The notes under the pieces were generated by a model. It saw only the letters and a list, made by a program, of their open reading frames with translations. It was not told where the DNA came from and ran no database searches. From the NCBI RefSeq assembly GCF_001509585.1, contig NZ_LNCI01000010.1, positions 1 to 64,000 on the forward strand: a stretch of 64,000 bases of DNA. The letters are read 5' to 3'. The translations under genes and the position numbers were made by a program. This document shows, piece after piece, positions 1 to 64,000 of this stretch. This DNA comes from Tropicimonas marinistellae (GTDB taxonomy: Bacteria > Pseudomonadota > Alphaproteobacteria > Rhodobacterales > Rhodobacteraceae). The stretch's first letter is position 1; each line of letters opens with the position of its first letter.

Positions 1-23
1 TTCGATTCCCCTACGGACTGCCA
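1..23 (+). tRNA. 3' end of a tRNA, probably tRNA-Glu (cut by the window edge)
   Basis: The first 23 bases fit the T-loop and 3' half of a tRNA. TTCGATT is the T-loop, CCCCT the 3' T-stem, ACGGACT the 3' acceptor strand, G the discriminator, and CCA is encoded. The order TTCGA-TCCCCTA followed by a G-CCA end resembles bacterial tRNA-Glu. The 5' two thirds, including the anticodon, lie outside the window, so the identity is an inference. A tRNA 3' end left as an attachment-site copy would look the same. Confidence 0.6.
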
Positions 24-213
24 CCTTCGCCCCAATAGCGTAGTACTGGTGGAACACTCACCACAGATCCGGCTGAGCTTCGGCTGCGCTGCCAATGGCT
101 CGCCTTTCAACGGCAAAGCCAGTTCTGACACCAAGCACATAGGTGACGGCAGATCGAGGCTGGACCCCACCCAGTTGGGCTCCTAGTGTGCGCGCGCTGA
201 GATGGAGGCATTC

Positions 214-1074
214 ATGGCGGTCGGCACCAATATCCGAACCTATTTCGAGGGCACTTGGCACAACGGCGATGTACCTATCATGCGGGCGGCCGACCACGGG
301 TCGTGGCTTGGCAGTTCCGTTTTCGACGGCGCACGCATGTTCGAGGGAGTAACGCCGGATCTCGACGCGCATTGCGCACGGGTGAACCGCTCAGCCGAAG
401 CGCTGATGATCACGCCGACGCTGACGACCGGAGAAATGGTGGAGATTGCCCGAGAGGGGCTGGCGGCCTATGCACCGGGCGCGGCTGTGTACATCCGGCC
501 AATGTACTGGGCACTGGAGGGCAATGAACTTGGCGTGCTGCCTATGCCCGGCGCGACTGGCTTCGCGATGTGCCTGGAAGAGATCCCGATGCCGCCCGCC
601 GACAAGGCGACGACGTTAACGCGCACCCGATTCCGCCGTCCTGTCCTGGAATCGAGCGTGTGCAATGCCAAGGCCGGTTGCCTCTATCCCAACAACGCCA
701 GGATGCTGGCGGAGGCGCAGGCGAAAGGGTTTGGAAACGCGCTGGTCGCGGACGCGCTCGGGAATGTTGCCGAAACGGCAACGGCGAACGTTTTCATGGT
801 GAAGGACGGGGTCGTGTTCACACCCATCGCCAACGGCACGTTCTTGTCGGGCATCACCCGGGCGCGGCACATCGCCAACCTGCGGGCGGACGGTATCGAC
901 GTCGTCGAAACGGTTCTGAGCTTCGAGGATTTTGAGGCCGCAGACGAGGTATTCCTGTCGGGCAATCTGTCCAAGGTCACGCCGGTCTTCGCGTTCGACG
1001 ACATCTCGTACCAGATTGGCCCGGTCACGCGGCGCACACGGAATCTCTATTGGGACTGGGCGCTGTCGGCCTAG
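214..1074 (+). CDS. ilvE: Branched-chain amino acid aminotransferase
   Basis: A 286-residue fold-type IV PLP aminotransferase. It should transfer the amino group between glutamate and the 2-oxo acids of valine, leucine and isoleucine in the cytoplasm. The catalytic lysine is seen as K153 in NAKAGCLYPN, followed by the family block ALGNVAETATANVF and the TPIANGTFLSGITR loop. ATG 214 is preferred over the in-frame ATG 202 because a GGAGG at 204-208 sits five bases before it. The stop overlaps the stop of the convergent membrane-protein gene by four bases. Other class IV enzymes (D-amino acid transaminase, aminodeoxychorismate lyase) are less likely given the length and blocks. Confidence 0.9.
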   Translation: MAVGTNIRTYFEGTWHNGDVPIMRAADHGSWLGSSVFDGARMFEGVTPDLDAHCARVNRSAEALMITPTLTTGEMVEIAREGLAAYAPGAAVYIRPMYWALEGNELGVLPMPGATGFAMCLEEIPMPPADKATTLTRTRFRRPVLESSVCNAKAGCLYPNNARMLAEAQAKGFGNALVADALGNVAETATANVFMVKDGVVFTPIANGTFLSGITRARHIANLRADGIDVVETVLSFEDFEAADEVFLSGNLSKVTPVFAFDDISYQIGPVTRRTRNLYWDWALSA

Positions 1075-1811
1075 ACCGGCGACCGGGTTCGGGCTTTTCC
1101 AAGAGCCTGGACTGCGAAGAGAAAGAATCCGAACCCCAGCATCAGCTCAAAAGGCTCCTGTTCCTTGCCTGAGACGAACCGCGGCTCCAGAAACTCCGGC
1201 ACCGTCATGCCTTGTGGAACGTCGTGCAGCACTGGTACGAGCTCGTAGTATATGTAGAGTAACGCTGGCAGCAGGAAGAAATGGGCAAGCGACCTTGGTG
1301 CGGTCAGAAGTTCCAGCGCCCGCGGAGCCCTTTCGCCCAGTAACGGTGTCAGAAGAATACGACCGAACGCCCCGTACAAGCCGACGGAAATGAACGCCAG
1401 ATGGAGGGGAAAGCCACTCACGTTGTGGAAGTTGAACTCGTCCTTCTCGTTAATCGCCGAAACGGCCTCCGGCGTCGCGTAGTCAAAAACTCGCTGTCCC
1501 CAGCTCGCTTCTTCCCCCGCAATAACAAATAGACCCCCGGCGAAAACGAGATAGAGAACGGCGTAGACACGCTCGTTCCTCCACAGGCGCCCCGACGCAA
1601 CGACCGCGAGCGCCGCTGCCGCGAGATACAGCACAGCTGTCAGCCACTCCACGGGCCCATCCTCACGGATGATCCAAGCATATTTTTGGGCATTTTCGGC
1701 CTTTGCGGCGAAAATGACGACCGCCGCAGCAACCGGAAGCAGCAATAGGATCGCCGACATGGCAGATCGGTGATCTTGTGAACGAACAGTCGAAAATACG
1801 GGTATTGTCAT
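1071..1811 (-). CDS. Multi-pass membrane protein of unknown function
   Basis: A 246-residue protein with about six predicted hydrophobic segments: residues ~18-35, ~55-75, ~82-98, ~133-150, ~172-190 and ~222-240. A conserved-looking acidic motif, AGEEASWGQR, lies near residue 100 between helices. I do not recognise a characterised family; membrane proteins with a similar EEASWGQR loop occur as hypotheticals. ATG 1811 follows a GGGGGAG about seven bases upstream; an internal ATG at 1760 is a less likely start. The gene is convergent with ilvE and overlaps its stop codon by four bases, and is divergent from uspA across 235 bp. Confidence 0.7.
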   Translation of the reverse strand: MTIPVFSTVRSQDHRSAMSAILLLLPVAAAVVIFAAKAENAQKYAWIIREDGPVEWLTAVLYLAAAALAVVASGRLWRNERVYAVLYLVFAGGLFVIAGEEASWGQRVFDYATPEAVSAINEKDEFNFHNVSGFPLHLAFISVGLYGAFGRILLTPLLGERAPRALELLTAPRSLAHFFLLPALLYIYYELVPVLHDVPQGMTVPEFLEPRFVSGKEQEPFELMLGFGFFLFAVQALGKARTRSPV

Positions 1812-2046
1812 TCAGAACTCCCCCAAAACACGAACCAACTACGAATTACGCGCTCCCCCCGAGCGCAATTGGCGGGGACGAACCTTACGCTTCGTCACCC
1901 CCATCCAGTCAACTCATTTTTGTCACAAAAACGTCATATCACTGTTACTTTTCGAGAATGTTAGCGAGGGTTTGGCTCTCGGGGAGGATATGAGTTGATC
2001 CCGCGAGGCTGGTCGTACAGGATCCCGCTGCTGGAGGACCTGACCC

Positions 2047-2502
2047 ATGCGCAAGTTCCTTGTCGTTCTCGACGACACCCGCGAATGCCTTAACGCGATG
2101 CGATTTGCCGCGATGCGAGCGGCGCACACGGGCGGCGGGGTGGAGATTCTCTCGATTATCCCACCGGAGGAGTTCCAGCACTGGATCGGCGTGGCCGACA
2201 TTATGCGCGCAGAGGCACGAGAACGAATCGAGGTCCATTTCGAAGTCTTCGCGAAATGGATGCGCGATCGGCAGGGAGTAGACCCGAACCTCGTGATCCG
2301 CGAGGGCGAGCCGGTCCCGGAACTCCTGGCGCAGATTCGGGAAGATCCGGACATTGGCGTTTTGGTGCTTGGTGCGGGCACTGGCAAGGGAGGCCCTGGC
2401 CCGCTGGTGACGCAACTCACACGAAATGCCGGCACTTTGCCGGTTCCGGTCACCATCGTCCCCGGCTCGCTTTCGAAAGAGCGACTGGAAATGGTGAGCT
2501 GA
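2047..2502 (+). CDS. Universal stress protein (UspA family)
   Basis: A 151-residue single-domain Usp protein. It begins with the beta-strand RKFLVVLDDT carrying the early Asp of the nucleotide-binding fold. It ends with a VLVLGAGTG...P glycine loop and PVTIVPGSLS, which matches the family's G-x2-G-x9-G-[ST] ATP-binding region only loosely. Cytoplasmic stress or adaptation protein. GGAGG at 2034-2038 lies eight bases before the ATG. It stands alone between a divergent membrane protein and the Irr-regulated nfu gene. Usp proteins are often induced by low oxygen in this group, but I see no clear FNR box upstream. Confidence 0.85.
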   Translation: MRKFLVVLDDTRECLNAMRFAAMRAAHTGGGVEILSIIPPEEFQHWIGVADIMRAEARERIEVHFEVFAKWMRDRQGVDPNLVIREGEPVPELLAQIREDPDIGVLVLGAGTGKGGPGPLVTQLTRNAGTLPVPVTIVPGSLSKERLEMVS

Positions 2503-2590
2503 CAAGCCGACGGAACGCCGACCCGCCTGTCGTGCGCGTCAAGCAACACGACCACACGTCCACAGAGCCGGGTTCGCGCACTCATCATAC

Positions 2591-2606
2591 TTTAGAATAA
2601 TTCTAG
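2591..2606. promoter_or_regulatory. Iron control element (Irr box)
   Basis: TTTAGAATAATTCTAG is an inverted repeat (TAGAA / TTCTA) that matches the ICE motif bound by the heme-responsive regulator Irr in Alphaproteobacteria (consensus close to TTTAGAA-N3-TTCTAAA). It ends six bases before a -35-like TTGACA. Irr usually represses genes of iron use when iron is scarce, which suits an Fe-S carrier gene downstream. The assignment rests on motif resemblance. Confidence 0.7.
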
Positions 2607-2611
2607 GTGGA

Positions 2612-2642
2612 TTGACACGGCCACGCGCAGGGCGCATATACT
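2612..2642 (+). promoter_or_regulatory. Sigma-70-type promoter of the nfu-tsaB-rimI operon
   Basis: TTGACA at 2612-2617 is a perfect -35 hexamer. CATATA at 2635-2640 (17-base spacer), or TATACT at 2637-2642 (19-base spacer), serves as -10. The start codon at 2669 follows at a normal distance, with an AGAGAGG ribosome site between. The adjoining Irr box is placed to block or modulate polymerase binding. Confidence 0.65.
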
Positions 2643-2668
2643 GACCACCCCTCCAGAGAGGCATACTC

Positions 2669-3235
2669 ATGTTTATTCAAACCGAATCCACGCCGAACCC
2701 CGCGACACTGAAGTTCCTTCCTGGCCAGACAGTGCTCGAGGCTGGAACCGCGGATTTCCCGTCTGCTGAAGCGGCCGGAACCTCGCCGCTTGCCAGTCGC
2801 GTCTTCGCCGTGAGCGGCGTGACGGGTGTGTTTTTCGGCACTGATTTCATCACTGTGACGAAGGCCGAAACTGTCGATTGGGAGCATGTCAAACCGGCAA
2901 TCCTTGGCGCGATCATGGAGCATTTCCAATCGGGCCAACCTGCAATTGCTGATGGCGAGGCAGCTGTGGGTAGCGGTCACGCCGAACATCATGGCGAAGA
3001 TGCGGAGTTGGTAAGCCAGATCAAGGAGTTGCTGGACACTCGTGTGCGCCCAGCCGTGGCTCAGGATGGTGGCGACATCACATTCCACGGCTTCGACCGC
3101 GGGGTTGTCTACCTCCACATGCAAGGCGCCTGTGCCGGTTGCCCCTCTTCCACGCTGACGCTGAAAATGGGGATCGAAAACCTTTTGCGGCATTACATCC
3201 CGGAGGTCGTCGAGGTTCGCCCGGTTGCGGTCTGA
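2669..3235 (+). CDS. NfuA/NifU-like Fe-S cluster carrier
   Basis: A 188-residue protein with an N-terminal Nfu domain (residues 1-~88, starting MFIQTESTPNPATLKF, typical of mitochondrial and alphaproteobacterial NFU1) and a C-terminal NifU domain (residues ~112-185). The C-terminal domain holds the cluster-binding C155-A-G-C158. A histidine- and acid-rich linker (~95-112) joins them. It should accept a [4Fe-4S] cluster and pass it to target apoproteins in the cytoplasm. An Irr box and promoter lie directly upstream, so iron status probably controls it. tsaB starts inside its last codons, suggesting translational coupling. Confidence 0.9.
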   Translation: MFIQTESTPNPATLKFLPGQTVLEAGTADFPSAEAAGTSPLASRVFAVSGVTGVFFGTDFITVTKAETVDWEHVKPAILGAIMEHFQSGQPAIADGEAAVGSGHAEHHGEDAELVSQIKELLDTRVRPAVAQDGGDITFHGFDRGVVYLHMQGACAGCPSSTLTLKMGIENLLRHYIPEVVEVRPVAV

Positions 3236-3884
3236 GCCAACCATACTCGCATTCGACACATCGGCCGCGCATTGCGCGGCCGCTTTGTTGTCTGAGGACC
3301 GTGTTCTCGCCAGACGATCTGAGACGATGTCGAAGGGTCAGGCGGAACGGCTGATGCCATTGCTTCAAAAGGTCCTGGACGAGGGGCGTACGCGCCTGGA
3401 AGATCTCGACGCGATCGGCGTCGGCATCGGCCCGGGGAACTTCACCGGCACGCGGCTCTCCGTCGCAGCGGCGCGCGGGCTGGCGTTGTCGCTGGGCATC
3501 CCGGCAATTGGCGTAGGTACCCTGGAGGCGATGGCCCTGGGCACTGACGGCCCCGTGCTGTGCAGTCTCGATGGACGAAGGGAAAAGTTCTACGTTCAGG
3601 TCTTCCACGACGAAACACGGACAGCACCCGGGCTGTTTTCCTTTGACGAGATACCCTGGCCCGCGTCGGAGACGAACGTCGCCGTAATCGGCCACCGGGC
3701 CGAAGAGCTGGCGAACGCGTCAGGGAGCGCGGTTTGCACACCCAGCTATCCACTTGCAGAGGCCATCGCGCGGATCGCGGCGGCGCGGATGCAGGAAGGA
3801 ACGCAACCCCGCCCCGCCCCGCTCTATATCCGCCCCGCAGACGCCGCCCCGCCCGCAGACCCGCCTCCCATGATCTTGCCGTGA
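3225..3884 (+). CDS. tsaB: tRNA threonylcarbamoyladenosine synthesis protein TsaB
   Basis: A 219-residue TsaB-type ASKHA protein, partner of TsaD in making t6A37 on ANN-decoding tRNAs. The N-terminal ILAFDTSAAHCAAAL strand-loop and the GVGIGPGNFTGTR motif (residues ~65-77) are diagnostic. The usual catalytic metal residues of TsaD are absent, as expected for TsaB. The start is a TTG at 3225 that overlaps nfu by 11 bases; no ATG or GTG lies between it and the first conserved strand. rimI begins in its stop codon, giving the common tsaB-rimI pair. Confidence 0.9.
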   Translation: MRSEPTILAFDTSAAHCAAALLSEDRVLARRSETMSKGQAERLMPLLQKVLDEGRTRLEDLDAIGVGIGPGNFTGTRLSVAAARGLALSLGIPAIGVGTLEAMALGTDGPVLCSLDGRREKFYVQVFHDETRTAPGLFSFDEIPWPASETNVAVIGHRAEELANASGSAVCTPSYPLAEAIARIAAARMQEGTQPRPAPLYIRPADAAPPADPPPMILP

Positions 3885-4300
3885 CGCCTGAGGCGCTTGC
3901 AGCCTTGCACCACCGGTGTTTCGAGACGCCGCGGCCTTGGAGTGCGGCGGAGTTTTCCGGGCTTCTCGAAGGCTCCGGCGTCTTCCTGACCGCCGACGAG
4001 GACAATCGCGGCTTCGCCCTCGGCCGGGTGATCATCGATGAAGTGGAATTGCTGACATTGGCGGTCGCTCCCACGGCGCGGCGGCAAGGGATTGGACGCC
4101 GGTTGCTCGCGGCCTTCGAGCGAGATGCGGCCAGTCGCGGCGCACGCCTGGCAATTCTCGAAGTCAGCGCGGCAAATGCACCTGCCATCGCGCTCTACGG
4201 AGCCACCGGGTACCGACAAACGGGCCGCCGACCGGGCTATTACCGCGCTCAAAACGGCTCCTGCGAGGACGCGTTGATCTACTGCAAGGCGCTTTCCTGA
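3881..4300 (+). CDS. rimI: Ribosomal protein S18-alanine N-acetyltransferase (RimI-like GNAT)
   Basis: A 139-residue GNAT acetyltransferase. The acetyl-CoA loop is seen in LAVAPTARRQGIGRRLL (Q/R-x-x-G-x-G/A form), followed by LEVSAANAPAIALYGATGY, the RimI signature. It should acetylate the N-terminal alanine of ribosomal protein S18, though small GNATs vary in substrate. The start is taken as the GTG at 3881, which shares GTGA with the tsaB stop. The longer reading from 3734 would run through tsaB in another frame and is arginine/proline-rich noise. Confidence 0.85.
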   Translation: MTPEALAALHHRCFETPRPWSAAEFSGLLEGSGVFLTADEDNRGFALGRVIIDEVELLTLAVAPTARRQGIGRRLLAAFERDAASRGARLAILEVSAANAPAIALYGATGYRQTGRRPGYYRAQNGSCEDALIYCKALS

Positions 4301-4345
4301 CAGGCTGCCCCAACGTCGCGCACCACTGACAGGATGAAAAACCGG

Positions 4346-4375
4346 TTGACCCCCCTTTGCTGCTGCGGCCTTAAT
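4346..4375 (+). promoter_or_regulatory. Probable promoter of the nucleoside ABC operon
   Basis: TTGACC at 4346-4351 and CTTAAT at 4370-4375 (18-base spacer) are a fair -35/-10 pair, 90 bases before the binding-protein start at 4466. No clear operator is visible. A GATC-containing near palindrome follows at about 4384-4401. Confidence 0.4.
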
Positions 4376-4465
4376 TCTCCTGTGATCCGAAAGAGATCGT
4401 GACTCATTCGTATGTCGAGCCACCCGGCCCGGCGCCATAAACAAAATCCAACCGGGAGATACCCA

Positions 4466-5464
4466 ATGACATTCATGCGGAGCATTCTCGGCGCTGCGGC
4501 AACACTGGCGCTGGTCGCCGGCACGGCTGCAGCCGACCCCGCCATCATCTTCGATCTCGGCGGCAAGTTCGACAAGTCGTTCAACGAATCCGCCTATACC
4601 GGCGCGAAACGCTGGGCCGAAGCCAACGGCGGCGAGTTCCGCGAAATCGAGATGCAATCCGAAGCACAGCGCGAGCAGGCCCTGCGTCGCCTGGCTGAAG
4701 CCGGGTCCAACCCGATCGTCATGACCGGCTTTGCCTTCGGCAATGTGCTGGGCGAGGTTGCCCCAGATTATCCCGACACCTCCTTTGCCATCATCGACGC
4801 GGTCGTCGAACAACCCAACGTGCGGTCGGTGGTCTTCTCGGAGCATGAAGGCTCCTACCTCGTGGGCATGTTGGCCGCGAAGGCCTCCGCCTCGGGCACC
4901 GTGGGCTTCATCGGCGGCATGGACATTCCGCTGATCCGCAAGTTTGCCTGTGGTTACGCCGAGGGCGTTCTAGCGGTGAACCCAGATGCAACGGTTCTTT
5001 CCAACATGACCGGCACCACACCGGCGGCATGGAACGACCCGGTGAAGGGCTCCGAACTGACCAAGGCGCAAATCGCACAGGGCGCTGACGTCATCTATGC
5101 CGCAGCCGGCGGCACTGGCGTGGGCGTGCTTCAAGCCGCGGCGGATGCCGACAGCGTGCTCTCCATCGGCGTGGACAGCAACCAGAACCACCTGCACCCG
5201 GGCAAGGTTCTGACCTCCATGGTCAAGCGCGTGGACAACGCGGTGGAGAAGGCCTTCAACGATGGTCCCGGTTTCGAGACCGGCGTGATGGTCATGGGCC
5301 TCGCCAATGACGGTGTCGGCTTCGCCCTGGACGACAACAACGCCGAACTGGTCTCCGACGAGATGGCTGCCGAGGTGAATGCTGCCGCGGAGAAAATCGC
5401 CTCGGGCGAATTGTCGGTGCATGACTACTACTCCGACAACGCCTGCCCGCATCTGCAATTCTGA
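4466..5464 (+). CDS. BMP-family substrate-binding protein (nucleoside ABC importer)
   Basis: A 332-residue periplasmic binding protein of the BMP/Med/PnrA family, which binds purine nucleosides in characterised members. A signal peptide (residues 1-~22, FMRSILGAAATLALVAG..AAA) precedes the first strand PAIIFDLGGKFDKSFNESAY, whose D-x-S-F-N motif contacts the nucleoside. FGGMDIPLIRKF-like (IGGMDIPLIRKFACGY) and IYAAAGGTGVGV blocks follow. GGGAG at 4454-4458 sets ATG 4466. A strong hairpin after the stop separates it from the ATPase gene, as expected when the binding protein must be made in excess. Confidence 0.9.
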   Translation: MTFMRSILGAAATLALVAGTAAADPAIIFDLGGKFDKSFNESAYTGAKRWAEANGGEFREIEMQSEAQREQALRRLAEAGSNPIVMTGFAFGNVLGEVAPDYPDTSFAIIDAVVEQPNVRSVVFSEHEGSYLVGMLAAKASASGTVGFIGGMDIPLIRKFACGYAEGVLAVNPDATVLSNMTGTTPAAWNDPVKGSELTKAQIAQGADVIYAAAGGTGVGVLQAAADADSVLSIGVDSNQNHLHPGKVLTSMVKRVDNAVEKAFNDGPGFETGVMVMGLANDGVGFALDDNNAELVSDEMAAEVNAAAEKIASGELSVHDYYSDNACPHLQF

Positions 5465-5492
5465 TCCTGGCAGGATCCAGCGTTAGATGAAG

Positions 5493-5527
5493 AGGGCCGC
5501 GTAGCGCGTTGCGGCGCGGCCCTTTTT
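5493..5527 (+). terminator. Hairpin with T-tract between binding protein and ATPase genes
   Basis: AGGGCCGCG (5493-5501) pairs with CGCGGCCCT (5515-5523), followed by a run of five T (5523-5527). The next gene of the same operon starts 20 bases later, so this probably acts as a partial terminator or mRNA stabiliser that lowers expression of the transporter genes relative to the binding protein. Confidence 0.75.
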
Positions 5528-5547
5528 CCAAAAATCGGGGGTGGTGG

Positions 5548-7131
5548 ATGAAGGATCTCGCGGACAATTCCGGCCAGCCGTCGGGCGCCATGCCGGACGC
5601 GCCACCGGCTATTGAGCTACGCGGCATCTCCAAGGCTTTCGGGCCGGTGCAGGCCAACAAGGACATCTCGCTCAGCGTCGCCAAGGGAGCAATCCACGGC
5701 ATTATCGGCGAGAATGGCGCAGGCAAGTCCACGCTGATGTCGATCCTCTACGGCTTCTACAAGGCCGACGCGGGGGAAATCCTGATCAACGGCGCCCCCA
5801 CCGATATCCCAGACAGCCAGGCCGCGATCGCTGCCGGTATTGGGATGGTATTCCAGCATTTCAAACTCGTGGAGAATTTCTCCGTTCTGGAAAACGTGGT
5901 GCTCGGCGCGGAGGATGGGGCGCTGCTGCGCACGACGATGTCCAAAGCGCGCAAACACCTCACCGAGATCGCCGAAGAATACGAAATGAACGTCGATCCC
6001 GACGCGCTGATCGAGGAAATCGGCGTGGGTATGCAGCAGCGGGTGGAGATCCTGAAGTCACTCTACCGCCACGCCGACATCCTGATCCTCGACGAGCCCA
6101 CGGGCGTGCTGACCCCGGCGGAAGCAGACCACCTGTTCCGCATTCTGCGCGGACTGAAGGACGAGGGAAAGACGATCATCCTGATCACCCACAAGCTCCG
6201 GGAGATCATGGAAGTGACCGACACGGTTTCGGTGATGCGCCGCGGAGAGATGACCGCGACGGTGAAAACCGCCGAAACCAGCCCCGAAGAGCTTGCCGAA
6301 CTGATGGTCGGGCGCAAGGTGCTGCTGCGCGTGGACAAGAAACCGGCACAACCGGGCGAGACGATCCTGAAGGTTTCTGACCTTCGGGTCGTGGACGACG
6401 ACAACGTGGAGCGGCTCAAGGGTGTCTCGCTTCAGGTTCGCGCGGGCGAGATCCTCGGCATCGCGGGCGTGGCCGGCAACGGCCAGTCGGAGTTGCTGAA
6501 CGTGTTGGGCGGCATCACGCGCGCCACCGGGTCTGTGCAGGTCAACGGTCAGGAGATCGACCTCACCGGCAAGCACTCCGATGGCCGCTCGCGGCGCGAA
6601 CGCGGGATCAGCCACGTGCCCGAAGACCGCCAGCGGGCGGGCCTGATCATGGATTTCTCCGCCTGGGAGAACATCGTCTTCGGGTATCAGTGGGACCCGG
6701 CGTGCAACAACGGCATGTTGATGGACAACGACGGCATCCGCCGCGAAACCGCTGGAAAGATGGAGCGTTTCGACGTGCGTCCGCCGGATTGCTACTTGGC
6801 AGCCAAGAGTTTCTCTGGCGGCAACCAGCAGAAAATCGTGCTGGCTCGCGAGATCGAGCGGAACCCCGATCTGCTGCTGGTCGGCCAACCGACCCGCGGC
6901 GTGGATATCGGCGCCATCGAGTTCATCCATCAGCGGATCATCGAACTCAGGGACGCGGGCAAGGCGATCCTGCTTGTGTCGGTGGAACTAGATGAGATCA
7001 TGGGGCTTTCGGACCGCATTGCCGTGATGTTCGACGGCCGCATCATGGGCGAGCGCTTGCCGGGTGAAACCGACGAGCGCGAGCTGGGCCTCCTCATGGC
7101 CGGTGTGACGAGCGGCGAAGGAGCGGCGTGA
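5548..7131 (+). CDS. Nucleoside ABC importer, double ATPase subunit
   Basis: A 527-residue ATPase with two ABC domains, as in sugar and nucleoside importers (RbsA, YufO/NupO). Domain 1 has Walker A GENGAGKST (residues 54-62), a degenerate signature (VGMQQRVEI) and Walker B LILDEPTGVLTP. Domain 2 has the degraded Walker A GVAGNGQSE and a full signature SFSGGNQQKI. The usual DEPTAVLTP reads DEPTGVLTP. ATG 5548 is chosen for the GGGGGTGG just upstream and because the extra upstream codons would lie in the terminator. The permease gene overlaps its stop (TGATG). Confidence 0.9.
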   Translation: MKDLADNSGQPSGAMPDAPPAIELRGISKAFGPVQANKDISLSVAKGAIHGIIGENGAGKSTLMSILYGFYKADAGEILINGAPTDIPDSQAAIAAGIGMVFQHFKLVENFSVLENVVLGAEDGALLRTTMSKARKHLTEIAEEYEMNVDPDALIEEIGVGMQQRVEILKSLYRHADILILDEPTGVLTPAEADHLFRILRGLKDEGKTIILITHKLREIMEVTDTVSVMRRGEMTATVKTAETSPEELAELMVGRKVLLRVDKKPAQPGETILKVSDLRVVDDDNVERLKGVSLQVRAGEILGIAGVAGNGQSELLNVLGGITRATGSVQVNGQEIDLTGKHSDGRSRRERGISHVPEDRQRAGLIMDFSAWENIVFGYQWDPACNNGMLMDNDGIRRETAGKMERFDVRPPDCYLAAKSFSGGNQQKIVLAREIERNPDLLLVGQPTRGVDIGAIEFIHQRIIELRDAGKAILLVSVELDEIMGLSDRIAVMFDGRIMGERLPGETDERELGLLMAGVTSGEGAA

Positions 7132-8234
7132 TGGATGTGATGCCCAAATGGGCCGATGTAGTGCTGGTGCCACTCATTAGCCTTCTGCTCGCCTTCGCGA
7201 TCTCCGCCCTTGTCATCCTCGGGATCGGCAAAGACCCGGTGGAAGCGGTGAAGCTCATGGTCACCGGGGCTTTCGGATCCACCTATGGCTGGGGCTACAC
7301 GCTCTTCTATGCCACAAACTTCATCTTCACCGGGCTTGCGTTCGCCGTGGCCTCGCACGCGAGCCTGTTCAACATCGGGTCGGAGGGACAGGCGACGCTG
7401 GGTGGGCTCGGCGTGGCGCTCGTTTGTCTTGCCCTGCCCTGGCCCCACTGGGCGCTGGCCCTGCCGGCGGCGATGATCGGCGGCGCCCTCTTCGGGGCCG
7501 CCTGGGCTTTCCTGCCTGCGTGGCTTCAGGCCAAACGCGGCAGCCATATCGTGATCACCACGATCATGTTCAACTTCATCGGCGCGGCGGTGTTGAACTA
7601 CATGCTGGTGAACGTCTTGCGTCCCGAGGGCTCGCAGGATCCCGCCTCGGCCAATTTCCCGCCCGGCACCAACCTGCCCACATTGCATGAAATCCTCGGC
7701 GTGTTCGGAATTCCCTTTTCCAAGGCCGCACCGGTCAACGTCAGTTTCCTCATCGCGTTGCTCGCCTGCGTGCTGGTCTGGCTTCTGATCTGGCGTACCC
7801 GCTTCGGTTTCGAATTGCGGGCTTTCGGAAAATCGGAATCGGCGGCGGTCTACGCGGGGATCTCCCCGGCCAGGATCATCATCGTGGCGATGCTGATCTC
7901 GGGCGGGCTCTCGGGGTTGATGGCGATCAACAACGTGATGGGCGAGGCAGAGCGCCTCGTACTGAACTCGGTGGAAGGCGCGGGTTTCATCGGCATCGCG
8001 GTGGCGCTGATGGGGCGCAATCATCCCGTGGGTGTCGCTCTGGCGGCGCTGCTCTTCGGCTTCCTCTATCAGGGCGGCGCTGAACTGGCGCTTTGGATGT
8101 CAATTCCTCGGGAGTTGATCGTGGTAATCCAGGGGCTTGTGATCCTCTTCACGGGCGCGCTCGACAACATGGTGCGCATGCCGATTGAGAAGCTGTTCCT
8201 GGCCATGCGGCGCAGTGCGAAGGCGGGAGAATAG
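7131..8234 (+). CDS. Nucleoside ABC importer, permease subunit 1
   Basis: A 367-residue membrane subunit of the BPD_transp_2 (branched-chain/ribose) superfamily with about nine hydrophobic segments. The conserved FNIGSEGQATLGGLG block (~residues 82-96), which contacts the ATPase, and the LRAFGKSESAAVYAGI motif near residue 235 identify it as the NupP/YufP type. ATG 7131 shares a base with the ATPase stop; a GTG three bases earlier is an alternative. A GGAG precedes it. Three bases separate it from permease 2. Confidence 0.9.
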   Translation: MDVMPKWADVVLVPLISLLLAFAISALVILGIGKDPVEAVKLMVTGAFGSTYGWGYTLFYATNFIFTGLAFAVASHASLFNIGSEGQATLGGLGVALVCLALPWPHWALALPAAMIGGALFGAAWAFLPAWLQAKRGSHIVITTIMFNFIGAAVLNYMLVNVLRPEGSQDPASANFPPGTNLPTLHEILGVFGIPFSKAAPVNVSFLIALLACVLVWLLIWRTRFGFELRAFGKSESAAVYAGISPARIIIVAMLISGGLSGLMAINNVMGEAERLVLNSVEGAGFIGIAVALMGRNHPVGVALAALLFGFLYQGGAELALWMSIPRELIVVIQGLVILFTGALDNMVRMPIEKLFLAMRRSAKAGE

Positions 8235-8236
8235 AA

Positions 8237-9205
8237 ATGGATTTCTCCACCCTCATCCAGATCCTCGATTCCACGCTGCGGATGGCCACGCCATTGCTGC
8301 TTGCATGCCTCGCGGGGCTCTTCTCCGAACGGTCGGGCATTTTCGACATCGGGCTCGAAGCCAAGATGCTGATCTCCGCCTTCTTCTCGGCGGCGGTCGC
8401 TTACGAAACGGGTTCGGTCTGGCTCGGTCTGCTGGCCGGGATCGGCAGCTCCTTGGTCTTTGCCGCCATTCACGGGGTCGCCTCGATCACGTTTCGCGGC
8501 AACCAGCTGATCTCCGGGGTTGCGCTCAACTTTCTCGCCGCCGGCATGACGGTGCTTATCGCACAGAACTGGTTCCAGCAGGGCGGACGCACGCCGTCTC
8601 TCATGGGCGGTGCCCGGTTCGAGCCTCTCACCCTGCCCTTCGCCGATAGCTTGGCGGCCGTCCCGATCTTCGGCCCGCTCTACGCGGAGCTGCTCTCCGG
8701 TCACTCCATCCTGGTCTATGTGGCGTTGCTGGCGGTACCGGCCTCATGGTGGGTGTTGTTTCGCACCCGCTTCGGGCTCCGCCTGCGCGCGGTGGGTGAA
8801 AACCCCGCGGCGGTGGACACCGCCGGCGTTTCGGTCGTTGCCCTGCGCTATTCGGCCGTGGCCATCGCCGGGCTGCTCTGCGGCATTGCCGGCGCCTACA
8901 TGTCCACCGGTCTCGGCGCCGGATTCGTGAAGGATATGACAGCGGGCCGCGGCTATATCGCGTTGGCGGCGCTGATCTTCGCCAAGTGGCGCCCGTGGTA
9001 TGCCCTTTCGGCCTGTCTGCTCTTCGGGCTGTTGCAGGCGCTGGCGCTCCGCACGGACGTGGTGGCGCGGATCTTCCCGTTCGAGATGCCGGTGCAGCTG
9101 CTCGACAGCCTGCCCTATATCCTGACGGTCGTGATCCTCGCCGGCTTCGTGGGCAAGGCCATCCCGCCAAGAGCCGGCGGCACGCCTTACGTGAAGGAAC
9201 GTTGA
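8237..9205 (+). CDS. Nucleoside ABC importer, permease subunit 2
   Basis: A 322-residue partner permease (NupQ/YufQ type), smaller than subunit 1, as usual. It has the GIFDIGLEAKMLISAFFSA block (~residues 34-52) and RLRAVGENPAAVDTAGVSV near residue 185, the two family hallmarks, in about eight membrane segments. With the BMP protein and the double ATPase this makes a complete purine-nucleoside-type importer; the actual ligand cannot be read from the sequence. Confidence 0.9.
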   Translation: MDFSTLIQILDSTLRMATPLLLACLAGLFSERSGIFDIGLEAKMLISAFFSAAVAYETGSVWLGLLAGIGSSLVFAAIHGVASITFRGNQLISGVALNFLAAGMTVLIAQNWFQQGGRTPSLMGGARFEPLTLPFADSLAAVPIFGPLYAELLSGHSILVYVALLAVPASWWVLFRTRFGLRLRAVGENPAAVDTAGVSVVALRYSAVAIAGLLCGIAGAYMSTGLGAGFVKDMTAGRGYIALAALIFAKWRPWYALSACLLFGLLQALALRTDVVARIFPFEMPVQLLDSLPYILTVVILAGFVGKAIPPRAGGTPYVKER

Positions 9206-9215
9206 TGGCCATTCG

Positions 9216-9240
9216 GGGACGGCCTCGGTGCGGCCGTCCC
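9216..9240 (+). terminator. Stem-loop after the ABC operon
   Basis: GGGACGGCC (9216-9224) pairs perfectly with GGCCGTCCC (9232-9240) around a seven-base loop. It lies 10 bases after the permease stop. There is no T-tract, so it may act as an mRNA 3'-end stabiliser or a weak terminator. Confidence 0.45.
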
Positions 9241-9364
9241 GAACTCGGCAATGCGCGGCAACCGCGGCCCCAACCTCACATCTCAGCCGCCAAACTGCGG
9301 GAATGTCTCAACCGCACCGGCTTCGCCGTTGCCGTACCAAGGCGCACGGCCTAAAGAAAAAAGT

Positions 9365-10291
9365 ATGCAGATCTACCTCCCGATCGCCGAAGTGTCCGTC
9401 AACGCCTTCATGCTTCTGGGCTTGGGCGGGATGGTCGGAGTGCTGTCAGGCATGTTCGGCGTCGGCGGCGGCTTCCTCATGACCCCCTTGCTGTTCTTCA
9501 TCGGGATACCGCCGGCAGTGGCGGTCGCCACCGAGGCCAACCAGATTGTCGCATCGTCGTTCTCGGGTGTGCTTGCGCACTGGCGCCGCAAGACGGTCGA
9601 CATTCGGATGGGCATGGTGCTGCAGGTTGGTGGTCTGATCGGTGCCGCTCTCGGCGTATTGGTTTTCAATTTCCTGAAATCCATGGGCCAAGTCGACCTG
9701 TTGATCCGGCTTAGCTACGTGGTTTTTCTCGGTATCGTCGGGTCCTTGATGTTCGTGGAATCGCTCGGTGCACTTCGCCGCTCAAGAGCAGCTGCGGGGC
9801 CTCGCAAACCGGTTCGACGTCAGCGGAACTGGGTCCATACCTGGCCGCTCAAGATGCGCTTTCGCACCTCGGGCCTGTATATCTCGGTCATTCCACCGAT
9901 CCTCGTGGGAATGGCTGTCGGTGTATTGGCGGCGATCATGGGCGTTGGCGGCGGATTCATCATGGTGCCGGCGATGATTTATATTCTCGGCATGCCAACC
10001 AAGGTCGTCGTCGGGACATCGCTGTTCCAGATCATCCTGGTTACAGCCTTCACGACGATGCTGCATGCCACAACCAACCATACCGTTGATATGGCGCTTG
10101 CGGTGCTTCTGCTGGTGGGTGGCGTCGTGGGGGCGCAGATCGGCACCCAGATCGGCACGAAACTCAAGGCAGAGCAACTGCGTGTCCTGTTGGCGGCACT
10201 CGTGTTGCTGGTCTGCGGCAAGCTCGCCGGTGACCTGCTGCTGGAACCGACCGAGCTCTACTCGATCGGAACATCCGGAGGCCACGGATGA
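9365..10291 (+). CDS. TauE/SafE-family permease (putative anion exporter)
   Basis: A 308-residue inner-membrane protein with two homologous halves, each opening with the family's glycine motif: LSGMFGVGGGFLMTPLL (~residue 24) and LAAIMGVGGGFIMVPAM (~residue 190). Characterised relatives export sulfite, sulfoacetate or similar organic anions. About eight membrane segments are visible, with a basic cytoplasmic linker (~residues 140-170). ATG 9365 has only a weak A-rich ribosome site. It is coupled by ATGA to a TIGR02186 gene, a pairing common in this bacterial group. Confidence 0.85.
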   Translation: MQIYLPIAEVSVNAFMLLGLGGMVGVLSGMFGVGGGFLMTPLLFFIGIPPAVAVATEANQIVASSFSGVLAHWRRKTVDIRMGMVLQVGGLIGAALGVLVFNFLKSMGQVDLLIRLSYVVFLGIVGSLMFVESLGALRRSRAAAGPRKPVRRQRNWVHTWPLKMRFRTSGLYISVIPPILVGMAVGVLAAIMGVGGGFIMVPAMIYILGMPTKVVVGTSLFQIILVTAFTTMLHATTNHTVDMALAVLLLVGGVVGAQIGTQIGTKLKAEQLRVLLAALVLLVCGKLAGDLLLEPTELYSIGTSGGHG

Positions 10292-11052
10292 TCCGGTGGA
10301 TTGCTACCCTCGTGATCGCACTGTCGACCGCGAACGCGGCCCAAGCGCAGCAAATGGTTGCCGATCTGAGCCAAAGCCGGGTGTCGATCACCGCGAGTTT
10401 CGCCGGCTCGCATATCCTCGTTTTTGGCGCCGTGCGCGAGACTGCCGTTGGGCCACAGGAACCTTTCGATGTGATCATCACCGTGTCCGGGCCACTGCAG
10501 CCCGTCACCGTCCGAAAGAAGGATCGGGTAGCCGGTATCTGGGTGAACACGGAGGAAGCGCGCATCGACGCCGCCCCAACCTTCTACAATATCTCCACAA
10601 CTGGCCCGATGGCGGACATCCTGTCCGAGACAGCCGACCTGCGGCACTCGATCTCCACTCCGAACGCGATCCGTGCGGTGGGATTGACAGAGGATGTTTC
10701 CGAAGCGGACGCCTTCACCGAAGCCCTGATACGCATTCGACGCGCGGATGGGACCTATACCGAGGACGAGGGTGGCGTGACGCTGATTGGTCAGACGCTG
10801 TTTCGCACCGATATCGAGCTTCCGTCCAATATCGTCGAGGGAACATACCTGGCGCGGATCTTCATGATCCGGGACCAGCGGGTCGTGGCCACTTTTACGG
10901 ACGTTCTCGGTGTGCAGAAAGTTGGGCTCGAACGGTGGATCTATACCCTCGCCCAGGAGCAAGCGGCGCTTTACGGATTGCTCTCGCTAACCATCGCCAT
11001 TGCCGCCGGCTGGGGAGCATCGGCAACCTTCCGCTACATCCGCGGCAGCTAG
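10288..11052 (+). CDS. TIGR02186-family exported, membrane-anchored protein
   Basis: A 254-residue protein with an N-terminal signal peptide (residues 1-~21, ending AAQAQQ), a periplasmic domain, and a single C-terminal helix (~residues 222-245, LYGLLSLTIAIAAGWGASA) with a short basic tail. This is the layout of the TIGR02186 family of alphaproteobacteria, whose function is unknown. Start and stop of the two genes overlap (ATGA), so it is probably made with, and may help, the TauE/SafE permease. No catalytic motif is obvious. Confidence 0.8.
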   Translation: MIRWIATLVIALSTANAAQAQQMVADLSQSRVSITASFAGSHILVFGAVRETAVGPQEPFDVIITVSGPLQPVTVRKKDRVAGIWVNTEEARIDAAPTFYNISTTGPMADILSETADLRHSISTPNAIRAVGLTEDVSEADAFTEALIRIRRADGTYTEDEGGVTLIGQTLFRTDIELPSNIVEGTYLARIFMIRDQRVVATFTDVLGVQKVGLERWIYTLAQEQAALYGLLSLTIAIAAGWGASATFRYIRGS

Positions 11053-11281
11053 CGACGAGCCTATCGGCAGGTGAATAAGGCCCCGGCTTGGCGCTGCGCG
11101 ATGTAGCCTCAATTCGGTGCTAAGGGACACCTTCATGCACCTGCGCCGTTCTGCGACGGCCTATCCAGACGCTTTCGGAGCCGGAGCGACAACACGGCAC
11201 GGCCATGGAAACCCGCTTCCATCTCGCGGAACCTGGCATGATCGTTGAAGCAAACGGGATCCAGGCACGTTGCTGCCACGG

Positions 11282-11782
11282 TCAGGCGGTGCGGTTCAGT
11301 CGTTCCTCCAGCACCTCGAAGGGCACGGCCGGGTCGTTCTTTGCGTCACGGATCACAAGAGAGGTCTTCACGCTGGCCACGTTATCGGCAGCGGTGAGCT
11401 GCCCGGTCAGGAAGGACTGAAAGGTCGAGAGGTCGGGGGCGACGCATTTCAGAATGAAATCGATCTCGCCGTTCAGCATGTGGCATTCACGCACAAGTGG
11501 CCAGTCGCGACAGCGTTGCTCGAACGCACTAAGATCGGCTTCCGCCTGGCTGTTGAGCCCAACCATTGCGAACACCTGTACCTCGAACCCGAGCGCGCGG
11601 GGATCGACCTCGGCATGATAGCCGCGAATGTACCCGGCTTCCTCCAAGGTGCGCACACGTCGCAAACAAGGTGGCGCCGAGATCCCGACCCGGCGTGCAA
11701 GTTCGACATTGGTCATCCGACCGTCGGCTTGAAGCTCGGCCAAGATGTGACGGTCGATGGGGTCTAGTTTGCCACCCGACAT
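11282..11782 (-). CDS. Lrp/AsnC-family transcriptional regulator
   Basis: A 166-residue regulator. An N-terminal winged helix-turn-helix (residues ~5-60: LDPIDRHILAELQADGRMTNVELARRVG) is followed by an RAM/AsnC ligand-binding domain (residues ~70-150). Such proteins sense amino acids. ATG 11782 is set by AGGAGGG just upstream; the longer frame up to 11995 would overlap trxB and lacks a ribosome site. It is divergent from trxB across about 195 bp, so it may control itself and possibly trxB. The 229 bp between its stop and the TIGR02186 gene show nothing recognisable. Confidence 0.9.
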   Translation of the reverse strand: MSGGKLDPIDRHILAELQADGRMTNVELARRVGISAPPCLRRVRTLEEAGYIRGYHAEVDPRALGFEVQVFAMVGLNSQAEADLSAFEQRCRDWPLVRECHMLNGEIDFILKCVAPDLSTFQSFLTGQLTAADNVASVKTSLVIRDAKNDPAVPFEVLEERLNRTA

Positions 11783-11977
11783 GCGGCCCTCCTGAATTTT
11801 CCGAACCTTAGCGAGGCCACCGAAAGAGCGCAACATTGTTTCAATCCCGCGCAACTTTTGTCCGCATTGTGCTTGCTGCATGGCTCTGCACACCCAGGCC
11901 TTCCAGAAGCCGCGGGCTTTGCCTATATGGTCCAAGCCGTCGCACGCCAGTGCACAAGGTTCAACGAGAGGCTCACG

Positions 11978-12919
11978 ATGTCCAGCACCCGCCACACCCG
12001 CGTTCTAATTATCGGCTCCGGCCCGGCCGGCTACACTGCCGGCGTCTATGCCAGCCGGGCGATGCTGGAGCCGCTTCTGGTGCAGGGAATTCAGCCAGGC
12101 GGGCAGCTCACCATTACCACGGAAGTGGAGAATTGGCCCGGCGAGACGGAGATCCAGGGGCCTGACCTAATGCAGAACATGGAGGCGCATGCCCGCGCCG
12201 TGGGCACCGAGATCGTCTCGGACATCATTACCTCGGTCGACCTGTCGAAACGGCCCTTCGTGGCACAAAGCGACGGCGGCACCACCTACACGGCCGATGC
12301 ACTGATCCTGGCCACTGGCGCACAGGCGCGCTGGCTTGGGCTGCCAACTGAAGAGAAGTTCAAGGGCTTCGGCGTCTCCGCATGCGCCACCTGCGACGGC
12401 TTCTTCTATCGCGGCAAGGAGGTCGTCGTGATCGGCGGCGGCAACACGGCCGTCGAAGAAGCACTGTTCCTGACCAAGTTTGCCACAAAAGTCACGCTGA
12501 TCCATCGCCGCGACGAGTTGCGTGCGGAGAAGATCCTGCAGAACAGGCTCTTCAAGAACCCGAAAATCGAGGTCTTGTGGGATCACACGGTCGAAGAAGT
12601 GCTGGGCAACGACGCCCCCCTAAGCGTCACCGGCGTGAAGGCGAAGCACGTCAAGAGTGGCGAAGAGACGGTTGTCCCTTGCGACGGGTTCTTCGTGGCG
12701 ATCGGCCATGCGCCGGCCTCCGAACTGGTGAAGGACCAGTTGGAGACCCACATGGGCGGCTACGTGGTGACCGCGCCGGATTCGACGGCCACCTCGACCC
12801 CAGGTGTTTTCGCCGCGGGCGATCTGACGGACCACAAGTACCGCCAGGCGGTGACGTCTGCCGGCATGGGCTGCATGGCGGCCCTTGAGGCGGAGCACTT
12901 CCTGGCCGAACAGGAGTGA
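11978..12919 (+). CDS. trxB: Thioredoxin-disulfide reductase
   Basis: A 313-residue flavoprotein that uses NADPH to reduce thioredoxin in the cytoplasm. FAD loop IIGSGPAGYTAG (residues 11-22), redox pair C136-A-T-C139, NADPH loop VIGGGNTAVEEA (~residue 155) and the C-terminal VFAAGDLTDHKYRQAVTSAG FAD block are all present. ATG 11978 follows an AGAGG; the extra 40 upstream codons in frame have no ribosome site and start inside the promoter region. Lies divergent from the Lrp gene. Confidence 0.95.
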   Translation: MSSTRHTRVLIIGSGPAGYTAGVYASRAMLEPLLVQGIQPGGQLTITTEVENWPGETEIQGPDLMQNMEAHARAVGTEIVSDIITSVDLSKRPFVAQSDGGTTYTADALILATGAQARWLGLPTEEKFKGFGVSACATCDGFFYRGKEVVVIGGGNTAVEEALFLTKFATKVTLIHRRDELRAEKILQNRLFKNPKIEVLWDHTVEEVLGNDAPLSVTGVKAKHVKSGEETVVPCDGFFVAIGHAPASELVKDQLETHMGGYVVTAPDSTATSTPGVFAAGDLTDHKYRQAVTSAGMGCMAALEAEHFLAEQE

Positions 12920-13052
12920 TTGGCCGGTCGGAAGTGTTGTCCGAGCCGGATTTGGCGACGCCTCCCCGCCCCGGACCCGGCGGAGCTGCGTTGAAAGGCC
13001 ATATCGTCTCTGCCCAATGGCGGGGACGGTCATTACGGCGCGGTTTTTCCGA

Positions 13053-13436
13053 TTACTGGAAGGTTCGCAAATAGGCGACGACGTTCACGATGTCGGCCTC
13101 TTTCTTCAGACCGGCAAACGACATCTTGCCCTTGGGGATCAAGTCCTTCGGCTTTGTCAGATAGGTCGCCAACGCGGCATCGTCCCAGACCAATCCGCCT
13201 TCGGCAAGCTCCAGCAGGTTGTCCGAATACTTGAACCCCTCGACCTGTCCGGCCGGAGAATCCACGATGCCGTTCAGCAGCGGGCCGACCTTGTTCTTCG
13301 CCCCGTCCCCAACGGCGTGGCACGCCTTGCACTTCTTGAACACCTTTTCACCTGCTGCTGCATCGCCATCGGCGAACGCCGGCACGGCAAGCACCAAACC
13401 AAGCGCGGTCGCGAGGCAGGACATTGTAACCTTCAT
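13053..13436 (-). CDS. Periplasmic class I cytochrome c (c2/c550-like)
   Basis: A 127-residue secreted cytochrome. A signal peptide (residues 1-22, cut after AFA) precedes heme motif C36-K-A-C-H40 and a likely Met ligand in GKMSFAG (M105). It resembles small monoheme c2/c550 cytochromes that shuttle electrons from the bc1 complex to oxidases and, in denitrifiers, to NirS and NorCB; its place next to hemA and the denitrification island fits that, but the partner is an inference. AAGGAAA precedes the ATG. It lies 92 bp downstream of hemA on the same strand and is convergent with trxB. Confidence 0.85.
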   Translation of the reverse strand: MKVTMSCLATALGLVLAVPAFADGDAAAGEKVFKKCKACHAVGDGAKNKVGPLLNGIVDSPAGQVEGFKYSDNLLELAEGGLVWDDAALATYLTKPKDLIPKGKMSFAGLKKEADIVNVVAYLRTFQ

Positions 13437-13528
13437 ATCGTTTCCTTTTCTTGCATTGCTTGATTCCACGGACGAGAATCTGACTTTGTCGTCCCCGGCG
13501 GTGATCACCGGACACGACCGGACCGTCG

Positions 13529-14752
13529 CTATTGCGCGGCGACGGGCAGCCTTGCGAGCTGGCACCTCCCCCAAAGCACCTGAAGCGCATCCACAAGATG
13601 ATCGATGTCGCGTGGCCCGTGAACGGGCGACGGTGTGATCCGCAAGCGCTCTGTTCCTTTCGGCACCGTCGGGTAGTTGATCGGCTGGATATAGATCCCG
13701 AACTGGTCGAGAAGCATATCCGACAGGAACTTGCATTTGACCGGATCGCCGACGATCACCGGGATGATGTGGCTGGGATTGCGGACATGCGGAATGCCCA
13801 ACGCGTCGAGCCTCCGGCGCACCTCGGCGACGACCTCCCTGTGGCGAGCGCGTTCCAGCCCACTCTTCTTGAGATGACGGACCGAGGCGGCCGCCCCTGC
13901 AGCGATGGCCGGCGGCAGCGCGGTGGTGAAGATGAACCCGCTCGCGAAGCTGCGCACGAAGTCGCAAAGCTCCGCCGAGGCCGCAATGTACCCCCCCACC
14001 ACACCGAATGCCTTGCCGAGCGTGCCCTCGATCACCGTGAGCCGATCCATCACCCCCTCGCGCTCCGCGATTCCGCCACCCCGTGGGCCATAGAGACCGA
14101 CCGCATGAACCTCATCAAGGTAGGTCATGGCGCCGTACCGATCCGCAAGGTCGCAAATCGCGGCAATCGGCGCGATGTCACCGTCCATCGAGTAGACACT
14201 CTCAAAGGCGATGAGCTTTGGCGCACGTGGGTCGGCCTCCGCGAGTTTCTGTTCCAGATCGGACAGATCGTTGTGTTTCCAGATCTCTTTTTGTGCCCGC
14301 GAGTGGCGGATACCTTCGATCATGGACGCGTGATTGAGGCTGTCGGAGAACACGATGCACCCCGGAATCTGCGCCGCCAGCGTCCCGAGCGCGGCCCAGT
14401 TCGAGACATAGCCGGATGTGAACAGAAGTGCGGCTTCCTTGCCGTGCAGGTCGGCCAGTTCCCTTTCCAGGTCGACATGCGCATGCGTCGTGCCGGAGAT
14501 GTTCCGCGTGCCGCCGGCGCCGGCACCGCAGTGGTCGATTGCTTCGTGCATCGCTGCGATCACGTCAGGATGCTGGCCCATGCCGAGATAGTCGTTGGAG
14601 CACCAGACGGTCACTTCGTCCGTGCCGGCGTCGCGGGTGCGGGTCGCGGCAGGAAATTCTCCGCGCCGGCGTTGCAGGTCGATGAACACGCGATAGTTGC
14701 CGTCATCCTTCAAGTCGCTCAGCCGATGCCGAAAGAATGCCTGGTAATCCAT
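13529..14752 (-). CDS. hemA: 5-aminolevulinate synthase (ALAS)
   Basis: A 407-residue PLP enzyme that condenses glycine with succinyl-CoA to 5-aminolevulinate, the first step of heme synthesis by the C4 route used in Alphaproteobacteria. The PLP lysine is K247 in [26 protein letters not shown] and [16 protein letters not shown] are family blocks. Length equals the usual ~405. An FNR/DNR-like box lies 55 bp upstream of the start, shared with the divergent Crp/Fnr gene, so heme supply is probably raised during denitrification. It is the only hem gene here. Confidence 0.95.
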
Positions 14753-14807
14753 CTGGTCCCCGCTGCGTTGTTCGCAACGATGCTAGGGCGAGGCGCTCCG
14801 GCCATAA

Positions 14808-14821
14808 ATGACAATAGTCAA
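14808..14821. promoter_or_regulatory. FNR/DNR-type box between hemA and the Crp/Fnr regulator
   Basis: ATGAC-AATA-GTCAA is an almost perfect inverted repeat (TGAC/GTCA) with the four-base spacer of the Crp/Fnr family. It is centred 62 bp before the hemA start and 140 bp before the regulator start. It resembles the three boxes found at norC, nirS/nirI and nosC, differing in the first base. Binding by the neighbouring regulator or by FnrL is inferred. Confidence 0.6.
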
Positions 14822-14954
14822 GCGATTGCCAGGCACGCGGTTCGCCGCCCGGCGATCTTTCGACTTGCCTTTATTGTCGTTTCGAAGGAGCGTCGCCCCG
14901 GAGTTGGCGGACCCATCGCGTATCTGCATAGGTCGGCACCGGGAGGAGAGAGGA

Positions 14955-15662
14955 ATGTCCGAAGAACCCAATAGGGAAATCGCGCGCAATTCGCTCCTGT
15001 TGAAGAGTTTTCCGAAGTCCTATGTCGATACCCTGCTCGCCAGGTCGACATGGCATAGCTACGACCGTGGCGAAACACTCTTCCTGCACGGTGAGACGGC
15101 CCGATCCATCCACATCGTGATAGACGGATGGATCAAGCTCTACCGGATCGCCGCCAACGGTGGAGAAACCGTGGTGTCAGTCTTCACCAAAGGCGAGAGT
15201 TTCGGCGAGGCCGTCGCGTTCAAGAACAGAAAGTACCCCGTCTCGGCCGAAGCCGTGACCGCGAGCCAGGTCATCCAGATTCCCTCGAACGTCCTGCTCG
15301 ACATGATGCGAAAGGACCTCGACGTCAGCGTTGAGATACTCGCCTCGACCTTCACCCATCTCCATTCGCTGGTCTCTCAGCTGGAGCAGCTTAAGGCACA
15401 GACCGGTGCGCAGCGCGTCGCGGAGTTTCTGCTTGAGTTCTGCGACGAAGAGGCTGGCAGCAGCATGGTGACGCTGCCGTACGACAAGGTCCTGATCGCC
15501 GGACGCCTGGGAATGAAACCCGAAAGCCTGTCGCGCGCCTTCGCCAAGCTGAAACCGTTGGGGGTACGGATTTCCCGCAACCACGCCTCGATCGACGATA
15601 TCGAGAGGCTTCGGGAGTACACCGAGGAAGATCCGGCGACGTCCTGGAACAAGGTGCTCTGA
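14955..15662 (+). CDS. Crp/Fnr-family regulator, DNR/NNR type
   Basis: A 235-residue regulator with an N-terminal cyclic-nucleotide-like sensor domain (residues ~15-120), a dimer helix (~125-155) and a C-terminal helix-turn-helix (~165-215, with KVLIAGRLGMKPESLSRAFAKL as recognition region). The cysteine cluster of oxygen-sensing FNR is missing (only one Cys, in LEFCDEE), so it is more like DNR/NNR, which respond to NO through heme. It sits next to norCBQDEF and divergent from hemA. GGGAGGAGAGAGGA precedes the ATG. Probably the activator of the nir, nor and nos promoters seen in this window; that role is inferred. Confidence 0.85.
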   Translation: MSEEPNREIARNSLLLKSFPKSYVDTLLARSTWHSYDRGETLFLHGETARSIHIVIDGWIKLYRIAANGGETVVSVFTKGESFGEAVAFKNRKYPVSAEAVTASQVIQIPSNVLLDMMRKDLDVSVEILASTFTHLHSLVSQLEQLKAQTGAQRVAEFLLEFCDEEAGSSMVTLPYDKVLIAGRLGMKPESLSRAFAKLKPLGVRISRNHASIDDIERLREYTEEDPATSWNKVL

Positions 15663-15856
15663 CGCGACGGCGCAATGCCGCGACCGAATACAGAGAGCAA
15701 GATCGGCCAACCTGGCGCCTGCGAGCATGTCCGATTGTGCCTTGAGACAGGCGAGCAGTACGTAATGCGGAAGCCACTGATCCGTGGCAAGCCCACGGCC
15801 GCCGTCACATCGTCGGTTTCTCAGCCACACTGCGCACGTCACCGCGAGCCCGACCG

Positions 15857-16129
15857 CTAGGAGACGACGGTCGGAACGAAGTATAGCGCAAGCAACAACA
15901 GGCAATAGAACCCCAGAACCCAGTTGAACCCGGCGCGCCAACCCGGGGCTTTCCAAAGACCGAGGTAGCGCGAGAGGATGACCCGCGCTTTCAACCAGGC
16001 CAGAACCAGGATGGCCCCTCCGACAGCAACCGGCGCGAGCCCGCGCGTCACCAGCGATGCGATGACGGTGGAAAGGCCGCTGAGGAGGAGAAGCGCCGAC
16101 CAGGCGCGGGTGAGCGGACAGACGCGCAT
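15857..16129 (-). CDS. norF: NorF, small membrane accessory protein of NO reductase
   Basis: A 90-residue protein with three hydrophobic helices (residues ~8-24, ~28-44, ~70-86), matching the NorF / cytochrome oxidase subunit IV-like family. NorE and NorF are accessory to NorCB activity or assembly in Paracoccus and Rhodobacter. It starts five bases after the norE stop and ends the norCBQDEF operon. ATG 16129 is used; a longer frame to 16273 would lie within norE. The ~190 bp between it and the convergent regulator gene contain no recognisable gene. Confidence 0.8.
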   Translation of the reverse strand: MRVCPLTRAWSALLLLSGLSTVIASLVTRGLAPVAVGGAILVLAWLKARVILSRYLGLWKAPGWRAGFNWVLGFYCLLLLALYFVPTVVS

Positions 16130-16133
16130 CGGC

Positions 16134-16694
16134 TTACGCGAGCAGATAGACGACTGGGAAGAGAAGCACCCACATGAGATCGACCATGTGCCAGAACGCG
16201 CCCGCGACTTTGATGTGATGTGCCTCGTCCCAGACTGCGACAAGCCCGAGGATAAGGATTCCGGCGGCGACATGCGCGGCGTGGAATCCGGTCAGCAGAT
16301 AGTAGAACATGAAAAACGGATGGGTTTCGAAACCTATCCCCTGTGCCGCCTTGTCGGCGTACTCGATGCCCTTGATCCAAAGGAACACCACTCCAAGCGC
16401 CATCGCTCCACCCAGGTGCAGACGGCTGGCAGCCCGACGCCCCGCCTCGCGCAAGTGCAACGCCCGCGCGGCTAGGAAGCCGCTGGTGACCAGAACCACG
16501 GTGTTCAGTGCCGCAGCGGTCCGGTGCAAGTGATCCTGCGCTTCGGCGAAGCCGGAAGGGTCCGTAATCCGGACGCCGAGAAATGCTGCTAGCCCCGCTC
16601 CGAAAACGAGCAACTCGCTGACGATGAGTACCCACATCAAAAGCTCGCCCGGCAGTTCTTCGACCGACCCGGGTCGCGGCATCGGCTCGGCCAT
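16134..16694 (-). CDS. norE: NorE, cytochrome c oxidase subunit III-like protein
   Basis: A 186-residue membrane protein of the heme-copper oxidase subunit III family with five helices. It begins PGELLMWVLIVSELLVFG and has the family's FLWIKGIEYADK and HAAHVAAG.IL blocks. In denitrifiers NorE is needed for full NO reductase activity but is not part of the purified enzyme. ATG 16694 is two bases before the end of norD, so the genes are tightly linked. Confidence 0.9.
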   Translation of the reverse strand: MAEPMPRPGSVEELPGELLMWVLIVSELLVFGAGLAAFLGVRITDPSGFAEAQDHLHRTAAALNTVVLVTSGFLAARALHLREAGRRAASRLHLGGAMALGVVFLWIKGIEYADKAAQGIGFETHPFFMFYYLLTGFHAAHVAAGILILGLVAVWDEAHHIKVAGAFWHMVDLMWVLLFPVVYLLA

Positions 16695-16696
16695 GC

Positions 16697-18634
16697 TCAC
16701 GCCCCCACCAGGTGTCGGTAAATCTGGGGCAGTGCCTGCGTAAGCTTGTCGGGGTCCGGGATCACCTCGAACCCACCCTGCCCGAACAGCCGCGGGAACC
16801 ACGTTTTGGCGGTGCGGTCCACAGTCACACCAAACACGGATTGCCCGGCCCGGCGGGCTTCTCTCACCGCCATGCGCGTATCTTCGATGCCGTGTCGGCC
16901 CTCGTAATGGTCAAGGTCGTTGGGCTTTCCGTCGGTGATGACAAGCAGCAGCTTCCGCTTGCGGGCCTGCGTCGCGAGTTCCGCGCTCGCATGGCGCATG
17001 GCGGCACCCAGCCTTGTGTAGAAGCCCGGGCGCAACCCGCCGATCCGCTCCTCGACGACCCGGCTCATCGGTTCGTCGAAGCGTTTGCAGTTCTGTACGT
17101 AAACGCGATGCCGCTTGAGCGAGGAAAACGCGTTGATCGCAAATTCGTCGCCACAGGCGTCCAACCCCCAGGCGAAGGCATCCAGCGCCTCGCGCTCGAT
17201 ATCGATCACGGCGCGGCCCGAAACCGCACTCTCGGTGGAACGCGAGACATCGAGCAAAATCGAAACCGCCAGATCGCGCGCTTCGGGGCGGGTCTGGGTC
17301 CAGATCCGCTGCGTGCCTTGTCCGGTGGCCTTCCAGTCGACCTGCGCCCGGACCGTGGCGTCAAGATCGAGCGCATCGCCGTCGAGGTGTCCGCGCGTCG
17401 TCACCCGCCCCGGTCGCAACGCCTCGAATTGCCGTTTCACGGAACGGATGCGGCGCGCTGTTCGCGGGTCCTTCGCGTAGTCTTCGTATTCCTCCCGCGC
17501 CTCCGCCGTACTGGCCAGAACGCAGACATGGTCTGGAAGGTAGGTGCCCGTCCGGGCGTCCCACTCCGGGTAGGTCAGCTTTGCCGAAAGCCTTTCGCGG
17601 TCAACATCTTCGGGCGCGAGGTCGAGATGCAGCTTCAAGCGCGTTGCGGGGGCCTTGGAGATTTGCCCGAGCCCGATCTCGTCCTGATCGTCGGCCGCCT
17701 TTTTCGCGCTGTCATCGTCGTCGTCATCCACGCGACGATTGAGGTTCAGGAACTCGGCCCAACTCAGGATCGCTTCGAACTTGTGCAGGATCAGACTGTC
17801 CTGCCGCTCCGCCTGATCCGCTTGCCGTCGGCGCGCGCGCAGCATCTTGTCCCCAGCCTCCTCCGGAGCACCGCTGGTTTCGCGCGTTTCCACCTCGTCA
17901 CCGGCCGAGAAGACAACCTCGCGCAGGTCCGGCCACAGCGGCACTGGGCGAAACGGGCGATACCCGCGCGGCGCCTCTATGTCAGACAGGTCGCCGGCAG
18001 ACATCGCGTCCACGAGCGTCTCCGCGTCGGGCGCAAGTGCCGACGTCGCGCCGAGCATGTTTCGCAACACCGCCTCAACGCGGGCCTCGGCGGGTGGCAG
18101 CGCGGAATTTGGCCTTTGATGGAGCGTGCCGTCGCAAAGCGCCGCATACAGGTCGCGCAAACCCGGCGCATCCTGTAGCGCGGCCTCGACCATTGCGCGC
18201 GCCGCCATAAGTGCCCGAAGATCCGAGCGCAGCGGATCCCCATCGGCGACACGGTCGGGCGCATGGGCCGCCGCCGCCGTGAGCCAAAGGTAGAGCGCCG
18301 CATTGGCATCGCGCGTGGGAAAGACCGCCAATCGGGCCGGCAGGCGCAGCACCTCGCCATCGAAACTCGCCTTGGGCGTCGTCTCGACCTCGGTGCCGAG
18401 ACGTCGCAAGAAGCTCAACCGGTGGCGTGAGATTTCGTCGGAGACCGGACGCAGCTCAACAGCATGGCTGCCTCCCAGCCCCCGGTAAAAGACTGCCAGC
18501 CGCCCCACGACCTCGGAAAGGTCGACCGCGGCTCCGTGATGCACCTCGGGCGCATCCAGGCGGCTGGCAAAGGAGTGCCACAGTTTCCCGACGCTTTCCT
18601 CGGGCTCCCATGGCTCGAAGTCGATCCTGGTCAT
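16697..18634 (-). CDS. norD: NorD, von Willebrand factor A-domain activation protein of NO reductase
   Basis: A 645-residue cytoplasmic protein. The N-terminal ~380 residues are NorD-specific; the C-terminal ~200 form a VWA domain with metal-site motif DVSRST (~residue 460) and a late ITDGKPND. With the AAA+ protein NorQ it is thought to insert non-heme iron into NorB. An acidic run (VDDDDDDSAKKAADDQDE, ~residue 300) marks a flexible linker. It begins nine bases after norQ. Confidence 0.92.
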   Translation of the reverse strand: MTRIDFEPWEPEESVGKLWHSFASRLDAPEVHHGAAVDLSEVVGRLAVFYRGLGGSHAVELRPVSDEISRHRLSFLRRLGTEVETTPKASFDGEVLRLPARLAVFPTRDANAALYLWLTAAAAHAPDRVADGDPLRSDLRALMAARAMVEAALQDAPGLRDLYAALCDGTLHQRPNSALPPAEARVEAVLRNMLGATSALAPDAETLVDAMSAGDLSDIEAPRGYRPFRPVPLWPDLREVVFSAGDEVETRETSGAPEEAGDKMLRARRRQADQAERQDSLILHKFEAILSWAEFLNLNRRVDDDDDDSAKKAADDQDEIGLGQISKAPATRLKLHLDLAPEDVDRERLSAKLTYPEWDARTGTYLPDHVCVLASTAEAREEYEDYAKDPRTARRIRSVKRQFEALRPGRVTTRGHLDGDALDLDATVRAQVDWKATGQGTQRIWTQTRPEARDLAVSILLDVSRSTESAVSGRAVIDIEREALDAFAWGLDACGDEFAINAFSSLKRHRVYVQNCKRFDEPMSRVVEERIGGLRPGFYTRLGAAMRHASAELATQARKRKLLLVITDGKPNDLDHYEGRHGIEDTRMAVREARRAGQSVFGVTVDRTAKTWFPRLFGQGGFEVIPDPDKLTQALPQIYRHLVGA

Positions 18635-18643
18635 CGACCGGCC

Positions 18644-19456
18644 TCACCCAAAGACGGCCGTGACAAGATCGAGGAGGCCGCGTTTCACATCCTCGTCGTC
18701 GCTGAGCGGTTCGATCATCGCTGCCTGCACGGCGCGTTCGACGCCCATGCCCTGCGCGATCAGCGTCGCGGCGTAGACCACGAGCCTCGTCGAGACGCCT
18801 TCCTCGATATCCTGCCCCTTGAGCGCCCGCAGCTTGCCCGCGAGGCGGACGAGCGAATGCACACGGCCCTCGTCGAGCCCGCTTTCCTGCGCGACGACCC
18901 GCACTTCCAGGTCGGGCTTGGGAAAATCGAACTCGACGGAGAGGAACCGCTGACGGGTCGAGGGTTTCAGGGTTTTCAGGATATTCTGGTACCCGGGGTT
19001 GTAGGAAGCCACGAGCATGAACCCCGGAGCCGCCTCCAACTCTTCCCCCGTGCGATCGACAGGAAGGATACGGCGGTCGTCCGTGAGTGGGTGCAGAACC
19101 ACCGTGACATCCTTGCGGGCCTCCACCACCTCGTCGAGGTAGCAGATCGCGCCTTCCCGGACCGCACGGGTGAGCGGGCCGTCTACCCAGACCGTCTCGC
19201 CGCCCTTGAGCAGGTAGCGTCCGATCAGGTCTGCCGCCGCGAGGTCGTCATGGCACGCGACGGTGTAGAGCTTGCGCCCGAGCTTTGCAGCCATATGGGC
19301 CACGAAGCGGGTCTTGCCGCAGCCTGTCGGCCCCTTGAGAATCAACGGCAGGCCATTTGCGTGAGCTGCCGAGAAGACGGCGCATTCGTCGTCCTGCGGC
19401 AGATAGAAGGGGGCGTCGACCGCACCCGTCACAGTCTGGGACATCGAACCATCCAT
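18644..19456 (-). CDS. norQ: NorQ, MoxR-type AAA+ ATPase for NO reductase maturation
   Basis: A 270-residue AAA+ protein close to CbbQ/NirQ. Walker A GPTGCGKT (~residue 41), Walker B AICYLDEV, and a sensor ASYNPGYQ are visible. It works with NorD to activate NorCB. ATG 19456 is preferred because GGAG lies eight bases upstream; a GTG at 19465 that overlaps the norB stop (GTGA) and an ATG at 19444 are alternatives. No separate nirQ exists in the window, so this copy probably serves the whole island. Confidence 0.92.
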   Translation of the reverse strand: MDGSMSQTVTGAVDAPFYLPQDDECAVFSAAHANGLPLILKGPTGCGKTRFVAHMAAKLGRKLYTVACHDDLAAADLIGRYLLKGGETVWVDGPLTRAVREGAICYLDEVVEARKDVTVVLHPLTDDRRILPVDRTGEELEAAPGFMLVASYNPGYQNILKTLKPSTRQRFLSVEFDFPKPDLEVRVVAQESGLDEGRVHSLVRLAGKLRALKGQDIEEGVSTRLVVYAATLIAQGMGVERAVQAAMIEPLSDDEDVKRGLLDLVTAVFG

Positions 19457-19461
19457 CCTGT

Positions 19462-20826
19462 TCACTCCGCAGGCTGGCCGGCGTCGGTCGAGATCACCTC
19501 ACGGCGCGGCACCCAGATGGCGTAGATGAAGAGCAAAGCGCCGATGACGAACGCAACCCCGGCACCGAACCGCATCCAGTAGAATACGGCGAGCTGGTCC
19601 TGCACATCCATGTAGTATTCGCCGTTCACCCGCTGCAGGTGGGTTTGTACAGTTCCGGCAAACGTCAGCACGAAGGTCATGAATGCCATGCCGCCCGACA
19701 TCAGCCAGAAGGAGGCCATGTTGAGAACCTGGTTGTAGGGATCACGGCCCAGCAAAACCGGCATCGCGTAGGTGAAGATGGCAAGGTTCAGCGACACATA
19801 GGCGCCAAAGAAGGCCAGGTGACCGTGTGCGGCGGTAATCTGGGTGCCGTGAGTGTAGAAGTTCACCCCGTGCAGCGTGTGCAGGAAGCCCCAGACACCC
19901 GCACCGAAGAAGGCCAGCGTGGCGCAACCGAGCGACCACAGCAGTGCGGCCTTGTTGGGGTGATCCCGCCGGCCTTTCCAGACCATCACGAATGCAAAGG
20001 CCATCATGGCGAAGAAGGGAACGACCTCCAGCGAGGAGAAGATCGAGCCGATCCACTGCCAGTAACCGGGTGTTCCGATCCAATAATAGTGGTGGCCGGT
20101 GCCGAGGATGCCGGAGAAGAGCGCGGCCGCGACGATCACGTAGAGCCATTTCTCGACCACCTCGCGGTCGACACCGGTCAGCTTCAGCATCAGGTAGGCA
20201 AGGATCGAAGCCATGATGAGCTCCCACACGCCTTCCACCCAGAGGTGAACGATGTACCACCAGTATTGCTTGTCGAGGCTGAGATTGCCCGGGTTGTAGA
20301 AGCTGAAGAGGAAGAGCAGCGCCAGGCCCCAGAGCCCGAGAAGCAGGATGTTCGTGATCGCGGTCTTCTTGCCCTTCAGAACCGTCATCGTGACGTTGTA
20401 GAGGAACATCAGCGCCGCAACGACGATGCCTGCCTTGACCCAGCGAGGCTGTTCGATGAACTCCCGGCCTTCCTTGCCGAGCAGCCAATTGCCCTCGAAC
20501 AGGTTGAAGACATACGTCAAGACGACGCCGAGAGTCCCCACCACGAGGATAATCAGCTGCAGGTAGGCGAGCATCGGCGAGTGGATCTCGCGCTCCGCCT
20601 CTTCCGGGATCAGGAAATAGGCAGCACCGAAGAAGCCGCAGAGCAGCCAGACAATCAGGCTGTTGGTGTGCAGCATCCGGATAATGTTGAACGGCAGAAT
20701 CTCCGATAGCGTGTTGGGCGCAACGTAGACCCAGCCGGCGAGCAACCCGCCAAGCACCTGCACGGCGAAGAGCGCCATGGCGACGGCGAAATAGGCAAGG
20801 GCGATTTTCTGGGTTTGATATTTCAT
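19462..20826 (-). CDS. norB: Nitric oxide reductase catalytic subunit NorB (cNOR)
   Basis: A 454-residue heme-copper oxidase-family protein with 12 membrane helices that reduces two NO to N2O with electrons from NorC. Low-spin and catalytic heme ligands lie in MLHTNSL and GTGHHYYWIG (HH for the non-heme iron) and the late THGTQITAAHGHLAFFGAY block. No quinol-oxidase N-terminal extension exists, so it is the cytochrome c-dependent form. Starts 22 bp after norC. Confidence 0.97.
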   Translation of the reverse strand: MKYQTQKIALAYFAVAMALFAVQVLGGLLAGWVYVAPNTLSEILPFNIIRMLHTNSLIVWLLCGFFGAAYFLIPEEAEREIHSPMLAYLQLIILVVGTLGVVLTYVFNLFEGNWLLGKEGREFIEQPRWVKAGIVVAALMFLYNVTMTVLKGKKTAITNILLLGLWGLALLFLFSFYNPGNLSLDKQYWWYIVHLWVEGVWELIMASILAYLMLKLTGVDREVVEKWLYVIVAAALFSGILGTGHHYYWIGTPGYWQWIGSIFSSLEVVPFFAMMAFAFVMVWKGRRDHPNKAALLWSLGCATLAFFGAGVWGFLHTLHGVNFYTHGTQITAAHGHLAFFGAYVSLNLAIFTYAMPVLLGRDPYNQVLNMASFWLMSGGMAFMTFVLTFAGTVQTHLQRVNGEYYMDVQDQLAVFYWMRFGAGVAFVIGALLFIYAIWVPRREVISTDAGQPAE

Positions 20827-20848
20827 GTGTCTGTCCTCTCGTCCCTCA

Positions 20849-21301
20849 TCAGCCGGCGTCGTTCGGCGGCCAGTCCTGGGCGTCGATCCTGTCGGTCCAG
20901 ATCAGGAAGTTGGTGAGGTCGCGGATTTCTTCGTCCGTGAGATTGAACTGCGGCATCTGGCGGCGGCCCTCGATGCCCGTCGGCATGGCTTCCATCCAGC
21001 CCTTGAGCGTCTCGTAGGCGGCCTCAGGTTCATCGAGAACGCCCCAGCGGGTCATCACGTTGCCGACCTCCGGTGCGAAGTACGCCCCCTCGCCGAGGAT
21101 CGTGTGACAATTGATGCAAGCGTTGTCTTCCCAGACCCGTTTTCCCGCGATCACGCTGTCGTCGAGCGTGTTCATGTCGGTTGAGGTACTGGTGATGTAT
21201 AAGTGGCTGTGGACCGATAGGCCCACGAAGATGAGGATGAAGAACAATGACCCGCCGTAGAAGATGTTGCGGGCCATGCTCTTTGTCATGACTTCGCGCA
21301 T
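20849..21301 (-). CDS. norC: Nitric oxide reductase cytochrome c subunit NorC
   Basis: A 150-residue protein with one N-terminal membrane anchor (residues ~12-32) and a periplasmic monoheme domain. The heme motif is C62-I-N-C-H66, followed by TILGEGAYFAPEVGNV, the NorC hallmark, and a Met ligand near RRQMPQFN. It passes electrons to NorB. ATG 21301 follows AGGAG. The NNR-type box at 21365-21378 is centred 70 bp upstream, leaving about 29 bases of leader if the activator works at -41.5. Confidence 0.96.
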   Translation of the reverse strand: MREVMTKSMARNIFYGGSLFFILIFVGLSVHSHLYITSTSTDMNTLDDSVIAGKRVWEDNACINCHTILGEGAYFAPEVGNVMTRWGVLDEPEAAYETLKGWMEAMPTGIEGRRQMPQFNLTDEEIRDLTNFLIWTDRIDAQDWPPNDAG

Positions 21302-21364
21302 AGCGCGCTCCTTTGCGAAGCTGTGTTGGTACCTCGACCATGAAAGCTGCAAGCCTGACTCGCC

Positions 21365-21378
21365 TTAACGAAAGTCAA
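21365..21378. promoter_or_regulatory. NNR/DNR-type activator box of norCBQDEF
   Basis: TTAAC-GAAA-GTCAA, embedded in the 18-mer CCTTAACGAAAGTCAAGG (21363-21380), which recurs exactly between nirI and nirS. Half-sites AAC/GTC with a four-base spacer fit the Crp/Fnr family. Centre is 70 bp before norC. A weak -10 (CATGGT on the minus strand, near 21336-21341) fits class II activation. Confidence 0.75.
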
Positions 21379-21448
21379 GGGACGGCAGGTAGGCGAGGGT
21401 CAGATAGGTCGGAGCGCGCGGCGCGGGCGAGATTGGGCAGCCGGGACC

Positions 21449-21928
21449 TCAGCCCAGAAATCCTCCGTGGGTCCCGGCGACAGCCGCGATGACGGTCAGC
21501 AGGCTGACGGCAAGAAGGATCCTGTGCATACGCTGAATGAGTCGGAACGTGCCTTCCGGGTCGCGCTTCGATCGCGTGAGGAACCACCGGTGCAGGAAGA
21601 GCGGTTCGGCGACAAAGAGCATCACCGTGAATACCGCCCAAACGGCCACCATCGCGTGCATCCAGAAGTAAGACACCTGCGCGAACCGATCCCACAGGTC
21701 CCAGATCCCGACGAGGTAAAAACCGCTGAGACCGACCAGAAGCGTCGTACCCCGGGCCTGCCACGCGAAGGCGCGCTCGATCTCCTCGAAGAAGGCAACG
21801 CGGTCTTCGGGGTCTTTCATCCGGGCGACGGCAGGCAACAAGACCGTCGTGACGAAGGCAACGCCGCCAATCCACAGAACGACGCCCAGAACATGCAGCC
21901 CACGGGCGACAATCGCACCATCCAACAT
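21449..21928 (-). CDS. CopD-like integral membrane protein of the nirI-nnrS operon
   Basis: A 159-residue protein with four hydrophobic segments (residues ~8-30, ~60-78, ~88-112, ~138-155). It has two conserved-looking histidines on helices (H12 in ARGLHVLGVVLWIGG and H91), as in CopD/YebZ-like and heme-b membrane domains. Exact function unknown; genes of this kind are often found beside nnrS in denitrifiers. AGGGAG precedes ATG 21928. It follows nnrS by 35 bp on the same strand and precedes the nor promoter region. Confidence 0.7.
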   Translation of the reverse strand: MLDGAIVARGLHVLGVVLWIGGVAFVTTVLLPAVARMKDPEDRVAFFEEIERAFAWQARGTTLLVGLSGFYLVGIWDLWDRFAQVSYFWMHAMVAVWAVFTVMLFVAEPLFLHRWFLTRSKRDPEGTFRLIQRMHRILLAVSLLTVIAAVAGTHGGFLG

Positions 21929-21963
21929 TCGCACTCCCTTTCGAATACTGTCCCTGCCCGGAG

Positions 21964-23166
21964 TCAGCCGCCACTCCGCACTGCGCGGGGCGCGGTCACG
22001 ATTGGCCAAACCGCGATGACGTAAAGCACGAAGGCGAGGACCCACAGGCCACCGGAGGCGAGCACCATCGGGAAATACCAGTCGCCGGACAGTTCCGACC
22101 CGACCCACCGGACCGCGGCACTGACGGCAATCAGGAGGTATCCGGCCGCCACCGGCTCCGGAGCGATCAACTCCCGCCCGGTGTGACCCATAATGGCGCG
22201 GCTCATGACCGCCAGCGTCATGCCGCCAACCGCTCCAATTCCGAGAATGTGGAGCGCCGCGACTTCGCTGCCGATCCCCTCCAGGGCCAGGCCCCAGAGC
22301 AAGAGACCTATCCCGAGCATCGCCATTCCAAGATGCAGCGCCAGGAGGATCGGTTTGTCGACTGTCCAACGTCCACGCCAACCGGTCAGCCGCGCCAGCT
22401 GTACCATTCCGGCAAGAATGGCCAGTGCGCCGACCACGCGCTCTGGCAGAGAGACGAGGAGCGCCAGCGGCAACAGGATCGAGAGCCCCATTGCCATCCC
22501 CTCGAGCACATTGTTGGACTTCGGCCAGAGGCGTTCGGGCACCTCCGCGCGGTTCATGGCATTTCGCGTGAAGGCCGGCGTCACCCGCCCGCCAAGCACG
22601 CCAATCATCGCTGCCAATCCGATCAGTCCGACACGCATTCCGGTGTCGAGCGTGTCGTCTGCCAGCTCCATCCATTCCAGGTGCACGCACAGGTTGCCAA
22701 GCCAGACTATGGAAAGAAAGACGACGAACAGAACGTTCTGTGGCTTCGGCCGCTTGACCAGTTGGAGTGCTATCTTGGTGACGAGGATCGGTAGGAATGC
22801 GAGGTCGATCACCGCGACGACCCCCACCGGAAGGGACCCCGAGAACCACAGCGCAAAACGCCCGGCCAGCCAAACACCACCGGAAGCCGTTACGAACAGG
22901 CGTCGCGCGGCGGGAGTTCCGGTCCAGTTCGGAACGGCGGTCAGAAGGAAACCGCCAAGCGCCGCGCTCGCAAACCCGAAGATCATCTCGTGGGCATGCC
23001 ATTGATGCGGCGGCACGTTGAAGGGCATCACGGTGACCATGCCGCCGCGATAATGGACACCGAGCCAGAGAAGCCAGACAAGCCCCGCGAAGACCGCAAA
23101 AACACCTGCAGCGAAGAAGAAGACCCGAAAGCCCTCCGAGAAAAACACGGACAGTCGGGAGGTCAT
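21964..23166 (-). CDS. nnrS: NnrS-family heme-copper membrane protein
   Basis: A 400-residue, ~12-helix inner-membrane protein of the NnrS family, which in other bacteria contains heme and copper and protects against NO stress. The early PHQWHAHEMIFGFASAALGGFL block and the later ALHILGIGAVGGMTLAVMSRA with HTGRELI contain the conserved histidines. It overlaps the nirI stop by ATGA, so it is co-translated with nirI. Confidence 0.9.
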   Translation of the reverse strand: MTSRLSVFFSEGFRVFFFAAGVFAVFAGLVWLLWLGVHYRGGMVTVMPFNVPPHQWHAHEMIFGFASAALGGFLLTAVPNWTGTPAARRLFVTASGGVWLAGRFALWFSGSLPVGVVAVIDLAFLPILVTKIALQLVKRPKPQNVLFVVFLSIVWLGNLCVHLEWMELADDTLDTGMRVGLIGLAAMIGVLGGRVTPAFTRNAMNRAEVPERLWPKSNNVLEGMAMGLSILLPLALLVSLPERVVGALAILAGMVQLARLTGWRGRWTVDKPILLALHLGMAMLGIGLLLWGLALEGIGSEVAALHILGIGAVGGMTLAVMSRAIMGHTGRELIAPEPVAAGYLLIAVSAAVRWVGSELSGDWYFPMVLASGGLWVLAFVLYVIAVWPIVTAPRAVRSGG

Positions 23167-25286
23167 TGGGATGGTTCCTTTACTTCGCGCGCGGCCCGCG
23201 CCTTCTCGATTGCGGCCTGGCGGGCGTCCGCGGCCCGCGCGCGCTTGATGAGAGTCGGGCATGTCGTGCTATCGTTGTAGATGACCTGGCACCGCAGACA
23301 GAGAACACATTCGTTGGGATTGATCCGCCCGACCCGGTCGATCGCCCCGACAGTGCATCGTTCCTCGCATAGCCTGCACTCGCGACCGCACTGGGGCCGG
23401 CGGTGCAGCCAGTCGAAGATCTTCAGCTTCGCCGGAATCGCCAACGCCGCGCCGAGCGGACAGATGTAGCGGCAGTAGAACCGTTCAATGAACAACCCCG
23501 CAGCCAGAATCGCCAGGACGAAAAGAACGAATGGCCACGCGCGCACCATTCGTAACGAAATTGCAGTCTTGAACGGTTCGGTCTCGGCCAGCGTGATCGC
23601 GGATTCCATGGAATAGAAGGACAGCGCGAGGATGGCGATGAAGAGCGTGTACTTGATCGTCCAAAGTCGCTCATGCAACGCCTGACGAAACGTGAGCTGC
23701 TGGACGCCGAAATGCCGGGCGACGACATTGGTCAGTTCCTGAAGGGCACCGAACGGGCAGAGCCAGCCGCAGTAGACCCCGCGCCCCCAAAATAGCAGGC
23801 CGAGCGCCACGAAACTCCAGAGCGTGAAGATGACCGGCTCGATCAGGAACGTCTCCCATCGGAAGCCCGAAAGGAGCGATTGGAGAAATGCCACGACCTG
23901 CACGACCGAAAGCTGCCCGTTCACGCCCCAACCGAGCCAGACCAGCGTGACTGCCAGGAACGCATAGCGGAAACCGCGCCAGAGCCCTGGCCGGGCGACC
24001 AGTGCTTCCTGCACGAACAGCATGAGTGTCAGAAGCCCGATCATCAGCCCGACGCCGGCCACTGTCAGTCGCTTTTCCCTCCACGTCGTCTGCCACAGGG
24101 GTTCCGGCGGTGCGGGCGGCTCCAACACGAACCGCGCCGGCAAGTGGTAGTCGGTTGCCGTGACGAACGTGAGATCAGCCCCCGTCTGGGCGGGACGCGT
24201 CGCGGTTACTTCGACACTGAATGGTTCCACCGGGTCAAAGCCGTCGCCGAGTTGGAAGATACTCCGCTCCTTCATCTCCGGCGCCTCCTTGAGCGCCAGC
24301 CGGTCCACGCGCGTGTATCCTTCGTCGGTCAGTTCATACCGCTTCTCACCCTGAACAACCGCGATCCGGTCGAAGACGTGGGATTTCTTCCAGTCCGTGC
24401 CACGGTGGGAGTGAAGCCCCTGCGAGCCGACGAACAACGCGACTTCGCCGGCGCCGAGTCCGCCGACGGCACGGGTGAACAGCTTCTGTCCGAGCAGGTT
24501 GCGCCCAATCGTGGGTGGATCGAGCAATGCGACCCACAGGTCCAGAAAGGCCCCCTGCCCCGGCGTGACGGGCACTCTTGCCCCGGTAAACGCGGCGGCT
24601 GCGTCTTCGCGTGTGCTCCGAACCTGCGCAATCGCACCCTCTGCAATGAGTGCTTCCCAACCGGACGGTTCATAGGAGACACGGTCGATGCGGCCGGCCT
24701 CCACCGCGCCGCGTGCTATCGCGAGCGTGCGGCCGGTACGCAGGATGCCATCGCGGATCACCCCGGTGGAAACGGTGGCACGTGAGATGATGTCCGGCGC
24801 TGACTGCTCGGCCGCGTCGGCCGATTCCCTGGGTGCGGCGAGGTCGACCCCCGCGAAGGCGCCGACAAACCTTGCGATGTCTTCATCAGACAGGCCGAGC
24901 GTCAGGATCGGCTCGGCATGGCGCACGAGTTCGGCAGCAACGATCGTTCCGCTGGGGGAAATGGCGACCAGCATCTCGATCGGCCGGCCAGAGTAGCCGA
25001 CGGACCGGGCAATCTCCCAGGTCGAGCCCACATACCCCAACAGCGTGCCGTCATCCGTCCTGACCGTCCATCCCGGCACATCCCCCGCGTCTCGAACCAC
25101 CTCGACAGGCTCCACCGCTCCGAAGAGCGCAGCAGCCGCGGCGGTCGTCAGTTCGGCGGCAATTGTCCGACGCTCGAGCGGAAGTACCCGCTCCGCCGCC
25201 CCCGGCGCCGCAAGCAAGAGACTTAGTACGCAGACCAGAAGTGAAGTCCGCCAGACGTGAAGGAGGAGACAGACAAGCGGGTTCAT
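23163..25286 (-). CDS. nirI: NirI, NosR-like membrane flavo-iron-sulfur protein of the nir locus
   Basis: A 707-residue paralog of NosR. Order: signal/first helix (residues ~10-30), periplasmic FMN-binding-like domain (~40-370), five or six helices with two C-x3-CP pairs ([10 protein letters not shown] and YCRYICPLGA), and a C-terminal ferredoxin-like part with CxxxCxxC and CxxCxxC clusters. In Paracoccus NirI is needed for nirS expression. The flavinylation site reads S168-R-A-T171 rather than SGAT (see NosR). No Shine-Dalgarno precedes ATG 25286, and the shared box is centred exactly 41.5 bp upstream, so the transcript may be leaderless. Overlaps nnrS by ATGA. Confidence 0.9.
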   Translation of the reverse strand: MNPLVCLLLHVWRTSLLVCVLSLLLAAPGAAERVLPLERRTIAAELTTAAAAALFGAVEPVEVVRDAGDVPGWTVRTDDGTLLGYVGSTWEIARSVGYSGRPIEMLVAISPSGTIVAAELVRHAEPILTLGLSDEDIARFVGAFAGVDLAAPRESADAAEQSAPDIISRATVSTGVIRDGILRTGRTLAIARGAVEAGRIDRVSYEPSGWEALIAEGAIAQVRSTREDAAAAFTGARVPVTPGQGAFLDLWVALLDPPTIGRNLLGQKLFTRAVGGLGAGEVALFVGSQGLHSHRGTDWKKSHVFDRIAVVQGEKRYELTDEGYTRVDRLALKEAPEMKERSIFQLGDGFDPVEPFSVEVTATRPAQTGADLTFVTATDYHLPARFVLEPPAPPEPLWQTTWREKRLTVAGVGLMIGLLTLMLFVQEALVARPGLWRGFRYAFLAVTLVWLGWGVNGQLSVVQVVAFLQSLLSGFRWETFLIEPVIFTLWSFVALGLLFWGRGVYCGWLCPFGALQELTNVVARHFGVQQLTFRQALHERLWTIKYTLFIAILALSFYSMESAITLAETEPFKTAISLRMVRAWPFVLFVLAILAAGLFIERFYCRYICPLGAALAIPAKLKIFDWLHRRPQCGRECRLCEERCTVGAIDRVGRINPNECVLCLRCQVIYNDSTTCPTLIKRARAADARQAAIEKARAAREVKEPSQ

Positions 25287-25320
25287 ATCACAGAGGTACG
25301 AGTGCCGTCGTTCCGGCTCC

Positions 25321-27151
<1,831 letters not shown>

Positions 27152-27164
27152 CGTTCCACCCGGG

Positions 27165-27194
27165 CCGGAGGGGCGCACGCCGCCCCTCCGGTTT
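27165..27194 (+). terminator. Attenuating hairpin between nirS and nirE
   Basis: CCGGAGGGGCG (27165-27175) pairs perfectly with CGCCCCTCCGG (27181-27191) around a five-base loop, followed by only three T. It starts 14 bases after nirS. It probably ends part of the transcripts, or protects the nirS mRNA 3' end, so that nitrite reductase is made in excess over the heme d1 enzymes. Confidence 0.7.
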
Positions 27195-27227
27195 CCCGGC
27201 AGCCACCGCAACGAACGGGAGCGAGAA

Positions 27228-28031
27228 ATGTCCAGAACTGGGAAAGTCTGTCTGATTGGCGCCGGTCCCGGCGACCCGGAACTCCTGACCCTGCGCGCAC
27301 TGCGGATGCTGCAGGAGGCTGACGCGGTCGTCTATGACCGACTCGTCTCTCCCGAGATCCTTGCTCTGGCGCCGGACACAGCGCGCAGGCTCTTTGTCGG
27401 AAAAGCGCCAAAGCATCATCCGGTCCCGCAGGACGAGATAAACGCGCTTCTCGCCGAGCTGGCTCTGAACGGCTATTCCGTCGCCCGGTTGAAAGGCGGC
27501 GATCCACTGATTTTCGGGCGCGGCTCCGAAGAGGCCGCGCACCTGACATCGCTCGGCATACCGGTCGAGTACGCCCCGGGTATTACCGCCGCACAGGGCG
27601 CCGCGGCCGCCACTGGCGTACCACTCACGCATCGCGGCCTCGCCAGCGGCGTTCGCTATGTCACCGGCCACAGGCAGGCGGATGGCGTGCTTGACCTCGA
27701 CTGGGCCAGCCTCGCCGATCCTGATACCACACTCGTCGTATACATGGGCGTCGCGAATATCGCGCAGATCGCAATGTGCCTCATGGCCGAGGGTCTGCCC
27801 GGCAGTACGCCCGTCATGGCAATCGCCAATGCAACCACTCCACGAGAGACACGGCTCTTCTCCAGCCTCGAAAGAATCGCGCCCGACACCTGCGCCGCCA
27901 ACCTCAGCGCACCGGTTCTTTTCGTCATTGGCCGCGTCGTCAAGCTCTGCGCCGACTGGCCCGCGGTCGAGTTCCTGTCCTCGGAAGAGACCGAAACCCG
28001 TACCGTTATCGCGCGCGCCGCTCATGCGTAG
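27228..28031 (+). CDS. nirE: Uroporphyrinogen-III C-methyltransferase NirE (heme d1 pathway)
   Basis: A 267-residue SUMT. It methylates uroporphyrinogen III at C2 and C7 to precorrin-2, the entry to siroheme and heme d1. The SAM loop VCLIGAGPGDPELLTLRA (residues 7-24) and VARLKGGDPLIFGRG, YAPGITAAQGAAA and PLTHRG blocks are canonical. No CysG-type dehydrogenase/chelatase domain is fused, so oxidation and iron insertion must come from other proteins (see the chelatase at 34135). nirC starts within its last codons. Confidence 0.95.
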   Translation: MSRTGKVCLIGAGPGDPELLTLRALRMLQEADAVVYDRLVSPEILALAPDTARRLFVGKAPKHHPVPQDEINALLAELALNGYSVARLKGGDPLIFGRGSEEAAHLTSLGIPVEYAPGITAAQGAAAATGVPLTHRGLASGVRYVTGHRQADGVLDLDWASLADPDTTLVVYMGVANIAQIAMCLMAEGLPGSTPVMAIANATTPRETRLFSSLERIAPDTCAANLSAPVLFVIGRVVKLCADWPAVEFLSSEETETRTVIARAAHA

Positions 28032-28326
28032 CGTCGCGGTTTTCCTTGCCAGCGCCACGCTCGCCCATGCCGATGAACCGCCGGATTCGTCCCGGCTGTC
28101 TCATCTCGTCCATCAGGATTGCGGTTCCTGCCACGGTCTGACCCTCAAGGGTGGGCTTGGGCCGGACATCCGCCCCGAAGCGCTTTCGCACTACGACGCC
28201 GAGATCCTCGCAGATGTGGTTCTTGACGGAATTCCCGGCACGGCGATGCCGCCGTGGCGGCCGTCGATGAGCGAAGCGGAAGCACGGTGGATCGCGGAAT
28301 ACCTCCTCACGGGATATGCGCCATGA
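28024..28326 (+). CDS. nirC: NirC, small periplasmic monoheme cytochrome c
   Basis: A 100-residue secreted cytochrome (signal peptide 1-16, LASATLAHA). Heme motif C33-G-S-C-H37 and Met ligand in GTAMPPWRPSM. NirC is a possible electron donor to NirS or partner of NirN/NirF in heme d1 maturation. It overlaps nirE by eight bases and nirF by ATGA. Its small size is normal for the family. Confidence 0.92.
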   Translation: MRSVAVFLASATLAHADEPPDSSRLSHLVHQDCGSCHGLTLKGGLGPDIRPEALSHYDAEILADVVLDGIPGTAMPPWRPSMSEAEARWIAEYLLTGYAP

Positions 28327-29471
28327 AGACATTTCTCTCCCTGCTTCTTCTGACCCTCGGAACAGCAACCAACGCGGAAGAAATCCGTGCCACCGGCGAC
28401 CTAGGCCTCGTGGTCGAACGCGCGCGCGGCAGCCTTCTGGTGATCGATCAGTCGGACCGGGCCGCGATCGGACGAATAGATGGCTTGGGCGATCTTTCCC
28501 ACGCGAGCCTTGTCTATTCGCCAGACGAGCGTTTCGCCTATGTCTTCGGGCGCGACGGCGGCCTCTCAAAGGTCGATATTGTCGAGGGCAAGGTCTCCGC
28601 ACGCGTGCTTCAGGCCGGGAACTCCATTGGCGGGGCAATCTCGGACGACGGCTCCCTTGTCGCGGTCTCGAACTACGAGCCAGGCGGCGTGCGGGTCTTC
28701 AACGCCGACACGCTGGAGATGCTCGCGGACATCCCGACCGCATCGAAAACGATCGGCCTTGTGGATGCCCCTGGCCGCCGTTTCGTTTTCACAACATGGG
28801 ACGACGGGGAAACGTGGATTGCCGATTTCTCCAAGTCCGGCGCACCGGAAATCACGACGATTCCCGAGATGGGAGCAAATCCCTACGACGCGCTGATCAC
28901 CGGAGATGGACGCACGTATATCACCGGCCTCTTCGGCGAAGACGGGCTGACCGCGCTCGATCTCTGGAACGAGGCGCCCCAACCGATCCGCATCCTGCAG
29001 GGCTACGGCCGCGGAAAGGAGGATCTACCCGTCTACAAGATGCCGCACCTGGAGGGATGGGCGAAGGCGGGCGACGAGTTCGTCCTGCCGGCGGTCGGCC
29101 ACCACGAGGTGCTCTGGATTGACGCTGCGACGCTTGCGGAGACAGGGCGCACCGACACCTATGGCCAACCCGTCTTTGCCATGGCTCGGCCCGATGGACG
29201 GCATGTCTGGGTCAACTTCGCCCACCCGCTCAACGACACGATCCAGGTCATCGACACGATGACCAAAGAGGTGATCCACGAGTTCAAGCCCGGGCCGGCC
29301 GTGCTCCACATGGAGTTCACACCGCGCGGGCACGAAGTCTGGATCTCGGTCCGCGATGCCGGAAAGGTGATGATCTACGACACGCAGAGCTTCGAGAAGC
29401 TCCGCGAGATCGAAGCGGACAGTCCGTCCGGCATCTTTTTCACCGCTCGCGCACATCGGACGGGACTTTGA
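28323..29471 (+). CDS. nirF: NirF, heme d1 biosynthesis protein
   Basis: A 382-residue exported protein (signal peptide 1-~18, LLLLTLGTATNA) forming a beta-propeller like the d1 domain of NirS but without a cytochrome c domain. NirF binds dihydro-heme d1 and is essential for heme d1 production; recent work assigns NirN the final dehydrogenation and leaves NirF in an earlier periplasmic step. Propeller repeats such as SPDERFAYVFGRDGGLSKVD are visible. ATG 28323 overlaps the nirC stop (ATGA). Confidence 0.94.
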   Translation: MKTFLSLLLLTLGTATNAEEIRATGDLGLVVERARGSLLVIDQSDRAAIGRIDGLGDLSHASLVYSPDERFAYVFGRDGGLSKVDIVEGKVSARVLQAGNSIGGAISDDGSLVAVSNYEPGGVRVFNADTLEMLADIPTASKTIGLVDAPGRRFVFTTWDDGETWIADFSKSGAPEITTIPEMGANPYDALITGDGRTYITGLFGEDGLTALDLWNEAPQPIRILQGYGRGKEDLPVYKMPHLEGWAKAGDEFVLPAVGHHEVLWIDAATLAETGRTDTYGQPVFAMARPDGRHVWVNFAHPLNDTIQVIDTMTKEVIHEFKPGPAVLHMEFTPRGHEVWISVRDAGKVMIYDTQSFEKLREIEADSPSGIFFTARAHRTGL

Positions 29472-29474
29472 GCC

Positions 29475-30473
29475 ATGGGCGTCGAACGCATCGCCGACGC
29501 ACGGGACATCCGCCTTCTCGACGAATGGCAGCGCGACTTCCCATTGGAATCCCGGCCGTTCATCCGCATTGGCGCCGCGCTCGGTTGCAGCGAGGCCGAA
29601 GTTCTCAGACGCCTCGCAACGCATGTTGCAGACGGCCGGGTTTCCCGCGTTGGCGCAACATGCGCGCCCAACACGATCTCGGCCAGCACATTGGCAGCCG
29701 TCGCGGCCCCGGACTCCCGGATAGATGTCATCGCGGCCATCATCGGGGTTCAGCCGGGCGTCAACCATGTCTACCAGCGCGAGAACCGCTGGAACCTCTG
29801 GTTCGTGGCCACGGGCCCCGACCGTGCCCATGTCAATGCCTCGCTCGCGGCTATCGCGCGCGCCACCGGTTTGCGCGTGCTCAATGCGCCGCTAGTGCGA
29901 CCCTTTAACGTGGACCTCGGATTCCGATTGGATGGCAGCGGCACACCGCTGCCTCCGAAAAGGGCCGTCGATGCGACAGCCATCGAACCCGGGGACAGGG
30001 AAATCCTCCAGGCACTAACCGCCGGCATGCCGATCGTTGCGCGCCCCTACCGTCAGATCGGTGCCCTGCTCGCAAGAAGCGAAAGGGAGGTGATCGCACG
30101 CGTCGCGGCGCTCACCCACGCCGGGATCATCTCGCGGCTCGGCGTGATCGTCCGGCACCGGGCTCTTGGCTGGAGTTCGAACGCGATGGTCGTTTGGGAC
30201 ATACCTGAAGAGCGCATCGAGTCTGCCGGCCCTGCGCTCGCCGCCTTTCCTGGCGTTACGCTTTGCTACGAGCGCCGTCCCGAGCCCGTCCTTTGGCCGT
30301 ACCGGCTCTATTGCATGATCCACGCCAAGTCGCGCAGCCGTGCGATGGACGTTCTCGCCGGTGCGGCCGAATTGCCGGACTTGCGCGACGCTCCTCGGCG
30401 CGTCCTCTTTTCCAGCCGCTGTTTCAAACAAACCGGCGCAATGATTGCTCCGGCACCGGAGACTGTCACATGA
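29475..30473 (+). CDS. nirDL: NirD-NirL fusion, siroheme decarboxylase subunits
   Basis: A 332-residue protein made of two Lrp/AsnC-like siroheme decarboxylase units: residues ~8-155 (NirD-like, ending PFNVDLGFRLDG) and ~170-320 (NirL-like, with CYERRPEPVLWPYRLYCMIHAKSRS cut here to its core). Each unit keeps a winged helix start (LDEWQRDFPLESRPF; REILQALTAGMPIVARPY) but serves catalysis, not DNA binding. With NirG and NirH it decarboxylates siroheme to 12,18-didecarboxysiroheme. Three bases after nirF; ATGA overlap with nirG. Confidence 0.93.
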   Translation: MGVERIADARDIRLLDEWQRDFPLESRPFIRIGAALGCSEAEVLRRLATHVADGRVSRVGATCAPNTISASTLAAVAAPDSRIDVIAAIIGVQPGVNHVYQRENRWNLWFVATGPDRAHVNASLAAIARATGLRVLNAPLVRPFNVDLGFRLDGSGTPLPPKRAVDATAIEPGDREILQALTAGMPIVARPYRQIGALLARSEREVIARVAALTHAGIISRLGVIVRHRALGWSSNAMVVWDIPEERIESAGPALAAFPGVTLCYERRPEPVLWPYRLYCMIHAKSRSRAMDVLAGAAELPDLRDAPRRVLFSSRCFKQTGAMIAPAPETVT

Positions 30474-30925
30474 CGCATCAACTCGATGATACCGACCGGG
30501 CGTTGATCAACCGGCTGCAAGACGACCTTCCGCTTACCGACCGCCCCTTCGCAGCCATCGGAGAGGCATTGGATCTGCCGGAATCAGAGGTGCTTTCGCG
30601 TCTCACCCGGTTGCGGGAGGACGGCTTCATCACGCGGTTCGGCCCGTTCTTCGATGCCGCTGCACTCGGAGGGGCCTTTTGCCTCTGCGCGATGTCGGTA
30701 CCGGAAGCGGATTTCGAGACGGTCGTGACCAAAGTCAATGCCCACCCCGAAGTCGCGCACAATTATGAACGCGAGCATGCGTTCAACATGTGGTTTGTGC
30801 TCGCGACAGAAAACGCGGAGGAGATCGAGACCGTGGCCCGTGAGATCGAGGCAGAGACCGGAATCGCGGTACGCCGTTTTCCGAAAGAGCGGGAGTTCTA
30901 CATCGGTTTCCGGGTGGCGGCATGA
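30470..30925 (+). CDS. nirG: NirG, siroheme decarboxylase subunit
   Basis: A 151-residue single-unit AsnC-like protein: winged helix (residues ~5-55, TDRALINRLQDDLPLTDRPF) and RAM-like domain with the HNYEREHAFNMWFVLATE block. It is part of the NirDL-G-H decarboxylase set; NirG versus NirL naming follows gene order. Overlaps nirDL and nirH by ATGA on both sides, so all subunits are probably made in fixed ratio. Confidence 0.9.
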   Translation: MTHQLDDTDRALINRLQDDLPLTDRPFAAIGEALDLPESEVLSRLTRLREDGFITRFGPFFDAAALGGAFCLCAMSVPEADFETVVTKVNAHPEVAHNYEREHAFNMWFVLATENAEEIETVAREIEAETGIAVRRFPKEREFYIGFRVAA

Positions 30926-31410
30926 CGCTGGACGCCATCGACCGCCGGATTGTCGAGGCCACGCAGGCAGGCTTGCCGCTGTGTGCCACACCCTTCGCTG
31001 AGATTGGCGACAGTCTCGGACTGGAGGGGGCAGACGTGATCGCGCGCCTCGTCAAACTCAAGGAGCGCGGCGTGATCCGCCGGATTGGCGCGGCACCGAA
31101 CCACTATCGCCTGGGGATGCTCGCGAACGGAATGAGCGTCTGGGATGTAGACGACGCTCAGGTGGACGCACTGGGCGCTCAGGTGGGCGCACTCACGTTT
31201 GTAACCCATTGCTACCGCCGCCCGCGCGCGCTTCCGGACTGGCCATACAATCTTTTCGCGATGGTTCACGGAAGCGACCGTGAAGAGGTACAGGAAAAAC
31301 GCGCACAGATAGCAGTGCTATTGGGCCCTGCTTGCCGTGGCAGCGATATCCTTTTTTCCTCGCGGATCCTCAAGAAGACCGGCTTGCGACTGCGCCGGAA
31401 GGAGGGCTGA
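30922..31410 (+). CDS. nirH: NirH, siroheme decarboxylase subunit
   Basis: A 162-residue AsnC-like protein with the winged helix start [22 protein letters not shown] and a later [24 protein letters not shown] block that resembles the second half of NirDL, including a histidine and arginines near the predicted siroheme pocket. Fourth unit of the decarboxylase set. nirJ begins two bases after its stop. Confidence 0.92.
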
Positions 31411-31411
31411 G

Positions 31412-32623
31412 ATGTTTCGACTGTCGGGATACATGGAACAGCTTGTCAGGCCGACACCGGTGCGGCGCCGTGGCGCCGGACCGGTCCGGCCGGTGGTGAT
31501 ATGGAACCTGACCCGGCGTTGCAATCTGCGGTGCCGGCATTGCTACACGGTATCTGCCGATGTCGATTTCCCTGGCGAGCTGAGCCACGAGCAGGCCTTG
31601 GCCACGCTCGACGACCTTGGCACATTCGGCATTCCGGCACTGATCCTCTCGGGAGGCGAGCCGCTTGACCGAAAGGATTTCTTTCAGATTGCAGAAGCGG
31701 CACGACCAAGGGTCCGGATGCTGGCGCTCTCGACCAACGGGACCAAGGTCGACGGCGAAAACGCTGACCGTGTCGCCGGGATCGGTTTTGATTACGTCGG
31801 GATATCCATTGATGGCATCGGTGCCACGAACGACTGGTTCCGCGGGGTGGATGGCGCTTTCGACGCGGCCCTTCGCGGTGTGCGCGCATGCAAGGCACGC
31901 GACATCAAGGTCGGGCTACGTTTCACGCTTACCGAGGGCAACCATCGTCACTTGCCCGACCTCCTGAAGCTCTGCGACGACGAAGGGGTCGACAAGTTCT
32001 ACCTGTCCCACCTCGTCTACGCCGGACGCGGCGACAAGAACCGCGGCGAGGATGCCGCGCACCGGCGCACGCGCGCGGCGATGGACCTGCTCATCGACCG
32101 GGCCTGGATAGCCGCCGCCGAAAATGCACCGCTCGACATCGTAACCGGCAACAACGACGCAGATGCCGTCTATTTCCTGAAATGGGCGGAGCGGCATTTC
32201 GACGAAGCGCGTGTAGCCCATCTTCGTAGTCATCTCGAGGCCTGGGGCGGCAATTCCTCGGGGCTCGGCGTGGCCAATATCGACACGCTGGGCCGGGTGC
32301 ATCCTGACACCTACTGGTCCGACTACACGATCGGAAACGTGAAGACGGCGCGTTTCTCCGACCTCTGGACCGGCGGGGACCCGATGCTCTCGCAGCTGCG
32401 CACCCGCCCGCGGCCACTCAAGGGCCGCTGCGGTGCCTGCGCATTCCGGGATGTCTGCGGCGGCAATACCCGTATCCGGGCATTGCAACTCACCGGCGAC
32501 CCGTGGGCCGAAGACCCGGCCTGCTACCTGTCCGACGCGGAGATCGGCGTGCGTGCCGGCCCGCGCCTTACCCTCACACCGTTCCGAGGCAAGAGCCGTG
32601 ATCCAGAGCACAAGTTCCTCTAG
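31412..32623 (+). CDS. nirJ: NirJ, radical SAM enzyme of heme d1 synthesis
   Basis: A 403-residue radical SAM protein that removes the propionates at C3 and C8 of didecarboxysiroheme, leaving the keto precursor. Cluster motif C-NLR-C-RH-C (in [13 protein letters not shown], ~residue 40), a SAM motif LSGGEPLDR, and a C-terminal SPASM-like cluster ([13 protein letters not shown] then a later C in DPACYL) are visible. GGAGG precedes ATG 31412. nirN starts inside its last 26 bases. Confidence 0.95.
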
Positions 32624-34178
32624 CGTCCGGTCGACGCGCGCCCTTCTGGCAGCGGTCGCAATGGCCGCGATTTCCTCAGCCGTCCATGCCGATCCCGTCA
32701 GGGACTACCAGGACTATTGCGCGGAGTGCCACGGTCTCGGGCGGCTTGGAGCCCTTGGGCCGGCACTCATACCGGAAACGCTCGGGCGGATGCGCGGACC
32801 GAATCTCGCGGCGGTGATCGAGACCGGGCGGGACGCCACACAGATGCCGGCCTTCGGGGAGGAACTTGGCGCGGAAAGAATCGCGGAACTCGCGGCTTTC
32901 CTGAAAACACCGCTCGACGAAATCCCGCCCTGGGGCGCAGATGAAATCGCCGCCAGCCGAGAAACGAACGCCGACTACGCACCCGCCGCTTTTCCGGTCT
33001 GGCCGTCGGACCCGATGAATATCACTCTGGCCGTGGAGACCGGCGATCACCACGTCAGCGTGCTGGACGGGGACACATTCGACGTGTTGGACCGGTTCGA
33101 AACCCCCTTCGCCGTGCATGGCGGCCCGAAGTTCAGCCCTGACGGGCGGTTCGTCTTCATCATGTCGCGCGACGGCTGGATCCAGAAATACGATCTGTGG
33201 TCGCTTGCCGAAGTCGGCCGCGTGCGAGCCGGGTTGAACAGCCGCAATATCGCAATGAGCCATGACGGCAAGTGGCTGGCGGTGGCGAATTACCTTCCCA
33301 TGACGCTTACGATCCTGGCCACCGATGATCTCTCAGTTGCGAGGGTGATGGACGTGACATCGCGCGACGGAACGCCAAGCCGTGTCTCGGCCGTCTATCA
33401 GGCGCCGCAGCGAAAGAGCTTCATCCTGGCGTTGAAGGACGCTGCCGAAATCTGGGAGATCGCCACGGATCCGGAGGCCGAACCGGTCTACGAGGGGTTC
33501 GTTCACAGCCGCGAGAAAGGCATGGTGGAAGCGCTGGCCTCCTCCGAAGGCCTCTTCGCGCGGCGGAGGATCGTCGTTGGCGAGCCGCTCGACGACTTCT
33601 TCTTCGATGACGCGTATCGCAACCTGGTCGGAGCTGCGCGCGACGGTTCGCGGGCAGTGGTGGTGAACCTGAATGTCGGACGCGAGATCGCCGAGTTGCC
33701 GCTCGACGGCATGCCGCATCTCGGCTCCGGAATAAGTTGGACACGCGACGGACGGCGCGTCATGGCGACCCCACATCTGAAGGAAGGCAAGCTCTCGGTG
33801 ATTGATACGGAAACCTGGGAGCGCATTGCGGTGATCGAGACCGAGGGACCGGGCTTCTTCCTGCGGAGCCACGAGAACACCCCCTATTTCTGGGCCGATG
33901 TTTTCTTCGGCCCCAACAAGGACGCCATGCACGTCATCGACAAGCAAAGCCTCGAAATCGTCAGGACGCTGCGCCCGGTGCCGGGTGCGACCGTCGCCCA
34001 TGTGGAATTCACCCGCGACGGGTCGCGGGCACTGGTGTCGGTCTGGGAGGAGGACGGTGCGGTCATCGTCTATGACGCGGCAACCCTCGAAGAACTGCAA
34101 CGCCTGCCAATGCGCAAACCCTCGGGAAAATACAATGTCTGGAACAAGATCACCTTCTCCGAAGGCACCAGCCACTGA
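32598..34178 (+). CDS. nirN: NirN, d1-type cytochrome, dihydro-heme d1 dehydrogenase
   Basis: A 526-residue NirS homolog with a signal peptide (residues 1-~31, [21 protein letters not shown]), a cytochrome c domain with C41-A-E-C-H45, and a d1-type beta-propeller. NirN introduces the last double bond into dihydro-heme d1 before transfer to NirS. A GTG at 32598, inside nirJ, is the only start that keeps the signal peptide. Its 3' end overlaps the chelatase gene by 44 bases. Confidence 0.92.
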
Positions 34179-34875
34179 AGCGCTCATTGTCGCCCACGGC
34201 CAGCCATCCGATCCGGCACCTGCCGAGGAAGCGCTACGAAAGGTTGCGGGCCATGTTGCAAGGCTGCTGCCGCAGTGGCGCATCCGGTCCGCGACGATGG
34301 CGGCCGCCGGAAGGCTCGAGCGTGAACTGGCTCGGGCTTCGAGACCGCTCGTCTATCCGCTTTTCATGTCGGACGGTTGGTTTACCAGAACCGCCCTGCC
34401 GGCGCGGCTGGGCGCTGCCGAGGTCCGCATACTCGCACCTCTCGGGCTCGACCCGGCCCTCCCGGCCGTCGCATCGCGGACACTTCACCGCCTGGCCGGC
34501 GAAATGGGCTGGGAAATCGGCCGCACAGAAATCCTCGTTGCCGCGCACGGATCCGGTGCCGGCAGGGAGAACCCGGCGCGTTGCACGTATCGCTTCGCGC
34601 ACGCGCTGTCGCTCCTTTCCGAATGGCACCGGGTGAGAATTGGCCTCCTCGAACAGGAACCGCGCCTGTCGACCGTTGCAGGCCATTGCGCCGGGCAAAC
34701 GATCTGCCTTCCGTTTTTTGCCGCCGGGGGAGAACACGTCGTTCGCGACGTCCCCGAGGAGCTCGACGCAGGCCGCTTTGGCGGCATGTTGTGTGACTCA
34801 CTTGGTGGCGCCGACGACATCCCGGCGTTGATCGCGGGCGCGCTACAGGCGGCGTCTCTGGAGATTGCGGCATGA
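34135..34875 (+). CDS. CbiX/SirB-like class II chelatase in the nir operon
   Basis: A 246-residue protein with two chelatase-like halves. The N half opens [11 protein letters not shown] (H21) and has PLFMSDGWFTR, where the second metal histidine is replaced (W82). The C half opens TEILVAAHGSG (H138), carries E173/E175, and has LPFFAAGGEHVVRDVPEEL with H201. The H-E-H spacing resembles Bacillus SirB. It is probably a sirohydrochlorin ferrochelatase that makes siroheme for NirDLGH, because nirE here lacks a chelatase domain; cobalt chelation is the alternative. ATG 34135 overlaps nirN by 44 bases; the next gene is coupled by ATGA. Not part of the classic nirSECFDLGHJN set. Confidence 0.75.
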   Translation: MSGTRSPSPKAPATEALIVAHGQPSDPAPAEEALRKVAGHVARLLPQWRIRSATMAAAGRLERELARASRPLVYPLFMSDGWFTRTALPARLGAAEVRILAPLGLDPALPAVASRTLHRLAGEMGWEIGRTEILVAAHGSGAGRENPARCTYRFAHALSLLSEWHRVRIGLLEQEPRLSTVAGHCAGQTICLPFFAAGGEHVVRDVPEELDAGRFGGMLCDSLGGADDIPALIAGALQAASLEIAA

Positions 34876-35108
34876 CAGACGCAAACGGCCGCTGGTCGAT
34901 CCGGAAACTTGCCCTCCTGCTCTACCCGTTCACGGCAGCGGCAGTGGCGATCAACCTCTTCATGTTGAGCCTGATGGGACAAGCCATCGGCCTTCCGGCG
35001 ATCTCACCCGTTCAGGCCATTGTCGCCAGTATCCCGCTCGGGGTGCCGGCTTGCTGGTGGGCGGGCAAGTGGGTGCGCGGGATGATGGACGAAGCCGACG
35101 AAACGTAA
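34872..35108 (+). CDS. Two-helix membrane protein at the end of the nir operon
   Basis: A 78-residue protein with two hydrophobic helices (residues ~12-34 and ~43-62) joined by a short loop, and a short acidic cytoplasmic tail (MMDEADET). No known family is recognised. It overlaps the chelatase stop (ATGA), so it belongs to the operon and may act in anchoring, heme or cytochrome handling; this is only context. No catalytic residues or heme motifs are seen. The 70 bp after it, before the convergent nosX stop, are empty. Confidence 0.65.
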   Translation: MTDANGRWSIRKLALLLYPFTAAAVAINLFMLSLMGQAIGLPAISPVQAIVASIPLGVPACWWAGKWVRGMMDEADET

Positions 35109-35178
35109 CGACCGCGCCGCGCAGCTGCGCCTGTTTTCGGGTCTGTTCTGAGCCTCTGGCACAACCCGCCGGACGCAG

Positions 35179-36108
35179 TCAGATCATCGACTCCAGTTTC
35201 GCCGTGGGGAATGCCGCAATCGCCCGGAGCGCGTCGTTGATCGGCAAGAGACAGCAAGCCGTCGACAAGCCATCTGCAAGGGCGGCCTGTCCGGCACTCA
35301 CCGAAACGAGTTGGTGCCGCGCAACCGGCAGGCCGTTTGCCGGATCAATGATATGCCCGACCTCCCCGCGTGCATCGAGAAGCGTACCGGTGGGCGCGGA
35401 CGTGGCCAGCGCCCGATCCTTCAGGCGCACTCTTTGGACGATCCGGCCATCGGGCCGCGCAACGCCAGCGATCCAGGCAGATCCATCGGGGCGCGCACCT
35501 CTGGCCGCGATTTCCCCCATATCGATGAGCACATCCGTCAGCCCTTGGGCCTGCAAATGCGCCGCGATGCGATCGGTGATGTATCCCTGTGCGATCCCGT
35601 TGAGCGTCATCGCCATGCCGGGGCGGGAAAACACGATCTGACGGGTATCAAACCGCAGCTTCTCCCACCCCGTTCGCCGAATAGCGTCCGACACATCCAC
35701 GCGTGCCGGCAACCTTCCGACCGCGGCACTTTGCGCGTGCAATACCCAGAGCGGCTGGACGGTCGGATCAAAGGCGCCGTCGGTGACGTCGTTTATCCGT
35801 CCCGCAAGGCCCAGGAGTTCAAGCATCTCGGCGGGAGGATGATCGAGCCGCCCGTCACGGTTCAGACGTGCGAGCGACGAGCCGGCATCATGGATGCTGA
35901 AGATCCCCTCCAACCGGCGCAGTTCCGCCTCGACGGCGGAAAAGACCGATGCCGCCCGGCCGTGCGCAACGCCCTCCAGCCGCATGCTCGCGCCGGCACC
36001 GAGCGCTGTTCCCTGCCAGTGCGCGGACTGCGACCCGGCCAGCGCCGGACTGGCCATGGCAGATGCCGCAATGGCAAGGAAACGTCGGCGGGACAGATGG
36101 TTTCTCAT
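35179..36108 (-). CDS. nosX: NosX, ApbE-type FMN transferase
   Basis: A 309-residue periplasmic flavin transferase. A twin-arginine-like leader (SRRRFLAIAASAMA, residues 6-19) is followed by an ApbE domain with FDPTVQPLWVL and VLIDMGEIAARG blocks and the metal/FAD motif near ALATSAPTGTLLDARG and HIIDPANG. It attaches FMN to the threonine of NosR. It is the only ApbE gene in the window; no nirX is present. The start overlaps nosL by ATGA and it ends the nos operon. Confidence 0.93.
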   Translation of the reverse strand: MRNHLSRRRFLAIAASAMASPALAGSQSAHWQGTALGAGASMRLEGVAHGRAASVFSAVEAELRRLEGIFSIHDAGSSLARLNRDGRLDHPPAEMLELLGLAGRINDVTDGAFDPTVQPLWVLHAQSAAVGRLPARVDVSDAIRRTGWEKLRFDTRQIVFSRPGMAMTLNGIAQGYITDRIAAHLQAQGLTDVLIDMGEIAARGARPDGSAWIAGVARPDGRIVQRVRLKDRALATSAPTGTLLDARGEVGHIIDPANGLPVARHQLVSVSAGQAALADGLSTACCLLPINDALRAIAAFPTAKLESMI

Positions 36109-36620
36109 GCGGGGTGCTCCAGTTCCTGATCCAGATCGACCGCGCCAATGGCGGCGTCGTCGGGAATTGCGTCGAGCGACATTGCGGCACCGCCATACCG
36201 TTCAACGAAATCCTGCGCGGCGGCCGGCTGAGCAAACGGCACGATTTCCGGCGCGCCCATCCCGCCGGCCACACCTGCCCCCACGACAAATTGCGCCGTT
36301 TCGGCCGCTATCCAGTTCTCGGCTCCGGGCTCGGCCCAGGACGCCGCAACGCCCATGTCGCTGACATAGATTGCGAGGATGTCGGCATCGCGTTCGGGGC
36401 TCTTGAGATACGCCACCAGATCGCGGACCTGCGCAAAGAAGATCGGCGCCGGATAACCGTCGAGATGGACCTGCCCCTTCGGTCCACCATGCTCAGCAAC
36501 GTTCATCTGGCAAAAATGGCTCAACGCTGTGTCGGTCATCGGCGTCGGATCCGGTATTTCCACGGCCTCCTCTTTGCAGGACGGAAGGAGCAGCAGAAGT
36601 ACGACAGCGAGATACCTCAT
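36105..36620 (-). CDS. nosL: NosL, copper-binding lipoprotein
   Basis: A 171-residue lipoprotein: lipobox LLLPSC (C15), then the copper(I) motif FCQMNVAEHGGPKGQ (~residues 38-52) of the NosL/MerB-like fold. It carries Cu(I) to NosD or NosZ for the CuZ centre, outside the cytoplasmic membrane. Overlaps nosY and nosX by ATGA on both sides. Confidence 0.93.
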   Translation of the reverse strand: MRYLAVVLLLLLPSCKEEAVEIPDPTPMTDTALSHFCQMNVAEHGGPKGQVHLDGYPAPIFFAQVRDLVAYLKSPERDADILAIYVSDMGVAASWAEPGAENWIAAETAQFVVGAGVAGGMGAPEIVPFAQPAAAQDFVERYGGAAMSLDAIPDDAAIGAVDLDQELEHPA

Positions 36621-37441
36621 GGTTCCAACCTCCGAAATGCGGCCCGCGCGAGGACGAAGCCCGCGAGCGGCCAGAAGCAGAGCGACGCCGGCGCGACCCA
36701 GTTCGGAAGGCCGGCGGCCGCGCCGGCCATTCCGGTGGCCAGAGCGACATCCGGAGACGCGGCAACGTTCCACAGGCGAAAGGCGTCGGCCGGGTTCGCA
36801 GCAAGGACCCAGGGGAACACATGCTGAGTGAAGTAGCCGCCGGAATCCATGACCACGGCGCCGAGCAGGCCCAGATCGAACAGCACCACGAAGACCAGCC
36901 ATACCGCCGCAGAGAGACCTGCGGCCGCAGCCGGGCTGCCCGCGAGCGCCGAAAGCATGTAACCGAACGCCAGAAAAACGCCACCAAGCAGGATCGACGT
37001 GCCGATCAATCTCAGCAGCGCCAACACGCTTTCGGAAGAAACCCCGTCCGTGATACCTGCGACCGTTCCGGCTGCGCCGAAGCCGACGAAGATGGCGAAA
37101 GCGAGTGCAGCCAAATGCGCGACGAACTTACCGCCCAAGATCTCGCCGCGACCTGCCGGGTAGGACAGAAGCAACGACAGGCTTCCGCGGTCGGCTTCAC
37201 CCGCAATCGAGTCGAAGCTCATCATGAGCGCGAGCAAGGGTGCGAGATAGACCGAAAGGGTCGTCATGGAGGCCACGGCAACCGTGAGGCGATCAACGCC
37301 AAGCGTTCCGGTCGGTGCACTCCCGGCAAAGGTCAGCGCGAGGGCGAAAAGCAGCATGATGAGCGTGGCGAGAAACAGCCAGCGGTTGCGCAACGCGATG
37401 AGCAACTCGGTGCGCGCGATGGCCAGGGATCGTCCAATCAT
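36617..37441 (-). CDS. nosY: NosY, ABC permease for N2O reductase maturation
   Basis: A 274-residue ABC-2 type membrane protein with six helices (ARTELLIALRNRWLFLATLI at the start). With NosF it forms the ABC transporter that, bound to NosD, drives copper-site assembly of NosZ. Coupled to nosF and nosL by ATGA overlaps. Confidence 0.93.
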   Translation of the reverse strand: MIGRSLAIARTELLIALRNRWLFLATLIMLLFALALTFAGSAPTGTLGVDRLTVAVASMTTLSVYLAPLLALMMSFDSIAGEADRGSLSLLLSYPAGRGEILGGKFVAHLAALAFAIFVGFGAAGTVAGITDGVSSESVLALLRLIGTSILLGGVFLAFGYMLSALAGSPAAAAGLSAAVWLVFVVLFDLGLLGAVVMDSGGYFTQHVFPWVLAANPADAFRLWNVAASPDVALATGMAGAAAGLPNWVAPASLCFWPLAGFVLARAAFRRLEP

Positions 37442-38334
37442 GCCCCGTCCTCCTGAGCGTAGTGGCGGTAGAGGTCTTCCAACCGCGGCGGCGTCATCTC
37501 GATGTCCTCGACGGCATCGGCCATCGCAGCGAAGCGGCGAAGCGCGGCCATCTTCCTTTCCGGCGCACAGCTCAGCTCGACCGAGGCACCGTTGATCCGA
37601 CGCCCGCCGGTATCTGCGGCAATTCTGTCCGCCTGCCCGTTTCGGGCGCGAATGCGCAGCTTCGTCGGTAGGCCAGCACGCTGCGACAAGCTTGCCAGCG
37701 TGTCGTCGGCAACAAGCCTTCCCTTGCGAAGAATGGCAATGCGGTCGGTTCGGGCCTCGACCTCGGTCAGCGCATGGGACGCCACGAGTACGGCAGTACC
37801 CTGCTCCGCCAATTCGTCGATAATGGCATAGAGTTCCAGCCGCGATATCGGATCGAGACCGCTTGTCGGTTCGTCGAGAAGCGCCAAGGCGGGCTTTCCC
37901 AGCAGCACTTGCGCCAGACCGAGCCGTTGGCGCATGCCCTTGGAATAGGTACCGATCTTCCTGTCCGCGGCATCTGCCAGGCCGACGCGTTCCAGAAGAC
38001 CGACCACCGGCGCCGTTCCGACGCCGGCAAGCCGCGCGAACAACGACAGCTGGTCGCGTCCCGTGAGTGACTTGTGAAAACTGACGGCCTCCGGAAGGAA
38101 GGCCGTTGCGAGACGCGCCGCGTTGGTTCCGGGCGCCGCACCGGCGACACTGATATGGCCGTTTGACAGTGGCGTCAGCCCAAGAACCAGTTTCATCAGA
38201 GTCGATTTCCCAGCGCCGTTGTGGCCCAGCAATGCCACGCGCTCGCCCGGCGCCAAGGCCAGCGACACGCCGTCCAGAGCGAGTTGCTTGCCACGCATCT
38301 TGGATGCGTTCTTGATCGAGAGAATTTCAGTCAT
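37438..38334 (-). CDS. nosF: NosF, ABC ATPase for N2O reductase maturation
   Basis: A 298-residue single ABC ATPase: Walker A GHNGAGKST (~residue 37), signature YSKGMRQRLGLAQ (LSGGQ replaced by YSKGM, usual for this family), Walker B ALALLDEPTSGLDP and switch His in VASHAL. Partner of NosY and NosD. Overlaps nosD by eight bases and nosY by four. Confidence 0.95.
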   Translation of the reverse strand: MTEILSIKNASKMRGKQLALDGVSLALAPGERVALLGHNGAGKSTLMKLVLGLTPLSNGHISVAGAAPGTNAARLATAFLPEAVSFHKSLTGRDQLSLFARLAGVGTAPVVGLLERVGLADAADRKIGTYSKGMRQRLGLAQVLLGKPALALLDEPTSGLDPISRLELYAIIDELAEQGTAVLVASHALTEVEARTDRIAILRKGRLVADDTLASLSQRAGLPTKLRIRARNGQADRIAADTGGRRINGASVELSCAPERKMAALRRFAAMADAVEDIEMTPPRLEDLYRHYAQEDGA

Positions 38335-39583
38335 TCAGTCCCTCCAGAGAGGTCACGTCGATGTCGTGTGGCTGCATCAGCGGATGGCTGTCTATCACGC
38401 CGCCCGGCAAGAGCGCCGGGAAGGCCGATTGCGACCAGCGGACAAGTTGTACTGCCGGCGAACCAAGCAGGAGTTTCGCCGCGGGCTGGGTCCAGAGCAC
38501 GTGGTCTACGCTGTCATTGGGGCGATACGGCATGTCGGCGATCCCGTCGCCGTTCAGGTCATACGCGGCGAAATCGCTCCAGTAGTTCCCCTGCCCGTCC
38601 TCGGACCATTCCACCCAGCGAGTGGAGACGTACTTCACCTGCGTCCGGTTGCCGACGAAGGCGTTCCCAAGGATCCGGTTGCCGTCGGACCCGGCGGTGA
38701 AATGGATGCCGATCCCGCATCCCTCGAAATGGTTGCCGACGAAGGTGTTTTTGTTCGAGTTGTACAGGAACGCGCATTTCTGCTCCGTCCCCCGCACGTA
38801 GTTGCCGGTGATCTCGCTGTAGTTGGCGTAGTTCATCATCACGCCGTGCTCGCGGTCACCAATGGAAACGTTGTTCGCGACCTTCACCCGCTTGGAAAAC
38901 ATCACGGCGTAGCCAAGGTCGTTGCCAATGGAGACGTTGCCCGTCACCTCCGACTGGTTGGCGTACATGTAATGAACCGCGAAACGAAGATCCCGGAAGG
39001 TATTGTTCCGGAATATGTTCTTCTTGGACGAGTTCACGAAGATGCCGTCGCGGCCGAGGCGCATGTCGTTGCCGTCCACGATCGCGCCAGGCGCGTTCCA
39101 AACATAGACACCGTTGCCGCGGTCGTTCATTCGCCGGTCGGTTCGTCCGATGATCGTGTTGTCGGCAACCACAGCATCGCGTGCTCCGTGAATGTCGATC
39201 CCGTAAAGGTTCCCCTCCAGGATGTTGTCCTGCACCCGGGCGCGCGTCGCGCCCTTGGTGAGTTTTATTCCGGAATCGATCTCCTCGTGAGAGGAACCGG
39301 AACCGATGATCGTGAGCCCGGTCACGGTCACATCGGCGCCCGTAACCGTGACAACGCTCCCTGTCCCCTGCCCGTCGAGGATAGCCGTTCCGCCTCCGTC
39401 AAGCGTGACCGGAAAGGCCAGCTCGACGGTTTCCCGATAGTGGCCGGGCTGCAGGCGCAGGACATCGCCCTCCGTTGCCCGTGCCAGGGTGTCGGCAATC
39501 GCTCCGGGCCGCACCGGCACGTCCCACTCGGCCGCCCAGAGCGGCGCGGCAAGAAAGAGAGGTATGACCCAGAGCAACCGCAT
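38327..39583 (-). CDS. nosD: NosD, periplasmic beta-helix copper-maturation protein
   Basis: A 418-residue protein with a signal peptide (residues 1-~18, VIPLFLAAPLWA) and a right-handed beta-helix of CASH repeats (N-x-I..N/G-x-N-NT rungs, e.g. DNTIIGR, VANNVSIGD, EITGNYVRG). NosD docks on NosFY and moves copper from NosL to NosZ. Starts three bases after the nosZ stop. Confidence 0.95.
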   Translation of the reverse strand: MRLLWVIPLFLAAPLWAAEWDVPVRPGAIADTLARATEGDVLRLQPGHYRETVELAFPVTLDGGGTAILDGQGTGSVVTVTGADVTVTGLTIIGSGSSHEEIDSGIKLTKGATRARVQDNILEGNLYGIDIHGARDAVVADNTIIGRTDRRMNDRGNGVYVWNAPGAIVDGNDMRLGRDGIFVNSSKKNIFRNNTFRDLRFAVHYMYANQSEVTGNVSIGNDLGYAVMFSKRVKVANNVSIGDREHGVMMNYANYSEITGNYVRGTEQKCAFLYNSNKNTFVGNHFEGCGIGIHFTAGSDGNRILGNAFVGNRTQVKYVSTRWVEWSEDGQGNYWSDFAAYDLNGDGIADMPYRPNDSVDHVLWTQPAAKLLLGSPAVQLVRWSQSAFPALLPGGVIDSHPLMQPHDIDVTSLEGLND

Positions 39584-39586
39584 GGC

Positions 39587-41497
39587 TCAGGTCGCCCGAG
39601 GCTCGACGAACATCCGGCCGCGCATCTCCATGTGGAGCGCGTGGCAGAACCACTGGCAATAGTACCAGTGCACGCCCGGACGGTCGGCCACGAAGGTGAT
39701 CGAGGCAGTGGCCTGCGGCGCAACCTCCATGGCAATGCCGAAGTTGGCGAGGCAGAAGCCGTGAGTCAGGTCGTCAATGTCATCCATGTTGGTGACGTAG
39801 ATCGTCACCTCGTCGCCCTGTTTGACCGTGAATTTCTCCATTGAGAACTCCGGCGCCACGGAGGACATGTAGACCCGCACCTTGTTGCCGTCGCGGATTA
39901 TTTCCTCGTGACCCCAGTCCAGGTCCACGCCGTCGGCCTCGGCCTGCATGCGGGCTTCTTCCCACATGGGGTCGTCGCGTTCCCAATTGTTGGCCGGGTT
40001 CACGATGTCACGGCGGACGATGATCGAGTCGTGCGGCTCGGCAAAGGTCGGTCCGTCGTGGACGAGCTTCATGGAACCGCCCGAGATGTCGATGAGCTGT
40101 TCGTTCTCCGGCTTGAGCGGGCCGGTATTCAGGAACCGGTCCTTGGAAAACTTGTTCATCGAGATCAGCCACTTGCCGTCAGCTTCCTTGGTCTCGCCCA
40201 TCGAGGTCGAGTTGTGGCCCGGCTGGTAGTGCACGTCGATCTTCTCGATGATCGGGTCCACGTCGGCGCCGTTGTACTGCTCGATCGCCGTCTCGATGTT
40301 CCACTTCACTGCCTGGCTGTCGAGGAAGAGCGTCGTGAACGCGTTGCCCTGCCCGTCATAGGCGGTATGGAGCGGCCCGAGGCCCAGTTGCGGTTCCGCA
40401 ACGATACAGGAACGCGGCTCCGCGCCATCGTAGAACACGGCATCCAGCTTCTCGACATCCATCACCGACACCGTGGGTGACAGCTTGCCGTTAATGCAAA
40501 CATGCTTGCCATCGGGCGCGGTGTTGATCCCATGCGGCGAGTTCGGGATCGGGATGTAACGGGTGTAGTTCTTGTTCTGCCCCTTGCGGCCGTCGATCAC
40601 CTTGACGCCATTGAGCTCCTGATAGTCGCCAGCGGCAATGCCGGCCTCGATCTCCTTGAGATTGAAGACGACGACGTGATCCATCTCGTTTGCCGTCATC
40701 TCGGCCAGGTTCATGCCCATTTCCGAGTTGTAAGAGGTCGAGAAGGCGTATTTGCCCTGGTAGTCGCAATCTGTGTTGTCGAGGTTGCCCGAAACAATCA
40801 CCTGCCAGGCGATCTCCATCGTGTCGCCGTCGATGGCAGTGTAGATGTTCGTGTATTCCTCCGGTTTGTCGAGGATCGAGCCATCATTGACCAGCGGCGC
40901 CTCGTGCTCGCCGTTGGCGAAGACATAGCCTGTGCGCGGGTACTTCTGCGGACGCAGGCCGTGGATGTCATGCGCGTTCGGGATCTCGAGGATCTTGTCA
41001 CACTTCATCACGTCGCAGCGCACGCGAGCCACGCGCGTATTGGCCTTGTCGTTCATGAACAGGTAGCGACCATCGTAGGTGCCGTCCGTGAAGGACATGT
41101 GCGGATGGTGCAGGTCCCCATTGTCATAGGTGACCTTTCCGTTGGCGGCGAGATACTTCTTGGTTTCTTCCGTCAGGCCCTCGGTCAGTACCTTGAGGCT
41201 TTCGTTGGTCTGACCCCAGCCGGTGGCCGAGCAGCGGTTGAAGACCGGCACTCGCATCAGCTCGCGCATGGACGGTACGCCAAGAATGCGCAACTCGCCC
41301 GTTTGCCCCGAGGACCAGAAGCCGTAGTAGTCGTCCAATTCGCCCGGTTCCAGGTGGACCGTGCCAGACTGGGCCCGGGCCGGCGTTGCTGTCCCGAGTG
41401 TCGCGCCGATCCCGGTCGAGGCCAGCACGGCACCGGTCGCAGTCGCTCCCAGCATTCCGCGGCGCGTCATCGCCAGTTGTTTCATCTTCTCGGACAT
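39587..41497 (-). CDS. nosZ: Nitrous-oxide reductase NosZ (clade I)
   Basis: A 636-residue periplasmic copper enzyme reducing N2O to N2. A twin-arginine signal ([13 protein letters not shown], residues ~10-22) marks clade I. The seven-bladed propeller carries the CuZ histidines (e.g. HHPHMS-like [11 protein letters not shown] and HDIHG). The C-terminal cupredoxin domain has the CuA motif [17 protein letters not shown] 41497 follows GGAGGGG, 14 bp after nosR. Confidence 0.98.
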
Positions 41498-41511
41498 GTG
41501 CGTCCCCTCCT

Positions 41512-43686
41512 TCAGGTTCCTGTGGTCTTGATTGCGTTGGGGTGGTTGGCCGGCGGCTGGGCGAGTGGCGTGCCGACCTTTTCGCGCCGCTTCATCTGTT
41601 TGATGACAACGGGGCATTTTACGCGTGACTGGTAGAGCACCTGGCAGTGCAGGCAGTTCACGCATTCGTTCGGGTTGATCTCACCAGTTGGATGGATCGC
41701 CTGAACCGGGCATTCGTTGGCGCAGGTCTGGCAGGGCGAACCGCATTCCTTGTAGCGCCGCAGCCAGTCGAACATCCGCATGCGCGCCGGGATCGCCAGC
41801 GCACCGCCCAGCGGGCAGAGATAGCGGCAATAGAAACGCTCGACGAAGAGACCAGCAACAAGCAGCGTTACGGCGAAGATCACGAAGGGCCAGTCGCGGA
41901 CAAATTTCAGGATGATCACGGTCTTGAAGGGCTCTACCTCGGCAAGCTGCTCCGCCATCGGGATCGAGGCCAGCGACACCCCGAACAGGCCGAGGAAGAT
42001 CATGTATTTGATCGGCCAAAGGCGCTCATGCAGCCCCCATGGCAGCTCCCATTGCGGCACCTTCAGGTAGCGGGCGATCTGATTGGTCAGTTCTTGCAGC
42101 GCGCCAAACGGGCAGAGCCAGCCGCAATAGGCGCCACGGCCCCAGAAGAGCAGCGCAGCGGCGACGGCGAACCACTGGATGAAGACCAGCGGGTCCATCA
42201 GGAAGGCGTCCCAGGTAAAGCCCTCCCTCATCTGCCCAGCCAGTGCCATCAGGTTGACCACCGAAAGCTGCGCATTCGCGTACCAGCCGATGAAGACCAG
42301 CGACATGGTCAGGAAACCGATGCGGAACCAGTAGAACACGCGGGCGTTCATCGTCGCCTGGAACTGGAAGAAGAAGGTCGCCGTGAGGACCAGCAGCATG
42401 GCGCCGAGCACAGCAATCTCGGGTATCTTGTCTTTCCAGATCCGCTGCCAGAGCGCCGATTTGGCAGATGCCTCGTCGTCCGCATTGTCGACGATCCGCG
42501 GCGTCGGCAACGGAACCAGAAACCGTTCCGGCAGCTTGTAGCCCAGATCGAATGTCAGGAAGGTTTTCTCTACCGCGCCCACGGCGCGCTGGACCAGCAA
42601 TTGCAGCCGGAACGGTTCGGCGGGGTCGAAGCCGGCATCGGCCGGAATGCGAAAGATGTCCAGTTCCGTGAAGCTCGGCCCGTCCGGTGCCGCCAGATCT
42701 CCGAGACGCTTGTGCTGCTTGTCGAAGAAGCGCACCGACGTGTCGCCCTGAATCAGCTGGATCCGATCGAAGATTCCGCCCCGAACGTAGCCCGAACCCT
42801 TGAAAGAATAGCTGCCGCGCCCGAGCACGAGGATGGCATGTTCGCCTTCTTCCAACCATTCGGTCAGGTTGGCGAACTCGTTGTCGCCCAACAGGCTGCG
42901 GCCGATAGACGGCACCGACACCAGCGCCATGTGCATGTCGATGAACGTGTCGTCCGGCGCGCCCTTCTCGGGCCGTTTGATAGCGCGGGGATCGCCGGTC
43001 GCCTCGAACGCGGCATTCACCTGGCCGACATCGAGGGTCAACCGTCGGATGGACCCGTCCCCTGACAGGACCTTCCAGGAGGCTGTTTCCGTGAGCGAAC
43101 GGTCCAGTTCCCGCCGCGGTCCCGTGACTTCTGGCGCCAGTCCGCCCAACCCGAGCGCCCGTGCGACCTTGATTCCGCCTCGGACGATGGAATCATCGAT
43201 CACCATGATCGTGACGGTTGCACCCGAGATAATATCAAGGTCATGTGCCGAGCCACCGGCGGCGGCTTCGGCTTTCAGATTCAGACCGGCGTAGGAATGC
43301 GTGAGAGCCTTCACCTTGCTGTCGGGAATGCCGATCAGCACGATTGGCTCCGAATGCTTGACCAGCTGCACGCCGGTCAAGACCGCGTCGGCGTCGATGG
43401 CCGCGACGACATGGATGGGCTTTCCAGAGTATCCGGTGGTGCCGACAAAGTCCGACGTCAGGAACGCCCACGCCAGGGTTTCACCGTCTCGCAGGAGCGG
43501 CGCCACCGGAACGTCATCCCGGACTGGGCCGAAGGAATCGGCATCGGGATGAAACTCAGATGCGTCGAGTTGTGGCAGAAAGCTGGAGAGCGTTTCCGCA
43601 TTTGCCCTGTCGGCGGCGAGGCAGACGACAGAGATCGTGAGTCCAAGGGCGAACACCCAGCCGGCAAAGATGCGCTTCACGTCCAT
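41512..43686 (-). CDS. nosR: NosR, membrane flavo-iron-sulfur electron donor for NosZ
   Basis: A 724-residue protein: signal/helix (residues 1-30), periplasmic FMN domain with the intact flavinylation motif D151-I-I-S154-G-A-T157, five or six helices with [10 protein letters not shown] and [10 protein letters not shown], and a C-terminal two-cluster ferredoxin part ([20 protein letters not shown]). It supports NosZ expression and electron supply. Overlaps nosC by ten bases. Compare NirI, which has SRAT at the same position. Confidence 0.95.
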
Positions 43687-44156
43687 GGTGTCCTCCCTTC
43701 AATCCAGGGCGACGCCATGAAAAGTTCCATTGCCGGGCCTATTTCGATTGGGGTGCGGACGGGAGGTCCACGGTTGTCCGCCCAGAACTGGGCCGGGTTT
43801 TCGGTATCCGAGGTGCGTACCCGCGCAGGTTCGATCGACGGCAGGTCGATAGGAGAGTGCAACGTGCCCGCATTCGGTGCAGCGCTTGCCACATCTGCAC
43901 AGCACAAGGCGCAGTCCTCGCATTTCGGACAGGGTGTGCCACTGGTCTCAACGATGTTGCCTTCGGCGTCGACACGCACCTTGGCCACGCCGAATTCGCT
44001 GCAGATTTCGATCAACGTGCCGTCCTGTTGGGCTAGCCCACGAACCGGATTGATCGCTTGAAGCATCAAGGCGAGTAGAAATACCGCGATAATAGCCAAC
44101 CGGACTCCACGCGTCGGCAGCGTATCAAGGGGTGCTTTTTCCTTTTGCGGCAGCAT
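43677..44156 (-). CDS. nosC: NosC-like cysteine-rich exported protein
   Basis: A 159-residue protein with one N-terminal helix (residues ~17-36, VRLAIIAVFLLALMLQA) and a cysteine cluster C-PK-C-ED-C-AL-CC near residues 77-87, after an EICSEFG block as in DUF2946-like proteins. Gene order and cysteine motif match Paracoccus NosC, first gene of nosCRZDFYLX, of unknown function but linked to copper response. ATG 44156 lacks a good ribosome site. A 15-codon reading frame (44125-44172) with GAGAAG before it overlaps the start and could act as a leader peptide. NNR-type box 68 bp upstream. Confidence 0.75.
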   Translation of the reverse strand: MLPQKEKAPLDTLPTRGVRLAIIAVFLLALMLQAINPVRGLAQQDGTLIEICSEFGVAKVRVDAEGNIVETSGTPCPKCEDCALCCADVASAAPNAGTLHSPIDLPSIEPARVRTSDTENPAQFWADNRGPPVRTPIEIGPAMELFMASPWIEGRTPWT

Positions 44157-44217
44157 TCGGTTCCGGCGGCATTGGTTGCTTCTCGCATAGCTATGAAGCG
44201 CCGCCCGACTGCCCGCA

Positions 44218-44231
44218 TTGACTTTTGTTAG
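44218..44231. promoter_or_regulatory. NNR/DNR-type box of the nos operon
   Basis: Minus-strand CTAAC-AAAA-GTCAA (plus TTGAC-TTTT-GTTAG), differing by two bases from the norC/nirS box. Centre 68.5 bp before the nosC start. A CATAGC near 44189-44194 on the minus strand is a possible -10. Confidence 0.7.
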
Positions 44232-44556
44232 GTGCGACCGCTCTGGTTGCTGTTTATCCCGCAACCCGATGAGAAACCTCGGGAGCGACCCACAAGGGGG
44301 GCTCCACGCGAACCAATGCGCACCCGGTTCGGTCGGGCAGAAGGGATCGTCGGTCGGAATTGGCCCCGCAGCACATCTTCATCCGTCGTGCTGTTTGTCA
44401 CGTGTCGTTCTCACGTTACCGGAGGCGCGAACGCCGGATAGATCCCGGGGCCGCGTATCGAAAGAGCACGAACCTTTGGTCCGTCAGAGCGTTGTCCTCT
44501 TCTCATCTCGCGACGCGTTCCACACCGCACGGACGCTCCGTCCGGTCGAAACACGG
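44232..44556. other. Intergenic stretch between the nos promoter and the LysR gene
   Basis: About 325 bp without a supportable gene. Open frames here are short, overlap each other and have no ribosome site or family match. The LysR gene ends at 44557 and the nos promoter begins at about 44231, so this is spacer and marks the edge of the denitrification island. Confidence 0.5.
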
Positions 44557-45486
44557 TCAATCGGCATTCGTGCCTTCGACGGCGCCGCCACCCCGATACC
44601 GCAATGCGTCTGCCAACAATCGAAACGACGGCAGACGCTGGCGGCGGCTGGGGAAGTAAAGGTGATAGCCAGGAAACGGCGGGCACCAGTCTTCCAGACA
44701 AGCGACGAGCTGACCTCGCCCGACCAATTCTTGCAGGTGATCGTCGGGCAGGCAGACCAGCCCTTCCCCGGCCAGCGCTGTCGCGACCAGAAGATCGGGG
44801 TCATTGCAGGTGAACTGCCCTTCGACCCGAACATTCAATGGCCGACCGTCCATCTCGAACTCCCAGGCATAGAGGCCGCCCAACGTCGGCAAGCGCAGGT
44901 TTATGCAATTGTGCCCTGTCAGGTCGCGCGGCGTCTTCGGGATCGGGTGGCGTTCGAAATACGCCGGGCTGCCAGCAACAACCATTCGCAAATCCGGTCC
45001 GATACGGATTGCGACCATATCCTTCTCGACCTCCTCACCAAGGCGTACGCCGGCATCGAAACCTTCGCGCGCAATATCCACAAGCCGCTGCTCGACACTG
45101 ATCTCGATGTTGAGGCTGGGATACTCAGCCATCAAGCCGATGACGGCCGGCATCAGGATTTCGCGCGCGGCATGTCGGCTCGTGGTAATCCGTATCGTTC
45201 CGCTGGGCTGGCTGCGCAGCGTGTCGAGTTCAGCCAGACGCGTTTCTATGGTTTCGAATGCCGGGGCGAGTGTTTCGGCCAGTTGCGCCCCCGCCTCCGT
45301 CGGTGCGACGTTCCGCGTAGTCCGCGTCAGAAGCCGGATCTCCAAGCGCTCCTCCAAGCGCCGCACGACATGGCTCAGCGCGCTTTGCGACGTTCCAAGT
45401 CGCGCGGCAGCGCGGGTGAAGCTTCTCTCCTCCGCAACGGCGAGAAACGCCATAAGGTCGCCCAGTTCGTCCCGACGCAGGGCCAT
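44557..45486 (-). CDS. LysR-family transcriptional regulator
   Basis: A 309-residue LTTR: helix-turn-helix (residues ~8-66, with MAFLAVAEERSFTRAAARLG and SQSALSHVVRRLEERL) and a periplasmic-binding-like effector domain (~92-295). Sequence type is the AaeR/DsdC-like 'GcvA/CrgA' branch that often governs a divergent oxidoreductase operon. ATG 45486 follows GGAGACC; the frame continues to 45726 without a ribosome site, across the promoter. Divergent from the cupin gene over 137 bp that contain an inverted repeat. Confidence 0.9.
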   Translation of the reverse strand: MALRRDELGDLMAFLAVAEERSFTRAAARLGTSQSALSHVVRRLEERLEIRLLTRTTRNVAPTEAGAQLAETLAPAFETIETRLAELDTLRSQPSGTIRITTSRHAAREILMPAVIGLMAEYPSLNIEISVEQRLVDIAREGFDAGVRLGEEVEKDMVAIRIGPDLRMVVAGSPAYFERHPIPKTPRDLTGHNCINLRLPTLGGLYAWEFEMDGRPLNVRVEGQFTCNDPDLLVATALAGEGLVCLPDDHLQELVGRGQLVACLEDWCPPFPGYHLYFPSRRQRLPSFRLLADALRYRGGGAVEGTNAD

Positions 45487-45508
45487 TCGGCAGGTCTCCG
45501 GCTGATTT

Positions 45509-45543
45509 ATGAATTCACGATATAGGCACGATAGGAAATTCAT
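45509..45543. promoter_or_regulatory. Inverted repeat in the LysR-cupin divergent promoter
   Basis: ATGAATT (45509-45515) and AATTCAT (45537-45543) are perfect inverse complements, 21 bases apart. The AT-rich interval contains two CACGATA copies (45516-45522 and 45527-45533). This is a likely operator of the neighbouring LysR protein and covers its promoter. Confidence 0.45.
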
Positions 45544-45623
45544 CTCTAATCCGGAAGGGAGTTGCATTCTATCTCTCTGGTGAGACGCAGAGGAACGCTG
45601 TGTCGGAGCTGAAAGGAAACACG

Positions 45624-46019
45624 ATGAAGGTCCTGAGCGCGAGCGACCAACCTTCGGTGGCCGGATCGGACGCAACCTTCTCCGGTCAGGTGCGGATAGA
45701 CAATTTATTCTCGATGCCGGAGCCATCCACCGCGACGGCGGCTCTCGTGAGCTTCGAACCGGGTGCCCGCACAGCGTGGCACACCCATCCGCGCGGACAA
45801 CTCCTCATCGTGATTTCTGGTCAGGGATGGGTACAGGCCGAAGGCGCACCAAAACGCGTGATCCATGCCGGAGACACCATCTGGTTCGACCCTGGGGAGA
45901 AGCACTGGCACGGGGCCACCGCCAGTCACGCCATGAGCCACGTTGCCGTGCAGGAACGGGAGAACGGATCGCCGGTCGATTGGCTCCAGTTGGTCGCCGA
46001 AGAAGACTACCTTGCGTGA
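45624..46019 (+). CDS. Single-domain cupin protein
   Basis: A 131-residue cupin. Metal ligands appear in TAWHTHPRGQ (H-x-H), then E/H-rich second motif WFDPGEKHWHGAT. Similar small cupins act as lyases, dioxygenases or ligand sensors, and the substrate cannot be told. ATG 45624 follows AAAGGAAA; a GTG at 45600 is a weaker alternative. It heads a three-gene operon with an MFS exporter and a zinc alcohol dehydrogenase, divergent from a LysR gene, which suggests aldehyde or aromatic compound response. Confidence 0.8.
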   Translation: MKVLSASDQPSVAGSDATFSGQVRIDNLFSMPEPSTATAALVSFEPGARTAWHTHPRGQLLIVISGQGWVQAEGAPKRVIHAGDTIWFDPGEKHWHGATASHAMSHVAVQERENGSPVDWLQLVAEEDYLA

Positions 46020-46035
46020 AAGCGTAAATACGGCA

Positions 46036-47436
46036 ATGCGAGAGCCGAAAGCACCCAACCCGAATCTGGTCCTGACCGTCTTGCTGACGGGGTACCTGAT
46101 GATCGTTCTTGACCTCTCGATCATCTTCACCGGGCTACCGGAAATCGGGCGCAGCATGGATCTTGGCCCAATCGCTCTTTCCTGGGTTCACAATGCCTAC
46201 CTGCTTTGCTTTGGCGGGTTCCTCTTGGTGGCGGCGCGTCTGGGCGACCTGTTCGGGCGCAAATGTATGCTTCAGGCCGGGATCGCGACGTTCACCGTTG
46301 CATCGCTGGGCGTCGGTTGCGCACAGGGGCCGGCAATGCTGATCGGCGCCAGGGCGTTTCAGGGTCTTGGTGCGGCAATCCTGGCCCCCTCGGTGCTCGC
46401 CCTTCTCTCCACAACTTTCCCCGAAGGCCACGCCCGGTCGCGGGCGCTCGCCTGGTATTCGATGGTCGCAGGCGCAGGAGCTAGCCTGGGACTCGTGCTC
46501 GGAGGCCTTTTCGCCGGGCTTCTGACCTGGCGACTTGGCTTCCTGATAAACGTGCCGATCGGACTCCTGCTGTTGTGCGCGACCCACAACGGAATCGATG
46601 AGACCGCCCGTCGCCACGGGCGGGCGGACTTGGTTGGCGCCGTCACATCGACAATCGGTATGGGCGCGCTGATCTATGGCATTGTGCGGTCTGCAAAGGA
46701 CGGCTGGGCGGATCCAGGCACGCTCGCGGCTATGGCTCTCGCAACTTGCCTGCTGGCTGGCTTTCTCTGGCACGAGGCACGCGCCGCCGCGCCGCTACTT
46801 CCGCTCGGCCTGTTCCGGAGCAAAACACGTGCGGCTGCCTATCTTGGTAGAATGCTGTTCATTGGCGCGGCTGTCGCGTTCTTCTACTTCGGTACGCAAC
46901 TCATGCAGGGCGCGCTCGGGTTCAGCCCGGTTCAAGCCGGTCTCGGTTTTCTTCCAATGACGATGGTGACATTCGCGGCGGCCCTCATCCTGCCGTGGTT
47001 TACCGCGCGGCTCGGAAGCGCGCCCGTTCTGGCGGTTGCCTTCCTGTGCATGGGCTTGGGACTGCTCTGGCTCTCGGCTGCCGGCGCGCATGCCCGCTAT
47101 CTGCCCGACCTCGCCCTGCCCATGATCCTGATCGGAATCGGCAACGGTGCCGGTCTTGGTCCGCTGACGCAGTTCGGCGTGCAGGATGTGCGCGACGAGG
47201 ATCAGGGGGCCGCGTCGGGGCTGGTGAATGCAGCGCATCAACTCGGCGGCTCGCTCGGGCTGGGCATCCTCGTTGTCGTTTTCACCGGAGCGGCTCTCCC
47301 GGGCGTTCCGGCTGCGGAAGGGCTCGCCCACCAGATCGGTGCCGTCTTCGCCTGGGCCGGCGCCATGTGCGGCATCGGGCTGACCCTCACCGTTCTCTTC
47401 ATCCATCCCGCAGAGCGCCAATTGCGCCTTGCCTGA
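46036..47436 (+). CDS. MFS transporter, 14-helix drug/H+ antiporter type
   Basis: A 466-residue EmrB/QacA-type major facilitator with about 14 helices. The motif A region reads ARLGDLFGRK (~residue 70), and the motif C-like stretch GAGASLGLVLGGLF (~residue 155) is typical of antiporters. It probably exports a toxic organic compound. ATG 46036 has a weak ribosome site, 16 bp after the cupin stop, so it may depend on coupling. Confidence 0.88.
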   Translation: MREPKAPNPNLVLTVLLTGYLMIVLDLSIIFTGLPEIGRSMDLGPIALSWVHNAYLLCFGGFLLVAARLGDLFGRKCMLQAGIATFTVASLGVGCAQGPAMLIGARAFQGLGAAILAPSVLALLSTTFPEGHARSRALAWYSMVAGAGASLGLVLGGLFAGLLTWRLGFLINVPIGLLLLCATHNGIDETARRHGRADLVGAVTSTIGMGALIYGIVRSAKDGWADPGTLAAMALATCLLAGFLWHEARAAAPLLPLGLFRSKTRAAAYLGRMLFIGAAVAFFYFGTQLMQGALGFSPVQAGLGFLPMTMVTFAAALILPWFTARLGSAPVLAVAFLCMGLGLLWLSAAGAHARYLPDLALPMILIGIGNGAGLGPLTQFGVQDVRDEDQGAASGLVNAAHQLGGSLGLGILVVVFTGAALPGVPAAEGLAHQIGAVFAWAGAMCGIGLTLTVLFIHPAERQLRLA

Positions 47437-47454
47437 CCCATCAAGGAACACGAA

Positions 47455-48471
47455 ATGTACGCAACCCTCATGCATGCCCCCGGCGATGTCCGCTACGAGC
47501 GCGTCGACGATCCGAAGATCCTTCACCCGACCGATGCGATCATTGCGCTCTCGGCCACTTGCATCTGCGGCTCCGACCTCTGGCCCTATCGCGGCGCCCA
47601 GCCTTTCGACGAGCCCATGCACATGGGGCACGAATATTGCGGCGTCGTCGTCGAGGTTGGACGCGAAGTGCGAAATATCCGGCCCGGCCAATTCGTCGTC
47701 GGGTCCTTCGTTCTCTCCGACAATACGTGCCCGCATTGCCGCTTTGGCTATCCGTCCTCCTGCGAGCAGCGCGAGTTTATGACCGGTGCTCAGGCGCCCT
47801 ACGCGCGCGTGCCGCTGGCCGATGGCACGCTCGTGCCGACGGAAGAGATGCCGACGCCGGAGCAGATCCCGCACATGCTGGCGACTTCGGACGTGCTGGG
47901 CACGGGTTATTACGCCGCCGAGGCGGCGGGCGTGAAGGAAGGCTCCACTGCCGTGATCGTCGGCGACGGCGCCGTGGGCCTGATGGCGGTGCTTTCGGCG
48001 CGGTTGATGGGTGCAGAACGGATCATCGCCATGAGCCGCCACAAGTCCCGCCAGCAGCTCGCCCGCGACTACGGCGCAACCGATATCGTCGCGTCCCGTG
48101 GCGAGGAAGGGATTTCCGAGGTGCTGGAACTGACCGGCGGCATCGGTGCCGACGCAGTGCTCGAATGCGTTGGTCTCCAACAATCCATGGATCAGGCGCT
48201 CGGCGTCTGCCGCCCCGGTGGTTCGGTCGGCTTCGTGGGCGTGCCGCATGAGGTGACCTTTTCCGGCGAAGGGCTTTTCTTCGCCCAGAAACGCCTCTTC
48301 GGAGGTCCTGCACCGGTGCGTCGCTACCTGCCGGACCTGATGAACAAGGTGCTGAAGGCCGAGATCGAACCCGGACGCGTCTTCGACCTGAATCTGCCTC
48401 TGGCGCAAGTGGCGGAAGGCTACAAGGCAATGGACGAGCGCCGCGCAATCAAGACACTGCTGCGCGTCTGA
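47455..48471 (+). CDS. Zinc-dependent alcohol dehydrogenase-family oxidoreductase
   Basis: A 338-residue medium-chain dehydrogenase. Catalytic zinc residues: C38-G-S-D and the GHEYCGVV histidine-glutamate. The structural zinc loop is CPHCRFGYPSSC, with three cysteines where most members have four. NAD(P) loop VGDGAVGLMAV (~residue 167). Likely oxidises or reduces an alcohol/aldehyde linked to the MFS and cupin genes. AAGGAAC precedes the ATG, 18 bp after the MFS gene. Confidence 0.88.
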   Translation: MYATLMHAPGDVRYERVDDPKILHPTDAIIALSATCICGSDLWPYRGAQPFDEPMHMGHEYCGVVVEVGREVRNIRPGQFVVGSFVLSDNTCPHCRFGYPSSCEQREFMTGAQAPYARVPLADGTLVPTEEMPTPEQIPHMLATSDVLGTGYYAAEAAGVKEGSTAVIVGDGAVGLMAVLSARLMGAERIIAMSRHKSRQQLARDYGATDIVASRGEEGISEVLELTGGIGADAVLECVGLQQSMDQALGVCRPGGSVGFVGVPHEVTFSGEGLFFAQKRLFGGPAPVRRYLPDLMNKVLKAEIEPGRVFDLNLPLAQVAEGYKAMDERRAIKTLLRV

Positions 48472-49273
48472 CGTTCAAACCTTCGTGGCGCTCCTCGCGT
48501 TGGCGCGACCCCGGACAGGACGACGCGCGCGGCCCAAGCGGTTGGAACCGTGCGTCAAAAACCCGAGCGGCGCAGAATGCTGCGCCGCCAACCGACCCTG
48601 CAACGGCCTCCAGTGCAGGGACGAGCACTTGTACCGCCTCGTTTTGGAAGTAACCGTGAACCCGCTGGTATCCGCGTTCGAAATCGGCGCTTCCGTCGCC
48701 GCGGCCACGGTGCGAACGCTGCATCGGAACGAAGGAACCCGATGTCGACCAATGGTCGCGCCGATCTCAAAGAAGAGATTGTCGAGGACAGTGTCACCCA
48801 GGGCACGGCATCGCAATTGGTGCCAACGGAGTAATCCGGGCGGCCTCCGATACCGCGACAGTCAGCCAATCAACCAGCGGAAGACGCTCCGCCGCAATTG
48901 GTGGCTTCGCCGCCCAACCGCAGCTCCGCGCGATCTCGCCGACGGATGTCCAACTGACGCGCTACATACGGTATCTCTAGGGACCGATTGGGTCGTGGCG
49001 CGCTGCTCCGGCACCGAATGGAATCTGCCCCGAAAAGACCTTGCAGGAGCTCAAGGAAAATTCTCTCGCGCCAAGTCCAGAACCCGCGCAAGACTCGCTG
49101 GTTGTGGAAGGTACACACAATACCATCGTGAAAACGCGCCTGAAGATGCTACGCTCCACACAAGGCCGAAAAACGACCGACAGCTTGGAAAGCGCCCCAC
49201 TTGCATAGCGGTGAAGCGTGGCTCTTTCCCATACTCTTGGTCGCGCCGGATTCCGGGTGAATCAGGCGCCAAG
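48472..49273. other. 800-bp stretch without recognisable gene
   Basis: No protein family is recognisable in any frame. The long plus frame starting at 48485 runs into the antisense of glmS and has arginine/cysteine-rich noise. A short frame at 48742-48834 (30 codons, preceded by GAAGGAAC) is a weak candidate. Base composition is less GC-rich than the neighbours in 48960-49210. The one clear signal is a minus-strand terminator at 48557-48588. This may be decayed mobile or regulatory DNA, or hold an unannotated minus-strand RNA. Confidence 0.5.
48557..48588 (-). terminator. Orphan intrinsic terminator, minus strand
   Basis: GCGGCGCAG (48567-48575) pairs perfectly with CTGCGCCGC (48580-48588) around a four-base loop. 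Read on the minus strand the hairpin is followed by TCGGGTTTTT. No minus-strand gene ends nearby; glmS ends about 700 bp upstream. On the plus strand, 96 bp after the dehydrogenase stop, no T-tract follows. Confidence 0.65.
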
Positions 49274-51091
49274 TTACTCCACGGTCACCGATTTCGCCAG
49301 GTTCCGCGGCTGGTCGACATCCGTCCCCTTTGCCACGGCGGCGTGATAGGCCAGCAATTGCGCTGGTAGTGCATAAAGGATCGGCGCGAGCAGGGCCGCC
49401 ACTTCCGGCATCACGAGGACCTTCCAGCAGTCCTCACCCGCCGCCTTCGCTCCCCTTGCATCGGTAATCAACAGCACCTTCCCGCCGCGCGCCATGACTT
49501 CCTGCATGTTGGAGACCGTCTTGTCGAACAGGTGATCCGAGGGCGCCATGACGATGACCGGCACAGTCTTGTCAACCAGCGCGATCGGCCCATGTTTCAG
49601 CTCACCCGACGCATAACCTTCCGCATGTATATAACTGATTTCCTTCAGTTTAAGCGCCCCCTCCATGGCCAGGGGAAACATCGCGCCACGCCCGAGGAAA
49701 AGCACGTCGCGCGCCTCCGAAACAGGCTTGGCAACCGTCGCAATCTGATCGGACTGCGCAAGGGCGGTGTTCAGCAAACCCGGGATGCGCCGCAGGGCGG
49801 TCAAGTGCGCGTCCAGTTCCTCGCCGTCCAGGCGCCCACGGTCATGTGCCGCCTTCAATGCCAACAGGAACAACACCGTGAGCTGGCATGTGAAGGCTTT
49901 CGTCGAGGCCACGCCGATCTCCGTGCCGGCCCGGATTGGCAACACCAGATCGCTTTCCCGCGCGATCGAGCTTTCGGTCACATTGACCACCGCTGCAATC
50001 CGTTGCGCTTTGCCCTCGCAATAACGCAAGGCCGCCAACGTATCGGCGGTCTCACCCGACTGACTGACAAAAAGCGCCAGGCTGCGCGGTGGGATCGGAG
50101 GTTCGCGGTAGCGGAACTCGCTGGCAATATCGACCTCCACCGATATGCCAGCAAGTTGCTCGAACCAGTATTTCGCGACGACGCAGGCATAATTCGCCGT
50201 GCCACAGGCCACCATGACGAGTCGGTCGAAATCATTGAAATCGAGCCCCGGACCGGGCAGTTCGATCCCCTCGCCGCGCAGGTAATGTGCCAGTGCATCC
50301 CCAAGCACTGTTGGTTGCTCGGCGATTTCCTTGGCCATGAAGTGCCGATGCCCGCCCTTTTCGACCTGCGCCAGGTCGATATTGACCGTCTGCACCGGGC
50401 GGTTCACCAGCGTTCCGGAAGCGTCGCGAATTTCCACGTGCTCTCGGGTCAGATAGGCCCAATCACCTTCTTCCAGGTACGTGATCTGGTCGGTCATCGG
50501 GGCCAGCGCCATGGCATCGGAGCCGACAAACACCTCGCCTTTCCCGTGACCAATGGCCAGCGGCGAACCCTTTCGCGCGGCGATCATCAGATCGTCCTCA
50601 CCGTCGAACAAGAGAGCCAGCGCAAAGGCCCCCTCCAGCCGGCCTATCGCCGCCGACGCCGCGTCGCGGGGCGTCATGCCCTGGTTCAACATGTGCTGCA
50701 CCAGAAGCGCGATGGTTTCGGTGTCCGTCTCCGTTTCGAAGTGCAGTCCGGCCCTTGCCAGTTCGGCGCGCAACTCACGGAAATTCTCGATAATGCCGTT
50801 GTGGACGACGGCGACCGGCCCGGCCCGGTGCGGATGCGCATTGGCCACGTTCGGCGCGCCGTGGGTGGCCCAGCGGGTGTGACCAATCCCGGCCTTGCCA
50901 GCCAGTGGCTCATGCACCAGCAGGTCAGAAAGGTTCACAAGCTTGCCCACCGCGCGCCGCCGGTCCAGCGCGCCGTCGTTCACGGTCGCAATCCCCGCAC
51001 TGTCGTATCCACGGTATTCCAGCCGTTTCAGCGCCTCGACAAGCAACGGCGCCGCTTCGTGATTTCCCAGAACCCCGACGATTCCGCACAT
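49274..51091 (-). CDS. glmS: Glutamine-fructose-6-phosphate aminotransferase (isomerizing)
   Basis: A 605-residue enzyme making glucosamine-6-phosphate for cell-wall precursors. N-terminal Ntn glutaminase starting MCGIVGVLGN (C2 nucleophile), then two SIS domains with SQSGETADTLAALR and STKAFTCQ blocks, and the C-terminal PRNLAKSVTVE end. GAGGGG precedes ATG 51091, which overlaps the glmU stop (TGATG). No glmS ribozyme is expected in this group and none is seen. Confidence 0.97.
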   Translation of the reverse strand: MCGIVGVLGNHEAAPLLVEALKRLEYRGYDSAGIATVNDGALDRRRAVGKLVNLSDLLVHEPLAGKAGIGHTRWATHGAPNVANAHPHRAGPVAVVHNGIIENFRELRAELARAGLHFETETDTETIALLVQHMLNQGMTPRDAASAAIGRLEGAFALALLFDGEDDLMIAARKGSPLAIGHGKGEVFVGSDAMALAPMTDQITYLEEGDWAYLTREHVEIRDASGTLVNRPVQTVNIDLAQVEKGGHRHFMAKEIAEQPTVLGDALAHYLRGEGIELPGPGLDFNDFDRLVMVACGTANYACVVAKYWFEQLAGISVEVDIASEFRYREPPIPPRSLALFVSQSGETADTLAALRYCEGKAQRIAAVVNVTESSIARESDLVLPIRAGTEIGVASTKAFTCQLTVLFLLALKAAHDRGRLDGEELDAHLTALRRIPGLLNTALAQSDQIATVAKPVSEARDVLFLGRGAMFPLAMEGALKLKEISYIHAEGYASGELKHGPIALVDKTVPVIVMAPSDHLFDKTVSNMQEVMARGGKVLLITDARGAKAAGEDCWKVLVMPEVAALLAPILYALPAQLLAYHAAVAKGTDVDQPRNLAKSVTVE

Positions 51092-52446
51092 CAGCTTTTC
51101 CCCTCGGTGAGCTTTTTCTTTGCCGCCCACAGTCGCTCCATCATCCGGCGTGCCAAATCCGGCTTGTTCACCTGCCGCCCGCGGGCAACGGCCAGCGCAC
51201 CCGCAGGAACATCGGAGGTCACAACGGACCCGGAAGCGGTCATCGCCTCGTCCCCAACCGAAACCGGCGCAACCAGCATCGTGTTGGACCCGATGAAAGC
51301 GCCCGCACCGATCTCCGTGTGATGCTTGAAAACCCCGTCGTAATTGCAGGTGATGGTTCCCGCGCCGATATTGGTGCCCGCCCCGATGGACGCGTCGCCG
51401 ATATAGGTCAGGTGATTTACCTTCGCGCCCGTGTCGATCTGCGCGTTCTTCACCTCGCAGAAATTACCGACGCGAACGTGCTCCGCAAGTTCAGCGCCCG
51501 GGCGCAACCGCGCATAGGGGCCGACCACCGCTCCACGTGCGACGTGGCAACCCTCCAAATGGCAGAACGCGCGGATCACCGCGCCGGTTTCCACTGTGAC
51601 GCCAGGGCCGAAGACCACGTTGGGCTCGATCACGGCATCGCGCCCCACAACGGTGTCGAAGGCAAAGAAAACGGTTTCGGGCGCTTGTAGCGTGACGCCG
51701 TCTTCCAACGCTGCATGGCGTGCACTGGCCTGAAACGCCGCCTCCGCAGCGGCGAGGTCGGCCCGGGAATTGACCCCCAGCGTTTCGGCTTCTTCACAGG
51801 CAACCGCCGTTACCGGCAACCCCCGCAGACGCGCTTGCTCCACCACATCGGTCAGGTAGTATTCACCGGAGGCGTTCTTGTTTCCAACTTCCGCGATCAG
51901 GTCAAAGAGCAAACCGACGTCTGCGCAAATAACGCCTGAATTGCAGAATGTTATGGATCGCTCTTCATCCGTCGCATCCTTGAACTCGACGATCCGCTCC
52001 AAAATGTCATCCGCCATCACGAGGCGCCCGTAGCGCCCCGGATTCGCCGCCTCGAACCCAAGCACCACGACCGCATGCGCGGCACGCGCTGCCACCATTG
52101 CCGATAAGGTCTCCGGCCTAATGAAGGGCGTGTCGCCGTAGAGGACGATGACATCGCCCGACATGCCGGCGAGCGCGTCGCGCGCCTGATCCACCGCGTG
52201 GGCGGTTCCGAGCTGTTCTTCCTGCAAAACGACCTCTGCATCGGGGTCGAATGCCCGCGCGGCGTCAGCCACCAAACCGGCCCCGTGTCCGGTCACCACC
52301 ACCGTTCGCGCGGGTTCCAGCGCCGAACCGGCCCGCATCGCATGGTGCAGCAGCGGTGCGCCGGCGACCTTGTGAAGAACCTTGGGCAAATCGGATTTCA
52401 TCCGGCTTCCCTGGCCGGCGGCGAGGATGACGAGACTGGTGGACAT
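51091..52446 (-). CDS. glmU: Bifunctional GlmU (GlcN-1-P acetyltransferase / GlcNAc-1-P uridyltransferase)
   Basis: A 451-residue enzyme forming UDP-GlcNAc. N-terminal uridyltransferase with VILAAGQGSRMKSDLPKVLH (residues ~6-25) and YGDTPF; C-terminal left-handed beta-helix of hexapeptides ending GAGAFIGSNTMLVAPVSVGD and an acetyl-CoA-binding tail. Directly followed by glmS. ATG 52446 has only a weak ribosome site; it is divergent from the phosphatase gene over 127 bp. Confidence 0.97.
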   Translation of the reverse strand: MSTSLVILAAGQGSRMKSDLPKVLHKVAGAPLLHHAMRAGSALEPARTVVVTGHGAGLVADAARAFDPDAEVVLQEEQLGTAHAVDQARDALAGMSGDVIVLYGDTPFIRPETLSAMVAARAAHAVVVLGFEAANPGRYGRLVMADDILERIVEFKDATDEERSITFCNSGVICADVGLLFDLIAEVGNKNASGEYYLTDVVEQARLRGLPVTAVACEEAETLGVNSRADLAAAEAAFQASARHAALEDGVTLQAPETVFFAFDTVVGRDAVIEPNVVFGPGVTVETGAVIRAFCHLEGCHVARGAVVGPYARLRPGAELAEHVRVGNFCEVKNAQIDTGAKVNHLTYIGDASIGAGTNIGAGTITCNYDGVFKHHTEIGAGAFIGSNTMLVAPVSVGDEAMTASGSVVTSDVPAGALAVARGRQVNKPDLARRMMERLWAAKKKLTEGKS

Positions 52447-52573
52447 CTGCACTGCTCTTTGCTTCAACCTGCCCCCGTAATACGCGAGGCCCCGCGCGCC
52501 GCAAGGGGCGCGCGCGTCACAAGCCGTGACAGGGTGAAACATGGAGCGGCGAAGGCACGCCGAGAGGAGCGAC

Positions 52574-53239
52574 ATGCGCACGGTAATCTTCGATCTCGAC
52601 GGTACATTGGCCGATACCAGCGGTGACTTGATCGCAGCAGCGAACGGCTGTTTCGAGGCGCTCGGGCACGGACCGCAACTCGACCCTCGAGCGGATGCGG
52701 CCACCGCGTTTCGCGGTGGTCGGGCAATGCTCCGTTTGGGGTTTGAAAGACTTGGGGCGGATGATCTTGAGGTGCGGGTGGACGCTCAGTACCAGCCGTT
52801 TCTTGAGCGCTACGGTGCACAGATCGACACCCACACGCGGCTTTATCCCGGTGCGATGGCAGCTGTCGAAACGCTCCGGCAGGCAGGCTTTGCAATTGGA
52901 ATGTGCACGAACAAGCCAGAGGGTCTCGCCGAGGTGTTATTGCAACGGCTCGGTGTGCGTTCGGCATTTGCTTCCCTTGTGGGTGCGGACACGCTGCCGG
53001 TGCGCAAACCGGACCCGGCCCCCTATCGCGCCGCCGTCGACCGCGCGGGCGGTCAGGTGGCACGGTCGCTTCTCGTCGGCGATACCGTGACCGACCGCGA
53101 CACCGCCCGCGCCTGTGGCGTGCCCTGCGTCATGGTCACGTTCGGTCCGGACGGGCGCAAGGTGGCAGCGCTAGAGCCAGACGCGCTGTTGGAGCATTTC
53201 GATGCCCTGCCCAGCGTGGTGGATCGCCTCATTCAATAG
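52574..53239 (+). CDS. gph: Phosphoglycolate phosphatase-like HAD hydrolase
   Basis: A 221-residue HAD-IA phosphatase. Motif I is VIFDLDGTLADTSGD (D8, D10 with ATG 52574 as start), motif II MCTNKPEG, motif III K around VRKPDPAPY, motif IV LVGDTVTDRDTA. Likely removes phosphate from 2-phosphoglycolate; the family has broad substrates. GAGAGGAG precedes the start. A second in-frame ATG at 52541 has no ribosome site. Confidence 0.85.
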   Translation: MRTVIFDLDGTLADTSGDLIAAANGCFEALGHGPQLDPRADAATAFRGGRAMLRLGFERLGADDLEVRVDAQYQPFLERYGAQIDTHTRLYPGAMAAVETLRQAGFAIGMCTNKPEGLAEVLLQRLGVRSAFASLVGADTLPVRKPDPAPYRAAVDRAGGQVARSLLVGDTVTDRDTARACGVPCVMVTFGPDGRKVAALEPDALLEHFDALPSVVDRLIQ

Positions 53240-53297
53240 GCCGGAATGCCCCCTGTCGCGTCGCGGGCCGGGCATGAGCGTGACAGCCAGTGCGCAG

Positions 53298-53840
53298 TCA
53301 GGACGACAGTGCCTTGGCCAGCCGAGGCAGGCGCGCCTTCTTCAACAGCGGACGCATTTCGTGTGGCACATCATCCATTTGTTGCGCCTGCAAAAGCACC
53401 TCGCGCGCCGCCGCCGCGACCTTCTCGGGGTGCGCAAGCCAGAGATCATGCAGAAACCCGTCAGGGTCGCGCCTGTCGAGCCCCTCCTCGCGCAGCACAT
53501 TGCGCGGGAAATCCTTGGCGTTGCTTGTCAGGATGAGGTCGGCGGAACCGGCGATGGCGGCGGCAAGCACATGGACATCGTTCGGGTCCGGTAGCCAGAT
53601 CCGCGCCATATCGCCCGCGCGAGGGGTCACGCATGCCTCTGGCCAGGCGGCTCGAACCAACGCGACCTCTCCGCGCGCCTGCACCTCGTCGACCGGGCCG
53701 CGGCGGGCTGCGGCGCGCGCCCACTCCTCAAGCAGTCGCTCGGACCAGAGCGGTTGGAAAAGTCCCTGCCGCGCCGCGCCCAGCACCACCTCCCGCATCA
53801 CCGTAGGATAGAGCACGCAGGCGTCGATCAAAACGCGCAT
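53298..53840 (-). CDS. PIN-domain protein (RSP_2648 type)
   Basis: A 180-residue PIN-like protein starting [12 protein letters not shown], with the first acidic residue D6. Later acids in LPDPNDVHVLAAAIAG and LILTSNAKDFP complete the nuclease-like site. Members in Rhodobacteraceae are annotated as RSP_2648-type and are chromosomal, not clearly part of a toxin-antitoxin pair; no antitoxin gene lies next to it. It overlaps the methyltransferase gene by one base, suggesting an RNA-processing link. Confidence 0.8.
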   Translation of the reverse strand: MRVLIDACVLYPTVMREVVLGAARQGLFQPLWSERLLEEWARAAARRGPVDEVQARGEVALVRAAWPEACVTPRAGDMARIWLPDPNDVHVLAAAIAGSADLILTSNAKDFPRNVLREEGLDRRDPDGFLHDLWLAHPEKVAAAAREVLLQAQQMDDVPHEMRPLLKKARLPRLAKALSS

Positions 53841-55048
53841 TACGGAGCGAGCCGGAAGAACAACGCCTTGAGATAGCCGCTCTCGGCCAATTGCGGCAGC
53901 ATCGGATGGTCCGGCCCGGCAAAGCCCGTGTGCAACAATTGCCCGCGCCGTCCGCCGCGCCCGATACCGCGTGCCGAGGCATTGCGGAACCGCGTGAGAT
54001 CGGCCGCATGAGAACAGGAGCAGAGCCCGAGATACCCGCCAGGCGCCACCAGCGGCGCTGCAAGCCGGGCGACGCGCTCGTAGGCCCGGAGCCCAGCATC
54101 AAGCGCCTTCTTCGATGGGGCGAAGGCGGGTGGATCACAGACGACGAGGTCGAATTGCGCGCCGTCGTCCGCCAGGGCTTCCATCACCGCGAAGGCGTCG
54201 CCCTTCCGCGCGTCGAACCGCTCGATAGTGCCACTCGCGCGTGCTCCGTCCGCCGCGAGATCCAGCGCGGCCTGAGAACCATCCACGCAAAGCGCGCTCG
54301 CGGCACCGGCGGCTAGCGCGGCCAACCCGAAACCGCCCACATGTGAGAAGACATCGAGCACTCGAGCCCCCTCTGCCAATCGCGCGGCGAAGGCGTGGTT
54401 CGGGCGCTGATCGTAGAAGAGCCCGGTTTTCTGCCCGCCAAGCAGATCCGCCAGATATGTTGCCCCGTTCATCGGAACAGGAACGGGGCCGTCAAGCGCA
54501 CCGGCAAGCAGACGGGTCTCCTCTGGCAACCCTTCAAGGCCACGGGCCCGCCCCGTACCGTTTTTGATAACGGTCGTGACACCGGTGATGCGCATCAATG
54601 CTGCTGCGATGTCGTCAAGGCGTTCCTCCGCCCATGCGGCATTCGGCTGAATCACCGCGGCATCGCCGAAACGGTCCACCACGACGCCTGGCAATCCGTC
54701 CGCTTCCGCGTGGATCAGCCGGTAATAGGGTGCATCGAAGAGCCGCTCTCGCAATTCCAAAGCGCGGGAGAGACGCGCATCGAACCATGCCGGGCCAATG
54801 TCGGCCTCCGCGTCCCTGTCCAGCATGCGCGCGATGATCCGCGACCCGGTGTTCATCGCCACAAGGCCCAGGGCCCGCCGTTCGGCATCTTCCAGCCGCG
54901 CAATCGTACCCGCCCGGAGCGCACGCGTTCGGCGATCCGTGACGAGTTCATCGGAATAAACCCACGGAAATCCGTGGCGGATCGCGCGCGCCTCCGCTTT
55001 GGGCCGTAAGCGGACGGTGGGCAACTCGGTGGTTTTGGCGTCTGTCAT
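53840..55048 (-). CDS. Class I SAM-dependent rRNA methyltransferase (RlmI-like)
   Basis: A 402-residue RNA methyltransferase. An N-terminal PUA-like domain (residues ~8-75, [16 protein letters not shown]) is followed by a RlmI-type middle and a Rossmann SAM domain with [20 protein letters not shown] (motif I) and [13 protein letters not shown] (motif IV). Probably makes m5C on 23S rRNA, as RlmI does. Known in Rhodobacter as an RSP_2647-type gene. The PIN gene follows with a one-base overlap. Confidence 0.85.
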
Positions 55049-55193
55049 GGCGAGAGACCTACCTGCTCACAACGACCGGGGGAAGCCCGAGCGCGCACCG
55101 ATTCCCCAATCCACTGCCGCGTTTTCGCAGGACAATCGGCACCGAAGCGTGCATGCTGACCACGACAAGCCGGACGTGCGGCAGATTTGATCT

Positions 55194-55205
55194 GTTAGCG
55201 CTAAC
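55194..55205. promoter_or_regulatory. LacI-family operator before edd
   Basis: GTTAGCGCTAAC is a perfect 12-bp palindrome, 37 bp before the edd start, with the central CG step of LacI/GntR-type operators. It is placed to block transcription of edd, and its location suggests control by gluconate or glucose. No LacI gene is in the window. Confidence 0.6.
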
Positions 55206-55242
55206 CTGCTATGTCGCCGGCATCAGCGAAGGAGAGAGTCCC

Positions 55243-57048
55243 ATGGCACTCAACCCCACGGTCGCCCGCGTCACCGACCGCATTGCGGAGCGAAGCCGCG
55301 ACAGCCGCCAATCCTATCTGGATCGAATGCGCGCCGCCGCCGAAGCAGGCCCGGCGCGGGCCCATCTGACCTGTGGCAACCAGGCTCACGCCTATGCCGC
55401 GATGGGCGAGGACAAGGCCGCGCTCGCGGGTGGACGCGCCCCCAATATCGGCATCGTGACCGCCTACAATGACATGCTCTCGGCGCATCAACCCTTCGAG
55501 CGCTACCCCGATATCATCCGCGCCGCCGCACGGGAGGCGGGCGCAACCGCACAGGTCGCGGGCGGCGTGCCAGCGATGTGCGATGGCGTCACCCAGGGCC
55601 AAACCGGCATGGAACTGAGCCTCTTCTCCCGCGACGTGATCGCCATGAGCGCCGCCGTGGCGCTCAGCCACAATACGTTTGACAGCGCGCTCTTTCTCGG
55701 CGTCTGCGACAAGATCGTGCCGGGCTTGATCATGGCCGCGGCCAGTTTCTCGCACCTGCCCGCGGTGTTCGTGCCGGCTGGCCCGATGACCAGCGGCCTG
55801 CCGAACGACGAGAAGGCCAAGGTGCGCCAGCAATTCGCCACCGGAGAGGTCGGTCGTGACAAGTTGATGGAAGCCGAGATGGCCTCCTACCACGGTCCCG
55901 GGACCTGTACGTTCTACGGCACCGCGAATACCAACCAGATGCTGATGGAGTTCATGGGGCTTCACCTTCCGGGCGCAAGCTTTGTCACACCAAACACGCC
56001 CCTTCGCGACGCCCTGACAACTGCCGGGACCAAGCGCGCCGCCGAGATCACCGCGCTCGGCAACGCCTTCACCCCTGTGGGCGAGGTGCTGGACGAGCGC
56101 GCGTTCGTCAACGGCATCGTCGGACTGATGGCGACCGGAGGTTCTACGAACCTCGTTCTGCACCTGCCAGCGATGGCGCGCGCCGCGGGCATCCGGCTGG
56201 CGCTGGAGGATTTCGCAGACCTGTCGGAGGTCACACCGCTGCTGGCAAAGGTCTATCCAAACGGTTTGGCAGACGTGAACCACTTCCACGCGGCGGGCGG
56301 CCTGGGGTTCATGATCGGCGAGCTTCTCGGCGCGGGCCTGCTGCATCCGGACACCCGCACCGTGGCCGGCGACGGTATGGAACTCTACACGCAAGAGCCC
56401 AAGCTGCGCGATGGAGCGTTGGTTTGGGAACCGGGCACCGGCATCAGCCAGAACGAGAAGATCCTGCGGCCGGCAGCCACGCCTTTCCAGCCGACCGGCG
56501 GGTTGAAGCAACTCAAGGGGTCGTTGGGTCACGGCGTCATGAAGGTCTCCGCCGTCGCGCCGGAGCGCCATGTAATCGAGGCCCCCGCGCGCGTGTTCCA
56601 CGATCAGGATTCGGTCAAGGCCGCGTTCAAGGCGGGTGAATTCACCGAGGATACCGTGGTCATCGTGCGCTTCCAGGGTCCTGGTGCCAACGGCATGCCG
56701 GAGTTGCACGGTCTGACCCCGACACTCGCGGTGTTACAGGACCGTGGGTTGAAGGTCGCGCTGGTAACCGATGGTCGGATGTCAGGCGCGTCCGGCAAGG
56801 TGCCGGCGGCGATCCACGTCACACCCGAAGCAGTGTCAGGCGGGCCGATTGCGAAGGTACGCGACGGAGACCGCGTACGTGTGGACGCGACTGCCGGCAC
56901 GCTGGACGTGCTGGAGCCAGACTTCGACCAGCGAACCGCCGTCGTCGCCGATCTGGCTGCAAATGGCCATGGGCTGGGCCGCGACCTCTTCGAGACCTTC
57001 CGAAAAGCCGCCGGCCCCGCCACAGATGGCGCCTGTGCAATATTGTAG
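55243..57048 (+). CDS. edd: Phosphogluconate dehydratase (Entner-Doudoroff)
   Basis: A 601-residue IlvD/Edd-family dehydratase making 2-keto-3-deoxy-6-phosphogluconate from 6-phosphogluconate. Cysteines for its Fe-S cluster lie in [13 protein letters not shown] and [10 protein letters not shown], plus a third in [18 protein letters not shown]; the block [22 protein letters not shown] lies near the end. It is longer than IlvD, as Edd is. GGAGAGAG precedes ATG 55243. It is followed by eda after 180 bp. Confidence 0.95.
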
Positions 57049-57228
57049 GGCCTTCCTGCGGCAAAGACCCGCTTGACTAATATTCCAGTTCGGGCTCTCA
57101 CTGCGCGCGACACCTGCCCCCAGGTATCGGCGGCGAAAACCCGCACCGTGCGAGCCTGAGCGCCGTATCGGCCAATACCCCTTCCGGAGGCGAGGCACAC
57201 CCCGCTCCGGCCACTGAAGGACGAAGCG

Positions 57229-57870
57229 ATGACCCCACAAGACGCAAGCAAGAAGACCGCGGAGATCTGCAGGCTGGCACCGGTCGTACCGGTGCTGGTG
57301 ATCGACGATGCCACGACGGCCCGGCCCCTTGCCGAAGCCCTGGTCGCGGGCGGCCTGCCAGCCCTGGAGGTGACACTGCGCACGCCTGCCGCGCTCGATG
57401 CGATCCGCGAGATGGCCAAGGTCGAGGGCGGTGTGGTTGGAGCAGGCACATTGCTCACCCCCCAGGACGTCGCCGCGGCCAAGGAGGCCGGTGCCCGCTT
57501 TGGCGTCTCCCCTGGCGCCACCGACACTTTGCTGCAAGCCTGCGAAGACGCCGACTTGCCGTTGCTGCCCGGCGCGGCCACTGCGAGCGAGGCCATGCGC
57601 CTGCTGGAACGCGGATACAGCGTGCTGAAGTTCTTTCCGGCCGAAGCCTCGGGCGGCGCTCCCGCCCTCAAGGGCATCGGCGCACCCATTCCACAGATCA
57701 GCTTCTGTCCCACAGGCGGCGTGTCTCCGTCGAACGCCGCGGATTACCTGTCCCTGTCGAACACCATCTGTGTTGGCGGAAGCTGGGTCGCTCCAAAGGA
57801 AATGGTCGCAGCCGGTGACTGGGCCGGCATTGAAGCGCTCGCATGCGAAGCTGCATCGCTCAGCGTTTAA
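57229..57870 (+). CDS. eda: KDPG/KHG aldolase (Entner-Doudoroff)
   Basis: A 213-residue class I aldolase that cleaves KDPG to pyruvate and glyceraldehyde 3-phosphate. Schiff-base lysine K134 in VLKFFPAE, base E47 in ALEVTLRT, phosphate site in GGVSPSNA. The 180-bp gap to edd holds no visible terminator and could contain its own promoter. Confidence 0.95.
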   Translation: MTPQDASKKTAEICRLAPVVPVLVIDDATTARPLAEALVAGGLPALEVTLRTPAALDAIREMAKVEGGVVGAGTLLTPQDVAAAKEAGARFGVSPGATDTLLQACEDADLPLLPGAATASEAMRLLERGYSVLKFFPAEASGGAPALKGIGAPIPQISFCPTGGVSPSNAADYLSLSNTICVGGSWVAPKEMVAAGDWAGIEALACEAASLSV

Positions 57871-57888
57871 GGACGCAGGGGCGCTGCC

Positions 57889-58161
57889 CTAAGCCTTGCC
57901 ACGGCGGCCCCGCCACCCGCCCCGACGCGCGGCCGGGCGACCATCGGCCATGCCTTCCCGCAGGACAGCGCTCATGGGATGGTCGGGACGCGCGTCGGCG
58001 TAGCGCTTCAGTAAAACGTCGAGCGCGGCACGGGACTCCACCGTTCCGGCCACCGAAAGAGCCCAGTCCAGGAAAATCGATCGGCATTCGCGCTCACCGA
58101 TGCCGTCGATCCGGTAGGCCTCGCGGATCAGTCCCTTGGGGTCGTAGCTATCACCCTTCAC
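57889..58161 (-). CDS. Conserved hypothetical protein downstream of glnE
   Basis: A 90-residue protein beginning at a GTG that shares GTGA with the glnE stop. The middle (KGLIREAYRIDGIGERECRS... and LDWALSV) looks conserved and helical; the C-terminus is a basic arginine/glycine tail (AARRGGWRGRRGKA) that could bind nucleic acid. Genes like it follow glnE in several Rhodobacteraceae; function unknown. It ends convergent with eda, 18 bp apart. Confidence 0.65.
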   Translation of the reverse strand: MKGDSYDPKGLIREAYRIDGIGERECRSIFLDWALSVAGTVESRAALDVLLKRYADARPDHPMSAVLREGMADGRPAARRGGWRGRRGKA

Positions 58162-60965
58162 GCCACGCCCGCCGCTTTGGATGGCTGTCGTTCCAGCGCC
58201 GAGTCGATGATCTCTGCCGCGCGTCCACGCCAATCCGCCAATACCCTCACCAATGCGTCTATGTCCTCGTGACCGGTTTCCCGGGCCAAGACCTCTCGGC
58301 CTCCCTGCCCCAACGCCTCCGGCTCGATCGGCCCGTCAATGATCAACCGTCCAACGCTCTGCACCGATCGGGCCAATCGATAGGTTGCGGTCAGATGCGC
58401 CGCTTCCGCCTCGGTCAGCCACCCCAGACGTGCGGCGGCATGTAGCTGTGGCGCCGTACGTCGCGCGCGCGCGCCCGCGAGCAACGCCCCGGCCTGCGCC
58501 GTGAGTTCGATATCCTGCATCCCGCCGGGTCCCCGTTTCACATCCAGCGGCCCCTGCTGCCCCTTTGCCTCCGCGAGCCGGCGCCGCATGTCGCGCACAT
58601 CTGCAAGCACCTTCGCGCCGTCACGGGGTGTCGAGAGCACCGAGAGACGGACTTTCTCAACCTGTTCAGCAACCGCTGAACTGCCAGTGACCACCCGGGC
58701 GCGCGTCAGCGCGAGGTGTTCCCACGTCCAGGCCTGTTCATGCTGATAGCTGTCGAAGGCCGCAAGCGACGTCGCCACAGGCCCCTGTTTTCCGGATGGA
58801 CGAAGCCGCATATCGACCTCGTAGAGCCGCCCTTCGGCCGTCGGTGCGGTCAGGGCCGTCAGGATCGCCTTGGTCAAACGGGCGTAATAGGTCGCCACCG
58901 GCAGCGAGCGCGGACCGTCGGAGCTATCTGAGCGCTCAGCGTCGTAGATCATGATGATATCCAGGTCGGACCGTGCATTGATCCAGCCCGCGCCGAGCGA
59001 TCCCATCCCGAGCGCTACACCACCACGACCGGGCGGCGGCCCGTGTTTCGTTGCGAAATTCTCAACGACCACCGGCAGAAACGCCACAAGCACCGCATCG
59101 GCCAGATCGGCAAACTGCCGGCCCGCCTCGGCGGCATCTACCAGCCCCCGCAAGTGATGCACGCCGACGCGGAAGTGCCATTCCTTCCACCAGATCCGGG
59201 CGGCATCGAGACGCCGCTCATAATCCTCCGCCGCCTCCAGCCGGTTGGCCAGATCCCGCGCAAGCTCGACCTTTCCGGGCCAAGACGCGAAGAAAGCGCC
59301 ACCCAGCACCGCGTCGAGCACCTGGGAGTTGTGCGACAGGTAGCTCGCCAGTGCCGGGGCGGTCGAAGCGATATCGACGATCAACGCCCGCAAGTTCGGG
59401 TTCGCTTCGAAGAGCGAAAAAAGCTGCACTCCCGCCGGCAATCCGGACAGGAAACCGTCGAAGGCGCGTATCGCCTCTTCCGGCCGGGGTGCGCCGTTCA
59501 GACGGGCCAGCAAATCCGGTTTCAAGCGATCGAATATTTCCTGCGCGCGCGACGAACGCATTGCCGGATAGTGCCGCCAGCGTGCGACGATCTCCGGCTC
59601 CTCCGCGTTCGGCGTTCCGGTGGTGCCGGCACCCGCCTCGCGTGGTGTGAAGAAGGACTCGGCACGCGTACGCACCGCGTTGAAACGGTCCGACAAATGC
59701 CGCATGAACCGCTCGGTGTCGCCCTCGCCACACATCCGTGCGATCCGGTCAAATCCTTCCCTCGTACTGGGCAACACATGGGTCCGGGCATCCTCAACCA
59801 TCTGAACCCTGTGCTCGACCTCACGCAAGGCGCGGTAGTGATCGGTGAATTCCTCGGCAAGCGACGCCGGAATCCATCCTGCCTCGGCCAATCGTGCAAG
59901 CGCCGGAACGGTGCCGCGAAGCCGAAGGCGGGTGTCCCGTCCGCCTGCAATGATCTGACGCGTTTGTGTGAAGAACTCGATCTCCCGAATGCCGCCGGGA
60001 CCGAGCTTCAGGTTGCGGCCCTCCAACACGCCGGTTTCGTGCAGCCCCTTGTGCTCCTTGATCTTTAGCCGCATGTCGTGCGCATCCTGGATCGCCGCGA
60101 AATCAAGGTGGCGCCGCCAGATGAATGGCCGAAGCCGCTCCAGATATGCCTCACCGGCGGTCACGTCGCCGGCACAGGGCCGCGCCTTGATATGGGCGGC
60201 TCGCTCCCAGGTGCGGCCCACCGACTCGTAGTAGCGCTCCGCTGCCTCCATCGACAGACATACCGGCGTCACCGACGGGTCGGGCCGCAACCGGAGATCC
60301 GTCCGCCAAACGTATCCGTCCCCAGTCAGTTCGCTCAACAGAGCCGTCATCCGGCGCGTCGCCTTGACGAATCCCGCGCGCGCCTCCTGAAAATCGCCCG
60401 GGTCGTACCGGCTCTCGTCAAACAGCATGATGAGGTCGATATCGGAGGAGTAGTTCAGTTCCGCTGCACCCATCTTGCCCATCGCCAGCGCGACCATGCC
60501 ACCGGCCTCGGCCAGATCATCCGGTCCCTGCCCCGGGAACTTTCCCCGTTCGAATTCCCGAGCCAGCACCGCCTTCATCGCCAAATCCACCGAGAGATCG
60601 GCGAATTCCGTCAGTGCGCCGGTCACCTGTTCCAGCGACCATACCCCGGCCAAGTCGGCCAGCCCGGCAAAGAGCGCAACGCGTCCCTTGACCCGCCGCA
60701 AGGCCGGTTTGAGCTCTGACTGGCTCATCGGGCGCAGAGCGACGTACTCCTTCGAAAGGACCGATGTGGGATCGGCTGCAAACGCCGCCTCCAACCACTC
60801 CGCATCCCGATCCATCAGGCCTCGCAGGTACGGGCTGCAACCGGCCGCGCCAGCCAGCAACTCGCGCAGTTCCGGCGCAAGCGCGCCGAAGCGCGCGTGG
60901 ACTTCCGCCCCGGCCGATACATCGAAGGGAATGGGTGTTCGTGTGATCGCGCTTGAAAAACTCAT
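58158..60965 (-). CDS. glnE: Glutamine synthetase adenylyltransferase/adenylyl-removing enzyme
   Basis: A 935-residue protein with two nucleotidyltransferase domains: the removing domain has GKMGAAELNYSSDIDLIMLFD (shown here as 20-residue core AAELNYSSDIDLIMLFD) and the adding domain GSLGAGWINARSDLDIIMIYD in its C half, each with the G-S/K-x9-DxD metal site. It tunes glutamine synthetase by nitrogen status together with PII. ATG 60965 is chosen; the frame extends to 61022 without a ribosome site. Start is divergent from ybaK across about 120 bp. Confidence 0.94.
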   Translation of the reverse strand: MSFSSAITRTPIPFDVSAGAEVHARFGALAPELRELLAGAAGCSPYLRGLMDRDAEWLEAAFAADPTSVLSKEYVALRPMSQSELKPALRRVKGRVALFAGLADLAGVWSLEQVTGALTEFADLSVDLAMKAVLAREFERGKFPGQGPDDLAEAGGMVALAMGKMGAAELNYSSDIDLIMLFDESRYDPGDFQEARAGFVKATRRMTALLSELTGDGYVWRTDLRLRPDPSVTPVCLSMEAAERYYESVGRTWERAAHIKARPCAGDVTAGEAYLERLRPFIWRRHLDFAAIQDAHDMRLKIKEHKGLHETGVLEGRNLKLGPGGIREIEFFTQTRQIIAGGRDTRLRLRGTVPALARLAEAGWIPASLAEEFTDHYRALREVEHRVQMVEDARTHVLPSTREGFDRIARMCGEGDTERFMRHLSDRFNAVRTRAESFFTPREAGAGTTGTPNAEEPEIVARWRHYPAMRSSRAQEIFDRLKPDLLARLNGAPRPEEAIRAFDGFLSGLPAGVQLFSLFEANPNLRALIVDIASTAPALASYLSHNSQVLDAVLGGAFFASWPGKVELARDLANRLEAAEDYERRLDAARIWWKEWHFRVGVHHLRGLVDAAEAGRQFADLADAVLVAFLPVVVENFATKHGPPPGRGGVALGMGSLGAGWINARSDLDIIMIYDAERSDSSDGPRSLPVATYYARLTKAILTALTAPTAEGRLYEVDMRLRPSGKQGPVATSLAAFDSYQHEQAWTWEHLALTRARVVTGSSAVAEQVEKVRLSVLSTPRDGAKVLADVRDMRRRLAEAKGQQGPLDVKRGPGGMQDIELTAQAGALLAGARARRTAPQLHAAARLGWLTEAEAAHLTATYRLARSVQSVGRLIIDGPIEPEALGQGGREVLARETGHEDIDALVRVLADWRGRAAEIIDSALERQPSKAAGVA

Positions 60966-61086
60966 GCAACGTTGATGACTTGCGGCGCATTCGCGGTCAA
61001 TCCGTATAGGCGCTGCGGACACTGCGCCTTGCCATCGCCCCGTTTGCTCAGGTTAGAAGATAGCAGGGCAGCGTGGGGGAGACATC

Positions 61087-61566
61087 ATGAGTAAGAGCCT
61101 AAACCGTGTGACAGGCGCCCTTGAGGCGGCCGGAGCAACGTTCGATCTGCGTGAAATGCCCGAGGGAACCCGCACCGCACGGGCCGCCGCCGACGCCATC
61201 GGGTGCGACCTCGACCAAATCGCCAAGTCGGTTATCATGGCGGCAGAGGACAGTCGCACCCTCGTCCTCTTTGTCACCGCCGGGGGGAATTTCGTCTCGA
61301 CCGAGGCCGTGGCCGCACTTCTTGGCGAGGTTGCGCACCCTGCAAGCGGTAGCGAAATCCGCGCGGTTACGGGATTTGCGATCGGAGGCGTCTCTCCAAT
61401 CGGGCACCTGAGACCAATTCGCGCCTTCTTCGATCCCCGGTTGACGGACTTCCCAACCGTCTGGGCTGCTGCGGGCACGCCACAGCACGTATTTGGCATC
61501 GCGCCGGACCGGCTGCGAAAGCTGTGCAAGGGGGAGTTCGCGGAATTTGTAACGCCTCCCCAGTAG
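61087..61566 (+). CDS. YbaK/EbsC-type aminoacyl-tRNA deacylase
   Basis: A 159-residue editing-domain protein that hydrolyses Cys- or Pro-type mischarged tRNA in trans. The conserved lysine-bearing strand IAKSVIMAAEDSRTLVLFVTAG and the GFAIGGVSPIGHL motif (catalytic Gly-x-x-x-Pro loop) are clear. GGGGGAGA precedes the ATG. It stands alone between glnE and the RTX gene. Confidence 0.88.
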   Translation: MSKSLNRVTGALEAAGATFDLREMPEGTRTARAAADAIGCDLDQIAKSVIMAAEDSRTLVLFVTAGGNFVSTEAVAALLGEVAHPASGSEIRAVTGFAIGGVSPIGHLRPIRAFFDPRLTDFPTVWAAAGTPQHVFGIAPDRLRKLCKGEFAEFVTPPQ

Positions 61567-62136
61567 AGGGATTCCAAACCGGCGCGGTGCGAAATGAAAA
61601 AACCGCCGCGCACCCGGGCGGGGTGGCGGCGGCGAAGTGGCGACTTTGCTGGACCGGATGGCGGGGAAAAGGCAAAAACCCCGACGCCAATGGGGACAGG
61701 CAGATACCGGGCGCCGCATCGAATTGGGGACGGTGACGCGGGCAGCAGGTCGCAGGCAGAGGTTAGACTCAGATCAGCGAAGGCAGATGCAACCCGGCCA
61801 CCAGAATGACCATCAGCGAGGCGACGCCAATGGCGTCCTCCAACAGGGTTGCTTCGGACCGGACGATGAGGGCTTTGAATTCTGTGAACATGGGCGGTGT
61901 TCCTCAATTCGTGGCGATAACGTTTGTTGCACCTTTGTTCTCATATCGCGGCCGGCCTGTAAAGAACTTTTTAAGAACATTTGCGAACGTATCGGAACAA
62001 CAACCTCCACGAAACGCGCACCGCTCGCTCCGCGTGAGTTTGGACGAGGCTCCGCATGCGTTTGCGCGGCGTCAACGACAGTAATGACGGCGCATGCGAT
62101 AATTCCTTAAGAACAAAAGAATATTTGGAGGCACCG
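61567..62136. other. 570-bp stretch with one short peptide gene and the RTX upstream region
   Basis: It contains the 40-residue peptide gene on the minus strand (61769-61891). The rest is GC-rich at 61570-61760 and less so from 61900-62000. The RTX ribosome site TTGGAGG is at 62124-62130. The plus-strand frames reaching back to 61637 have no ribosome site and are not supported. Confidence 0.5.
61769..61891 (-). CDS. 40-residue membrane peptide (short gene)
   Basis: An open frame of 40 codons from ATG 61891 to TGA 61769-61771, with GAGGAA about ten bases before the start. The peptide begins MFTEFKALIVRSEATLLEDA and continues with one hydrophobic helix (residues ~21-37) ending LHLPSLI. The charged amphipathic N-terminus and single C-terminal helix resemble small inner-membrane regulators. 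It recalls short hypotheticals of Rhodobacteraceae, from memory only. Function unknown. Confidence 0.6.
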   Translation of the reverse strand: MFTEFKALIVRSEATLLEDAIGVASLMVILVAGLHLPSLI

Positions 62137-63918
62137 ATGGCCAGGATCGTTGCGAACGCGGGTCTTAACTTGTCCGATTTCGACCTCCACCAAATCATCG
62201 AGGGCGCGGTCTACGCACGGTACCGAGACGGCGCGAACGTGACGGTCGACGGAACAACCTACCCCGACGTGTTCGAAGTCCAGTGGAGACAGTCCGATAC
62301 ACTTCTGCTCACACAGCTCGCAGGGCACCATTTCGAGGGTAATGATCTGGAGCTCAGGGCCGGGACGGTCACGGGGTATTTCGAAGCCACGATGAAAGGT
62401 GGCACATGGGCACCTTTCTGGCAGGTCACCGAGATTTCGGTCCCCGCGGTCACCATGTATGTGGCGGCGGTGACGCCGGACACAACCGACGACATGAAGC
62501 TTCTGCGCACGATTCTCTCGGGGTCCGATCGCTTCGTGCTGAGCGATCAATCCGACTATGTCCACGGCTACGACGGGCGCGATGTGTTCTTCGGCAACCG
62601 TGGAAACGACGACCTCCACGGCGGGCGTGGGAATGACGTCCTGAACGGCGGCGGCGGGAACGACCGGCTGTATGGCGAGGCCCATGCCGACGTCCTTCGC
62701 GGACACGACGGAGACGACGAACTCCGGGGCGGCGACGGCAACGACGAGTTGCTCGGCGGCAACGGAAACGATTCCCTCGAGGGCGACGGCGGGAAGGCCC
62801 GCACCGGTGGTGGCAAGGACCTGCTCCGCGGCGGAGCCGGCAAGGACGATCTCCGCGGCGGCGGTGGAAACGACCGCCTCTACGGGGACACGCAAGACGA
62901 TCTCCTGCACGGCGGCGATGGCGATGACCGGCTGTGGGGAGGCGATGGCAGGGACAAACTCAACGGTGGTTCCGGTCAGGACATCATGCGTGGTGCGGGT
63001 GCAGGTGACTTCATCTACGGCGGTGGCGGCACGGATTTGTTGCTTGGGGGGCGCGGCGGTGATTGGCTCGATGGCGGCGGCGGCGATGACATCCTGAAAG
63101 GCGACGCGCACGACGACCAACTTCATGGGAGCAATGGTGAGGATACCCTTCTGGGCGGCACCGGGAACGATCACCTCTACGGCGGGGCACAGGCCGATGT
63201 TCTGAAAGGCGGTGACGGCAAGGATTGGCTGTCCGGCGAGGAAGGCGCAGACCGGCTCGAAGGCGGCGCCGACAAGGATTGGTTGTCCGGAGATGACGGG
63301 GCCGATATGCTGCTCGGTGGCTCGGGAAACGACACGCTCATAGGCGATGCCGGTGGCGACCTGCTCAAGGGTCAGGCTGGCGACGACTTCCTGCACGGAT
63401 ACGAGGATCGGGACGAGCTCTATGGCGGCGACGGCAATGACCGCATTCTGGGTGGCAGCGGCAAGGACGTGCTTCGGGGCGGCGATGGAAAGGACAGGCT
63501 CTTCGGCGACACGCAAGACGACCGGCTGTACGGCGAGGCCGCGAACGACAAGCTCTATGGTGGAGACGGCGACGATACGCTCGTCGGCGGTGACGGCGAT
63601 GATGTTCTCGAAGGTGAACGCGGGTCGGACGAGCTGATCGGCGGTGCAGGTATGGATACATTCGTCTTCGGGCGCTACGCCGCGCACGAGGTCATTCTCG
63701 ACTTCGAGGACAACGTGGACCGGTTGAAACTGGAAGATGAACTCTGGATCCATAGCGACGGCACACTGACCAAGGCCGAGGTGGTGGACACCTATGCCAC
63801 CGTTATCGACGGCAACACCGTGTTCGACTTCAGCACGGGACCCTACGGTACGAACATCCTGACGGTGATCGGTGTGGAGGATCCCGAGGTGCTGATTGAC
63901 GACATGATGATCGTTTGA
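62137..63918 (+). CDS. RTX-repeat (hemolysin-type) calcium-binding secreted protein
   Basis: A 593-residue protein. Residues 1-~135 form a non-repeat N-terminal domain (starts MARIVANAGLNLSDFDLHQI) of unknown fold. Residues ~140-506 are about 40 nonapeptides of the GGxGxDxLx type, which bind Ca2+ outside the cell. The last ~85 residues (DTFVFGRYAAHEVILDFEDN onward) look like the C-terminal region used by type I secretion, ending in hydrophobic/acidic residues (VLIDDMMIV). No signal peptide. No exporter genes lie within the window. TTGGAGG precedes ATG 62137. No enzyme domain is seen, so surface, biofilm or adhesin roles are possible. Confidence 0.88.
   Translation: MARIVANAGLNLSDFDLHQIIEGAVYARYRDGANVTVDGTTYPDVFEVQWRQSDTLLLTQLAGHHFEGNDLELRAGTVTGYFEATMKGGTWAPFWQVTEISVPAVTMYVAAVTPDTTDDMKLLRTILSGSDRFVLSDQSDYVHGYDGRDVFFGNRGNDDLHGGRGNDVLNGGGGNDRLYGEAHADVLRGHDGDDELRGGDGNDELLGGNGNDSLEGDGGKARTGGGKDLLRGGAGKDDLRGGGGNDRLYGDTQDDLLHGGDGDDRLWGGDGRDKLNGGSGQDIMRGAGAGDFIYGGGGTDLLLGGRGGDWLDGGGGDDILKGDAHDDQLHGSNGEDTLLGGTGNDHLYGGAQADVLKGGDGKDWLSGEEGADRLEGGADKDWLSGDDGADMLLGGSGNDTLIGDAGGDLLKGQAGDDFLHGYEDRDELYGGDGNDRILGGSGKDVLRGGDGKDRLFGDTQDDRLYGEAANDKLYGGDGDDTLVGGDGDDVLEGERGSDELIGGAGMDTFVFGRYAAHEVILDFEDNVDRLKLEDELWIHSDGTLTKAEVVDTYATVIDGNTVFDFSTGPYGTNILTVIGVEDPEVLIDDMMIV
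62554..63654 (+). repeat. About 40 tandem RTX nonapeptide-coding repeats
   Basis: Codons 140-506 of the RTX gene: forty nine-residue units beginning with Asp (e.g. DDLRGGGGN, DKLYGGDGD), with one extended unit (DSLEGDGGKARTGGGK, adding seven residues). Some units carry a variant turn (GDTQD, GEAHA, GDAHD, GGAQA, GEAAN) in place of GGxGx. The nucleotide repeats are diverged, so this is an old protein repeat rather than a recent DNA amplification. Confidence 0.85.
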
Positions 63919-64000
63919 TGCAGGCTCCAACCTCATGGGATGACGCGGCGCCCCGCCCGAAGCCCCCGCACCTGCACTCAACCAACGGAAATCAGCCGGA

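Follow-up and report, generated by a model that had tools for sequence, protein, structure and literature searches.

Putative nir-coupled sirohydrochlorin ferrochelatase of the Paracoccus CbiX type in the heme d1 operon of Tropicimonas marinistellae

Gene content of the nir operon

The window, that is the whole stretch of 64,000 nucleotides analysed here, holds a denitrification cluster in which a CRP-type regulator (14808-15662), nor-type genes and NnrS lie ahead of nirS. Starting from nirS, the gene order is nirE, a nirC-like cytochrome gene, nirF, nirDL, two siroheme decarboxylase-type genes, nirJ, nirN, cbiX and a gene for a small protein of 78 amino acids (Table 1). Past this last gene a convergent ApbE-type (nosX-like) gene follows and, further along, a nosZ-like gene. 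Several of the gene names in the cluster are our assumption from domain matches and gene order; the ORFs that we take to be nirF, nirG and nirH were named in this way from gene order. In the case of nirE, neither Pfam nor NCBIfam gave a match to the CysG N-terminal domain, which confirms an earlier interpretation made from the letters alone (the sequence-only reading) that nirE lacks a CysG-type chelatase domain.

The ORF of cbiX has 246 codons and its translation is free of internal stops. As nirN ends at 34178 in another frame, 44 nt are shared by the two genes, and at the other end cbiX closes on ATGA, in which its TGA and the ATG of the downstream gene (34872) overlap. Both overlaps were found just as the sequence-only reading had described them. 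In 28 of the 42 loci holding nirN and cbiX, the window's own counted, the two genes share precisely 44 nt, and the start of cbiX at 34135 is therefore well supported. The same overlap is present on contigs of Pelagibius, Aurantimonas and Maritimibacter, and also at five loci whose CbiX is no more than 27-31% identical.

Ahead of nirS lies an NNR/FNR-like box, and an identical 14-base box, TTAACGAAAGTCAA, was observed at 21365-21378, immediately before a NorC-like cytochrome gene. Judged by their letters, the two boxes are perhaps NNR sites. It is important to add that the window contains 17 matches to NNR-type boxes compared to 13.4 expected, and 17 was reached by 19 out of 100 shuffles. The box count is thus not above chance, and for this reason the box is taken as suggestive.

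Table 1. Positions of the features of the nir operon within the window
Feature	Position	Strand	Remarks
NNR/FNR-like box TTAACGAAAGTCAA	25321..25334	.	before nirS; one mismatch to pattern
nirS	25367..27151	+	Cytochrom_D1; true start perhaps further in
nirE	27228..28031	+	uroporphyrinogen-III methyltransferase alone
nirF (ORF limits)	28254..29471	+	Cytochrom_D1; name presumed from gene order
nirDL fusion, siroheme decarboxylase	29475..30473	+	Pfam/NCBIfam matches
nirG, siroheme decarboxylase subunit	30470..30925	+	name presumed from gene order
nirH, siroheme decarboxylase subunit	30922..31410	+	Pfam/NCBIfam matches; name presumed from gene order
nirJ (ORF limits)	31337..32623	+	TIGR04051, 604 bits vs 515
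nirN	32598..34178	+	Cytochrom_D1; GTG start inferred
nirN/cbiX overlap, 44 nt	34135..34178	+	cbiX ATG out of frame within NirN Asn-Val codons (AAT GTC)
cbiX	34135..34875	+	Paracoccus-type CbiX, predicted class II sirohydrochlorin ferrochelatase, 246 aa
Small protein gene, conserved, 78 aa	34872..35108	+	ATGA overlap with cbiX; hydrophobic stretches

Family, fold and active-site residues of CbiX

The closest solved relative of the protein is PDB 4ccs, the CbiX of Paracoccus pantotrophus (Pp-CbiX), which matched residues 16-240 with an E-value of 7.9e-45. The Pfam CbiX match reached 35.2 bits (cut-off 22), with its best stretch in the C half. An AlphaFold2 model was predicted from 11 sequences (mean pLDDT 90.4) and compared by Foldseek. 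Again 4ccs came first (E 7.1e-18, 42% identity across 231 columns), followed by DR2241 and SirB, with CbiK and HemH-type ferrochelatases among the further matches, and the predicted model shows the two-half fold of class II chelatases. By all three scores the homology to class II chelatases, which the sequence-only reading had supposed for the C half, is far above chance.

To describe conservation at the residue level, an alignment of 62 rows was used, consisting of 58 rows from the family sample (including the window's own), three from the class search and Pp-CbiX. Split or partial CbiX matches of three genomes (G135, G155, G166) were excluded from the residue counts and from the tree, and were scored as positive in the family co-occurrence table. 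The counterparts of Pp-CbiX H10, H127 and H187 in the alignment are H21, H138 and H201, and each of these is a histidine in 62/62 rows. Bali et al. 2014 (PMC4063343) report that the H127A and H187A variants of Pp-CbiX are inactive and that H10A is active. The sequence-only reading had placed a chelatase triad in the C half, made up of H138, E173 or E175, and H201. Both histidines stand, and E173 is the conserved acidic candidate, as its column is acidic in every row (48 E and 14 D), while that of E175 holds E in 8 of the 62. It had also read W82 as the loss of a second histidine in the N half. The tryptophan is indeed present, but its column is W in 60/62 rows, Pp-CbiX among them, and there is no local loss. 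When distant families were added, H138, G139, H201 and D205 were invariant in 27/27 rows and H21 of the N half was variable.

Other class assignments were considered and set aside. No ferrochelatase family was among the Pfam/NCBIfam matches at E <= 1, and the likeness to HemH is limited to the fold. The Pfam CbiK score of 10.4 bits lies under the cut-off of 26.2. SirB of Bacillus (5zt7 and others) has the two-half class II fold in common with CbiX and catalyses the same reaction, but the identity in the Foldseek alignment is 14-15%. According to the part of PMC4063343 available, the active site of SirB lies in its N half. The corresponding histidine pair of SirB and long CbiX proteins is absent here, with H21 kept and W82 at the place where the sequence-only reading expected the second histidine. 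Lastly, CysG and Met8p make the same product, siroheme; however, they belong to another fold and domain family and carry out precorrin-2 oxidation as well. The NAD-binding siroheme synthase domain of the CysG N terminus gave no match in the protein at E <= 1 (Pfam, NCBIfam), and a CysG assignment was discarded.

Altogether, by full-length homology, predicted fold and both essential histidines, the protein is a Paracoccus-type CbiX. This enzyme is described in PMC4063343 as the sirohydrochlorin ferrochelatase of alphaproteobacteria, with a crystal structure. In the same source, Pp-CbiX rescues cysG-deficient E. coli, where added cobalt was without effect, and a cbiX deletion in P. denitrificans abolishes growth by nitrate respiration and leads to accumulation of nitrite. 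Iron chelatase function, the two essential histidines and the need in denitrification were thus established by others in a relative of about 42% identity, and would extend to the window protein by analogy. The earlier proposal of a sirohydrochlorin ferrochelatase with a C-half active site that feeds heme d1 is well supported by this homology. Its description of the step as overlooked does not hold, because PMC4063343 already reports both the enzyme and the loss of denitrification on deletion. The iron-inserting step itself is known, and the window gene is a further member of a known enzyme family. The CbiX sequence does not reveal which metal is used, and according to the available part of PMC4063343 the apo structure leaves metal choice unexplained as well.

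Siroheme supply in the host and distribution of CbiX and CysG

With a probability of about 0.78, sequence, model and analogy taken together point to a class II sirohydrochlorin ferrochelatase that is coupled to the nir operon and would work for heme d1, the general siroheme supply of the host probably being left to CysG. In this mechanism, CbiX would insert Fe2+ into sirohydrochlorin, and the siroheme formed would be the substrate for the NirDL/G/H decarboxylases of the same operon. Metal and ring would be bound in the cleft between the two pseudo-symmetric halves by the C-half residues H138 and H201, close to which E173 lies, and the N half would help in holding the substrate. As the start codon of cbiX is embedded, out of frame, in the final 44 nt of nirN, expression of the gene is expected to go along with that of the nir operon, by co-transcription and coupled translation, for the purpose of heme d1 synthesis. 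Pp-CbiX shares with the window protein the full-length homology, the fold, the two essential C-half histidines and the link to heme d1. In contrast, the Paracoccus gene is found at a distance from the nir operon and supplies siroheme for every use, as far as PMC4063343 describes it, whereas the window gene is inside the operon of a host that has CysG.

The sequence-only reading had argued that siroheme must come from elsewhere than NirE. This is incomplete, as the host has, besides CbiX, a full-length CysG and a shorter CysG-like protein. The full-length CysG (NF007922, 514 bits vs 400) is encoded within 1 kb of a NIR_SIR (siroheme-reductase) gene and retains the Asp that corresponds to D104 of Salmonella CysG, whose role is treated in PMC7018833, as far as that source was available. 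The CysG-like protein (L009, contig C37, about 372 kb) has an intact N-terminal part and a methyltransferase part matched over its first half only; it is found about 4-5 kb from another NIR_SIR match. Searching the host with the CbiX protein gave one other place only, a weak fragment (E 0.019). The CbiX profile added some weak places under the cut-off and a two-domain CbiX/SirB relative (L003, contig C23, about 432 kb), which has a long His-rich tail and SirB as its best solved match. The ORF behind it presumably encodes a CobH.

As assimilatory siroheme has its own likely supply, a role of the window CbiX restricted to nir is plausible. With CysG and the shorter CysG-like protein in the genome, the case for a dedicated enzyme is stronger than in Paracoccus and that for a required one weaker; CbiX is possibly dispensable for heme d1.

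To place the gene in a wider context, a family sample of 198 genomes, about one per genus, was surveyed. CbiX of the window type was found in 61 genomes, the cytochrome D1 domain in 38 and the CysG N-terminal domain in 137. In the case of the D1-bearing genomes, 31/38 have CbiX. In 19 of these the gene directly adjoins nirN and in 12 it does not; as 10 of the 12 unlinked copies are on contigs other than nir, a few links are perhaps hidden by assembly breaks. The seven D1-bearing genomes without CbiX all have CysG, and none of the 38 is without both. In the 160 genomes without D1, CysG was present in 4/30 with CbiX compared to 112/130 without (p 2.7e-14, relatedness ignored), so that the two tend to replace each other there.

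The class sample consisted of 385 genomes, 29 of them with a D1 match, from which two with single weak D1 matches (G387, G482) were dropped. In 13 of the remaining 27, spread over nine families by the codes of the tool, CbiX (profile A3) lies directly after nirN. The survey of other nir clusters that the sequence-only reading had suggested thus shows the arrangement in 19/38 and 13/27 of the D1-bearing genomes of family and class, respectively. In one further class genome (G240), CbiX lies between two D1 matches of the nir cluster. In two others (G284, G565), CbiX-like matches share the contig of nirS and lie about 1-2 kb upstream of it; the nir cluster has perhaps recruited other chelatases there. 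Among alphaproteobacteria, many heme d1 clusters carry their own ferrochelatase, which is missing from the usual nirSECFDLGHJN list; in its available part, a 2020 review (PMC7242693) names nirD, L, G, H, F, J and N for heme d1.

A rule by which linkage goes with CysG looked strong in raw family counts, CysG being present in 13/19 genomes with nir-linked CbiX and in 1/12 with unlinked CbiX (Fisher p 0.0023, relatedness ignored). On the 62-row tree, however, no more than three independent pairs rest on supported branches, too few for the sign test to give a significant result. In the class sample, where CysG was tested on the 27 D1-bearing genomes with TIGR01470 at E <= 1e-6, it was present in 6/13 nir-linked and 7/14 other genomes. 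The rule is kept as a lead, and a general division of labour is disfavoured since the class sample shows no association between linkage and CysG. Nor is a single transferred clade of nir-linked CbiX supported, as the tree requires 13 changes of linkage state (11 with family rows only), at least four of them forced by well supported branches.

These data bear on three other explanations. Firstly, CysG might also feed heme d1, with the operon CbiX doing no more than increase the flux while the cell denitrifies. The full length of the host CysG with its D104-equivalent Asp argues for this, as do the 7/38 D1-bearing family genomes that have CysG and lack CbiX of the window type; but the exact slot and embedded start kept across families suggest a useful gene, and we regard such a booster as unlikely. 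Secondly, the nir-linked CbiX could make assimilatory siroheme too, like the unlinked cbiX in Paracoccus. The CysG N-terminal domain is indeed missing from 6/19 linked family and 7/13 linked class genomes, but in the host both CysG and the CysG-like protein are encoded close to NIR_SIR genes at the distances given above, which makes a dual role highly improbable here. The least probable explanation, a cobaltochelatase for cobalamin, has on its side the Pfam name and the cobalt CbiK among the fold matches, and against it the position in a heme d1 operon, the other two-domain CbiX/SirB relative of the host with its His-rich tail, and the action of Pp-CbiX as an iron enzyme in vivo (PMC4063343).

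The slot at the end of nirN and the small protein gene

In PMC4063343, cbiX is placed after nirN in Roseobacter denitrificans (43-bp overlap), Polymorphum gilvum and Dinoroseobacter shibae, and from what that source gives these do not differ essentially from the window. A literature search, in whose coverage subscription papers were mostly not included, returned no further paper centred on cbiX together with nirN. What is left as new is the setting for testing an exclusive use in heme d1 synthesis, the embedded start codon and the unnamed small gene.

The exact 44-nt overlap is weakened as proof of common descent, because its length follows from the C terminus of NirN, which is strongly conserved. 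For the out-of-frame ATG to exist, the Asn codon ahead of the NirN Val must be AAT. This was the case in 32/44 loci where cbiX follows, in 11/11 where the small gene follows and in 0/4 where neither does. Among the remaining Asn codons of these NirN stretches, 122/613 (20%) are AAT, and the Asn three codons after the one ahead of the Val is AAC in 54/55. The binomial p of 2e-20 for this enrichment is overstated, since the rows are related. Owing to stops in the named stretch, one locus was omitted from alignment A2 (L110) and one from a family search (L102). At 10 of the 11 loci the small protein reads straight from the embedded ATG; at the remaining one the frame stops after five codons.

The small protein matched no Pfam or NCBIfam family and, from its hydrophobic stretches, is probably membrane-bound. 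Its profile was detected in 54/198 family genomes, namely in 33/38 with cytochrome D1 compared to 21/160 without (Fisher p 3e-18, relatedness ignored). Measured from the nirN match, the small gene lies 723-796 nt away in 17/19 genomes where cbiX adjoins nirN, and 28-73 nt away in 11/15 D1-bearing genomes where it does not; four D1-bearing genomes without a full NirN place (G019, G040, G069, G189) are left out of this count. These distances indicate that cbiX has either entered or left at a single, exactly defined position. As the small gene lies directly after nirN in those 11 of 15 genomes, it is not tied to CbiX, and its role as a partner of CbiX was rejected. Where cbiX is absent, this gene for an unnamed, probably membrane-bound small protein usually takes its slot and its start. 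With its gene in the same slot as cbiX, the conserved small protein is a new candidate for a part in denitrification.

Taken together, the end of nirN could be a conserved docking slot, in which AAT-G is kept for the ATG and either cbiX or the small gene starts, combined with a CbiX isozyme that serves denitrification only in hosts with CysG. We put this combined proposal forward tentatively, at somewhat less than even odds. If the isozyme part is true, iron insertion for heme d1 would be separate from that for assimilatory siroheme. It would then also answer a question that PMC4063343, in its available part, leaves open, namely where assimilatory siroheme comes from, under aerobic conditions too, when cbiX is nir-linked and under NNR control. 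As genomes with both CysG and nir-linked CbiX exist, the host included, the way in which a nir-linked cbiX goes together with assimilatory siroheme is now directly testable.

The arrangement was also seen in plasmid records, of which 11 matched, ten from Roseibium/Labrenzia and one from Aliiroseovarius. In Roseibium aggregatum (NZ_CP128604) the genes run from nirS to nirN, cbiX and the small gene, followed by nos genes. In Aliiroseovarius (NZ_CP081154) cbiX stands after nirN with no overlap annotated, and the relative of the small gene is found elsewhere, near nor-type genes.
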